Of a stretch of 64,000 nt of DNA, positions 1 through 64,000 are shown one piece after another. The stretch's first letter is position 1; each line of letters begins with the position of its first letter. The translations under genes and the position numbers were made by a program. Below the pieces are notes generated by a model. The model ran no database searches, was not told the origin of the DNA, and worked only from the letters and a program-made list of their open reading frames with translations. The stretch is from Ectocarpus siliculosus (Eukaryota > Sar > Phaeophyceae > Ectocarpales > Ectocarpaceae), in the NCBI GenBank assembly GCA_000310025.1, contig FN649736.1, positions 4,236,682 through 4,300,681 on the forward strand, given 5' to 3'.

Positions 1-444
1 CTCTCGCTGTGTGTTCCATACATACCTTCGGCGCTTGTTGGCCAACTGTTGAGGGTCCTCGCTGACGGCGCTTTTTGGACAACTGTTAAGGGTCCTCGGT
101 GACGGGATCTCCACACATGTGTCATGTGTGGAGGGGGGTGAGGGCAAAGTGGTTTTGATCCCTGATCGTCATGACTCTCTTATGAACCCTTCTTTTATGC
201 ATCCATGTAGCTTCTGCTATACTAAATGTATCATGGCAAGGGCGGGGAGTGCGGGCACCCTAACTGCCTCAAACCAACCCAATCGAGCGTGAGAACACCT
301 AGCTACTACACGAGTCGGTGATAGGATGACGGCCCTCCATTGTAAACACTCGTGCGGGAGGGTAGTTAATCACGTACTTTGGGAGAGAGGATGTCGTCCA
401 TACGTATGTGTTGTAATATGGCAAAGAGAACTAACCCAGTTTAG

Positions 445-2265
445 TTCGAGTCCGGCGTCGTTGTTACTGTAGTAGTTGCCTCGTGGTGCCCCTGCCGGAG
501 GTGAGTTGGCAGGTACGAGATCCCGGATCGACGATCATTCTCCGAAATCTCCGACGTGTCAAATCTCAGGAGCAAGGCTACACCTTCCTTTTGTCCCCCC
601 CCTCACCTTTTGGCATTCCAGGCCAAGAAGTAGACTTCACCTTTCGTAACCGCCCCCCGACGTTTCGCCTGCTTGACGTTCTAGGTTAAGGAGTAAGATT
701 AAGACTGGAGGAGTAAGAATTCACCTCTCGATCACCTTTTACCCCCATCCCCCCTCCTCCCCTTGTTTTTTGTTCTGCAGGGAATTTAGCGAGGACGTGC
801 TGCTGACGCCGGAACAGATCGAGAAGTCTTTCGCCCTGACCGATTTGTTCGACAAGAAGGGCTGGAACGTGGCCAAGTCCGAGTTCTCCGGTCTCGGTGA
901 GGGAGGCGCATTAAATGAAACGGCTGTCTGTATGTTGTTGTGTCATTCGTAGGACACACATGCGGTGAGGGAGGCGTTCCATGGGTTAAACAAGGCGGCT
1001 GTCTGTCCACAAGGTTGTGTATGCCCCCAAACCGGCCGGTGCATCCCTGTGAAACTTAGCCTGTGGGCCGGCGAAAACCGGCATGTCGCTCCGTCCCGGC
1101 ATTTTAGGGATGCGAGGTCAATGACTGTACGACTACGGCATGCGTTTTGGCGTTGGCGAATTATTGTCAGATGTGAAACTACCGTTTTCGGATGTGTACA
1201 GCCACCGAATCCTCACACATGCCTACCTCCTGATGCCCCCCCCTCCCCTGGACAACGCCTTCGGCCAGGATTGAACTCCGTCATGGACTGAGGCACTCGG
1301 GGGACAGACAGACAGACAGACCCGGCTAGAGGGAGGGATTTGTGGCGCGCAATTTGCTGACATTGGACAACCCCATCCGTCATCCAAGGATGTTCGATCA
1401 TCTGTGAAAATGTTTTCGCCGCAAAGGTGTTTGACCAATCATTCTCGTATGTTTCTCTTTCTCTCGAGAGTGACGGTTTGGATGGTGCGTGTGTGTTTTG
1501 AGTAACACGTCGATCACGCTTCATGACCGACCTACCCAATGAGCGGCGCCGCCAGTGTTTTTTTGTGAGTTAGGTGCTTTGTGTGGGTGGGCACGTGTGT
1601 GCGTGTGCGTATAGGTCGGTGTGATGAGACGAGCCCGTTTATGTAAATGGTGTCACGGCCGCCCTGGGCGGTCGCGGGCGAAGGCACGGCCTGTGCATAT
1701 GTCTTACAAGGGTTAGGGTTCGGTCTGCATTCTACGGTGTAATTTTTTCCCTGTAAGTTGCTGCTTCGCGTGGGTGAGGCAGAACAGGCGTGGTCGAGCG
1801 TTTGGGGGGGTATGGTCCGACGTTTGGCCGGGAGGGGCTTTGGAGGAACTGGGTGCAACAGCAATGATCACAAGACCAACAAGGAGATATAGATGAGGGG
1901 GGACCGTTTGGGGGGCTTTGGAGGAACTGGGTGCAACAGCAATGATCACATGACGAACAAGGAGATATAGATGGGGGGGGACCTTTTGGGACGTTCACTG
2001 AGTTTGTTTTACAGCAGCACCGTCGAGTGTGCAGTGTCTCGAGTTTGGTGAAGGCGTTTAGTGACCAGGAAGGTATAAAAAGGGGGTGTTTCGGATTTGT
2101 CGTGAACAACGAAAGGGTGCGGAGGTATAGACGAGTACACGCGGAGAAAACACATGATGAGTGGGACCCCTGTCATGCAGACAGATACGACGATGGATGT
2201 TTTGCCCTTGTACATGTTAAGTAAGAACTGATGGGCTTTCATTTTCAGACCAAGAATTCGTCTAA
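445..2265 (+). CDS. Tentative redox-like protein with WCPC motif (partial model)
   Basis: Proposed exons are 445-500, 781-896, 2015-2047 and 2249-2265. The second is best supported: it follows a pyrimidine tract ending in ctgcag, is open throughout, and ends at a gtgagg donor. Joined in phase to 445-500 it reads through a hydrophobic strand (VVVTVVVAS), then WCPCRREFSED, then the acidic stretch LLTPEQIEKSFALTDLF. A beta strand followed by W-C-P-C recalls the active site of thioredoxin-fold proteins, although the spacing is CxC, not CxxC. The last two exons are short and rest only on good splice signals and consistent phase (end ...FDQEFV, stop at 2263). The first exon has a weak acceptor and the gene probably begins left of the window. 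No family is assigned. The middle exon is likely real; the whole chain is much less certain. Confidence 0.4.
897..1022 (+). repeat. Imperfect tandem copy of a splice-donor region
   Basis: The donor that ends the exon at 896 begins gtgagggaggcg. The segment is repeated about 68 bp later, from about 964, as cggtgagggaggcgttcc, and both copies continue with a similar ggctgtctgt stretch and gttgtgt. The donor and the start of the intron have therefore been duplicated and have since diverged. Confidence 0.6.
1058..1144 (+). repeat. Dispersed short repeat family A, copy 1
   Basis: About 87 bp shared with 19853-19939 and 21801-21879, all in the same orientation. The best conserved parts are a small hairpin (ccggcgaaaaccggc here), ctccgtcccgg in copies 1 and 2, and the block gcgaggtcaatgactg followed by gactacggcatgcg. 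On the reverse strand gcatgccgtagtcg resembles a tRNA A box, so a SINE origin is possible, but no convincing B box is seen. Confidence 0.6.
1834..1984 (+). repeat. Two-copy tandem repeat, period 78 bp
   Basis: Two nearly identical units, at about 1834-1905 and 1912-1984, each contain ggctttggaggaactgggtg, then caatgatcaca and aaggagatatagatg followed by a G run. The first ctttgg starts at 1838 and the second at 1916. No coding function is apparent; in the tentative gene model this lies within an intron. Confidence 0.9.
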
Positions 2266-3028
2266 ACCACCAATTCTCGAGCTTTTCTGTCGTCCACGAC
2301 CTGAGGTTTTTCAGAAGAGTGGATAGGAATGCTGTGGGGCACATTCCATGTCGGTAAGCCGAGGCTACTTTCTTTTCATCGATGCCCGAGGACGCTAGTT
2401 CAGATTTTCGTCAGCGTAGGGCTCTCGCGCTCTGGTGTCTTTCTCGTCTCGTTATGGGAAGCACCGGGGTTGGCCAAAACTCCGTCCAGCCGAAAGGCTT
2501 ACATCGTCGACGACAGAGGAAAGGGCACTTGCTTCGTCGCGAACAAAAGCAGCGTTTTCGCGAAAAAACTACACCAGAGACGGCACGGGGCAGTTGCTCT
2601 CGAGAGCTGGTACAATATGTGACGCGCTTCATTTGTTTCCAAGACCACTCCCGACCAAAGTCATGAGTCACTGCTGCAACGGCATCAAGACAGGCTACGC
2701 TAAGATAGGAAGGGGTCTCCGATACTTTTGCCGGTCGTAGAAAAGCAACACCTCCAGCCACGCCACCCCACACACAAACAAAAAAAATACTGCCGAGGTA
2801 TTCGTGTACACCTGTTCTTTAGACGCCCGAACAGGGAGGGGTATCGAGCCTCGCAAATGGTTGGACCGTAAAGGACCACCACAGCAGTTGCACGGCGATT
2901 CGACAAGCTTCGCCGTGACAATCGTCAAAATCCCTGGCGAGGAAATCGCAACCCCTTGCAATCCATCGCCCCTCTGTCGGAGGCGTTTCAGTTGGGGGTT
3001 TCCGTAGCTATTTCGATTCTATCATGTC

Positions 3029-4067
3029 TTAGAGTGCGGCGAGCACGGTGTCGCCAGAGGAGACGTCGGTGTAGCCGGTGCCGTCTTCCAAGAAAAGCTT
3101 CTCGATCGTGCCGTCGTTCACCTGTAGGACAAAAAAGGGTACATTTACTCCAGGACATGAGAAGAAAAAATGCTCGTTCAGCGACAAGAGCGAATCGAGC
3201 TTGTGTGCCCCGGAGCCAGCGAGCAAAAAAGAGGCAAAAACAAGGCAATGAACACTCGAGGGACACCCAAGATAAAGGAGACCCTTCGACAAAAGCAGCA
3301 AATGGACGGGAAAAAAAAGTTATCACTTTTGAGGCAACAAGGTCCACGGGACAAGAGCAACAACATTGCCACCAACTCACCAGACATCCGCGTACACAAC
3401 ACTCCCAAAGCACGCCAAGCGACACTAACCCAACGACAAATCTCACCGGTGTTTACAAACAGACAGGATCGTGGCAAGAAAAGCTATCATCATGAAAAGA
3501 GAGGTCAAATCATGTTTCTTGGTGGTGTTCCGACGAAAAAGTGGCGAGAAACGCTACAATCACGCAGCAGAGGTCAGATCAAAACGAAACGTGTATGTAA
3601 CGACAAAGAGAGAAGAGAGAACGACGACTCACGATCATCGCCAGGCGCTGGAGGCGGGTCCCGCCGAACTTTCCGGTCTTGACGCACAGGCCGCTCTCCT
3701 CGGCGAACACAGCACCGCCGTCGGCGAGCATGGTCACCTTGTCCTCCGCGTCCAGGGACTTGATCCACCGGCTCATGACGAACGCGTCGTTCACGGACAT
3801 GCACGCCACCGTGTCCACGCCCTTCTCCTGTTGTTGCCAAGCGTGAAGCAAGTAAAAACCGTCGAAATGGACAGAGGAAAAAAAAAGAGTCGTGCCGAAG
3901 CAGTTATAGGCCTTCTGTCGGGGAGGTGAGGGAGATAAGGGGTTGTGGGAGGCGTGCGACCGAGAGGTTGAAGGGCGGGGATGCGTGTTTTGGAAGAGCT
4001 GAGGCGGCGAAAACGTCGCAAGGGGGTGGGTGGGGGTGGGGGTTTTGGGGTCTACATAGAGAGAGGC

Positions 4068-4119
<52 letters not shown>

Positions 4120-4935
4120 AAGAGAGACAGAGAGACATTGAGACACAAAATCGAGAATGCCACAACCACGGCGAAAACAGCCACATAGCATGAAAGGTAG
4201 CCAACCATCCGGACCGACCGACCGACCTTGAACTTGTCGGCGTTAGCGATGAAGGAGGGCAGGTGGTTGTCGTCGCACGTGGGCGTGAAGGCGCCGGGCA
4301 CGCCGCAGATTACCACCTTCTTGCCCGCGAAGATCTCGCTGGCGGGTACGTCCTGTGTTGAGGTTCAATCGGTTGGTTGGCTGAGTGATTGGGAGATATG
4401 CATTAGAACGGGTGTGTTGTTGACGCGACATGGCGGCAAGGCCTTGACATTGGGAGCGCGGCGTTTGGTTGCCAAGTTAAGCAAGGGATTGGAGACAGAA
4501 CGTGCGTGTCGTTGACGCGGGATGACGACAAGGCCTCGAGACTTGAGACGCGTTACCGTGCCAAGGGTGTTCCGAAACACATCGCCACTGCTGTTACAAG
4601 TCGGCTCCGACGATACAACCAAGTCGAATCAGCTGCAACAAGCCCACTCCAGGACTAGTTGGCGTCGTGACGAGTAGCTCACGTGCGCTTCTTCAATCAC
4701 CAAACTAGCCGGTTTGACAGCCGGTTTTGTACGCGGAATACCGTCAAGTGTAAGTAAACGTGGTGCAAGGGCTGGTGAACTGGTACACGAGAGACCGGTG
4801 TACTTTTTAAAACAGCCGGTCTTGTACGCGGAATACCGTCAACGTGGTGCAATGGGTACTCACGGCAGGTCCCGCGTCGCCCTTGATCTGGAACGTGGAG
4901 TCCATAGGGAACTTGTCACCTTCCTTGATCGCCAT
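3029..4935 (-). CDS. PrxII: Type II peroxiredoxin (Prx5/PrxII family)
   Basis: The enzyme reduces H2O2 and alkyl hydroperoxides using thioredoxin or glutaredoxin/glutathione. Exons in order of transcription are 4864-4935, 4227-4352, 3633-3827 and 3029-3121. All have GT-AG borders and phase 0 joins, giving 161 residues, the normal length for cytosolic PrxII. The peroxidatic Cys is about residue 50 in the signature GVPGAFTPTC. The resolving Cys is about residue 75 in VACMSVNDAF, the spacing typical of atypical 2-Cys type II enzymes. The C-terminal part has GGTRLQRLAMIVNDG and LFLEDGTGYTDVSSGD as in relatives. The ATG at 4935 gives MAIKEGDKFP, the usual start of the mature domain. However, an acceptor-like tag lies directly upstream (about 4942), so an upstream presequence exon may exist (see 8269-8358). 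Intron 1 carries a local duplication and intron 2 a GA microsatellite. Confidence 0.94.
4073..4115 (+). repeat. GA dinucleotide microsatellite
   Basis: An almost pure (GA)n run of about 40 bp lies in peroxiredoxin intron 2, about 110 bp from the donor of exon 2. It follows a G-rich stretch at 4020-4050. Confidence 0.95.
4709..4856 (+). repeat. Local tandem duplication in peroxiredoxin intron 1
   Basis: The block agccggttttgtacgcggaa (about 4722) and its near copy agccggtcttgtacgcggaa (about 4813) both continue with taccgtcaa and then acgtggtgcaa. The period is about 91 bp. The second copy stops just before the exon 1 donor. Confidence 0.85.
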
Positions 4936-7900
4936 TGCCAATCTACAGGCGCGGGTGTATGAGATGAGCAAACGCACATGCATCGAAGCGCGGTAATAAG
5001 AAAGGGCAGTAGAGAGGGGCAAGACAGACAGAAACGGCGGTGGCGCCATGGTGGGGGGGACCCCCGGAACGAGCTCACGAGAAAAGCGAGGGGTAGAGCT
5101 TCTTCCGGAGAGACGAGCCAATCAGAACACCAGGGGCGCAATTCCTACATAGAACGATAGGAATGCGAGCGAAAAACGACGACCAGATATCAATCATGCG
5201 ACACAGCAGCAGCAGTGGCTTGTGCATGCTACGGCACACATGGGGGGACGCGTCTCTCATGTGCTACTCAACGAAGATGTGCAGCAGGGATCGAACCGCA
5301 CGATGACTTGACACTCCCCCGCCCACACAGCCTGCCTGACTACAAACCAACCGCCTCGCTAAATAGCACTCCTCACCTCGATGCTTGGTGGATCGAACGT
5401 ACGCCGGTTGTCTGGTCGCCCGCGTTACAAAAAAGAGTCCGGGCAGCATGAAGACGGGTAGGACAGGGTAGGGGAGGGTGTCGTCAAGGTATTGTGTGTG
5501 TGTGTGTAAAAATGGGTAGACGCGCAGCGGTACCCATGTTCAGTGGAGACAGGGAATAAAACGTGACGGTCATGCAGGGTCTTTCCCACCAATCAAAACC
5601 TGACCGCGCAACACCCCCGCGCACTTCACAGCCATAACCGAAAGGGGGCGGGTTCGTGAGGCGCACTTCAGGAAGTGTCTGCATCTCATGATGCGTAGAG
5701 AAAAAAATAGATCGTATTGCGGGCCGCGGTCAACGTGTGCACATATATATCCTCGCCAGAGCTAGAGAAGTTGACTTGAAATGACGTGGGGTGCCTCATC
5801 CATTTTGGATCTTCAAAACGTCGAGCAACAACGGCGGTGTAACCGCGCATTGTATACGGCTGTCGGTTGACAGCTGTGCACCCAGGCTAATTTAGAATGT
5901 TTGGTTTGTGTGCGGCACATTCTAGCTTTTTTCGCTCGATAGTGCGGCTTCGTCGAGGGACGACGTGACAACAGCGGAGTCAAAAGCCGCAAGGATGGTT
6001 TGAACAACAGTAGTCTCACACACGAGTGCCCAGCTCGTCACGCATTGTTTCAGCTGCTTGTCGCTCCTCCCAAGGCCGATATCACGGATATTCACGTCGT
6101 CACGCATTGTTTCAGATACTTGTCCAGGGCATACTGCTGTATCTCCTATCTCACGAATATCCAGAAAACCCTTTGTATAAACCATCAACTGCGAGACATG
6201 CACGGCACGTTGGACCTCCGTCAGGCAGTGTACTGCAGTGTAGCCCCGAAAAATCTGGCTCAACAGAGAAACACCACACATGTGGCCTGGGATAGAAAGG
6301 GTGGTGTGATGAGAAAAACATAGTAACACACAGCAACAGGCCTTCCATTCCACGCTCCCACGACGCACGGGGCAGTCTCCGCACGTGATGCCCACCTACC
6401 TGCTGTTGTCAGGCCGTTACCCGCATGAGAGACATCACTCTTTATCACACACGAGGTGTCAGTCTAGTCAGTAGAGGCCGTGAAACTAGACTCGAATCTT
6501 CGCGAGCTTGTGGATACAAGGAAGATTGATGGCTAGTCAATGGATGAATCTCGACCATTATTACATTATTACCGCCGAGTACGAGACTCTGAGACTACCT
6601 AGGTTGTTCGTTCTTCTCTCAAATGACAATGATCTCTTGTACATACGTGCCGTCAAAGCGTGTTGATGATGATACGCCTGAGCCTTCTTGCGAGGGAGAG
6701 GGATACGAGGAGGAGGAAATGAGAGGGAGCGAAGGTGTGGGCAGGGTGGGCGAGTGCATGCACCATTCGGCTACATCGTATTTGCTGCACTTGCACTCAC
6801 TCGGCAACCTGGCTGGCTCTTGATTGATCTATGGTGACAGTCTCGGAATATCTCCGACGGGTCATCGACAACTTTCTATATTATAGAAGGGTGGACTCAT
6901 GGGCTCTGCTGAACTTACGCTCGGGTAGTTGGCAGTTGGCAGCAACAGCAGTGCGCTGGCTCTAAAGCAGTACTCTGTACTCTATGGCAATACGAGATTT
7001 GGTTGGTAACGACCAGTTCGGGGTATTATTGTAACATCCCGCCGCTTAGGGCGGGTCTCTCGGCAACAACAGTGACCGTATACACACAACAGAACACTGA
7101 CAACACACCCCGGACCGATTTTCAAAGTTCGATTTCTCCACAGCAGAGAAGAGTGGCAGCGCCGAAAACGACGGCGTTGAAGCCGTCTCGCCCAGAGCTC
7201 AGAGCTTTCTCTCCGAAAATGTTTCGTTTCGACTGCTGTGCATCCCCTTCGCAGCGGCGTAATCGAGCTGTGAAAATCGGACCAGGGTGTGTGTTATCTT
7301 GCGTCGGAGTATTGTTGCGGCGGAAGTTCCACCCGACCCTGAACCACTAGACCATCATGCATGCATCCTTGCGCGTGGCGTCAAGGCAGAGCACTCACTC
7401 AGGGGATGCAAGAAACCTCGAAATGCGCGCGACGCTCGGGTTTGATGGCGCTGTTGTGGTCAACCATTCGGATTCACGGAATGAAGTGTTTGGGTCTTTC
7501 GGCTACAACGGAGCGGGAGGGCGCCTGTGAAAATGAAAGATCCTGCATGAAAAAATTATGCGATCGACCCGTACAGCAGTAGGCAGTCAAAACTGCTACT
7601 GCTGGATGTATCGTCTCCTGCCATCATTTTCATTTGTGCTTCATCAGGAAGGAATGTCCAGGAACTGTTCAAGAAGGAACCCCCACAACGAGAGGTATGT
7701 GCGTGTACATGCATACGTAGAACTCCCTCCTCGTGGTTCGGTTGTGGAATGTCTGCTTTTCGTCCCGCCAATATTGCTGGGATTTCCACGGAAAGAGCCC
7801 CAAGTATCAACTCGATTTACTGCCGTGTATGCATATGTTACCCCAGAGGGAATCTACCCAATCATCCGGAATCTCGACCTCGGGAGTAAGTGCATCTGAT

Positions 7901-8268
7901 GTGCAACGCAGACAAGGCCTATCCAACATGTGGCAACCGGCCGCCAGGCATACTTTCCGCACATCTCACAAAAAACACCCCCTTTTTTTGTCCCGCTGCT
8001 CCGCTGCTCTCACAGCGCGCCACGCGCCAAAAGATAAGATTACAAACATGCATGACTCACAAACGCCGCTCATTTTGCAAATGTGTGCATGAACAGCACA
8101 CAACGCACCAAATGTTCATCCAGCCTCATCAATCGTAATGTAACCGACCATACTGCTGTTGCTGTAGGGTTACCTAGAGGGTGATCAACAGATGGGTGAG
8201 CGGAATAGCCAACGTGGGACCTAAACGTGGTCCTCCTCCCTGCTCAATCAAAGCGACAAAGCTCTCAC
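4936..8268. other. Intergenic or intronic stretch without a recognised gene
   Basis: Open frames here are short, overlap on both strands and show no recognisable motif. There is a short GT run near 5494-5507. There is also a local duplication of tcgtcacgcattgtttcag at about 6036 and 6100, and an isolated ggttcgatccctg (reverse strand, about 5283-5295) that resembles a tRNA B box but has no tRNA fold around it. If the exon at 8269-8358 belongs to the peroxiredoxin gene, this stretch would be its first intron. Confidence 0.5.
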
Positions 8269-8358
8269 CCGGCCGACAGCCGAACTTGCCACAAAGCCCT
8301 GGGCGGAACGCAACGCCACGCAACCCCCCACCGCACGTGCGAGTACAGACATCTTCAT
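8269..8358 (-). CDS. Candidate first exon encoding a targeting presequence
   Basis: An ATG at 8358 opens a 30-codon exon ending at a strong donor (cgg|gtgaga). The peptide starts MKMSVLARAVGGC and continues with ALRSAQGFVASS. It has basic, Ala/Ser-rich, acid-free composition typical of mitochondrial or plastid presequences. In stramenopile plastid proteins an ASAF-like motif with an aromatic residue at +1 marks the cleavage site; GFVAS is only a loose match. The next recognisable gene on this strand is the peroxiredoxin, which has an acceptor just before its ATG. The phases do not match directly (0 here, 2 needed there), so a further small exon or a different partner gene must be assumed. Confidence 0.33.
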
Positions 8359-8900
8359 ATTTGCGGAAGTTTCTTCGCACCGTTGAAAGAGATGACAGGT
8401 CCTTTGCGCGCGACGAGAACAGAGCAGCAGAGAGTAAGAAGAGAGAGATCGCACGACGACGTTGGCGCGCCAACAGCATGAAGCAATAACGCAATGGGTC
8501 GAACTCCCAGGGAACGGGGAACAAGTTCGAGTTGCGGTTCGGAGACGGCGGTGAAGTCTCGCCGCATCAATCTCGACACGCCTTCGTGCGTTGATTGACA
8601 CACCGCGCTCTTTTCCTCTCCCTACCCGTGTTGCTTCGACCGACCACCCTTTCTACCCCATCCAAGAGGATTGGATTTAGAGCACCTCAAGATCCACCCC
8701 GTCCTTACACCGCTTGTAGCTTCAACAAGCACTCTACACACGCACGCATAGGCGGTAACCTGGTAACGTGGTAAACGTGGTAAACGTGGTAACGTTTCTA
8801 GTTTCGCCGAACTCTCGCTACCGCCGGGGCAACACGTGCGCTCGATCCAGAGTGCCAACAGAAGGCTTACATCATACTGAATTTAAGGAGGTTTCCAAAG

Positions 8901-11900
8901 ATGGGAGGAGGATCACGGCAGAACCAGCGATCAAACCGGACGAGAGCGAGAACGGCCGGGCCGGCAGCAACCTGCGGCGCTGCCGGTGGTCGAAGGACAA
9001 GCGGGGGAGGCGGACTACGAAAACCAGCAACAACGAGAGACTCGTCTGCTGCCGCTGGTCATGCTTCAGGCACCGGTGGGGTCGGTGTCAAAATGAAGAA
9101 GAGCGACGTTCGGTTTGGGAACAAGGAAGGAGGGGGGACGAACTTTGGGTCTGAGGAGAGGTTTGCCTGGCAGAAGTGCAAGTACGCCTCGGATGCCATG
9201 TACACGATACCGGATGTCAAGGCTCCACCTTTCAGCTTTGGGACAAGCACCCGGGCCGACTGGAAGAAGATCATGGAGAACACCAAAGACCTCTACAATC
9301 CAAACTGTAAGACGAGTTTACACATGAGTAGATGCCGATCCAACCAGGTTGCCTCACCCAACGCTTTGAAGAGTCTTATGCTACAACAAGTTGCAGATGC
9401 CGGTCGCCCCCGGCAGTTTAGTTGGTATCCTCGAAAACCTTCTAGGTGCCAGGTTCAGGAGTTCGAATCCCGGTGAAAGCGAGTCTTTCTTGCAAAGTGA
9501 GTTTTTCTCTCGCTTCCGATCCTGGCCTAGGAAAGCGCTACTATAGTTCGTGTGTACACAGAGGGAAGAAGAGTGCTGCACTCTTCTCGCATTATAATCG
9601 AAGGCAAAGTACCGCAGCAGGGGTGGGTAGGGGCCTCAGGGAGAGGAACCCTTGTGTGTGACCATGGGCTGTAGTAAACGGCACAGCAAGTGCTATGAGC
9701 GCTGATTCGAAGTGAAGACAATCAAAACAAACCAAACCAAAAACAAATACGCTTACGATGAACAAAGTGGATTGAGTACGTGTACCCCCTTATCGTCGAA
9801 GCTCCGGGTGGCATCTCATCAGTTTGACAATCTACCCTAGATATCACCCCATTGTAGCCCGGCCGCTTCACGCCAGTACCGCAGTGGCGACACCTCGCAC
9901 ATACTTACTCGCAGTGACCACGAACGAGGTTGTGGTTTTTCACTTACAAGCCGGAATAATCGCTCAAGCACACTACTTCCCAAATGCCGACCGAGGTCTC
10001 TTGGATTTAGTCGTTTTCAGGAAGCAGGGATCTTCAAAGACCATCCTGGGACCAAACTCTGTCGAAAAGCATGGCAAATAGTTATAGCCTTGAGCTCGAC
10101 GTTGAATGTTCCCCCTCGACCATTTCCTGGTTGCTAACGTCGGCTTTTCTTCCTGTCCGACGTCATGAAGCCGGCCCGGCGAACTACAAAACGGGGAACG
10201 AGTACGAGGTTCTGTCAGAGTCTCCCAGCAGAAGAGGTACGCACGTGTAAGACAGATGCCACGTGCTACCTTCGGCCTGTAGTGAGAGTCGTCATGAGAT
10301 TTGAGGCGAGTGCCGACAGGGAGGAGTATTCCCTGTCACGTTCGGTGACAGTCGGTGTCTCAATAATGGTCGTAGCCAGATCGATAGCGTGCGTTGCTCT
10401 CGAAATGCGAAGAACTCCACTGAATCTCCTAAAAAACTGTGCTCGGTTGGGTGGGGGGGTGGGATCACGTTTGTCCTGGGGCGGCAGATATTACGTTCGG
10501 TACGGCGGCGAGAGAAAGCATGGACTTGATGACAGCCTCACCAGGAGTCCTCTACAACGTTGATGGAGTATTCCGAAACGGCCCGGTGAAGGGCAAGATT
10601 CTTCCAGGATTCAACCTTGACACGCGGAAGCCGCTAGCGGAAAACACGAAGTCCTCGACGGCCGCCATGTACTCGCCCAAGCTCGCGAGCAAGGTGAGAC
10701 GTGAGGGCCTAAACGTCGTAGAAACTAGTTCTACTGCACTTGGAACAATTTTCCGTTGTTTATTCAGCTTTCGACTCTGGACGGTGGGCTCAACTTCCCT
10801 GTGGGCTGTCAACTGTTTTCCTTGTCGTCTTGCTGGATTGCTGCAGGAGTGCTACTTTTCGCGAGTGGCGCAATATTGTGTGTTTCACCCCGCTCGGGTT
10901 TGCATACCTGTGACCACACAAGATAGTTGTTTTACCTTGACGGGTAAGGAACGAGAAATGGTGGGTAGTAAAATACTGTTCAGTGTGACCGCCACAGAAC
11001 AGGGAAAAGAAGCGACAGTTCTGTGACAGTTCCACCGGACGTTTCGATCGAACGTGCTGTGTCAAGAATGCTTGAGCCGCACGAACTGGTATCAGGTATC
11101 AGGGGACCTTTGTTGTGCGCTTGCGTTCCTTCTGTTGCCGATAATTTGGGTCCACGGCATGATGAGCGGATATTTGTGAAAGTCTTCTTGCCAACAACCT
11201 ATGGTGTAGAAGAGCCCTTCGCAAACATCCATTGGGTAACTCTTGTGACAATTCGGGATGAACGACAGACCCAGACAAGTCGTTGCCTTTACACAAGGCC
11301 ACTCTCAGAGCCACCCTAGGGTGTCTGGCCCGAAAAAGTATTCCGTGAGTCCATGTTTTGTTGGCATCGCCTTCAACGTCCTAGCCTTATGCCGTACACC
11401 CTTCCCCTATTCCCGCGCTAAAACAAAGGGCGGTGCTGTTTGGTTCGGAGAAAAGGAGCAGGAGAGATTTCAGGGGACGATCGAAGGGATCGGGCGACGA
11501 TCACCGGGACCAGTTTGTGAGTGACCCCCTTGCGTCTCTCAAGCTTCGTTTCGACGATGCGACATGCTCGTTTCGACGATGCGACACTGAAAGAAACCTG
11601 TGGTTCCCTTGTTGCGTGCTGACCGCTCCTTGTTGCCTCAGCCGGGCTCTTTAGGGTCTAACTCGTTTCGTTTGAAATTGCCTCTTAGGAAAACAAATCA
11701 TAGCTAGATTTTATGCGCTGATGCTTCAAGCGCGAACGGCAATAGGAATTTAATGAAGCAACGTCTATGTGTCCGTGTTGAAAGTGAGGTTTGGAAGGAA
11801 ATGAAACCTCGAATGCGGTCAGAGGATACCAGGAAGAGTTACCAGTACTCGACGCTTTCGGGAGATGCATGGAAGTCGCAAACGACAATATAATAAGGGA

Positions 11901-12550
11901 AAGTCAAAATCTATTGAAGAAGGGGGACAGTAAACACTGGTTAGGTAGCTGTATTCGGGAAGCTGCAAGAAGACCAGATAGGAATGAACTTCGGTGCACG
12001 TCCTATGACCCAATGGCCTTTGGAAAAAACTGAAAGCAAAGAAGCGAGTCGGGTACCTGGAAATGCCAGAATGGAGAACAAAATATCGCCTGCAAGTTGT
12101 AGGGGAGAAAGACAACGCTAAGGCAGGCAATATAGGCAATGTCTCTTGAAACGTTGGAGAAGAACGGCCCCGAGAGGAAACAAGGAAAAACAACGGATTT
12201 GACATGAATATTTTGGGACTTTGAACGGTCGTGAGGAATTGATCGCCATGCTCACCTGTAGATGTTGGCCACAACACGGGCAAACTGAGCAGGAAATTTT
12301 CTGTACATTGAGAATAACTGTCAGTGGTGTGATTGTCAGGAGGAGCAAACGGTGCTCAATGGTCGAACGGCTCAGAGAGGCAAGAGACAAGTGACCTCCC
12401 TCGCCCCTGCCCCGCCCGGTATCGTTGTTTTCATGATCGGTCTTCGCAGATGACGTTGCGAAGTATGGAGGCCCAACAGGCCCCAAGTTTTCGTTCGGGG
12501 CGTCGCGGAGGGATCGTTGGGGCAACATGCGGATGCCAACCATTGCGTAG
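8901..12550 (+). CDS. STPG/ODF3-like protein with SHIPPO-type repeats
   Basis: Exons are 8901-9306, 10488-10693, 11474-11516 and 12450-12550. The phases (1, 0, 1) fit at every join and give a 251-residue protein. The N-terminal 60 residues are low-complexity, rich in Gly, Arg and Ala. After this come short Pro/Gly-containing units: IPDVKAPPFSFGTSTR, TASPGVLYNVDGVF, SPGPVYDVAKYGG and GPKFSFGASRRDRW. The pattern of SPGP-Y followed by FSFG is that of SHIPPO or sperm-tail PG-rich repeats, found in ODF3 and STPG proteins that bind axonemal or cytoplasmic microtubules. A flagellar role is inferred; it would suit an organism with motile zoids. The ATG at 8901 follows aaag and is the first in this frame after a non-coding-looking stretch. 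The family assignment rests on motif pattern only. Confidence 0.8.
9310..10487 (+). other. Intron 1 of the SHIPPO-repeat gene; nothing else recognised
   Basis: About 1.2 kb between exons 1 and 2. It contains ggagttcgaatcccgg (about 9459), a tRNA B-box-like string with no matching acceptor stem or D arm, so no tRNA is called. An AAAC-rich stretch lies at 9722-9750. Confidence 0.5.
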
Positions 12551-14919
12551 CATCAAGGACTCCTTGTTTGGTTGTGGCACTGGTGTTGTGGTTGTGTTGT
12601 TGCTGTCGTCGTCGTCCCTGTTTCTGCCCTGACGTTGCAATACCGTTCTGACCTCTATCGAGCATCTCTTCTTCCGTATTGCTCAAGGCAAAGAACGAAT
12701 CTGTGTGTCAGCAAGCTGACCGCACGATACTGAATCCTTGTGTGTGTGTTTTATCCTCTAGGTCAAATTTTCTGTAACATTTCGCCTGTCTTCGTGCTTC
12801 GGGACATCTTTCGCTGGCGGAAGTCAGTCTTTTCTCACGCTTCCTTCTCAGGGGCACGAAGGGGGATCGTCGGTACATTACCGTGCACGCCCGAGGACCG
12901 CCAGCCACCCGTGGCACGTGTGCTCGACGGCCGAAGTCGAAAAGACCGGCTCATACCCCGGGGACATGTTGGGCGCCACAAAAGCCTTCGGGGGACTTAC
13001 AAAAATCGCATTCATCCGCACAAGGGAACCATGTTGACATTTCGTCTCCTGCGCAAGCCACACACGTTTCCCACACCATGAGAAATGCGGTACAAAACAC
13101 GAGGGAGAGAGAGAGCAAGAGCAGCGGGCTACTGCAGTACGATCTGCGGCAAAGACGCCGCTACCCTATCGTATGTGCGCGTGGGGGGGGACAGACAGCC
13201 AAACGTCGAGATAAAGAGGCACCAACAGCCACCCCTTTCCATTGGTGCTGCTGCTCACAAAAGCCGCGGCAAAACCCGAGCGCGCGCAAGTCTGAGAACG
13301 AGACGCAAACACTCGCCCAGCCCATGCGAAAGGCGCCTTACGAAGGAGCGATTACAGCGAAAAACAATCATTTTGGGAGAGAAGAGGGCCACGTGTTTGC
13401 CCGCCGTGCCCCCCCCCCCGCTCCCGCAAGGATTATGCCAACAAAAACTTGAAAATAGAGGAGATTGCAGAATGCAGAGATAAAGGATGGGGCGGGGACG
13501 CTTACGCAGCACTTGCTCCATCCTCGAATTGAAGGCATCAGACAAATCCAGCTACATCAACCAATCGCACGGGATCCGAATTGGGCAATGGTAAGCTGAG
13601 ATACGTTGCTGGCAAAGAAAGCTGCGACACGATACCATCGAACTCGCCGAGTACCGACAGAGGGCTCTGACATTCGTAGGCAAAAGGGCTTGTACTGACA
13701 CACGACAACTACTAAACGTGCAGAGCAAGCTTCAGCAACTGAAGTGCTTGCATTTTCTGCTCCTGACCGCATACGAATACTTGTCCCTTGACGCTCGCAG
13801 TTCTGAGCTACCTTCTGCTTTGCTATCGCAAGTGCTTTGACGTCAGTGAAGATGCGCCTTCCTTTCTATCTTTAAAACCCAAGCACTAAAGATGCACGCG
13901 CGATGTTGGTGAAATTGATTTACGTAGACGTGCCAAGCTACTTATACGTGTCGGTGCTAAATGCGTGGTGCACCCAGAGCTGTGTGCACGCACAACAACC
14001 CCCCACCGACCAAAATCGTACGATCCCTTTCTCCGGACGTGTAAAATATCACCATGTCATCAGATCTTTACTGGGCAAAGGACCCACCCCAGCAACAACC
14101 TAGCTGGCAACAAACTCGTGCATGCGCACTACAGAGTAGATTATACACCCAAAAGTACAGTTGAGGGGCGTTCGCTGAGCTAGTCAGGCCCCCAAACCCC
14201 TCCGTGTAGCTACACGGGTAGCCCGTCACATGCCGAAAAGGGCGGCAGGTCATCGTGTGTGCGCAGCTAACACCACCATCGCCGAAAGTGGAACTGATAA
14301 AACCAACTGGGCGGGCTTGTAGCAACGACAAATTAAACGTGTTTAGCACAAACCTCGTCTTCCCGACCTAACCTCTTTAGGTTTTACATGGTATTCCACT
14401 TGCCACAACCTGCACCTCTGACCACCCGTGTCTTTCGATGTCGGCAGATATGGAAATCCGGGCTGACCCTGTTAAATACCCTTCACCTCATCTTACGGCT
14501 AGACCGACACGTTCAATTGTACTACAATTGGTCACGAATGATGCCGCGGGTAGCGGATGCTCTTCTTCCTGTCTGGACACTGTTTACTTCGCGTTTTTCA
14601 GTCGTTTTCTGAGCATCTGAGCTGCAAGCGGAAAACACGTGAAGCGTACATGCGTATGCACCAACGCACGCAAGTGGGAAAACTATCTACTGCTGTGCAT
14701 CATGCGTACGTTGATGCAACACATGACGACCGGAAGGGACAGGATAAAACGCCACACACAGCAGTTGCTAGGGCTTGGACCTGCGGGCAGCAGCTAAACG
14801 AAGCACGCAGCAGCCTGACAACAAGCCTGGGGGCATGTTCAAACTACACACACAATCAGTCATCCAGAAAACACAATTTGGCATTTACACGAATAACCTA
14901 CATGTATAATAAATGAGAC
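12551..14919. other. Intergenic stretch between convergent genes
   Basis: This lies between the stop codon of the SHIPPO-repeat gene (+) and that of the discoidin/beta-helix gene (-), so it holds both 3' ends. Open frames at 12740-13480 overlap in several frames, are Arg-rich and have no recognisable motif. No repeat of note was found. Confidence 0.5.
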
Positions 14920-17900
14920 CTATTCAAGCACCCAGCAGGTGCCCGACTTCGCCAAGAGCTGATTGATGGTGTCGATACTGGAAGTGTCGGAAAAAGGGTT
15001 GGTCCTGACCTGCACGACAAAATCCTCATCCGTTCCCTGATTTGGTTTGAAATCGCGAGAAAAGGGGAGGAACCAGCGTGTCGTCACAAGTGTTAGATTC
15101 CAAGAACAGGGACATACGCCAGTCACGTGCCCCCCAGCCTGCCATCTGCAGCTAGGAACGGCTACCACTTATCAGGACAATAAGAGAGGAGCCGTAGAGG
15201 GTATAGTTCACCGCACACGCTTGGTCACGCGCTGGTTCGTGGGTATTATTGCTGTTCTGACGACAGGTTTCGTCAGAGGAGGAACGCAGCTCACCAACGG
15301 AGAGAATGCACGGCAACGCGTGGGATTCAAAAGAAGAGAAAAACCCTCTCGATATCGGCCTCACAAACACCCACTTTCCGGTCTTGGTTGGGTGGTGGCG
15401 GATACTTCTGAGTCCGAATACTGAAGATCCGTACGGTTCATGTGCGCACGAACTACTCAAAAAAGCACAAAGAAGCTTGTCGCCTCTGAACCATCGAGAC
15501 CGTTTGAGCTACTCGTCCTTAAAACACTCGGATATGCTACAAGTAGTTGCAAACAATCCACCGATACCCAGTTCCAAGGATGTTCGCTATTCACTACTTT
15601 ATCGTTTCAACAGCTTCCCACGGAAAACGTTGCCAGCATGATACTCGATTGCAAAACTCTGTTTGGACGAATCACCGCATTTCTTTTTTAAAGCTTTGCG
15701 TACGCACTATAAAAGGAACAAGCAACAATCCAATCGATGGATGAAGAAAAAATAATTGCTTGGTTGTCAACATGCCCTGGGGACGGCAAACCAACCCACC
15801 TCTGGGACCTCCACGATGCAGTCTCCGATCTCGGCGTCAGTGTACCTGATGACGTTGTCTAGGGTGAGGGGCTCCGTCGATTCCACCAGGATACGCGGTT
15901 CTTTGAGTGTGGAAAACACGAAACGGAAAAATAACGAGTCGCAGCGGTCGGTGTTGGCAGCAGCACCGGCAGTAATGGCAACAAACGACGGTTGATGGTG
16001 ATGACCTGCGAGCCATCCTACTACGCCTCTCTGCGGTCGTTCCCTTTGTCCACGTAGCAAACGCCCCACCAAGCAAGAACGTGTTTCGAATGCGCTCCGC
16101 CAGTCACACCTGCGTATTGACCTCGCCAAACGCTACAAACGCTCACCCCAAACCTACTACTCCGACATGACGCCGACACGAATTTTTGTGACCAAGACCA
16201 CAACAACAAAAACGGCGGTCTCACGAAATCAGCAAAACACGTTCGTGAAGCATCCTACAACTCAAAAGACAGCGGGTATGTAGGAAGCCGCGAGGTGTAG
16301 CTAGAGGTGTAGCTGCAACGCACCAGCGCCGGCGGCCACAACGAAGTTCTGGAAAACGATGCCGGAGGAGTCGCCGGTGACCACGACGTTGGCCGTCTGG
16401 TCGCTCCCGGCGACCGGGGGGCTGAAATACGCGGTGGGGATCGCAAAGTCATCGACGCCCTCGAAGACGATGTCGTTGCACGTGTCGAAGAGCACTCCGG
16501 ACATGTTCTGCAACAACGGTTGTAATTTAGCCAACAGGAAATAAGACATGTGGCCGTGGAAGGTCGTTGTTGTCGTCATTGGTGCTTTGGTGGTGCGGTC
16601 GGCTGTACATCGACTTCATGGCCTGCGCTTGTCGAAGTGGGTGAACATCGAATTTCTGGAAGCGAGCGACTGGTGGTAGTTTTGAATGGCCACAATAACT
16701 CGGCTCATGGGCTGGTGATGGGTTCATGGATCGGATCTCGAGGCAGATACCGTACGCCGTTTGACAACCACGGGGGGGGGGGAATCAGATCCGTTTCTCG
16801 AGACGAGTCGAATCAATCAAGAGTTGTGTTTTCCTAACGAAGGATGGCGCCTATCTCCTGGGCTACAGCAACGGGAAAATCGAGCATGCAAGACAAGCAT
16901 GGAAAAACACAAAGAGAGAGGCTGTCGGGGAGGCTGACGAAACCGTGAATGTTTGGGGGCACAAGCTCGAGGTATACATTGGGAGTACTCACAAACAGAA
17001 CGCGCTTGCACTTCGGAACCTCCTACATACATAGTTTGCCCAAGTTGTCATTTTTTCCGTGTGGGGTAGCCCAACATCTGTTGTATAGGTTTGTTGTGTT
17101 GGATTCTTCACGGAGTACCTACTCTCATGGTCAAGTTCTTGCATTCAGAACTTGGCGACTCACTTATTCAACCGTCAATTTCTCAAAGTGATGACGCGTA
17201 TGTACCAAACTGTGTATCGTAACGCCGATCACGCTACAGCCGCGAATAAGTTCACCGCTGGCACCACCAAACTCCTGCTAGAATGGAAGACCGACGCGAC
17301 GACGCTCTTCATTCAATGTTCAAATTTTTGGCTTCGAAAAATGTACAAAACATTGCATACAACACGGGATGCATCGCACAGAATATACAAAGCAGAATGC
17401 ATCGCAGAGGTTATATACAAAAATATGTATAAATATTGCAGAGTTACACATAACATAGTTCATTGCAGCATACACGCAAACCAGAATACGTGCAGAGTAA
17501 ACAGCAAACAGATATATACCGGCAAGGCCCTGAAATGGACATCGTCCACACGGGTGAGCTCCATGTAGTTGCCGGTCTCGAGTTCATCGCCATTGTAGAA
17601 AATGAAAGCGCTGTGGGAAAGGAAAGAGATGCGATCACACGGGTAGCATAAGGCCGTTGCCATAGTCTATGGTGTCAGCCTTTTCGCTTTTAACACACGT
17701 ACAGCAAGCCCCGACGCGTTTAAGAGACGTCAATTTGGAGTCGAGGCTCAACTTATTATTGCGTCGTCTCCGTCGAGTATGGGTGAGAGGTTAATGTTGG
17801 ATCCACTGCTGAGGTGTGTTTCTTAGACATTTTTCCAATCTATCGCCGAAATCTGAGTCTTTCTTCCTTTTTCCTTAATCGCGAGCGCTGCGTGAGGCGT

Positions 17901-20900
17901 TTCGGCGAGAGGAAAAACTAGGTGGAAGGGCGAAATCACGGCACATCGGAACGGTTGCTACGACAATACATCTACTTGTACTACTGTGCCGTCCGTGAAA
18001 GAAGGTAGCAAGCAGTGTACGCCAAGCACGACGACGGGAGTTTTCGTTTTGGTGTGGGATTTCCCCCCCTCGTGCGGATCGATTGCGCGTCGCTGCGACT
18101 TGGTGTCGAATGGCAAGCTACTTGGAGACGACAACAGCAATGGCAACGCCACATCCACCAACAACAACAAGGAAAACAACAATGAACAGCAACCACAATA
18201 CACAACAGCACCAGCAACGTCATCGGACAAGCTAGACACCTCAACACAAAGCGCACAGGTCAAAAACTCATGAGATAGACTTTGGGCTCGCCCAACGGTG
18301 AAAAACTTCCTACCTCATGTTCCTGGAATCCGTGAAAGTGGCGCCGCCGTTTCGGCCACTGAAGAGCCCCATTTCTGAGAATTGGATGTCCTACATGAGG
18401 CAGAAACCAAGGCATGGTAGGAAGAAACAAAGCAGGTTAACAGCGTTCAACGAAGAATGAAGAAAAACACAAAAATCTTCTGTTGTCTCCCACGGATTTG
18501 AAAGAGTTTGCTTCCCTTCGTATAAACAATCTTTCAGTTATCTGCTATGAATTTGAAAGAGTTTGCACAAGTGCTCCATTCGTACTCGACCCCGGGCTTC
18601 CCGTTTAGCTGCTACCTTGATCCCCGTATGGAGCACAAAGTGGCGAAAAAACCACCGGGACTTCCCTACATATCTGCTACGGTACCAAGCATGATGCTAC
18701 TGGGTTGAGCAGCGCCGCTCGCATCCGGTAGTCTACTTGCTCCTGCTGTGGACGCATTCGAGACATTCCTGGACTCCGTTTTCTTGCTGACCCCAGTCGG
18801 TTTCGATTGCGCCGGGGTTTTAACACAGGCCCGATCCCGTCCCGTAGGCACGAGAAATATGTACCATTTGTTAAGAAATACATTACCTGTTTTTCCGGAC
18901 GAAGCCAGCAATGCCTGCTTGACCTACTGTATCGCCATTTTCGACGGATCAATCGATCACCTGCGAGTTCCTGACAGCCAAGTTGGTGTTTCCGACCGTT
19001 CCGGGCACGATGTCTCCCGTAGGTTCCTCCTTGCGGACGAACGCCAAACCGTAAAGCTGACGCATGGGTAACAGCAACAACACGGAGGGAAGACAACAAC
19101 GACAAGCGGAAAAAGTCCTTGGCCAAGGGTGGGTCGGTCTCGAAATTACGTTGCCAACACAGACGGAATGCGAAAGGAGCGGCAGTCGGTTTGTTTCTTC
19201 TCCAAAACGAGGGGAAAGTACGATCTGCGCGGCTGCCCAGACGCGGGAGGTAATTTTGGCTACAAGACTAACGCGCCGGTGGGAAGGAGGGGGGGGGGGG
19301 CGGGGGGGCGGCCCAAGCTTAGGGAGGGCGGGTCCGAAAACGAGAAAGGAGGACGGGGTCCTTTTCGACCCAAGATTTACCCGGCCGACTGACTGTTTTT
19401 TTCCAACGAACATGCTTCGGAACCATCCGTCTTCTGCACAGAGAAGCTGCAGCGGGCGGGGCGAGCTACACGCACAAGGCGAACGAAGGCATTATTTCGC
19501 CTTCTTTTGTCCTCCAAGAACGAATGCCTTCACCCGATCACCCGAGAGGAAAAAAAAAAAGTCGTTGCGCGTTGTTTCGCAAGGAGACCGGTGAATATCA
19601 CCGAATTTCTTCGCTTCGCGGGTTGATCTTTCTTTCGTTCCGCGTGCGTGCTCGGAAGAAATTCCGAAAGGGGGACAAGGTGGCATCAATCAGGTTTGGG
19701 TGACTCTCGACCCGCTCGGCGTCAGGCCGATGGTTGGTCGGAGGTATTCGGGACCCTGCTGTCGACCCAGGAGGCAATCAAAATCCGGGACTTTGCATGT
19801 ACTGTCGGAAAAGCCTCGCCGAATACCTCACGGCGCTTCTCGCTTGGTGATGTGAGAGCCTGGTCCGGTGAAAACCCGGCGTGCTCCGTCCCGGCTTTGT
19901 AGGGAGGCGAGGTCACTGGTCTAACGACTACGGCATGCACGACTATGAGTACACGCACACAACCCATGCGCAGAGAGAGCTCTCAGCAGCTCTCAGCGAT
20001 GGCGGGATAGGGCGTGCTTGCATGCAAGGTCCTCTTGCCGGCGCATGAGGCCTCGCCACCAAGTCTAACGCTGAAGAGCAAACTTGATCCGTGCCGAGGA
20101 GGGAAACACACCAATCAACCAATCAGTCTTAAAGGACAGGGCGCGACCCCATATAGCAAAGCCGCAGCAGCAGTAAACGGAAAGCCCTTCTTGTTCGCCT
20201 CGAATCGTTCACATACTGTATGGTTGTTGCTGCGTGTTTAGCACCGAAAACAGCAGCGAATCGTTCATCATTCGCGGCTCCATCACTGCACGATGACGCC
20301 GCCCCTGTCGCCGCCGGTGGCACACGCCAGCGCGTAGCAAGGGGCGGCTCGCAAAGACGCCCCAAACAGGCACATTGTATTTGTCCTACTAGCTTTCGTG
20401 GCGGACTCCGGCTGCTATTAGCTTGACAGGAGGGGCTTCGTGGATCGAGCGGGGACAGTTTCCGCTGGAGAGGGGTATGTAGTCGATTCGTAAGGTCAGA
20501 GACACGCGATTTCGTTCCATGGGCTCAGGTGCACAGGCCATCGGCACAAAGCTTCCTTCCAACAGCGAAATGAAGATTTTCAACACGAAGAACCTCTATA
20601 CTTGAATGTACACCGGTGGTTCCGATATACCGTGCCGCGGTGTAGCGACAAGCAAAAGCAACCGCGGTATATCGGGACACCGCACCATTGAGTGTTGGGG
20701 AATATATAGATTTTTAGTATTGTTAAGCCAAATCCCGTGACAATCGAGCGATTTTTACCGCGGTGTACCGGGACCCGCACTACTCGGGACCGCGGTACGG
20801 TATATCCGGACCACCACTGCTGTACTTGTAAGCATACGGCACCCCCGCAACGCCAACGTACCTCCGCGCCTGTGGCGCCATCCACAACAACCATGGCGTC

Positions 20901-22464
20901 CTCGCCGGTAACGGTGTTGCTGTCCCCCTCGTAGAGCACCAGCCAGCAAAACGTGGGGTACTCGTCCTGCCACTCGCCGTCGATGAACACCCCGCTCTTC
21001 AAGAATATCGGCCCGTCTATGTAGTAGTCGCCGAAGTGTAGCTTAATCTACGGCGTTTCGTGTCGAAAGGTGGGGGGCGACAGAGAGATCCAGCGAGAGG
21101 TTCGGGGTAGATAACGTCAGAGAGAGGGGGGGCTGCGGTGTTCCTACATATATGCAAAACTTCAGCGGTTCGTTGTCGAGAGGTGGGGGGCGAGAGAGAT
21201 CAGCAAGAGGGTCGGGGGGAGATAATATCGGAGAGAGGGGGGGGCTGCGGTGTTCCTATACGCATGAGATCGTTCAAGTACTAAAAACGAATGTCTCCGA
21301 ACACCTTCGGAGCTTTACGCCGAACAACAGCAGTGTCCAAGTTTCGAGTCGTCGAGTCTTCGAGAACAACATGTCGGAAAATGGTTCCCAATCTTGCCTG
21401 TAGCGGAAACGCTTCGACCTTGGTTTCGAATATAGGAGAAATATAGTTTCCCCAGCTCGAAATCATGCTCGTTTTCATTACTCCTAGTCCACCCGAATTT
21501 CGAAATTTCGACGCTTTGGTCGTGATTGCAACGACCCTTTTCTTTGCTGTCGGCTTCTGAAAACTCTTTTTCGTAGCTCCCTGAGAGCTGCGTGGTCTGG
21601 TTTCAACTTGTACTGTTGTCGGAATTCTCCCCTGACAGGGAGATAGGGGAGGGGTCTATGTTCACAACCAGACATCCCCACTACATATTGCGAGGGGAGA
21701 TCATGCGTACCGAGACGCAACGCGAGTGCGTCTTTGGCAAGCTCTCGACGAGACGGTTTCGACAAAACCTTAGCTTGTCCCGATAAACTTCCCGTCGTGG
21801 AGATGTCCGGGCTGTGAAAATCCCCCCTCACCCCGTCGTAGAGATGCGAGGTCAACGGTCTACCGACTACGGCATCCGCTTACGTGAGACCACCGTCTCC
21901 CCCCTCCGCCCCATAACGGATCGGGTCCCACGGGCATTTTGTGCAAAAGGCACACACCAATCATCTAGCATGAAGTAGGTACACTTTGGGAGTACTGCCC
22001 GTGCTCCTCCCCGCGTAGTTTGGGTGATCGCCATGACGCTCGTAGCGTGGAAACTTTAAGACGCAACGGCGGTGCCGGCCTTAGAAGCCGAAATCAAACC
22101 ATTAGACTAATAGTCAGCACATTGACTACAGTCAGCGCTGACTATTTAGTCTAATGGGTTGATTCCGGCTTCTAAACGGAAAAATCTTGGACGCCGTTTG
22201 CCACACCACAGCAACAGAAACAACGCAAAGACTGCAGTGCAGAAGAAAAAACATCATTGCGATGGCCTCTCTCACCGTAACCTCGGAGTCGTTCAGCTCG
22301 CCGACGCAGTCGACGCCGTCGAAGGTGCTTCCCTTGGCTTCGCAAATCGCCTTCATCACGTTCTTCTGCTCCGAAACTCCCTCGCCGATGACGTCGGGCA
22401 CCACCCCCCACGTCTCGATCGTCGTCGTCACCACCTGCGCGCATGTGTTGGAACGAGGGCGGGG

Positions 22465-22495
<31 letters not shown>

Positions 22496-25400
22496 CGGTG
22501 GTGGTGATACTCTGGTTACTAAGAGCGAGCAACTCATGAACGCCAAACACAGGGTTTACATCGTTTTGCTTTTCCACGACAAGCTTTGGAAGGGTCAGCG
22601 ATGGGCTCCAGGCCCGAGTCTTTGAGTAGCTAACCATTTTAGGCACGCCGCACAGCCGCCCTCTCATCCCCGGGTAGGTACTGGGACCAACCCACATCCT
22701 GATACAAGTGTTTCACCACCGACAAACGAAGGGTGAAATCGACCGACTTCTCTCGCGTTTTGTAGGAGCTGACACAGATAATGCTGCCGTTACCCTACAC
22801 ATAGTCACTGCGCACAGGTAGTCCCTACCACCACGGTTTATGCGTGCTCGTGGGGAAAAACTAAGAGCTAAATCGTTTCGTTGTCCAAACCGTTGGCTAG
22901 CTGGTGCGAGTCATCTACCCTGTACCCAAGCGCCCAACATTGGAACGGTTCCTCGCGCCCACCAGCAACACAAGAAACTTAAAACTTCTGTAAGCGATTC
23001 CATTACGGGTTCCAAAAAAGAGAAGGGTTCCAAAAACGAAAAAAGAGAAGACAAGAGCTTCACCCTGTTCTTCGTCCTTCTTTCTCAAACAAAAAGCTAG
23101 GAAAATGTGGATTTGCGTAGTCTCGCCTAAATCGCCTCGGTTGCCCCCGGATCATTTTCTCTCGCCATCACCTTTGACCATCCTGTCAACGAGGCCATTG
23201 CCACCCCTCCCCCTTCAGCATCGTTATCATCATCTCACATCAATGTAGCCCGGCTCTTTCCTTAGCTCCCCGACGACCTGGAAGTCAACAACCCTCAGAG
23301 CCGGGTAGTCCGGAATGTGGTCGAACGTCGGCCCGGTCACCGCGACGATGTCAAGGCCGTAATCCACCTCGGCGGGGGTCGCCAGAGTGAACGTCTCCCA
23401 CGTCTTCGGACCCCCGGCGCTGGTGAACTCCTACCGGCACCCCGTCGGTTATCGTTCAGTTGGGGCACGCGCCAAAGCATTGTTGTGAAGTGCCGTGACA
23501 GCAGTGGCTGTTTCGGGGTTTGTCCGCGCATCGTAAATCTCACACAGCGAGAATAGGACTGGCGCGGGTGCATTGGCTGGCGGCAAAAACATAGAACGCG
23601 ACCAACATTCGGGTATCGCCGGCGGAAGGCCACGTGGGCTGCGAAGAGCTGGCACCAAAACGCTACTAGCGAGAGCAAGGGCACCAAACACAAGCAGCCT
23701 GAATCAGGCGTCACGAACGAGTGGAGGACTTCAGCTGAATATTTTCGTACATCTATCGCCTGGACACGAAAGCTGGGTACCGAATAAGCGAGGAATCAGA
23801 CAAGGTGGTTACACAACACACGACACAGCAGTTGGGCAGCTGCATGCAACAGCGGCAGGCACCACACGCTATCCACAACACTACCAGCACACGTCGCTAC
23901 AAGTTAGGCTTAGGGATGGGATGCCACCTCCCGTAACCCGAACCCACCTCTACGACGTCGCCGTACTCGACCATAAACACGAAGCTCCTGTCGGCGGGAA
24001 AGCGCATCCTCAAGGCTGTAACCGTCGAAGGTGGCACGTCCATGTCGATGTAATCTCCCTCCTGCAGAGAATTACGAGAACGAGGAAGAAGATGTGGAAC
24101 TTGTTCAATGGTTTTCGAGGGGTAGGATCATCGCACAGGTCGAACGTAGGTGCAGTGGTGTTGGTCGAGGATCCCGACACATACAACAGACGGGACTTAA
24201 AGTCCCCGATTGAAACTTCTGGGGTTTACGTTGTTTCATACCCAGTCTCCTTTAGATTGTAAGCGACAAACAGCAGTCGTTCCGTCCGTGAATCGAGATT
24301 GAGCTCCCTCTGTTTCTTCAGGTATATCACCTCTCTATCTTTTTGAAAAACGTCACAGCTCCAACACCCAACTGCACCCCCCGCCGGAAAAGACGGCGGC
24401 GCGATTGATACAACTGAAAACAAATAAATCCGGATTTTTCCATGTGAGGCTCGTACACAGCGGGAAGATGTTTGTTCCGGCCGTGGAATGAACGCACAAC
24501 GGCATGAGATCGCTTCAAGAAGAAGTCAGAAATTGGTCGTGATGCTGTTAACGATCCCTCCACGCCGCGACCACGAGAGCCAAGCTGGTCGACACCAGCT
24601 TGCGTACTAAACTGGTATGTATGTGTGTGGGATGACTGATTCATCGGCTGACGGTTTCGAAAAGCAAACGTCGGTGATGCAGAACGGGCTGGCAGTAAAG
24701 AAACATTCCGTTACGAAACAGAGACTCAACTTAAATTCTCACGAAAAATGAGAAAAAAAAGACCCGAGAAACAGCTTAGCGGTGGATCCTGCACTAAACT
24801 CTACACAACAACCTGTGCTTCACAGTCGCGATGAAATGAGAAACTGAGCCTCGGCCCGATTCTGACGTTCCTTATCTCCGGGCCCGTTCTGTACTTCGGG
24901 CCTGAACGATTGACTTCCTTTCCTCAAGAGGGCGGTGTAGCACCGGTAAGCCAGATCGCAGCATTATGCTGACAAAATCTCAACACTTTTCATAGCTCGG
25001 GTACTGTTCGATGGCGTCGATGGCGTCGACTGCTGTAAAAAAAAAAAATCGAAACTACGACATTCCTGGCAATCGATACCCATCTAAAAAGTTTTTCTCG
25101 CGGAAACAAACGCGGTGCAAGTGGGCATATTCACGAATGAAGCAACGCGGAAGACAACGCGCGGACCACAAAAAATCCAACACAACAACCAACCACGGCA
25201 CAGAAAGCAGACACTCACGATCGGAAGGTCGAACTCGAATCTGGTGGGTATGTCCACGTCGGCGCCCTCTTCTTCGTCATCGTCACTGTTTGACTGCCAC
25301 AGAAACAAATTGACACGCCACGGAGGAAAGCGGTAGTGGGCAAAAATTGATGGAATGGAGGGTGGTAGAGGCATACTCATCTTTACGATGGACCACGGGG

Positions 25401-28400
25401 AGGGGGGTGGGGGGTGGGGGGCGGTGCCGCGAAGGACATCGGATGGGACGTAACGCTAACGACGATAACTACTTGCTGCGAGTCGGCGTGCTCATTCTTC
25501 TGTGTGACGGCGAAAGCGACTCTCCTCTCTGCGTCGCTTGGGCTAAATTGAGAGCGGAGAAACACCGATTTTGACTATCGTTTTCCTTCCGGAACCCATT
25601 CGAACTGCGCTGCGTGATCGACAGCAGTTACGAGCGGCCAGAATACCAGCTCCCAAGAAGCCAAGACAACCAACACTAATACACAAAAGGGCGAAAATGA
25701 CGGCGGAGACACAGGAGACACCTCGCCAACGACGACTACAGGAACGACAACAACGGCAACGGCTTATACTCACGACATCACCAACAGCGGAGCAGAGTAC
25801 AATATACAGCTCTCGAAACACGACAACCAACGCCTTGATCCACTCACCCTTAATCTGGCTGAAAAGACTGGGATGGTTCCTTCGATGAAATCGTTCTTCC
25901 TCTTCTCCAGGAAGACCAGCTTCGCGCCCGCGGCCGCAGCACAAAAGACACGAGGCGCGGGCCGCACATACACCGGGGGCGAACAAGCAAACACGCCGCC
26001 GTCGGCGAAACATCGGGATGGATTAAATAGGCGTCTCGTCCGAGGGGTCACGGCGGTGGTAGTAGGCAAAGATAAAGATATGCAGCACGAGGGCTGCAGC
26101 GGCGAGTGACATACAGCCCAAAACAACATTTTCCATCCTGTTTTTCGTCATCGGCAACAGCCCGTCGATTGCAAAAGACAACCCATGATCGAAGAGGGCG
26201 TACCGGTGCAGCTGATTTCGTTTGCCCCTGCCTGTCTCTGGATGTCTGTGGCGTTTGCCGCACATGGACTTGTACCCCCGCACGGTAACGCATACCGTAC
26301 ATCGCAGGAATGACAAGGGGTCACCCCCCGCGGAAATCGCCGGTCGGTCTTGACGACCAAAATGCGGAGCCAAAACACCGTCCGTCCTCTCGGGGTTGCC
26401 CACCTCCTTGATGCCGATGAAGTCGGTAATCTGGCCGAACTTCGGCAGCAGCCTGATCATGTTGGTGTGGACTGCCACGTCGAAGGTCTGGTAGTCGCTG
26501 CCGTCCTCGGCGCTTATCGCTGACGGCACAACCGTCTGCTCAGAGAGAGGAATAGCAGCATCATCCCGCACGACAACAACGACATCAACACTTTCATGGC
26601 AGAACAACGGCCATGATAGCAGCAGCGGCAGCAGCAGCAACCGAGGAAGAGAAGGGGTACCTTCTTGGTTTCGAGACGACCGGGCCCAACAACGTTGAAG
26701 TGCGCCACGCGTTACCGAGACTCAACCTCAAGGAACACATGTTGCTTTTTTTTCCCAACAACAACAACAACTACTACTACTATTAATGCCACTACCTTCC
26801 ATCTCCGCTATCATGGACACCCGCAACGTTGACGGCGACTAAAGCCAGGGCATGTATATTATGTGAAAGGCATATTCAAGCCGCGTAAATCCTTGGGCTC
26901 CAATGGACACCACCTCTCACACAACCGTGGACACAACAAATTCGTTTTTCGAAGGTTTAAACGTGCAGGAACGAGTGTCCTCCTACCACGTAGCATTCAA
27001 CCCCACATGCGCGGGCACTCGAGGCACAACAAAAAGCAAGCCAGCTCACCACCCACTCGCCAGCAGCGGTGTACGCCTCGATGCTAAACTCGTTGTGCTC
27101 CCCATCTCCCGTGTAGAAGGCTGCAAGGGGTGAGTCGGAGAACGAGCATTAGGGTATTCTAGTTCTCGGAGCCTTGACCGCCCAGCTCGGGCAGCAAAAA
27201 AACGCCTGATGCTACTGCTGTAGCATCATTGACGGGGCCAAAACGTTTGTGTATTCCTCGATCCCGAAAAAATAACTAACTAACCTCCCTTCCTCGTCTG
27301 CCCACTACGGTTGTTGTCACCCAGCGATTGGAGCCCGATGTTGTAAACTTTTTCGCTGCACAACGCTACTACAGCAATCTGGGCCCAGCGTCGTCGTCGT
27401 CGTCGTCTTGCCTTCTCCCAGAATGGCCATCACGTCGGGGCTGCTCACAGCAGTCGACCCAAAGTAGACCCCCCCATGTGAATCGATTGTTACAACGAAC
27501 GGTGTTCCTGAAGGGCTGTTTCGTCGGACCCTGAAGCGCGTCTGTCTAGACGTGGGGGCTTGACAACTTATTCTAACACGAGTGCGGCCACGTTTTCTCT
27601 TCTTTATGTTTGTGTCCGGTGCGCCTTGCTCTTTGTTCCTTGGATGCTCGTTCCTTTCCGTTGACTACTACGGAAGCTTGAAATCAATGCGGCAGACGAG
27701 GCCCTGGGCATAGATCGTATCGATCATCCACTGGACAACGACGACGATAGCAACGACCGCCATCTGCTCAAGCCTCCAAGATTCATGTTTTGGAAAAACC
27801 AACGCACAACTTCCCTAGAGACATAAGGGGGACGGGGGGGCGGGGGACAATATTCATGTGTTTTTCCTTGGTCACACGACGATTGGCTTAAGATGCATGA
27901 AGGAGGTCGGGCTCGGCCTGTCCACTTTGTTTTGCGTCGACCGTTTCGCCATTGACGACACGCCGAACGGAAACAAAAACAGATCAAGGAGACAAGACCC
28001 AAGGGTTGCGATTGTGGGCTGTTGGCACACACCCGCTTGGCCACCGTCGTCCCCCAACCACCTTACGGCAGGCAGAGGGACATCCTAACGGCAGACAGAG
28101 GGACACCCAGTTATACATCTCAGTCTCGCGACCCATCATCCGCACGCAGGAGGGACAACGGAGTCAAAAGAACCATGTACTCCGATCCAAGAGGAGCAAG
28201 AGTTTTTGCCGAAGGACGACGAACTCATCACTCGACACGACACCACAAGAAGACTTTCGACAACTATTTAGCTATAATAGTCCAAATATCAACAACGAGG
28301 GCAACAGCAACACACGTTTTTGGAGAATCCTGACGGCAGACGATGTCGCCGCCTCGTCGCTTGGCGCGTCGGCCGGCCGGGCAGAAACAATGATGCTTAC

Positions 28401-31400
28401 CGATTTGGATCTGACGGATGTATCGGAAGTAGTTGAGGCTGAAGTCGAGCTCGCAGTCCCAGCTACTTCTGTCTGACCCGGCTACGAGCGGGCCACAGGT
28501 CCAACGAGAGTCCATGTTCTCGTCCTGCGGTAGATACAATTCCATCGAAGGCGAGGTAACGACAACGTCGGTGGGAAAAACGGTTAAGTCCTTCGGTAGC
28601 ATGGGCGGCCGCCGGAGAACGGGTAGCGGGAACCACGGCGAAAAACCAATCATAGAAAAGCAGCCTTAGGACGCGGCGGTGCAACCATAAATTAGAAGCA
28701 AAAGCAAAAGCAATAGATGGAAAGCACCCTTTAGATGACACTCAAGTACCAACAACACCACCACCACCACCACCACCACATAATAGTCCAAATTCCATCT
28801 CCACACCAAAAAGAAACGATCCGGCGGCAGCACCAAAAATACCGGACCTTGATATAAAACACATGACACCCCTCGAAGTGGATCGGAGGGTCGCACCCGC
28901 CGTCCTCAGGCAGCCTGATGTCGTAGCTGGGGTCAAGGGAACCGCCAGAACTAACGGCGCGCGGGAGTGGACCGGTGGTCTTGAGCCACGCCTTTTCGGC
29001 CACCGGGCGAGCGGGGACGTCCTCGCCGACCCTGAGTTCCACCTTCAATCAGATTGTAACCGGTTTGATCGATTGATTGATGATGGCGTGTATTCAGCGC
29101 GACAAGGGGCGTGTCACAAAGCGACAGTTTACATGCTGGCACGTCATCGATCGATCTCAAATGCTTGTCGTCCCTTCTCTGCGTTGTTGGGGGATACGAC
29201 GCACGACTAAATAGCGTGTGGACAAGCAAGCACTTCGAGGAAGACAAGCAAGCACCTTTCGAAGAAAAACCGAAAGGCATCGGCGTTGTGCGAGCGGCAA
29301 AACATCATTGCGATCGTCGTAGGTTATGAACTGGAAACAAACGTGCTCAACGGAACGGAACGGACCGCCTTCGCACGTAATAGCAGTGCCCTTGCGCACG
29401 CCCTCTGCACGAACCACCACCACTAGCGGCGCGAGGGCACGGGGCTAGCTGCTCGGGGACGGCGAAACATCAGTGGCACGTCTGTAGACAGACAACGACG
29501 CAACAAGGAACATGCTTGTTGTGGCGGATACGGACGCGTCTTTCACGCTAATCTGAGGTGAGACCCCGAAAAAACGATCATTATCACTATTAATTAGGTC
29601 CCTTTGGAGCTGCATCAGTAGGCGCAAACCTACCAGTATGCATGACCCCCGTACGCACCTCACTGATGGCGATTGTTCCCCCGCTCGTGGGCACCGTCAC
29701 CCCGAGCTTCACGTACCGGGCCATGGCGCGAACGCCCCCGAAGGTTTGCAGCCCGTCGGTGCCGACCGGCCGGCCGGCCGGATCGGCCTCGAGGCCCGTG
29801 CGCACGGCGGAGAAGACGCCGGACTCGCCGGCGACCATGACGCTGAACTCGCCCCCGACGGCATCAGTCTCTTCGGAGAACGCTGACGACGGCGGTGATT
29901 AAGCAGATCAGAAGCACGCGCCGCCGCCGGCGAAAAAGGAACGAAGAAAAGCGGCCGTGGCAGAAGAAGCGGTGGCATTTCAAATCGAAATTTGGAGAGG
30001 ATACGTGTTGACGCGGTGTTGTGGTTGGCCCCTAACACAAAAAACTGGACACCATGTTTCCCCGCTTGCGAAGGATCCGTCTGCCGGGACACCCTTCAAG
30101 GCTATCTCGACCCTGTGCGTAGATTATGAACATGGTAAGACCCTGTCTGACGTTCGAAGAACAGGCAAGGTCGTGTCCACGTAGCAACAGTTGCATCTCC
30201 ATTCATCTGCCCCACCCATCCCACCTATGCGGAGCTGTTCGAGGGATTCCACCGCCTGGAGGTCGAAGGTGATCTCGCACACCTCGTCCCCGGAGGAACA
30301 AGTCCACGACGAAGCGGCAGACGCGTCGCCGTCCTGGCAAGGGGTGGGATGCCAAGAGCGCAACCTATCAGGGACACTCGTTCTTGCTGAGTACATGTCA
30401 GTGCGACCTATACGTCAGGGATTGAAAAGAGAAATAGTTACATGGTAGATCCGACGGCGGATGAGGACACTGAACCTGGGACTATGTTGCTTGTCGAACT
30501 TGTCTCGTCCATTAGTTCCAAACACAGGCCTTGAGGAATGCACGACCATTCTGGCGGAGTTGGTTGTGTCGACCTTTCGCTGGAACGGGCAATAGTTGTC
30601 GGACAGCAGTTTCTCCGGAGAAATGGAAAGTCCCATTCATCACGTCTTCGGAACTTACGCGGCAAACCGAATACAACATTATGTCTCAAAAAGGGGGGGT
30701 GTCAAATTGCACCGGACGTTTTCGTTGACCGCACACGACCTTATCCAAAACAAACACCGTCCCGCGGCTGCAACAACTCGGAGAGTCCTGCGAAATATGG
30801 CAATTTCGCGGGAAACGCGTCAAAAATTACACTTCCTTCCCACCAAGGTGTTCATGGCCGAGACGCTATCGGCGGATGCTGTGGCGGTCACGGATGCCCG
30901 GGTGCTAGCGGAGACCCCGGTTGCCTCGACCTCGTCCACGGTAATGTAGATCTCCACCTATGCATACAACGCACGACAGCATGCACAGAGCGGCAAGAAG
31001 CGAAAGCCCAGCGTGGCGTCGAGACTCCCTTGGAAGGTAGGAAGCGATGGATGGTTGGAGAGGCTAGGGGCCGAACACTCGTGTAGTCATCGTTGCGACT
31101 CGGTGGAAAAGGAATTTCTATAAAACAAAACTTGGCCGTGTTGTAGCCATCGAAAGTCCACGGGATGTGGTATTCCATTGCGGGAAAGAAACAGATTTGT
31201 CTGTTGCAAGCAAAAAATTGTGACTACATATGTAGCGGAGAAGGGCCGAAGGTGTTTTTTTGCGGCAGAAGTGCGACGCAAGTGCGCGGCGTTGTTAGGC
31301 TAACACATGACCGGGTTCGTGGTCGACTGTTCGGTTGTGTCGATTTTGATTTCAAGCAAGGCAGCCGTTCGATAACACATTGAGAACAATACAAGCAATG

Positions 31401-34355
31401 GGCGTGGTGAGTGCACGACTGGGGTGCAAACCCACAACCCACGTGCAGAGGGTATTTGGTTGTTTCGACGGATCCACCACAGCGACCACAACTTGCGCTT
31501 TTGATGAACGATGATCAAGGCGAAACTTTATCGTATGTGTAAACGTCCCCTCCCGTCACCCGCACGATATGACAAGAGCGCAAGCGGGAATTACACTTGC
31601 GTGATTTTTGGCTGTGTGACGCACAACCGGTGCCAACTCATACCGTAGATCGTGTTCGCTCCGTTGCTTGCATCTCCGACACAATTTTGCGCCCCCCGCA
31701 GGACACGAACCAACCGCTGATTTGTGCGTCCACTCCGATTCGACATACTCCAAGTTGCACGGCCATGTCATCAATCTTGTTGGACGCGGTGCAGCCGTCG
31801 GTAAGTGCTTGGTACTCAAGCAACCGCTACATTTTTTTTTCTTATTCACTTCAAGAAATGCACCATGTGACACCCAACCCGAGGTTCAGCTCTCAAGTAT
31901 GGTACCACTGATTGTACCTCCAGTATACGGAGGGACTCCCCGATCTCCATGTCTCCGTAGATATAAAGGTCTGACCCCGTCAAGCCTTCCACGCCGGGGA
32001 TTTCTTGCATCTCGCCTGCCGCTGTCAAGTCGGGGTCGGCTTCCCATGCCTCCAATTCGTCCTGACCGATCCCCACTTGGAAGCTCTGCACGCTGTCGGG
32101 GTGAAGGGCTGTTGAGTGCAAAAACGAACCGAGGAGGAAGAGTCACGTGTTCGGCGGTGATGTCTTCGTCGTCGTTGTATTTTGGTGTCCGTTCTACAGC
32201 CTCTGCCACCCGGTACAGACAATTCTCTCTTTTGTCCTTTTTCCGTCCCCGTCCGGTTGGCACCAAGTCTGGAACGACATCGAAGATAACGCACGCTACA
32301 CACGCCACGCCAGGTTCCGCAGCAGAAGGCGACCAGGAGAGTGGAAACAAAAAACGAATCGTGAAATGTCCCTACCCTATCCATACAATACACACAACGA
32401 ACAAGACCAAGGGCTCAGACCTGTATTGTAGCCCTACTCGTCGACTTGAGCCTTAATCCTGACATGAAGAAGGAAGAAAGGTCGCTCTACGCAACAAAAT
32501 TCAGTTTTCAAGACTTTCTGAACTGTTTTCGCGAGCCCCTTCCGCAGGCGAGAGCTAAGCATCGGGTGCTCTCTTTGTATAACTTCCTCGCCTCTAGCAG
32601 GAGGTAGATTACAGTTACGGCGATCAAGATGACTGCTATAGAGGTGCACGTATGTACTCCCCGGATATTATTTTGGCCTTTGAACGTCTGGCGTTTAGTC
32701 TACCCGTTGTATGATAGCCCATATAGCGTACAGAACACACTACCCTCGGGATGAGGTTCGCGGATTGATGCACCCATGTCGATCCTTCAGCAGTTCCACG
32801 ACCTCCGGACAATCTCGGTCAACAATACCGCTGTTTACTTGTGATGGGTCGACGCCACCATATTTCCGTTTCGCAATCGTCAAAGATATTCACGCAAGCG
32901 TCCCCCGCACGTTTTCGGTAGACGTGTGCGTTTTTGGACGTGAGTCCCGAGGCATTATGGGTTGCGTTTGTTCGTTGTCCGGAAGCGCACACGAACATTG
33001 ATGGGGGCGGAAAGTGAAACAAAGGACAGAATAATATGCTCGTTCTTGTACCCGCGAGGCATTGAAGAAGGGGTTGAGAAAAGCGAAAGGCATCCTCGCC
33101 TCGGCATGCCACACAAAAAGATAACCACGATCTGAGCAATGACCTCATTTTCGTAGAAGGTGTGGCGTAAAGAGTATAAGAACGCACAACGGTCACCAAG
33201 AAACACGGGGTACATATTTCGCGGGTAGCGCCGGCATGACATTTTTCTCTTTTCTGACCCCAAGAGAAGAAAATCATAACAACTTTGTCGATGGCCCGAG
33301 ACTCACCAATTTTCACGCTAGAGATGGTTGTCCTGTCGTCCCACTGAGCGCTGTCGATGAGCCCGTACCGTACCCCGCAGGAGGCTGATTCGAGGAGCCT
33401 CGTGCAGTCGTACCTAGAGTCCAGCTCGAGGGACCCGTCCTAAAAATGTCGGCGGTTGTGGCGGTCGGGACAACAGAAGGGTCGACGGGTGAACGGTGCA
33501 CGCCCACCCAACAGGTTTGGTAGCGAGATCTCGAAGCCGACTTTTTTTGTCGCTGCGACAACTACACGTGGCAGCGCCAGGGGGAGATTGAGTCATGTTT
33601 CGCTCGTCCCCGTCGAGGTTGATGAGGACAGGACAGGACAGAATACATAACGATAAAAACGGGCTCTTGCAGAAGTGCATCATCGGTAAGAACCAAATGC
33701 ACTCCGACCGGAGTTTGTCATTTATCAGATTGAGAAGAGCCGTCCATGGCACATCCCGCTCGGCTTCCACTAGTGACGGACGGACGGATGGAATGGATGG
33801 ATGGATGGATGAACAATATAGGAAGTGGACGTAAGGCGGCGGAGAATCCGAAACCGTGGACATCGCGTTCGTGTGAACAGTACCCGAGAGCGGGCCACCT
33901 CCACCTGCTCCGAGTGTCGTGAATGCGCCTGGCGCACCATCACGGCACGGTCAGCGTCGGACACCAGCGACTACTACAACAATATCGACGAAACAAGTGG
34001 TCGAAAATATGAACGATGATAGAGACAGGGTGGGTCATCCTGAAGCGTGCCTTTTTCGTTGTCCATTCTGCCCGCCGACCGCAACATCTGCCGAGATGTT
34101 TCCCGCAGTCTACACACATGACGGAAAACCCAGGAAGGAATGTGAGAACGACTGGATCGCTGCATAACTTTGACGAAGTCAAGCACAATATGTGTTGTCC
34201 CGCACCCACCCGCGTCAATTCTCCGATGCACCTTCCCGACAACGGGCAGTCATGGCTGATGGGATCGGTGCCACTGAAGCTGCTACTGCCCTGCCACTCT
34301 GCGTCCACGGTGATGGCGCTAGGCGCCAGCACCTCCGACAGCTCCACCGTGATGG
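14920..34355 (-). CDS. Multidomain protein: tandem F5/8 type C (discoidin-like) modules plus right-handed beta-helix
   Basis: Exons in order: 34210-34355, 33307-33439, (one unresolved), 31918-32092, 30844-30957, 30225-30333, 29659-29882, 28848-29042, 28401-28524, 27050-27120, 26404-26535, 25848-25919, 25219-25293, 23948-24061, 23239-23430, 22276-22434, 20862-21047, 18961-19056, 18314-18390, 17520-17610, 16324-16507, 15800-15900 and 14920-15036. From 32092 to the stop every GT-AG join keeps phase. About four modules repeat the discoidin pattern: DGD..SSWTC, a Cys near FDL, IAF, EFS, then QTF and RYVKLG or MIRLL with ISEVE or IKE. The C-terminal third begins IKLHFGDYYIDGPIFLKSGV and continues with rungs such as SGVLFDTCNDIVFEGV, typical of pectate-lyase-like beta-helices. 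The likely role is carbohydrate binding and modification outside the cell (inference). No catalytic residues were identified. The 5' end, including any signal peptide, lies beyond 34355 near the assembly gap. Confidence 0.8.
19853..19939 (+). repeat. Dispersed short repeat family A, copy 2
   Basis: This is a second copy of the element at 1058-1144. It contains ccggtgaaaacccgg, ctccgtcccgg, gcgaggtcactggtct and gactacggcatgc. It lies on the sense-opposite strand of an intron of the discoidin/beta-helix gene. Confidence 0.65.
20607..20825. mobile_element. Candidate MITE with terminal inverted repeats
   Basis: The left end, ggtggttccgatataccgtg followed by ccgcggt (20615-20641), matches the reverse complement of the right end (accgcggtacggtatatccg followed by gaccacc, about 20790-20816) at about 25 of 27 positions. 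The pentamer tgtac sits just outside both ends (20607-20611 and 20821-20825) and could be a target-site duplication. A further ccgcggt-containing subrepeat lies inside each end. The interior is about 140 bp with no coding capacity. The element lies in an intron, about 37 bp from the exon at 20862-21047. Confidence 0.65.
21050..21260 (+). repeat. Two-copy tandem repeat of about 105 bp
   Basis: Copy 1 (about 21053-21150) and copy 2 (about 21160-21260) share tgtcgaaaggtggggggcga or tgtcgagaggtggggggcga, then gagagatc, gagataa or tagataa, and gggggctgcggtgttcct. The first copy begins within a few bases of the acceptor of the exon at 20862-21047, so one unit is fused to the exon border. Confidence 0.85.
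21801..21879 (+). repeat. Dispersed short repeat family A, copy 3
   Basis: This is a third, more diverged copy of the element at 1058-1144. It contains ccgggctgtgaaaatc, gatgcgaggtcaacggtct and gactacggcatccgc. It lies in an intron of the discoidin/beta-helix gene. Confidence 0.6.
22081..22175. repeat. Foldback (long hairpin) element
   Basis: The arm at 22081-22118 (ttagaagccgaaatcaaacc, then attagactaatagtcagc) is inverted at 22137-22175 (gctgactatttagtctaatg, then ggttgattccggcttctaa) with only a few mismatches. The loop is about 18 bp and itself contains tgactacagtcag. The element is intronic, about 100 bp from the exon at 22276-22434. Confidence 0.9.
22464..22494 (+). repeat. TTG microsatellite
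   Basis: Ten perfect TTG units lie in an intron of the discoidin/beta-helix gene, about 30 bp upstream (in transcript sense) of the acceptor of the exon at 22276-22434. Confidence 0.9.
28754..28779 (+). repeat. CAC microsatellite
   Basis: About eight CAC units in the intron between the exons at 28848-29042 and 28401-28524. Confidence 0.9.
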
Positions 34356-34455
34356 CTTAAGCACGCGGCGGAAATTGGCATCGCGAGTTGGGGGACGGCA
34401 CACAGGTTGCTTTTAGACCGGGATTGACTGGAAACTGGAAAAGCTGTGCGGTACG

Positions 34456-34592
34456 GGGGGGGGGGGGGGGGGGGGGNNNNNNNNNNNNNNNNNNNNNNNN
34501 NNNNNNNNNNNNNNNNNNNNNNNNNNNNNNNNNNNNNNNNNNNNNNNNNNNNNNNNNNNNNNNNNNNNNNNNNNNNGGGGGGGGGGGGGGGG
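34456..34592. other. Assembly gap of 100 N inside a G homopolymer
   Basis: A run of about 22 G (34455-34476) is followed by exactly 100 N (34477-34576) and a further run of about 16 G. The fixed 100-N length indicates a gap of unknown size, most likely caused by a poly-G tract. It interrupts the 5' part of the discoidin/beta-helix gene. Confidence 0.95.
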
Positions 34593-36474
34593 TCCATGCT
34601 GTAGCTTGCCTCGCTTGACCGTTGTCGATGGAATCATGACTGTTCGGACGGGCGAAGCACAGCAGTTCGTACCTCAAAAACGTCCGGAAAAGACACTTTC
34701 ACACACGTTTGCTTGGCGTTTAAAAATACCACAATTTTCATGCGAATCGAACTGCGAACGAGTCAAAGGGTGGTGCTCACCTCCAGTATGGTGTCGGCCG
34801 AGGGACAGCAGAAGGCTGCCTATGGATCCTGTCCATGTCCAGCTGCGAACCATGACGAGAACGTCGTTCGATCTGCGCCGCCGCCTAAAATCTATCTGTC
34901 GTTCAAGCGGGAACGAACACATGTGTCTAATATTTAGTGTGGGACAGTGAAAAATAGATTCGTTTGAACGGCGCCGAGAGACATAGAGAAGAAGAAGTCT
35001 ATGTTTGACGGATCCATACTCCAAACCCTTGTTGTTGGTGTACGCAGCATTCACAACACATCCGAAGACTCACAACCGACAACGTGCCTGAAAGAACGAT
35101 CAACCGCCCAACTCGAAAGCATCCCTCGGGATAAACCCCCTTTGGTCGATCCCCCAATAATATGATCCGTGTTTAGCCAACCATTTGGTCAATTCCCCCA
35201 GAATTTTGAATCCGTTCGCCCAAACTACTCCTGCAGCAGTACATACAATTGTAGTGTATAGTGAGTTATCCAATCAATGGTGTGAACCTACCCAATTTTG
35301 CTTACTGAGCATGATGCCCACACGGGAGATTAGATGTAGGTTGCCCGGAAAGACAAGCAGAAGGAGACGGCGGAGTTCAGCGTGTTGGTTCGGCGTGATG
35401 ATGGGTGCATGCACATTGTAGTAGAACATCGTTCGACAGCAGTGAAGAATAATCACCCATTTTTGTCCTTGAATTCTCCCGTCTGTGGACCTTCTGTTTT
35501 CGTGAGCGAAAAATGATTGGGGCAGGCCCTTTGTACAGCAGTCTTTGTTGTGTGGCGCTCCGTATGCAATCGAAGGACGTGGTTTTACTCTGGCGTAGTT
35601 TGACACACGCGTCGATGATATGTGGCCATGCGATAGGAAACCTCTGGGTCGTGCGAAACAAAGGTTAAAGGTTTTCAGCTACAACACAGAAGTAGGCTTT
35701 GCCCTCTAGTCTGTCAGCTGTGTGCATACAATACAGCGCCGCAAACAGGCCGTAAAGAATAACGAATTTCGCCTGATGTGCATGATGATACAGATCACAA
35801 TACGGCGACACGCCACCTTACTGTATGCGAATGTGCAAACGACTTGCCACATCTACGAGGCCTCCGCAACGAGCTTGGCCTCCTATATAAGTAGCACAAC
35901 ACCTATGTAGACAATACTCATCCGACCGCTCGATGTGCCGGCCCGCCTGTATGCATAGATAGATTTCCGAAAAAGCGGGATATGCACCAGGTCAGCACTT
36001 GCTGCCAAGAACTTCCTCTACTGTACCCTTCAACTCGTACACAAGTACCTCACAAGCACGCGCCAACGTTACCCCGTCGCTATTAACCATACACCTCAAC
36101 CTTCACCTGGTCTGGGAAGAGGGTACGCGGTAGGTGTGCACTCGATGGGTAGGGGTCGTGGGTGTTGTGTTGGTTGCCGGAAATGCGGTGGTTGAGTCTT
36201 GTGTTCTTCCGGGCTATCTGGGTTCACCGGAGTAATTAAGAAATGCGTTTGGCACGTCTCCGACCGTCCTCCGTTTGTTTGAGCAGTACGTGCGGCGTGG
36301 AGGCGGCCCATAATGAAGGCATCTCTGATGCATTCCTATCTGCCTTGCTGTCTTTGGCATGTCAAAACATCTCTTTGTACGGGCGACCCAACGGAGGTGT
36401 GGTAGCAAATAACATAATGCAGAGATCTGTGAGGTGCATGCTGCCGGGAGGCAACACAACGTACGATATTGTGT

Positions 36475-36530
36475 AGGAAAAATAAATACACACAAAAAGA
36501 CTACCCGTTCGAGATATACCCACGTTCGAA
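36475..36530 (+). repeat. Dispersed repeat family B, copy 1 (short)
   Basis: It shares ggaaaaataaatacacacaa, then aaagactaccc, and cgagatatacccac with 41497-41590 and with 54130-54235 (inverted). This copy keeps only the first 50 bp or so. Confidence 0.75.
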
Positions 36531-36690
36531 GGCAGGAGAGAGGAGCTCATGTCATGAGAGGAAGAGCTCTGACCTTCTTCGCAATCCACAACAAGGACCA
36601 CGTTGGCAGCTAGGATCAAAGAGGCGACTGTTCTTCGTCATGAATACCCGGGAGTTGAATTTGGTCGTATCCCGTGCTCGCCTCGGATGA

Positions 36691-36769
36691 CCGTGAGGAA
36701 GAAGCGGAGAACCAACAACAAAAAAGCACCGCCGTGAGGAAGAAGCGGAGAACAAAAAAGCACCGCCGT
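36691..36769 (+). repeat. Two-copy tandem repeat of about 41 bp
   Basis: The unit ccgtgaggaagaagcggaga, then acaaaaaagcaccg, occurs twice in a row. The first copy has a 4-6 bp insertion (accaac). No function is apparent. Confidence 0.9.
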
Positions 36770-37710
36770 ATTCTACTGACCCACACAGAGACCTCTACTG
36801 CTGTAGACATGTATCCACTCCTAAACGCAGGTGATGTGTATACAGTGAATGGTGATTACTCGTACACTTTTTGCTTCGAGTGGGATACGTTTTGTCGATC
36901 TACTGCTGCCGTGGTTTTCAGTCTCGGGCAAGATACGGGGACTCAAAGCTGGAGTATGCTCACGTACGTACACAGCGATGACTTGTACATACAACTCCAA
37001 ACTCTCCATTTCCCGACGGCGGTCAGAAACGAAGTCGTATCTTTTGTCTCTCCGTTCGCCAATATCCTGTCCCCCACCCCCCCTTTACCGTTGTGTCAGT
37101 TCTCGTCCAAAGTCCCCTCGCATCCATGAAGGTGCAGTAGGAACGTCTCGACGCGCCACCATCGAACCTATACCAAAACCTACAGACAGAGCAGGCCGGC
37201 GATCAAGAAAGTGATCCCGCACACCTACAAGATTTCATTTCTCCCCTCCTCCCTCGTCTTGTTTGACTGTATGGCTGGTATACAGCAATAATAGTATACG
37301 GCAGTGGACACCAACCGTCTTTGCGATTGGTGTTGCTTGCGCATTCTGCACGCGCCCCCGGGAAGGGGACGCGATGCTAGAGGGGGGATGGGGGGGCGAG
37401 ATGCACTAGAATCTGCACATCAAACCTGTTTGATCTGTACAGATCAAACATTGGCACTAAAACCGGCCTTCCTTCCATTCCTGCGCCAAGTCGTATTGGT
37501 GTCTCCACACAACAACCACATCCATCCACATCATCCACACCACATCCTCGAACATATTCTTTCAGCACGGAGAAAAACGCTCCTTTGCGCGTGTGAAACC
37601 CCGACGGAATATGCATACCGTGAGTGTTACGTTCCGCCTACCGTTCGCCTACGACTTTCCGACAGACTTGATTAAATACGCGAGCCCGAAAAAGCCGCAT
37701 TCCCCTTTTC

Positions 37711-37776
37711 TCCTCCTCCTCCTCCTCCTCCTCCTCCTCCTCTCCTCCTCCTCTCCTCCTCCTCTCCTCCTCCTCC
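37711..37776 (+). repeat. TCC-rich microsatellite
   Basis: This is an interrupted (TCC)n tract of about 65 bp inside a longer pyrimidine-rich stretch (37700-37830). Confidence 0.9.
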
Positions 37777-38347
37777 TACACGCCTTTCCCCCCCTCCCCT
37801 TACCCCTCCCTCCGTCCTTCTTCCTTCCGTCTCCTTTGGTCCGTCGTAGAACGCAAGGTAACCTCTAGCCAAGCTGAAGTCCGCACCACCGTTGTCGTAT
37901 GCCCGTAGCTCTGACGCCTACATAGCAAGAAATACGAAAGGGCGATCCCCATCCACACGACCTGCTCTCTACTCAACCACCTCGTCCTCCAAAGTCCCTT
38001 CCTTCTCGAAACATGTTGAACGTGATCGGGTTCAGCTCTTGGTCTTGACTTGCGACCTTTGCGTAGCATGCGCTCTATCAATCGGTTTTTCTGCTGCCGG
38101 CACTCTCGAATGAGACGTAGGCAGTTTCCACCCAGCGTTAGCTTACCGTACCGTCTGACCGTTCAACTCCGGTTTTGGTACGCTAGACATCCGGACGCCA
38201 TGAACACAGTCAACTCTCTCACAGCGCTGTCGATACCGTGCTCTTCTAGCAGCCACGATCCACACCCAGCCTTGGCTCTCTCCTCCGTCCATGTTCAAAA
38301 CATCCTACAGTATCGTCTCTTCGTACTCTCGTTCACGGACCCGTGAT

Positions 38348-38413
38348 CTAGAAGGTCATCGAATCGTTCGCCTTCAGCGTTAGTTCCTCCTTCTCCATGT
38401 TCTTCACTTGTTC
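38348..38413 (-). CDS. Possible terminal exon of an unidentified gene
   Basis: After a ctacag acceptor the frame reads EQVKNMEKEELTLKANDSM and ends at a stop. It is charged and coiled-coil-like. No upstream exon joins it in phase: the nearest donor, at about 38474, gives a frame with an early stop. It could be spurious. Confidence 0.2.
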   Translation of the reverse strand, partial: EQVKNMEKEELTLKANDSMTF

Positions 38414-38470
38414 CTGTAGCATAACGCAAGCAGTAACGGCGTTGTCAGCATCACGTGCGTTCAGTGGGGT

Positions 38471-40113
38471 CTACCTGGTCATGATCTTCCAGGCATGCTC
38501 ATCCATCGATTTCTGAGGTAGGTCGTTCTGGAGGATCAGTCTGATCAGTTCTCTTCCGTGGTTTCCGATACCTTGGAAGCTCGAGGATTGGTTGCTGGTA
38601 AACCCTTTCACGTCCTCCGCCACCTTGTCCGTCTCCCATCCTATATATACCTTCGGCTGGCACGCTGTTACGACCTGGGATGTGTTTGGCGACATGGCAT
38701 CATCCGTTGTGCGTTTCGATCTGACCTAGCAACCCTATTTAGCAGGCCGGCTCGTCTATCGCGTGACCCTCCGCATCTGTTCACCCACGACACCGCGGAG
38801 ACATTGTCGCCTCTCATCACTACCGACTGTCCTTCTTCGCTCGGTTTGTCTCCGACTATTATCTGCAAAGCACTCGTTAGGTGGGCACTGCCACTGTTGC
38901 ATCATCTGTTGAAAATGGTTTTGGGCGGGGGTGCCGCTGCTGCTGTAATGTTGGTACGTGCGCGGGACGTCTGGTGGCTGTTGGCCGAGCGGGTTGCTTT
39001 CCGTTTCCGTTGTTGTGCTGCTGTTGTTGGATCCCGCCGAGTCCTGGTTGTAGCTTCCTTACCAGGGCGTGGACGCTACCCTCGGCTTTCAGAGCTATTA
39101 CACGAGAGAAAGGTGGCGACAGGATGGGGGGGGCGTAGCCAACCGCCGGTAGTGCGATAGCGTGGTCTTGCCGGACGTCGCCGGCGACATCCCGCACGTT
39201 TCTGAAGTATTCATTCATGTCCTCGTTGTCGTCGTAGATCAGCCGCGTACGCTGCTTCTTCTTATATATGGGGAGTTCGGCGTTGTACAAGGTTACATAC
39301 GATTTGACAGACTTCAGAACCCGCTCGGTTTCCGCCCGAAAAAGCAGTCGCCTTCCTGTCGACGGCTCTCCGGCATTCCTCGTGCCTTGCTCGCTGATCT
39401 CGATAATGAGTTGGATGAACGTCTCCAGGTGCACGCTGAATTCACGGCGTTTCAATCCTTGGGGCACTCTTGGCGTAAACCTAGATACGCCGAAGTTGAC
39501 ACGAGGGAATCCACCATGACCGGACATGGGTACGCAACTTTGCGTAGCGCGTGTGCCATGGCGGGCTTCGCAGTGGTGCCGCAAACAAGCAGCCTCGCAG
39601 CAGAAACTACATCACGTTGTGGCGTCCTCGCTCCACGCTTTCCTGTTTCCCTTCATCACGGCTGACTTTACGTGGAATTGTTGGACGATGTTCGCTATGT
39701 TGTTCCCCGCGGCGACGTTACCCGCGTTGACGTTGGCTGCCATGGGCTGGTGGTTGGCGGGTGGCTGTTGTGCTTGTTGGTTTGGTGTTGCGCTGGTGGG
39801 CTGTTGCTGGTGTTGATGCTGTTGTTGCGGGGCCTACGGGTTCGGGTGCTATATAATATTGGCCACTACGGCTGACAGCATCTGCACATGATGTGTGAGT
39901 TACCCACTGTGCTGTGTTCGGCACGTTGATTGGTGGTAGTTGTTTTCCTTGCTGATATTGCTGGCCAGCGGCTCCAGCTCCTGCCGCACCCGCGCCTGCG
40001 GCGGGGTCGTGCTGCGCTTGTTGACCCGCAGTCCCTGCCCTCCGGGTGCTCCGGCAGCTCCTCCTGCTCCTCTCGATCCTCCTGCTCCTGCTCCTCCTCC
40101 TTCTCCTTTCTGC

Positions 40114-40168
<55 letters not shown>

Positions 40169-40376
40169 GTGGTTGCGGTTGTAGGTGCTGCTGTCCTCCA
40201 GCCGGCTGTGCTGATGGCGGACCCGATGGCGGTAGGGTGGGCCTTGTTATTGGCCCTGATCGCTTACTGAAGACTCTCCGGCCTATTTCGCTGTCTCTTC
40301 TTTGCCTCTTGACTACAGACTCTCTCCAGACTCTCTCCAAAACTTTTTGACTATCGAGGTGTATGCAGTACAGCAT
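38471..40376 (-). mobile_element. Decayed retroelement remnant (gag-like and RNase H fragments)
   Basis: Several open frames run in the same direction. The first (about 39900-40376) is Gln-rich with an uninterrupted polyQ tract. A second Gln/Asn-rich frame follows (about 39613-39836). The third (38877-39584) has a helical, gag-like segment with HLETFIQLIIEISEQG and IYDDNEDMNEYFRNV, and ends in another QQQQHNNGNG stretch. A short frame (38668-38868) then contains RGDNVSAVSWVNRCGG, which resembles the RNase H or connection region of retroelement polymerases (DN-SAV-W). Most of pol is missing and the frames are broken, so the copy is inactive. No LTRs were identified. The last part (38471-38695) is open but unrecognised. 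Confidence 0.6.
40110..40167 (+). repeat. CTG/CAG trinucleotide repeat
   Basis: About 15 CTG units, preceded by imperfect ones. On the minus strand they encode the polyQ tract of the gag-like frame. Confidence 0.95.
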
Positions 40377-40904
40377 GCACAGGCACAGGCGCGGCGGACG
40401 CGCACGAGCTCACATGGCTATCTATGTAGCGCAATGTACCTTATTGGGTATCCATACTCTTCACAACGGGATCTGTCCCCAATTACCAGGTTTCCCAGGT
40501 CCTTGTCGAAGTTAGATGGCAATCACACCAGCAACAGCTGATACGGGAGTCGGTGATCCGAATACGTGTGGGAGAACTTTGGTGTTTTGCATAGTAGGAG
40601 ATGCGAGACGCGGGTCCCCGCTGATGAGCAAGGCGAGGACGATCACTGGCGAGAGAGCCAGCGGGCCGGGAACCAGAACGCCACAGCAAAACTCTTCGAA
40701 AACGGGGGTCTGTCACTATCAGCCCCGGGTAGGTGGTCCAATCAGCAGCCGTAGACCTATGCCACGAAATCAATCTCTCCGCGCGTGGCCACCCTCTCTT
40801 CCTCTCTTCCCCGCATCGAACACTCGAGCTTCGCCACGAGCCAACACTCCGCCTCGGAAACCCAACAGGCCCACCACGACAGGAGTAAGACAGAGGAGAC
40901 CGCG

Positions 40905-43900
40905 ATGAAGTTTTCTGCTTTGACTAGAGCGGCGGCCTTCGCCGCGCCCGTGCTTCTCCTTTCTCTCCGAGAGGTGGCGCAGGCGGCAGATGCCGTTTTC
41001 GAGGATGGAGTGATGGTGCTCACGGGGGACACAATCGAGCAGGCCATCAAGGACCACTCGCACCTCGTCGTTGAGTTCTACGCACCCTGTGAGTCCCCTC
41101 CCCCACCGGCTTGCCGCCGCCGGAGTTTTTTGCACACAAGCAAGCAAAAGCGTTGTGTATCTTTCTTACCCCCTTGGAATCACCGGACACGCGGAGATTG
41201 CTCCTCCTCTCTCGTGTGTGGTGTCTGTAATACCTGTTCCATCCTTTGAACTTCCATATCCATCTCCACGTTACTCTCCCACAGGGCGGTGCCGTCAGCG
41301 TGCACGATAGCGTGTGCTCAGATAAATCGGTTGCGGTTGCGAGATCGCGCTGGAATTCCCGAGGAACCAACCCACAAACCCACACGGCGGGAGGTTTTTC
41401 TCTCGCATGACAAGCTCTCTTTCTCCCGAGGTCTCTTTTTCTTTTCGCCGTCAAAAAAGAAGGAATGCGCACACACTATTTTGACCAGCAGGGTTAAGGA
41501 AAATAATTACACACACAGAAAGACCCATTCGAGATATACCCACAGCAGTCTAACGGGATGTGGTGAAGTCTCTTCAGAGAGTGGAGGAAAACCGGCTGGG
41601 TACTGGACTTATTTCGAGTCTTTTTACAGTCATTACACTGATGATTTATATCAGTGATGCCAGCTGGTGCGAAGTACAAAAACATCTGTATAGTAAGATA
41701 CATCCCCTCTAGTTCTCTACTGGGTCAACGACAAACTATCGGGGAGAATCCCTCCGTTGTGTCGTGTATTGTAAAATGTAACCTTCACAGGGGACACGGC
41801 TACAGCAGTGTACATCTACTTGTAGATAACCTGTGGCGGGTTATCAGCGCGGGTGTCCGGTAGATTGCGGGTGAAGTGTCCCGGCAGGTGGAGTAATCAA
41901 TGTCCCTGATGCTTCATAAGTTGGGATGTCTCGATTTAGTGCGCGTTTATGTAATCGGTTGGAATATTGAATATTCCGCACTACATTACTGGGACCACTA
42001 CGTAACGGTACATAACTCAACACGCGGAAGAATCTACCGCTGCGGTACATGTACAGTCGATTCTGACATCTTGGCACCCGCGTTTATTTCTGCACCACTC
42101 AGTACGAGATGCAGCGGAAATCGAACCCCAAACTGGGAACAAGTCGAACAAAAGAGCGAGGAACCCCCCCCCCCCCCCCCCAAGTGTACCAATCACATCC
42201 GTGGTCTTCTTTCTCAGATGGCAACAGCAGCAGTGACGTTTTCCTGTTGCTGGCGGAACACAGGCCAGCATTCGCCGGTCCGCCCGTGCCGTTCTTTGTT
42301 CTAGCACGGTTATCTCTGCGCACTGCAGGCCACACTCATGTAAACCTACTTCTGAAGGCGTTTATTACAACCTTCGACTACGCTGCTATCCGGGGTGACC
42401 CATTCAATGTACAGCACGCTGCCTGTTTTGTCTCAGCCTGTTAGCCGCACTCGCTGCATTGTAGCGCATACTTCTTGTGTTCGCATCCAGCCACAACACT
42501 GGCCCGCGCAAGCGAGATGTACAGCCATTCGCTCGCTGAGATTCATCCTCGTCAACCGCGAGTACATGCACATGCGGTCATCCGCGCGTGCAAGGTTCTG
42601 CGAGATGATCTCCTGAGTTTTTTTTTCTTCTTTCGAAAACACCACGAATAGTCATCTCTGTCGATCTTGCTTTCCCGCCCTGCTGGTGTTGGCCGTACCT
42701 TGAACAAAACCCGAAGCAATGCGAGCGCGAGAGAGACATAGAGTCGCTCGGTGAATATTTGGCCGCCGACCGTGCGTGCAACGAAGCCCTCAGTCAACCG
42801 CGCACGCAAAACATAGGTGTAGCGAAGGAAGCAATATCAAACGAACACAATTCTCCCGTTTGACCCCATGTATTGTGTGCAACAACAACGTGCCATCGTC
42901 AGACATATACTTGTAGTCTCGTCTATCTCTCTCACCCCTTTTTCTCGTTCTTGTTCGCAGTCAAACCATGCGTGCAATAAGTCCGCAGTCATTTTGTTTT
43001 CTCCCTTGCTCCCCATTATTGTTTTGGCTTTATCCACGCGGATAGCCAACATATGTCACTCGGCTATTGTCGTGGCGGTACCATAGCTCTCCTCCGCCTT
43101 GGTATTATAGTCGATGTTATCTTTGTTCCGTTCTCATTGGAGTGGAACACTTTCGGTTTTTTCGTGCCGGCGTCTTGCTACTGTAGTTCTCTATGCAGGA
43201 CGTACTGAATATTGTCTCTCACACACATACCCCTGTCCGTGTAACATCCGCACAAGTAACGACCATCATGAGTGCCAACGTTCTTTCGAGCACCGCTCGC
43301 TCTATTCTCGACCGACTCGCCGAACAAGATATTCGCATGGTAGAATACAATTTTCAACATAATATACGGCGACGTACCGATATCAATGTGACTCGTGCGT
43401 GTATGTGCGTAAGAAACGCTAAGAGATAAGAGACAGAGGCGCGGGGTCTGCCAGGAGATCGCGTATCGTCTCGTCACCAGGCCCGTTCCCTGAGATCCCC
43501 TCGCCCTTGCGTTTCCCCCTCTCTCTCCCGTCGTGCGTGTGTGTTGCGATGGACCAGGGTGCGGCCACTGCAAGAAGCTGGCGCCGGCCCTGTCCGAAGC
43601 GGCGACGAAGATGAAGGAGGTCGACGAGAAGGTCGTCTTCGCCAAGGTACGGTATCTATCATACAAAAGTCGCGCTTATCTTACCCGCACCTGGTACAGT
43701 AGTTGTTGAGGTTTCATCTTTATTTTTTTCTTGCCTGGTGCAGAAGGCGTTTCAGAATGGGGGTACGGTATACGTCTTTCAATCAAGGACATTCCGTGGT
43801 GGTCACGGATATTCCGTGGCACTCCAGAGGTGTAATTTTTTTTGTTTTTTGCCGGGTGCAAAGGGCGTTGTGGGATGGGAGGGTAAGATATTGGTAATGC

Positions 43901-46900
43901 TCAAAATGAAGGGCATTTTTGTGGTACTGAAGGACGTTCCGTGGCACTCCAGACAAGCTGGGGCGGAGCACGTCTCTCGGGGGTGGGGGGGTCCACGGAC
44001 CGGGCTCATTCCGGGGGGAGGAGGGGGGCGGGTCCTTATGGGTCGCTTGCCTAGGTCTTCGGGCCATTGAGCACGCGTCACCCCATGCGATACGGAGCTG
44101 CACCGTTGCAATTCCTGACGGAGACAGACGCAAGCACTAGTCGTGCGGTCTCTAACGTCCCTGCCTGGCCGTGTTTCGCGAACCGGAAGATCTTGCTTCG
44201 TGTGGTCCCTCCGTCTGTGCGATCTGTAGTGGGAGGGAGGCGGGGAGGGGAGCGAAGTTGCGGCTCGCCGTCCGTTGGTTGACCGCGCTGGCCACGCACC
44301 CTATTGATAGTCAAGAATCACTGCCTGGTGCCGCAGTCGGCGATCTTGAGGGATGTGGTATGTGGTGTAGGCTTCCCCTGCACGCCCGTGATCAAGAAAC
44401 ACTTGACGACCGTCTTGACACTCGTGTTAGGCGACCTCCTCTTGGAGGGATACAGTAGCCCGTCACATCTGTCTTGCCAAGAGCCAATCGTCAAGCAGGA
44501 AACATATCACGTGGTCTTTGCGCTGCTGCCGTTTCCCCTCGTAGTGACAGATGCATACGTAGGATAGAGCAGCGCCAGATGCACTCCTTTCGCCGCTTGC
44601 GCCAGCTCCTCCAACCCCAGTATTAAACCGTACATCAGACTTGCTAAACTTAAGCCTAAATATATATTTACTTGCTGAAAGTACATCGCAGTGATACTAT
44701 TTTTAAGGTACGGCAGTAGTGCCACGATGGTTCTCCAACCCAACCCCCCCTCCCTCTTTCGTGTGAATCTTTTCTCGTGTCATACCGTCCTTTTTTTGTT
44801 GTCCCAGATGGACTGCACCGCGGACGGGAACAAGGAGTTCAAGGAGAAGATGGGCATCAAGGGCTTCCCGAGCTTCCGGGTGCGTTTCTCAATAGCGATT
44901 TTTTTCACACGTTGAGCATAGCGTTTTTTTGTGTGCACCGCCATTAGGTCATTGTCGCTCGCAGTGCTATTATAGTTTCTCTTGAGAGAGTCACAGAACA
45001 GGTATGCTGGTAGTTGGTGACCCCTCCTGCCGCACTCGCACCCTGCATACCGTTGCGTGTATATGTTTTTAACGTCCACTTGTGTGACTCACCCCATGCT
45101 AGTCTGAGAAAGGCACCGAACTGCAGTATACTAGTAGTTGGTGACCCTCTGGCCGCACTCACACCCTGCATTGCCTTGTGTTTGTTTCTTGTGGGCATGA
45201 TGGTGTTGATGCCTGCCTACAGATGTTCGAGGGCACTCTGGAGAGCGCGAAGGAACACAAGCCGCCGAGGGTGATGCCCCAACTGATGGACTACTTCAAA
45301 GCCATCAAGGTAAAGAAGGAGAATCGAAGGGTAGATGCGGTGGTGGTTGTGGTGCTACCATGTTGTTGGTTTTGCGTTGTCGAACGGATCCTCGAGACCT
45401 TTAGATGACTCCGTGTCCCCATCCACAAAGATGGGCACCGCCGGCGGTTGCTGCTGAGCGTACTAAAGGAATGCAGCGTTGTCGGTCAGTCCACTGCCGC
45501 TTTCTCCTCGTCGAAGAGGCACGGCAAAGAAAGCGGCGGGAGGCCGTGAACTCCAAACGTTGCCGTGGCCCCCTGTAACACGAACGGTGTTTGCCGAACT
45601 TATTTATCCAGGATGGAGTGGAGCCCCCCCCCCCGCCGCCGGCGCCCAAGCGCCCCCCGGCGCCCCCCCTGGTGGAGCCGGAGGACAGCGAGGTGACCGT
45701 GCTCACCAAGGCTAACTTCCAGGAGTTTGTCGCGGGCGAGTTCGCCGTTGTGGAGTTCTACGCTCCGTGGTGCGGGCACTGCAAGAAGCTCTTCCCGGAG
45801 TACACCAAGGCCTCCAAGGAGCTCAAGGAGATCGACCCTACCATCAAGTGAGTCAGGCAGTCAGCCCTTCTTGTTGCTGGAGTTAATTACTTGTGTTTTG
45901 TGTGCGTGAGTTAGGCAGTCAGTCCTTCTTGTTGTAGGAGTTAATTAATTGTGCTTTGTGTGCGTGCGTAGATTAGAAGGCCTCCAACGAGCTCAAGGAA
46001 ATCGGCCCTACCATCAAAAGAGAGTCAGTCCTTTCTTTCTTTTTTCGTGTATGCGTAACCCAAGCACACGTGACGTGCCCCGTTAGTATATAAGGTTAAG
46101 GGGAGGAAGAGCTACGCCCTTGCCGGCCTTGAGGAAGTGTGTGCGACAGAGTATTCTGTGTGTCCCCGGATGGCGGCAGCTCGCAAGGTGGCAGCTCGCA
46201 CGGTCGAGAGGCGAAAGAAAGACCGCATGTTTACGGTAGAGAGGAGAAATGCCAGCGACGGTCCGCATCATCTGACAACGACGAACAAAAAACACGAATG
46301 ATTTAAAACGTGTGATACATGTAGTCATCTTGAGCGGGTAGGTTGTCTTTGCCCCGTCAGGTACAAGGTGTGCTGGTGGTTTTAATCAATTCAGCTACGG
46401 TTAGCGATGGCACTCACGAAGCTCTAGCTTTGGCCTAGGCCAGGGTTATTAGCCCGTAGGGTTATGCTACAAATGGCCGCTGTATAGGTTCTAGTGTAGT
46501 TCTTAACCGATCTCACGATTGTTGCGCAATTCAGATTTCGAAGCTCAGTTTTTCGGTGCGTTCGCGAAATGAAGTAAGAACCGTTCTTTCTCACGCCGCC
46601 CTGGTGCTTTTTTTCCCTCTCTTCTTTTCGCTCAGGTTGGGCAAGCTTGACATGGACGACCCGAAGACGAAGGCGGTAGGTTCCAAGTTTGGGGTGAAGG
46701 GCTTCCCGACCCTCAAGATCTTCCGGAACGGCAAGCCGGAGGACTACACCGGGCCCAGAGATGCGCAAGGCATCGTCAAGTTCCTCACCAACCTCAAGAA
46801 GGTGTGTGTGTGTGTGTGTGTGTGTGTTTGTTATTAGCATCGACCGCGCTAACCGACTGACCAATGAAAAGACGTCAGTCTCAGTGCGCCTGAAAACCAG

Positions 46901-48323
46901 CAACACTTCTTAAATGCCATTAACTGGGTGTGTTTGTCATTTGTTGAGCGTCGTCAAGTAGCTCACGAACTGGAAAAAGGTGTGCGTGTTTTATAGGTTA
47001 GCATCGACCGGCATCGTGAACTAACTCGCGAACTTCAAGGACTGTGTGTGAGCAAGCTGTTACAGCATTGAATTTACAAACCTGCGGGCGAAAGCGAAAA
47101 AACTGATAGGCTCGTGAGTACCAAACTTCGACGTTAGCACCGTTGACGAGGGAAAGCGATGGCTGGACCCTTCTCGCGATCAAAAGTATAAAGAAGAAAA
47201 GAGCCCTGGTGACCCTGGATGGTTGTAGTTGTACGAAAAATACACTGCAATGTGTTGTACTCTACTGAAACACGTGTAGTACACGCGTCATCACGAAAAA
47301 TGGTGGGACTGCCGCCATGATAAATAGGACAAGAGCGACAGAGAGAGGCGGGAACACGTCCATGCTTACATACACACATGCGTGTCTATTTAACCGAAGG
47401 TTGAGGAAACACCGAGGTGGGTACAACTGTATTTCTCTGTGTCGTGGGACATATACCGAACAAAAGAGTTTGCTCACTTGTGTGGAATTTGTGCTGAGGT
47501 CAAACGCAGCAGTAGAATTTTATGCTCACCCGCATTCGCGTGTGTCGAGAGCACCGTGACCATGCACCTCTTGCTGGAGACAAGAAGGCCGCAGACTATT
47601 TGTAGAAGGAGGATGGCTGTGAGGAAACAAGCCTCCCCCCCCACCCCCCCATCCCCTCTCTCCCGGTGATGTGTTGTGTGTGGTGTTATTTTTTTACGTT
47701 TGTGTTTCTTTGCAGCTACCGTCGCCAGCAGAAGACTTGGATGATGATGATGATGATGATGAGTTTGATGATGATGACGACGACGACGACGACGATGCAA
47801 AGGTAGCGGTAGCTCACGCGATGAACGATGGTTGCAGCATGATGACGACGAACAGGCAGCTACAGACAGTATTTGGCTGCTTTTTGATACGTTACGTGGA
47901 CACCAACTAAATTTACGTGGCTACCAAGTAGGACGGACAGAACTCGACAAAAATGGCAAAAGAAGGAAGCGAGGACGAACGAAAGAGCGCCTAAAACAAA
48001 TACCACATATTATTCCACAAGATATGCTGGCAGACAACGACACCGAGATGCTGGAAGCAGATACATGTGTGCCCCCTCCCACACGCGCACTTTACGTGGC
48101 TGGCAAAGCACTCGACATTTCCCATCCCGGCGCGTTGTACGATAGAGATGCCGGGGGGAAGGCGACGGCCGGCAGAGTGCGTAAGGTCGTGCATGATTTT
48201 TGACCCCACCCTCCTATCCCGCCCGCCCAACCATGGCTCTGCCGTACGTACGCATGGTGTCAACGCAAACAGAGCATGGCAAGCAAAGAGGAGGAGGCCG
48301 TACCTGTCAAGGAAGAGCTCTAA
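40905..48323 (+). CDS. PDI: Protein disulfide isomerase with two thioredoxin domains and C-terminal KEEL
   Basis: This is an oxidoreductase of the ER lumen that forms and reshuffles disulfides in secreted proteins. Exons are 40905-41088, 43558-43646, 44808-44879, 45223-45309, 45612-45847, 46636-46801, 47716-47802 and 48273-48323. Phases fit throughout and give 323 residues. Residues 1-27 are a signal peptide (hydrophobic core [13 protein letters not shown], cleavage near AQA). The first thioredoxin domain has [11 protein letters not shown]; its Trp codon is split by intron 1. A Pro-rich linker follows, then a second domain with [19 protein letters not shown] and [13 protein letters not shown]. 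Exon 7 encodes an acidic tail, almost pure Asp. Exon 8 ends in [15 protein letters not shown] is a known variant of the KDEL retention signal. The ATG at 40905 is chosen because it starts the signal peptide; an in-frame ATG at 40785 would bury it. The two catalytic domains lie side by side, as in small algal PDIs, without the a-b-b'-a' layout. Confidence 0.93.
41497..41590 (+). repeat. Dispersed repeat family B, copy 2
   Basis: It contains ggaaaataattacacacaca, then gaaagaccc, attcgagatatacccacag, cgggatgtggtg and gtctcttcagagagtggagg. It lies in PDI intron 1 and is closely related to the inverted copy at 54130-54235. Confidence 0.85.
43741..43951 (+). repeat. Local repeats in PDI intron 2
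   Basis: The string attccgtggcactccag or close variants occurs three times (about 43790, 43810 and 43936). A second motif, gtgcagaaggcgtt or gtgcaaagggcgtt followed by a G-rich tail, occurs twice. The area looks like two diverged copies of one segment of about 130 bp. Confidence 0.65.
45002..45182 (+). repeat. Local repeat in PDI intron 3
   Basis: The segment gtagttggtgacccctcctg, then ccgcactcgcaccctgcat, at about 45011 recurs as gtagttggtgaccctctggc, then cgcactcacaccctgcat, at about 45134. Both copies are followed by ccgttgcgtgt or ccttgtgt. Confidence 0.85.
45848..46020 (+). repeat. Tandem intron copies and a decayed copy of the exon 5 end
   Basis: The start of PDI intron 5 (gtgagtcaggcagtcagccc, 45848-45905) is repeated with period 58 at 45906-45963 (gtgagttaggcagtcagtcc). 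It is followed at about 45976-46020 by aaggcctccaacgagctcaa, then ggaaatcggccctaccatc. That string is a near copy of the last 41 bases of exon 5 (45807-45847), and gagagtcagtcc follows it. Confidence 0.9.
46802..46827 (+). repeat. GT microsatellite at a splice donor
   Basis: A (GT)n run begins exactly at the donor of PDI exon 6, so several alternative GT donors are available within it; shifting along the repeat would insert Val/Cys codons. Confidence 0.9.
46948..47053 (+). repeat. Two decayed copies of the PDI exon 6 end and donor
   Basis: The end of exon 6 (gcatcgtcaagttcctcacc, then aacctcaagaaggtgtgtgt and later agcatcgaccg) reappears at 46948-47010 as gcgtcgtcaagtagctcacg, then aactggaaaaaggtgtgcgt and ttagcatcgaccg. 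It appears again at 47010-47053 as ggcatcgtgaactaactcgc, then gaacttcaaggactgtgtgt. Each copy has an in-frame stop or other damage. Confidence 0.8.
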
Positions 48324-51300
48324 GAACAAGGGAGATCAGATCGTGCTACGGATGGAGGAGGCGTTATTTCGAAACCCTTCCGTGGTTCGCTTGGGCGTGA
48401 CCACGGCTGTTGATTATTGGAGCCCTTTTTTTTTTTTGCGGCGGCGGCAGTGGATAGAGAGACATGCATGCATACGTTGCGAATATGCACGCTTGGCTAA
48501 TGCTGCAATGATGAAAGGGGAGGCAATCAGGAAGATGGCCAGCAAGCAAAAGGTAGACGAAGTCAGACGGGGACGATGTAACAGCAGCAGCTGTGGACAG
48601 ACCGCGTTGTGGTCGTGTACGTGCCTCGGTGAACAGAGTCGGACGGGAGCGGTCGCCAAAATGGTTGACTTGTGCCTGTCCCTCCTGGGCGAGACACGCG
48701 CTCGCGCTCTCGTCTTCCCTGTGATTTTGTTTTCTTGTGCTAGTAGTATTATAGGGTTACCCGAGGAACAGATGGAATCATGCGAGAGCCAGTTAGTTGT
48801 CTTGATTTGCATTGCTTGCCTTGACCTCGCGTATCGGGTGGGGGTGAAGGGCGCTATCCATCTGTCTTCTTTCTCCGAGATGTCGCTTATCCGGCCATGG
48901 CTTCTAGTGGTTTGTGTGGTATTGTGGAGAGCTTTGTGTCGTTCGAGCATTGCGCGGGAGGAGGGGTGGCGGGTCAGGCAAAACACCCATTGTTGGTGGG
49001 CGCGTGTCTCACGCCTCCCTCTCAGTCTCTGTCTGTGTCGTTGGTGTTGATTCCAGCGCGTTGACAATTTTGTTGTTGGGTTGATGAGAGAGAGACAGCT
49101 GTCGAGAAGAACAACGCTCAGGCATGACGGAAGGACTCTTTCACCCATCCGGACACGTGATCATGGAAGTAATAATTCCTCATTGCGGTGGAGGTGGAGG
49201 GATGCCAACCGAGCAGGACTAAAATATCAACTCTCTCGGGAAGAAACCTGGCAGATGGAAACCCCTCCCTCCCTTGGAAGGCTCTGCTTGTCTGTCTCTT
49301 GGCTTAGCCCTCCGAGAGGTTTCGGAAGATGAGTTCTCCGAGAACTGGCTGGCCGGGGTGTTGATGGATATGATAATAAAAAGATAAACTCAGCAATACC
49401 GGCGAGCGGGTATGAAACCACCGCACTTTCAAAGGCTTGAGGTAAAAATCTCCGACGTTTTTTTTTTTTTTTACAGCCTGTTGCCGACACGACTTTGCAT
49501 GCGGACTGCCTGGCACACGCGTTGTTGTTTTTTCACGAGAAAATGGCTGCTGGCTTCGGCCGGCTGCTGGCGCCACCACTACTAACTTTCGTTTTTGGGT
49601 TTTCTCGGTGTGTAGACGGAGGAGTCAGTCGAGACGTCACCGAGTTGATACAAGGCAAGCAAAACTGACACGAGCACCACCACTCTGTGCTGAACGCGCT
49701 TCGCGATACCCGATTTGGTTCTTCAAAGCGAGCTATAGTTAGCGCCCGCACTTCAGAGGTGAGTGAAAAAATTGATAAAGCATCGAAACACTCAAAAAGT
49801 CTAAAAGAACTCGAGCAACATTTTTTTAGCCCGGTTAAACCTACACTTAAAAAACCTGCTTCGAAGAATATCGTGGCCATTGGTAGCACGACCTAGGAAT
49901 GATTTCAGAACCAACCCCAGCCTCCGCCAAAACTCGAGGTTCTTGAGTACGTGCGGGCGTTAAACTTGTCGCTGTTGTTGTACACCGCATGCCTTTTCGG
50001 CATAATAAACGTCGTTACCAGAAAGTACAGTAGTAGTAGTGCCAGCCCACTCGTCGTGTCGTACGAAAGATAATCGTGAGAAACAGAGGCTCAGATTTGG
50101 ACACCAATGACGAAGCTACTAAACAACATATTAGTTGCTACGTTCGTCGATATATTTTGCTATGATGCACTGATACTGCCAATCAATAGATAACACTCCC
50201 CATCATCCCATCCTCAACAAAAAGACAAAAATCGCTCACACACATGCACAGGAAAATTGCGATTTATCGCGTACGGTGGAAGCGATAAAAACAAAAAAAG
50301 CGGCCCTCCTTTCATTCGAGACAGACAGAGGAGGACGGACACGAACGAACATTCTCTCTTTCGAAAACGGAACGACTCTAAGAAGTGGCCAAGGCTCTCA
50401 CTTGTAAAGTTGCGCCCACCCATGCAGAGGACACACGATGGTGATTCGGAAGTGTGACTCTCCTGCTGCTGGGCAAGGTCAAGAAGAGTGGTCGATCGTA
50501 GCATGCATTGTCTGAGGGGTGTCATTCGGATGCCAATTTATACTAAAACCTACAAAGAGAATACCAATCCCAGCTGTCGATGGTATGAAATTCGTTTGCC
50601 ATGCCTGGCGGGAAACAAGTAGCGGTACAAACACCAACATTACTTCCACAAGAAATATTTAAAAGAGCTCGACGGTCCGTCGTGTCAGCGGTGCAAAAAC
50701 AAACGACGAGTACATACTACAGTCCATGGATACACCACCAACAACGCCAAAAAACGGCCCCAGAAACAGCGACAGCAACAGCATCAGAACGAATAACACC
50801 ATGCATGCGCGGAACAACGCACGCACGTTTTACGGAGAGCTTGTAGGCGCCCATTGTCCAACGGCAGTGCCAATCAAACGCTCACGAGGGCGGGCCTTCA
50901 TACCCACCGCACGCACACCGGGCTAGATGACGAAACTGCCGCACCATGCCAGCGAAAAGCATGCAACGCTTGTGTCTGTCACCTGCCTGCCTGCCTTCCC
51001 GCCTTGCCGCGTCAAAAACCCGTGCCATGTTGCCTTGCTTCTTTACCCACACCGCTCCTCCTATACACACTGCTCATTCCGACCGTTTAACTCCATCCAC
51101 AAAATGCCATAGGGACCTCGTGCAAAGGAATGCCCCACCACAAGTCTTTCCCCACGGTCGTCATTCCACCGGGCCCTATCGTGCGCGCCAAACTTCAGAC
51201 CCCGACTCAAAGAAAACAATGGCGTCCTAATGACCACCTGCACGACCATATTCCGGTCATACAGCTTCTCTCCCCCTCCGACACCTAGCGCCACCAAACG

Positions 51301-51771
51301 CACGCTTAAATTCGATATAGATGTGCGGCGCACCGTCTTCTAGTCCCCTCTACCTCAAGTATGCAAAACGAAAGGCCGGCATGAAGAAGTAAAAGGACAC
51401 AAAAAGTAGAGCAGCGTGACTCGAACGTAAAATTGCCAAAAGCCCGCTTCCGGTTTCGCCCGTCGCTGGGAGTTGATTGGTATGTTTTCTACAGGCACAG
51501 GCCCACTCTTGGGCATGTAACAAACGACGAGAGAGAGTAAGCGACAAATTGGGCAGGTGTGCGCGTCTCTCTGTCGTGACGACATCTCCGCCGACGGTGG
51601 TTGTCTCACCTCACACACACAGCCACTTTCTACTATTCAGCCGTCGACAGACAGGCCGGCGGACAACGAGCACCCCCGGAAAGGACAGCACAGGTACATG
51701 GCAAGGACAATCAACCGCTTCAGAACACACACGCAACCTAGCAAGAAGGAATGGAGCGCCACTCCCTTCTT
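48324..51771. other. Intergenic stretch between convergent genes
   Basis: Long open frames on both strands at 48067-49148 overlap the last PDI exon or each other and are Arg/Cys-rich with no motif, so they are judged non-coding. An open plus frame at 49687-49896 (with SEKIDKASKHSKSLKELEQH) could be coding but is unrecognised. A run of T lies at 49459-49471. Nothing else is seen. Confidence 0.5.
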
Positions 51772-54700
51772 CTAGGAAGACGACGTGAACAGCTTCGAGA
51801 ACGACGAGCTCGGAGCCCTGTTGTTGCCCCCAACGAACCTGGTGTCCGTGTAAGGGTTGGGCTTGAGACTCCCGCCGTACGACGGCTTCGTGGTGAACTT
51901 CCCGTTTCCTGGGAACGGTCTCGATGACGCCCCGGGCAACATGCCCAACGACGACGACGACCCCCTCGCCAACGCGCCCGAGAATGCTGACGCGCCCGCG
52001 CCGCCGCCGCCACCGCCACCGCCACCGCCCCTGCCGCCACCGCCGCCGCCGCCACCGCCACCGCCACCGCCGCCACCGCCGCCGCCACCCGACGACGCTC
52101 TCGACGACGACCCTGCCCGCCCGCCCATCGACGATGACCAAGCCGGCCCGCCCAGATACGATGAGGGACGACCCTGCCCGCGCCCCCGGATATGACCCTG
52201 CCCGCCCCCCCGGATATGACCCCGCCACCCCGCCCGCATATGATGAGGACGATCCCGCCGGCCCGCCCGCATAAGACACCTCCATCACACCCGTATATGA
52301 TGCGGACGACGGCGCCAACGCACCCGAGTGTGATGACGACCCCCCACCCCTACCCCCCTCCGATCGACCCCCGCCCCTCCCGCCCCCCCAAAACAATCGA
52401 CCCGACCTGCCCCCCTCCTCCGCGTCCGGCAGTCCTCGCTCGGACCCCGCCGCCGTCGTGGTAACGCTGGCACCGTCGTACCCTGTAATCCCGTCGTCGC
52501 CCTGCCGTGGGTGACGGACGGACGGTTTCGTGTTAAGGAAGTCGTTGGGCAAGAGAGGGGCGGGGATCCGTAGGCAGTGCGTGTTGTAGAGGGCGAAGCA
52601 TCCAAATTGGCGGGTTCGTTTGTGGCGATTCTGTGCGAACACGGAATAGATAAGGCGCCGTTTGCGTGCTCAGTCAGGTAAAAAATGATAGCTAAGATTC
52701 CCGAGCGTGCGGCAAAAGATATTGTTTTTGAATCAAAACGTACTTTGAAAGGACCCCCCCGCCGGTCAAGAGTGTCAACTTCGTGTTGTCGTCTTCGACG
52801 TTTCGTTCTACCGACTACTGTGTGCTTGTTCGTTTGGTCGTTCGTTTGGTATCTTTGTTCACGTCTGCAAGGCGGGTCCGTTCGCGCGGACGTTCCCAGT
52901 TCTAAGCATGTACCGGCGGGGGGAGAGATGTATTATGCCCTGCGGTCGCTCAAGGAGTGAGGCATGTATGCTTGTCGATAGAGCAGTATGACAAAAACGG
53001 GCCTTGTGAGCGAAGCGCGTCTTGTGGTATCTGATTTGCCCCGGCGCCAGGAAGGGGGTTTGCATCGAACGAACTACTTACTGCTGTAGGCTGTTTTCTC
53101 TCCCATGCTGAACAAGTATGACACACCGCGAAACAAAGAAGTTCCTAGTTTGGCCGAAGTCCGGGCTCTTATTTCCTCTTTGGGCTGCCAATAACCGTTC
53201 AAGTGATGGTGTTGTGATATATTCACCTACGGGCATGAGACAACGGAGGACCTGCCACGTCACGGGGTGTTGTTGGTGGAGGTTCTTATCCAGGTATCAT
53301 GAATGGGTACTATAGGTCCTGTGTTTTGAAAAGAAATATACATGCAAGACTAGAAGACGATGCTGCTCCTCCTGTAGACGACATACTCTGTGCTGTACTT
53401 CGCTTCGTAGTACATGTTTCGCCTGGACTTGTTAACTGCCAGGTCTTCGTGGACCGTGGCGCATTCATTCTGCGCGCGGAAGGGGGTTTGGGCACATGCT
53501 TAAAGCCGGGGTCACATAACAGCTGGTTACCCACATGGTTGGGTTCGTTCGTAACCCTCCCCTCCTGCTAACGCATCGGGCATCGGTTCAAATCTCGGCG
53601 CAGGCACACGGATCTAAAAGCAATATATATGTCTCTCGTCTCCATACACAACAGGGCGCTCGAGTATGCACAAAACAGCGAAAGAAGGACACACGGGTGT
53701 CTACCAGCAGAACACTCGTCGCGGGGTGAAAATCTAAGGCTACCAAATCACGCGGTATTCTAGAAGAAGGTCGGAATCACCGTATCTTTGAGATGGATTC
53801 GTTGTGTCATATTAAGAAAAAAAAAAAAAAGATTCCCGCAAGATTTCGAGCCATGTTTTGAGTTGATTGTTTTCAGTAGGCTAGATGGCGGCAGGTTTGC
53901 AGGCGGCACGGACATGTAGTTTCTCGTAGCCCAGCCGTGACTCCACATGGATGGGCGGGCTTGTTGATCCACCGCCACCGCACACACCACACGACCGTAG
54001 CTTTTTGACAGATGACTCATGATCGTATGGACGAACAGGCAGCTACAGAGAGTAGCTCTTCTGTGTCAGCATTATTATGTACCGCTCGCTGTATAAGGGA
54101 AATAAAATATTTTTAGTTCGGACGCGTAGATATATCCTCCACTCACTGAAAAGACTCCACCACATCCCGTTCGACTGTGGGTATATCTCGAATGGGTAGT
54201 CTTTTTGTGTGTGTTTTTATTATTCCTTAATTAATATATATGTAGAGTGTTTTTCTGGGAAAAAAGCTCCCGCAACACCCAGACTACTCCTCCTGCGGGT
54301 AGGATGCCGGACTGCTACTACAATACATTTGCTCGTGACCGAGGATCCCAAGAACAATACAACAGCAGCATTGATTGGTGTACTACCTGTACAACGACCT
54401 GCAAGCTTCCAGAACGAGGGCAAAAAAAATGTCCGACGAGCTTACAGCTACACCGACCGGTGTACTCACAAAAAAATATCTTTCTGAAAAGGCCCGCCGC
54501 CTCTGGTTCCATGCTTTTCTGACCCACTCACCTCCTCCATATTATTGTTGTTACTCGACCCACCACTGCTGCTACTGCTGCTTGACCGAACACAGCACCG
54601 GTGGGTTAACGAGGTCCAGATGAGGTATGAAATCTGAAAGGTGGTCAGCATGAACGCACAAGGAGGGGCGGCCGTGTGGTGTTGGATCTGCTCGTTCATC

Positions 54701-55006
54701 CATGACCGCGGCGTTCGCGCCGCATCCATCGCGATCCGTCTTCACAACGCGTGTGTGTATGGAGTATGAACTACTACTACACAGCATATCTGTACAGCAG
54801 TACAGCAGTAGTAACACGTAGATATGTATCTAGTCTTTGACCTTGTTCGCATCGCAGGGAGCAACAAACCGTGACAGCAACAGCAGCAGTGTCCACCATG
54901 TGAAATCAGAGGCCTTAGACTATAAGATGGGGTGCGCACACACACTCACGACGGAGCCGATGACCACGAGCGCCAGTACTATATAGCGGTTCAGCTCCAG
55001 CGCCAT
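51772..55006 (-). CDS. Putative Gly/Ser-rich protein with N-terminal hydrophobic segment (poorly resolved)
   Basis: Exon 1 (54950-55006) starts at a good ATG and encodes MALELNRYIVLALVVIGSV, a signal peptide or anchor, ending at a gtgagt donor. An exon ending at 54532 (ctcac donor on the plus strand) encodes SSSSSGGSSNNNNMEE. The last part (about 51772-52640) is very Gly-rich, with repeats such as YAGGVAGSYPGGRAGSYPG. It also has a poly-Gly block and the C-terminus GGSLKPNPYTDTRFVGGNN to FSKLFTSSS, stop at 51772. The frame changes between the YAGG repeats and the poly-Gly block near 52175, suggesting a base error or a missed intron. Because the repeats are also open on the plus strand (Pro/Asp-rich), the direction is not certain. 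The unique C-terminus and the exon 1 signal favour the minus strand. Function unknown; an extracellular structural role is a guess from composition. Confidence 0.4.
54125..54235 (-). repeat. Dispersed repeat family B, copy 3 (inverted)
   Basis: Reverse complement of the copy at 41497-41590: ccactcactgaaaagactcc, then accacatcccgttcga, ctgtgggtatatctcgaatg and ggtagtctttttgtgtgtg. It ends next to ttaattaatatata. It lies in an intron of the putative Gly/Ser-rich gene. Confidence 0.85.
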
Positions 55007-56305
55007 TGTTGGGTGTTGAATATATCCGCGCTCCGAAGTATAAGCAAGAAGTTCTTTGGCGGTGGTTGTGACTGGGCGCGTACGTGACAGCAGCAGCAGC
55101 AGCGGCAGGGAGATCCAGCAGGCAGTGCTCCGCGACAGCGGATTAGCGCTACCAATTTGCTCTCTGCAAGGAGGGTGGTTTCTCGGACCCTCAACGTGAG
55201 GCCCTCGTTCCACAACACCACGGAATATTCTATCTGAACTCTCTGATGTCGGCAACCGGTGTGCGTTTTGCACGCAGGAGGAGGAGTGGACTTATCACAT
55301 AGACTATCTATCCTATGCATACATTTCCTCCTGAGTATTTCAAATTTGAAAAACAACAATCTACAAATCTTTCTTGACAGTAGTCTGCACTGAGAGACTC
55401 TATTATTCCTGCAGGCAATCTGCGGTACGTTGATATTTTATTATGTCGCGGTTGTATTGATTGTTGGCAACGACGACCATGTTGAATAGTCCTGCTCCCT
55501 TTGGCGGCAGCCGCTCGAGCTATTGGACTTTTGAACCACGCGTCTCCATTTTGATCTGTGTACCCACATCATGACATTCCGACAGGTCACAGAATGTACT
55601 CTTCTTCTCGCCAAGTCACGAAGAAGCACCAGACAGCCAGACAGAGCAACCAAGCATATTTGCAGATCTTTCGATAAATAATTCCGAGACTATTCACCTC
55701 TCTCTGCAGCTGCAAGGGGCACTTGTGTTGGCCGGCGCGGCTGAGCCTTCATTGTGAGGACTTCAACACACATCGTTCGTTCCCTTCTTGAGCGTGGGTA
55801 CAGCCAGCCTATCTGCCATGTTTATCCCTTACGTGACTACACCCCCGAATCGGGCATGTTAGCAGGCACGATAACTCTTATATGCGACAACTTTCGAACC
55901 GAATTGAGCTGTGGATACCTGCGTCGACGACGGCTCGACGGTACGACTAGACCGCTCGAAAAGAAACAAAGTAACGACCGGGGACAGAAACAGCACGTCC
56001 CCTATACAGAAAATTGAAAGCCTGGGAGTTGCAATGCTCCGCAGCACCCTGCATCCCGCGCTGCTGCTGTGCTGCTGTGGACCTCAGTCCAGCACGCAGA
56101 AACGCGATAATGATGCTGTTTTTCCTCCTGCTTGTTGCGATTTTTCGCACGAGCGCTATGGACGGGGGTTCCTGTGTATCACGTTCGCAAGGAACAGGAG
56201 CTAGCTCCCCAGCCGGCTGCGTTGGGCCAACGGGTACAGCAGCACATCGATGGATCTGCGTCGCGCATCATTTGCAGCACAGAATTGACAAGAGGTGGGA
56301 GGGTT
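55007..56305. other. Intergenic stretch between divergent genes
   Basis: It must hold the 5' ends of the Gly/Ser-rich gene (-) and the OTU-piggyBac gene (+). No exon is resolved. The frame of the OTU exon is open back to 56132, so the first real exon of that gene may lie here. Terminal inverted repeats of the transposon were looked for by eye and not found. Confidence 0.4.
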
Positions 56306-59300
56306 ATGGTCTTGCCCGACCGCGCTGGTGTGTATACCGTAAAGCCGGATGGCCACTGCGGGTTTAGTGCGATGTCCGCGGGTCTGCAGGTTTGCCTCGG
56401 TAGAACAAGGGCCGCCCCCACCCCAGAGAACATGAGGAGCGTGGTCGCCCGTCGAGCCACGGAACATGTTCTTGGCGCATCCGGTGTTGAGGACTTGACA
56501 GCTGTACTCTCACCAGACCAGCTTGGGCGGGCCCGGAGTGTGCGTATACCGGATGTTTTAGGAGCTGCCGTGGAAGAAATGACGGCGCCGGAGGATAAGA
56601 CGGTCGGTTGGTTTCGCGAGAAAGCCCAGCTAAGTGCAACAACAAAATGGATTGACGTGACCTGGTTCTCTTTTCTGGCGTCGGAGTACGGGGTGAACAT
56701 CATGTTGTGGGAGCCAAGCCCCACGTACGGCACAGTTCAGCCGTACTCAGCAGCCCTCACGGCAGGCATGTTCTTGTTCGAGAAAAAAGACAAAATGGAC
56801 GAGGAGGGGGATCGCTGGGTGCATCTGCTCTATCGGAAACACGACGATCCGTGGGCAGCGCGCGAGGGTGTAGGTGAGGCAGGCCATAAACAGCACAACC
56901 ACTTCGACCGTCTGCAGCTTGGACTCAACGTACATACTTCCTTCATCGATGTCGTCAGAGTTGCAAAGGAGAAAGCGCTAGGAATGGCGGCGCCGGTGCC
57001 GTCGGCGAGCGCCACGGCCGGGAAGAAAGCGCCAGGGTCCGCAAACGTGGACGGAGAAGAGGTGGACGATCCCGAGTTCAGCATGAGACCAAGCGGCAGC
57101 AACAGCAACAACAGCAGCAGCAGCAGCCGGCAAGCGGAGGGAAAGGCTGCAGCGGGAAAGAAAAGCAAGGCGAAGATCGGGAGTAAGGTCGGGGTGAAGC
57201 GACCAACCGAGAGGCAGCCAGGGGACAGCAAGAGGCACAAGGCGGGGGGTGCACCGGGGAAGCAGCGCAAGGCGGTTGGTGTGCCGGGGAAGCGCAAGGC
57301 GGGGGGTGCACCAGGGGAGGGGAGGGGTGCCGCAAAGAAATGCAAGAGTACGCCGACGGGTAGGAGGAAATCGGTGAAGAGCAACGGCCAAGTAGACGAA
57401 GCCAACTATGATTCCGACGGCAGCATCGGGGGGGGGGACCACGAGCGAACCCAGGGCTCCTTCGCTAGCATGTCGCAGAACGAGAAGAAGGTGGTGGCCG
57501 CCATGAAGAAGATCCAGGAGCTCAAGTACAGGCGGGCGTACTTGCTGAGCAACAAGAGGAGGGCGCGGGGTCTAAAGGTGGGTTTGTGTTCGTGTAGACT
57601 TTTCTCTTGGCATTTTCCAGGCGAATAGGCGGACCTAAGAGAAGACGACGATTTATGGTGGTGCAAAAGTTGAGTCCGATAAATAGTGCGAATCAATACT
57701 GCTGTAGCAGTTTCTTGCGTTTTTTTTTTCGCTTGGAATACCGAGTAGAGAGTGCCCTATCAACGCTGAACAAACGCGTGTCTAGGTAGGCACTTTGTTT
57801 CGCCTCGTGTGGTCGCTAGTCTCTACCAAAAATAATCTTAGAAGTGTTGGTAAAAAGCACCTGGTTGCTTGCATGATCATGTTGACGCCTCCGTGCCTGG
57901 CTCCTGTTGCTCAACACGGGTGTGGTTTCCAATGTTGGCAGGGGGGCAACGAATGTCGAGTTCACGATTCGGAGTATGTAAATGCATGTGCGTGACCTGA
58001 ACACCCTACTGGCCCTGTATGGTGTTACTTTTGATCGCCGTGTCAGTTTCATGTGAATCTCTCGCTCGCTCGATTCGTAGGTGTTAGTGACACCGTCGCC
58101 TCGTACGACTTTATTTTTTTTCGGATGATTGAACACAACACGGCAGGGTATGAATTGACACACCTGCCGCTCTGTTTCCGCTGTTTGCCGACGACGTGCT
58201 CAACCCAGCTCAAGGCCATACGCGACAGGGAGAAGGAGAGGCTCAAGAAAGCGGCAGAAAAGGAAAAAGAAAACCAGCTTCGGCCGCGGCAGGAGGTGGA
58301 GGAGGAGGAGCGACAAGAGAGAGAGGAGCTAGAGAAGCAGCAGCAGCAGGAGCAGGAGGAGTTGAAAGCTGAGGCGGAGGAGTACCCGGAGGTGGCGTGG
58401 ACTGACCGCGGCATTCCTGACTTTGCGGGAACGACGGACCACAAGAAGAGAACCCGGCGGCAAGCGGTCAGCGCTGCTTCGCTGTCGGCGTCCGCGCGAT
58501 CGAAGTTGCCCTCTCTCGATACCTTCATGGGCGGCCGCGACGAGAACGGAGAGTTCCCGCTGAGTGGTTTGATGAAGACGTGCTTCAACATGATGTTCCC
58601 CGACAAGGCAGTAGATCTTTTCGTGCAAAAGGTGAGCATTGGTGTTTTCGTGTGGTCGCATTCCTTATTAAGTTGCACTCGAACAACTCAGTAGGGGGGT
58701 TGCACGCAAGTAAGAGACCGAGCCGTTATGCGTCGGACTTGAAAGTAGTTCCGCGGGAAGGGGGGGAGGGGGGGGGGCGGGATGAATTGTATGCCCTTTG
58801 TTGGTGTTTACACTGCATGATGTCGTCTGCATGCCTTGGTCGCCTAATCATACTGGCCGAATGTAGATCACAGCTCATCAAGATTGTCAAACACACGGGG
58901 GTTTATGCGGTGTTCATGCATACTTCCCTCCTGACGTGCTACGTACCAGCGTATCGTGCATGGGGTGGTTTGCAAGGGCGGATGCAATACCGCGGAATGT
59001 ACTCCCTGTAGAGAAGCACCCTCCCCCCCCCCTATCCAGCGCGCGGGATCCCTGTTATGTATGTTGTAATTTGATTACCGATATCCACCCGACCAACCCA
59101 ACAATTGAAAGCGGGTACTAGGTAGATGCCTGAGAACACAGTCTGTTGTGGCCCCTTGCGGTATTGCTTACGTTCCAAGACACCCGCGGAAGGCATATGC
59201 GGATTAATTTAATCAAACATGTCTGTGCTGCCACGGCTTGCATCAACAATCATTGTGTATATATACGACACCTCGGCGCGACCTCTGGGGCGAATATGCT

Positions 59301-62300
59301 AATCTTCGCTCCGTCTTGTTGTCCCTGACCTCTTCCGCGCGAAACGTGATACTTTTCCAGACCAACAAGTACGTGAACCTTTGCACCACACCACCACCCC
59401 CCGGAGCTACGGAGAAGCGCAAGGAGCATCAGATGAAGAAGACGAGAACTCTAGGCAGGGTCACCCTGCCGGAACCCGCATTCGAGCGCAAGCACATCTA
59501 CGGCATGCTGGGCATCACGATCACGATGGGGCTCACCAAGAAAACGCGCATGAGGAAGCACTGGAGTAGATCGTTGCACGACGACTATCCTCTAGTGAGG
59601 GCGTGCATGCCGCGTGACTTGTTCGAGCTGTTGTACTGCCGTTTCATCCACTGCTCGGACGGCAACGCTCCTCCTCGATTGTTGGACGAGGACAACACCC
59701 CTAACCCGGACTTCGATTCGAAGTGGCACATCAGGTGAGTTTTACCCGTCGGAGACTTCGAGCGTTCTGACTGTTGGACCACGCTCCTCCATTTTTTCAT
59801 GTGGTGAAATAAAACGGCCTCCAAGCCGGCGAGTACCCTAGAATCCAAATCCAAAGGGTTCATGTCGTTGTACCTGTCGTTGCCCTACACCACCCGCCCT
59901 CCCCGTGGAATACTACACGTGACCACTACAGTAGCGTACAGTTGTACACCACCCGCCCTCCCCGTGGAATACTACACGTGACCACTACAGTAGCGTACGG
60001 TTGGGATGATCATAGCTACGGACTAGCGTGGTTGGTGTGTGTAATCAATAGGCGAGCATTCGTATGTCCGTTCGTGTCCCACGAATGTTCTACAACAGAT
60101 TAACCAACGCCACACCTCCGTGCTAATCTTGACGTCGCTTCACCGGCAGAGAGCTCGAAGACATCTTGAACACCGCGTGGACGGAAAACATGGACTTCAA
60201 CCAGTGGCTGTGCTACGACGAGCAGATGGTGAAGACTGTGTCGAGGTACGCGCACTTCCTCATGAGACACCAGCCCAAGAAGCCCATCACCCACGGTACG
60301 CGGTTTGTGTTTCGTGTTGTATGGACGATTCCTGCCGACTGTGTGTTTTCCTTGTGACGGCCTTGCGGTGTGAGGGCTCGGCGGCTGGGGACATGGGCGA
60401 AGACCTTGTATAGTATTCGGTTTTCAAGGGCCACCATGTGGTGGAGTTGTCATTTTTGCTTTGTGGAGTTGACCCCCCCCCCCTCTCCCTCTACTGGAAA
60501 AATAGGAGCAGGAACATTTGGCGTTTAGGTCACATGAAGAAATCATGCCCGTGGGCATAATCCAAAGCTCGATTGCTACACAGAGCTCGGCGGTGCCGAA
60601 AATGGCGGAGCTGGAACCGTCAATGACTGTCCACGAGTTTCAAGCGGCAAACTCGAATAGAGTGCAAACGGGCACGATTGACTGCTGCGCCGCCTTGTTA
60701 ATTCGCTCCACCATTTTTCCCTATTCACGTTGTTCCAATGCAGGCGTGAAGATGCTCGCGATCTGCGACGTCGCGGGGTACTGTTTCGTCAGCAGCGTCG
60801 AGGGTGGATTTTCGGGGGATCCCAAGCTGAGGAAGTGGTCTGACTGCCCTCTGGGACGGACCACTCGGCACGTTCTACATGTCCTGCTCGACGCCTGCAA
60901 GGAGTTCGGTGACAAAATCGACGGCTCTGGCGTGCACATCGCAATGGACAACTACTTCACAAGCCCGACACTGTTCGAGTGTCTTGCGGGCCACGACATC
61001 TTCGCGGTGGGTACGTGCCGGGTTAACCGAACCGCTGGCGCGATCCCTTTCTTGCAGAGCCTCGATCGCATCCCCGTCAAGCGGGGAGACATGAACTTTG
61101 CCCGCGCCGGCAATGTCGCATTCGTGCAGTGGCTCGACTCGAAGGATATCATCCTGTGCAGCACCATCCACCTCGCGCAACCTCGCGCCGCCATCGGCCA
61201 GCCCAAGAAGGAAGACGACGACGGCGGCGACGACCATTTCGCACCTCTACCTTACAGGTGACCTTTTTTGTTGTTGTTGACCAGATTCATGTTTTTATTT
61301 CTGCGTCTTCATGTCGGATGCCTCGCTCGAGTAGCATGTCGGTCAAACTGGTTCGTGCAAAGGTTGATGGAGTTCAAAGTTTGGTGTTGCCAAAATGCAG
61401 CGGCTCGGGTTCATGCCTTTAGTATTCGGTTCGTCACACAGGCTGTTCTCACCGACCGGGAACGTGCTTGGGGCTTGAGCATTGTAGTGTTGACAGGGGC
61501 TGATGCTACGCCGGGGTAAAAATAGGTTGCTACGTCCGACGACCTCCATCCAGTTCGTCGTCGCCGCAGCCGCAAGTGTGGTGCCTGACCCATGTGTTCC
61601 GCCTGCCCCCCGCCTGCCTGCCCCTTTTCGTGCGTGTCCAGCCTGCGCAAAGCTGGGCAGAAGGGGAAACCCATGGAGCTACAGCAGCCGTGGATGCGTA
61701 AGGATTACGTGGCCAACATGGGGGGAGTAGATACGGCCGACCAACAGAATGGTTCCCACGCCCATGACCACAAGGCGTGCACGAACTACTGGCGGCGAGT
61801 GATGGAGGCCAAGATTGAGCAGACGTTCACCAACATTTTCGTGATGTTCAAGGCTTTGGTAGCCTTCTGGGACGGTGAAGCGAAGGAGAGGCTCGAGAGA
61901 GGAGACCTAGACCTTGAGTCGTCGATGGAGTTGGAGGGAGTGGTGAAGGAGCTCCGCAGGTTGGCCAATCTTGAGAGGTCGGACTGGGACGAACAGATGT
62001 CGACGGAGCTCATGGGGAGGTGCGGTGTTGGTAGCCTCAACAAGGGGGGGAGACAGGTCAAAGATACGGAACCCCCGAAGGACGTTTGGGGGAGCGTTCA
62101 CATTAAGACAAAACGCAAGTGCATGTACCCCGGATGCAAGAAAACGACAAGAAAAGGGTGTGCCTGCGAGGCGTTCTGCGGTGCAGGGCGGGAGGGGGGC
62201 GGGGGGGTTTTGATGGTGCAAGGGATGCTTCGAGAACCCGGCGAGGCACGCCTAGGGCCGCACGGGCTGAACGGGAGGCCTCGAAGTTCGGAAAAAGGAC

Positions 62301-62314
62301 ACGGAAGGATATGA
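56306..62314 (+). CDS. OTU cysteine protease - coiled coil - piggyBac-type transposase fusion
   Basis: Exons are 56306-57577 (open from 56132), 58209-58631, 59361-59734, 60150-60295, 60744-61257 and 61642-62314. All five joins keep phase, giving about 1133 residues from the ATG at 56306. Exon 1 has an OTU-like domain: nucleophile Cys about residue 18 in KPDGHCGFSAM and His about residue 199 in HNHFDRLQL. Such enzymes cleave ubiquitin or similar tags. A basic Lys/Arg/Gly-rich stretch follows, probably for nuclear entry or DNA binding. Exon 2 encodes a long Glu/Gln/Lys coiled coil. Exons 2-6 form the transposase (DDE_Tnp_1_7): the N-terminal FNMMFPDKAVDLFVQKTNKY, then the three catalytic Asp in YDEQM (about 713), AMDNYFTSP (about 807) and GGVDTADQ (about 940). 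A C-terminal Cys-rich finger (CMYPGCKKTTRKGCAC) ends it. The catalytic set is intact, but five introns are unusual for a mobile copy, so domestication is possible. Confidence 0.87.
59885..59999 (+). repeat. Two-copy tandem repeat of 58 bp in transposase intron 3
   Basis: The unit acaccacccgccctccccgt, then ggaatactacacgtgaccac and tacagtagcgtac, occurs twice with almost no difference (about 59887-59940 and 59945-59999). The duplication is therefore recent. Confidence 0.95.
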
Positions 62315-62522
62315 ACTGGTGCTCGTGACCGTTTTTTGTTGTTGTTGCGAGTGTTTCGGGCGGAGGAAACAGGGATCGACTCGTGTAAGGGTCCCTTGAC
62401 ATATTTTTTGGCAGGCAGACTGATCGTAGCGCATCATCTTCCCGTCCGTCATGAAAATGTTTTACTCCGTCGTTTACCTGTTGTGTCTTCCCGATAGCAG
62501 TGGTATTATAGTGTGGGGCGTT

Positions 62523-62865
62523 TGTGTTGTGTACTTGTTTACCACCCATCTGTATCATGTAGCGGTCGAAAGTACGATCGTTTTCATCCTTGCGAGATAA
62601 AGTGCAAGTTACTGAATCACAATATTGTAGGTCTTTCATTCCGCGCTATTTCTGAAAGCGTGTGTCTTTAGAGTCTGAAGCGTCCTCCGGGATATGCGGT
62701 GAAGAGTGCTTGTCGGGCAACTGTTGGTGGGAGCCGGCGGTGTCACCTGCGGTAGTGAGTTTTTAGCCCCCCCCCCTTTAGCCCCCATTCGCTTGTAACT
62801 ACTGTCAGTGTTGTTGCGATTAGCCACGGCTCGTGTATCGCTCGTTGTGTGTCGTTTTTAACCCG
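62523..62865 (+). repeat. Gap-flanking duplicated segment, copy 1
   Basis: 343 bp that recur at 62966-63307 with only about five differences, including one missing A (gtcgaaagta versus gtcgaagta) and a to c in gggagccgg. The segment lies 3' of the transposase and contains a run of ten C. No coding function is seen. It could be a true tandem duplication or two haplotype ends left unmerged. Confidence 0.95.
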
Positions 62866-62965
62866 NNNNNNNNNNNNNNNNNNNNNNNNNNNNNNNNNNN
62901 NNNNNNNNNNNNNNNNNNNNNNNNNNNNNNNNNNNNNNNNNNNNNNNNNNNNNNNNNNNNNNNNN
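62866..62965. other. Assembly gap of 100 N
   Basis: Exactly 100 N, a placeholder for a gap of unknown size. It is flanked on each side by copies of the same sequence of about 343 bp. Confidence 0.98.
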
Positions 62966-63307
62966 TGTGTTGTGTACTTGTTTACCACCCATCTGTATCA
63001 TGTAGCGGTCGAAGTACGATCGTTTTCTTCCTTGCGAGATAAAGTGCAAGTTACTGAATCACAATATTGTAGGTCTTTTATTCCGCGCTATTTCTGAAAG
63101 CGTGTGTCTTTAGAGTCTGAAGCGTCCTCCGGGATATGCGGTGAAGAGTGCTTGTCGGGCAACTGTTGGTGGGCGCCGGCGGTGTCACCTGCGGTAGTGA
63201 GTTTTTAGCCCCCCCCCCTTTAGCCCCCATTCGCTTGTAACTACTGTCAGTGTTGTTGCGATTAGCCACGGCTCGTGTATCGCTCGTTGTGTGTCGTTTT
63301 TAACCCG
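62966..63307 (+). repeat. Gap-flanking duplicated segment, copy 2
   Basis: Near-identical to 62523-62865. Copy 1 breaks off at aacccg, immediately before the N run, whereas copy 2 continues into unique sequence. Confidence 0.95.
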
Positions 63308-64000
63308 AAACCTATGTGGCAAGAGCCTTAGGTTTGGCGTCGGTATCCCGTGCTTTGGTCGACAGACATGTTCGCACGTAGACAAGGAATGGAGTACGAA
63401 GTGTACAAGGTTTGCAGATACCAAGGTTTGCAGATAAAATCGAAAGAAGTCTTCGGCATCTAGATAAACAACGTTTTCCTGGCACTTTAGTTTTTTCACT
63501 GCGTGCGGTGTAGTCTAGTCCTTTCGTGCGACAACGTCATACACACCACGTGCCGGTGGTGCTCACCAGTAGTTCAGAGACCGCAAACGGCATCGGAATC
63601 CAACCGTGTGCCAATGACAGACATTCCGGAGACCTTCATGCGATCAAGTCGTGAATACTTGCAAGATCATTTGTTCCATGTTTATTCCATTTCTTCATCT
63701 CGAAACCAAGGCGCTGATCTCTGCGAAAATGCAATACACATCTCCCGGCGAGTGCGCCTGCAACATGCGACGAAACATACGGAATTTTCAGATCACACCA
63801 TTGCACCATCGGTTGTTCCACCGAGTTGTGCCTTGCAGCACTCTTTCTCCAAATAACCCCAGCGAATTGAACGACAAACCCAGCGAACTCAAAGTCATGC
63901 GGGGGCACGACGCCCTGCAAACTAGCCAAGCGCAAACCTTGAGGGTCTGCTCGAAACTCTTGTAAGTACGAAACCCTCTCCACCCCCCCACCCCACCCCT
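63308..64000. other. Right end of the window, no recognised gene
   Basis: Open frames of just over 100 codons occur on both strands (plus 63503-63856 and minus 63636-63983) and overlap. Neither has a known motif; the minus one (with FEFAGFVVQFAGVIWRKS) looks slightly more protein-like. A small perfect hairpin, aaacctatgtggcaagagcc then ttaggttt, lies at 63308-63335. A duplicated aaggtttgcagata occurs at about 63408-63436. Confidence 0.4.

Follow-up and report, generated by a model that had tools for sequence, protein, structure and literature searches.

The question raised by this locus is whether an OTU-like domain and a piggyBac-type transposase are encoded as one protein, and whether this protein belongs to a mobile element or to the host. 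The locus lies in the window, the whole stretch of 64,000 nucleotides of Ectocarpus siliculosus DNA that was analysed. An earlier note, made from the sequence alone, had described an OTU deubiquitinase-like domain fused to an intact piggyBac-type transposase and had proposed either a new piggyBac lineage or a domesticated host gene. The reading considered probable here is that of a recently mobile piggyBac family with a single spliced gene, which encodes an OTU-like domain, a basic linker and a transposase, and in which a predicted OTU activity would operate in cis.

The predicted gene lies on the plus strand and comprises six exons of 1272, 423, 374, 146, 514 and 673 bases, which join in frame to 3402 bases (1133 amino acids plus the stop) across introns that are all GT-AG. 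The phase-consistent join proposed earlier was thereby reproduced exactly. Exon 1 (56306..57577) encodes the OTU-like domain at 56306-56977 and the basic linker at 56978-57577, and ends in a phase-0 donor. Exon 2 (58209..58631) covers a charged region and the start of the transposase, which continues through exon 3 (59361..59734), exon 4 (60150..60295), exon 5 (60744..61257) and exon 6 (61642..62314). The stop-to-stop frame of exon 1 extends over 504 codons, against longest frames of 201-406 codons in 30 random 64-kb sequences in which the dinucleotides of the region were kept. The codon-usage score of the OTU part places the correct frame at the top of the six, yet its value is about zero (-0.008). 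Elsewhere in the window, exons of a redoxin gene are found at 3579-4364 on the minus strand (Pfam Redoxin, E 7.6e-21).

The transposase part is well identified. The Pfam model DDE_Tnp_1_7 matches residues 548-974 of the window protein (E 5.3e-33), and the three Asp motifs previously reported are all found, the first (YDEQM) in exon 4, the second (MDNYFTS) in exon 5 and the third (GGVDTADQ) in exon 6. The sole solved chain matching by sequence at E <=0.01 is piggyBat (9c0f; E 2.5e-7). The second and third motifs fall within the stretches aligned to this chain, and the first is assigned by motif only. The same Pfam search on the joined protein gave no match to the OTU-type models.

The transposase had also been called intact, with a Cys-rich C-terminus. 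This holds for the Asp motifs and the DDE domain, and fails for the tail encoded by exon 6. At about 62,200-62,260, near the end of this exon, the frame of the window copy is shifted against that of each of the 18 other loci spanning the site, and because of this difference in frame the Cys-rich end, visible in the relatives C472 and C187, is shortened. Inside the element, at 62523-63307, a gap of N is enclosed by two direct copies of some 340 bases that are 99-100% identical to each other. This repeat looks like an assembly duplication, since the copy C53 has it once; the latter differs from the window copy by single bases in exons 4 and 6, and its exon 5 is interrupted by a gap of N. Given the gap and the 99% repeat so close by, the frame shift in exon 6 reads equally as a mutation or as an assembly error.

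The finding had been placed at 56306..62314. The element is real, and the mobile unit extends further than this and past the window: it measures about 10 kb, from 55826 to about 2.25 kb beyond the window end, and contains the OTU exon. It occupies 55826..64000 of the window, on the plus strand, and reaches its right end near window coordinate 66251 (about 4302932 on G000 C11), which is why a search for element ends within the window alone found none. The left terminal repeat, CCCTTACGTGACT (55826..55838, plus strand), matches the inverted right end in 12 of 13 bases, and the short inverted ends start with CCC. The unit ends CCCTTACGTGACT/CCCTTTCGTGACT adjoin TTAA. In the window copy, the target-site copy on the left is TTAT (55822..55825), TTAT also adjoins the right end outside the window, and the last GGG of the right end is missing. 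The right-end pattern, AGTCACGAAAGGG followed by TTAA, is present at 14 of the 18 places examined.

Copies were searched in the genome from which the window comes (189 Mb in 492 contigs), and the match counts are lower bounds. There are at least 29 exon-level matches to DDE_Tnp_1_7 and at least 39 matches to the OTU-like domain, at least 18 of the latter covering it fully or almost fully at 99-100% identity. The similarity between copies begins at window position 55826 and runs rightward, and the sequence to its left is unlike. Among the 25 places with a left end in family 1, to which the window copy belongs, TTAA stands directly before the left end, CCCTTACGTGACTACACC, in 19, with 17 distinct flanks; the shared left flanks are those of C53/C24 and C162/C23. 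The other six left ends are preceded by TTAT (the window copy), TTAG, GGAA, TTAC, AAAA and TAAA. Fifteen copies were paired for their ends, of which two showed no right end in the bases examined and 13 could be read at both. Eight of these 13 carry TTAA twice, TTAC adjoins both ends of C30 and TTAT both ends of the window copy, and in the remaining three (C12, C66 and C241) the two flanks do not match. C53 and C24, which are counted among the eight, may represent one insertion event.

The copy length is 9.9-10.4 kb in the nine copies with an exon-5 match and 8.3-8.7 kb in the four without it. These shorter copies (C12, C456 at 126-134 kb, C30 and C241) keep the OTU exon and exon 3, or part of exon 3 in the case of C241. 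Judged from their sequence they look like internal deletions, sequence gaps being an alternative. The minus strand of the element tail in the C53 copy (L043/L060) has a 249-codon open frame, whose first Met starts MDPEDIAQFW. The 133 residues from this Met gave no match in Pfam, and the frame might represent a second gene.

The copies decide between the two origins first proposed. A domesticated host gene of piggyBac origin would agree with a gene that is mostly open in the window copy. On the other hand, the protein of exon 3 is 100% identical at 15 places, common ends are embedded in different flanks, and the non-coding tail is as similar between copies as the exons are. Domestication is therefore rejected as hardly credible; a single-copy gene lacking transposon ends is ruled out by the many copies that bear them, and a diverged second family repeats the same plan. 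The new piggyBac lineage was the suggestion that held, with many copies, defined short inverted ends, TTAA-type target copies, an OTU exon lying within the unit and, again, the second family.

The association of the OTU exon with the transposase was followed through exon 3, which has 35 matches in the genome, 22 at 66-100% identity to the window and 13 at 36-54%. Twenty of the 22 close matches are preceded by an OTU match on their own strand, at a distance of about 2.5-3.1 kb, the exceptions being C474 and C234. No OTU match was found beside any of the 13 distant places, and the single one of them that was inspected reads only N. Consequently, the OTU domain marks a part of the piggyBac elements of this genome, or has diverged past detection in the others.

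The second family comprises C16, C187, C122 and, with no OTU match, C234. It shares the exon order of the window copy, and its matches to the window protein break near residues 425, 566, 690, 739 and 910. Its OTU part is 34-38% identical to that of the window and its exons 3-5 about 53-70%, and the stretch corresponding to the charged region of the window protein, which the earlier note had called a coiled coil, has different residues. The TTAACCC left end recurs as TTAACCCTTATGTGAC in C187 and C16 and, as a variant, in C234; it was not found in C122, nor in a solo OTU copy on C11. This solo copy (L082, C11:3879507-3880181, minus strand) is a family-2-like OTU frame in which the His of the conserved box is replaced by Tyr, and no transposase match occurs within the 6.1 kb examined.

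The second family also bears on whether one protein or two are made. An OTU-like accessory protein could end at the stop in intron 1 (57626-57628), with a separate transposase initiated at a Met codon of either intron 1 or exon 2. The frame of exon 1 does run on to a stop at 57628, and that of exon 2 can be extended upstream as far as 58035 and includes in-frame Met codons. Against this, the window copy and all five other copies examined (C472, C187, C122, C16 and C234) keep the donor of exon 1 after the motif [ST]NKR[RK]A.G.K, and the protein encoded by the 3' end of this exon is still 50% identical to that of C16, whereas in family 2 no match to intron 1 could be detected. Two proteins are thus considered improbable, and the single spliced gene is preferred. 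The exon-2 acceptor of family 2 was sought and not located.

A further possibility is that the element captured the OTU exon from the host and carries it as a functionless passenger. The comparison of recent or decayed copies would allow it: dN/dS is 0.53-0.89 in ten such pairs, which are little informative, and when the window copy is compared with the decayed C472, conservation is no higher in the OTU part (75%) than in intron 1 (77%). In this last pair, dN/dS is 0.56 for the OTU part and about 0.50 for exon 5 of the transposase. The comparison between families speaks otherwise. Of the parts compared here, the OTU exon, in frame, and exons 3 and 5 align, whereas introns 1-4 and the leader have no match. 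At codon positions 1, 2 and 3 the OTU part has diverged by 0.46, 0.44 and 0.63, and its dN is 0.66 against a saturated dS of 3.36. Since the exons compared align and these introns and the leader do not, the OTU frame has been selected. It is the older, between-family comparison of the sequences, and this comparison only, that shows such selection, and a functionless passenger is regarded as very unlikely.

The identity of the N-terminal domain rests on its relatives and on weak fold evidence. The two boxes named earlier are present: the putative catalytic Cys18 of DGHC (56357..56359, plus strand) is part of a DG.CG box that is invariant in the seven aligned members, and the putative catalytic His199 of NHFD (56900..56902, plus strand) is kept in five of the six sequences that reach it, the exception being L082. 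Further residues are conserved between the Cys and His boxes. The expected Pfam match is missing, the OTU-type models giving none with the window protein. Peptidase_C65 scores below its cut-off of 24.3 bits in two of the seven members (22.4 and 19.3 bits; E 9.5e-5 and 8.4e-4), both of which are closely related decayed copies whose stops within the matched stretch were read as Trp. For the OTU part, the profile search of the PDB returned nothing, and the sequence searches of the PDB returned nothing or unrelated chance matches (E 0.11 or worse). When the profile of this part was compared with those of three OTU domains encoded elsewhere in the genome, the match was weak (19% probability over 13 columns). 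Long open frames with a C-terminal OTU above the Pfam cut-off occur elsewhere in this genome (L088 and L089, on C26 and C103); they have a Pif1-like helicase look and are probably Helitron-like.

The fold model of the OTU part has a mean pLDDT of 51 and is better at residues 18 to 131; the model made with no alignment (pLDDT 30) is of no use. In Foldseek, with none of the matches significant, human Otubain 1 ranks first (E 0.51) and an Otu2-bound complex second, followed lower down by OTUD2 (rank 5) and SnOTU (ranks 8 and 14). A Foldseek search against viral models gave nothing significant. Taken together, the conserved boxes, the sub-threshold Peptidase_C65 matches and the non-significant fold matches suggest that the domain is very probably an OTU of the otubain-like type.

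Whether this domain cleaves ubiquitin is a separate matter. The protein could be single and its OTU-like part no active protease, either binding ubiquitin only or having another fold with similar motifs. This would explain the missing Pfam match and the non-significant fold matches, and the His is lost in one solo copy. It is harder to reconcile with a Cys box kept in seven of seven members and a His kept in five of six, and with a fold list headed by an otubain and other OTUs. An inactive OTU-like part is consequently judged unlikely, and an active protease is the moderately favoured prediction.

The mechanism proposed for this family starts from the transposase. A piggyBac transposase cuts at the element ends and pastes into TTAA sites, and the transposase encoded here would likewise cut the ends and insert the element into such sites. 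The OTU part, as a putative ubiquitin protease, would work in cis, its most likely target being ubiquitin on the transposase itself and a less likely one the repair or chromatin proteins at the site. The removal of ubiquitin would let the complex survive until transposition is finished. Among the roles considered, protection of the transposase from turnover is tentatively placed first, by analogy with the Helitron deubiquitinases in the cited part of PMC9741609. A role in repair or chromatin comes second and is rather unlikely, and binding only comes third and is more doubtful still. It is conceivable, and put forward with reserve, that a piggyBac lineage, in parallel with Ginger1 and Helitrons, acquired an otubain-like deubiquitinase independently and made it an obligatory N-terminal portion of its transposase, with its activity in cis needed either for transposition or for the transposase to survive. 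If the lineage does need the OTU part in cis, copies that have the OTU exon and lack the later transposase exons may act as regulators.

The element shares with the piggyBac superfamily the catalytic domain, the three Asp motifs, the TTAA-type targets, the inverted ends starting with CCC and, in the relatives, the Cys-rich tail. It differs by its N-terminal OTU-like domain and linker, about 424 residues encoded by a first exon of their own, and by a length of about 10 kb with five introns. In PMC12477816, Ectocarpus is described as having four PiggyBac families with 1588 copies, as well as a Mariner-type transposase with an N-terminal EsV-1-7 domain. The term OTU is absent from the main text of that paper, and the fusion may be noted in its supplement; no OTU-piggyBac fusion appeared among the papers listed in the literature searches. 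No relatives were confirmed in viral contigs or in bacterial and archaeal genome contigs, and the PHROGs search gave no match.

With the otubains (Peptidase_C65) the OTU part shares the DG.C start, the His box, the sub-threshold match in two relatives and the top, non-significant, fold match. In otubains the His follows closely behind an LLYR-type stretch. The window protein differs in that it has no profile match and that about 20 residues separate its LLYR stretch from NHFD.

Domains of the deubiquitinase type are already known on other transposons. In Ginger1, an OTU-type protease domain is joined to a DNA transposase, and the authors propose a DNA repair role (PMC2836005). The OTU or Ulp1 domain of Ginger1 is C-terminal and accompanies a Gypsy-integrase-like transposase, whereas here the OTU-like domain is N-terminal on a piggyBac transposase. 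Membership in Ginger1 is ruled out by this N-terminal position and by the DDE_Tnp_1_7 transposase. Helitrons carry OTU or VTD deubiquitinase domains, and the VTD domains of zebrafish Helitrons are active in vitro, as reported in the cited parts of PMC9741609 and PMC6431247; the former also describes the activity of transposon OTU domains as untested. Helitrons resemble the present element in having a deubiquitinase domain, here a predicted one, on a transposon protein, but they use a rolling-circle RepHel and not a DDE transposase. An active domain would mean that ubiquitin removal has been recruited by one more class of DNA transposon in addition to Ginger1 and Helitrons, and this would suggest a common need, for example escape from turnover or control of repair. 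As piggyBac is among the best-studied transposases, the question would be directly testable with an OTU-piggyBac element.
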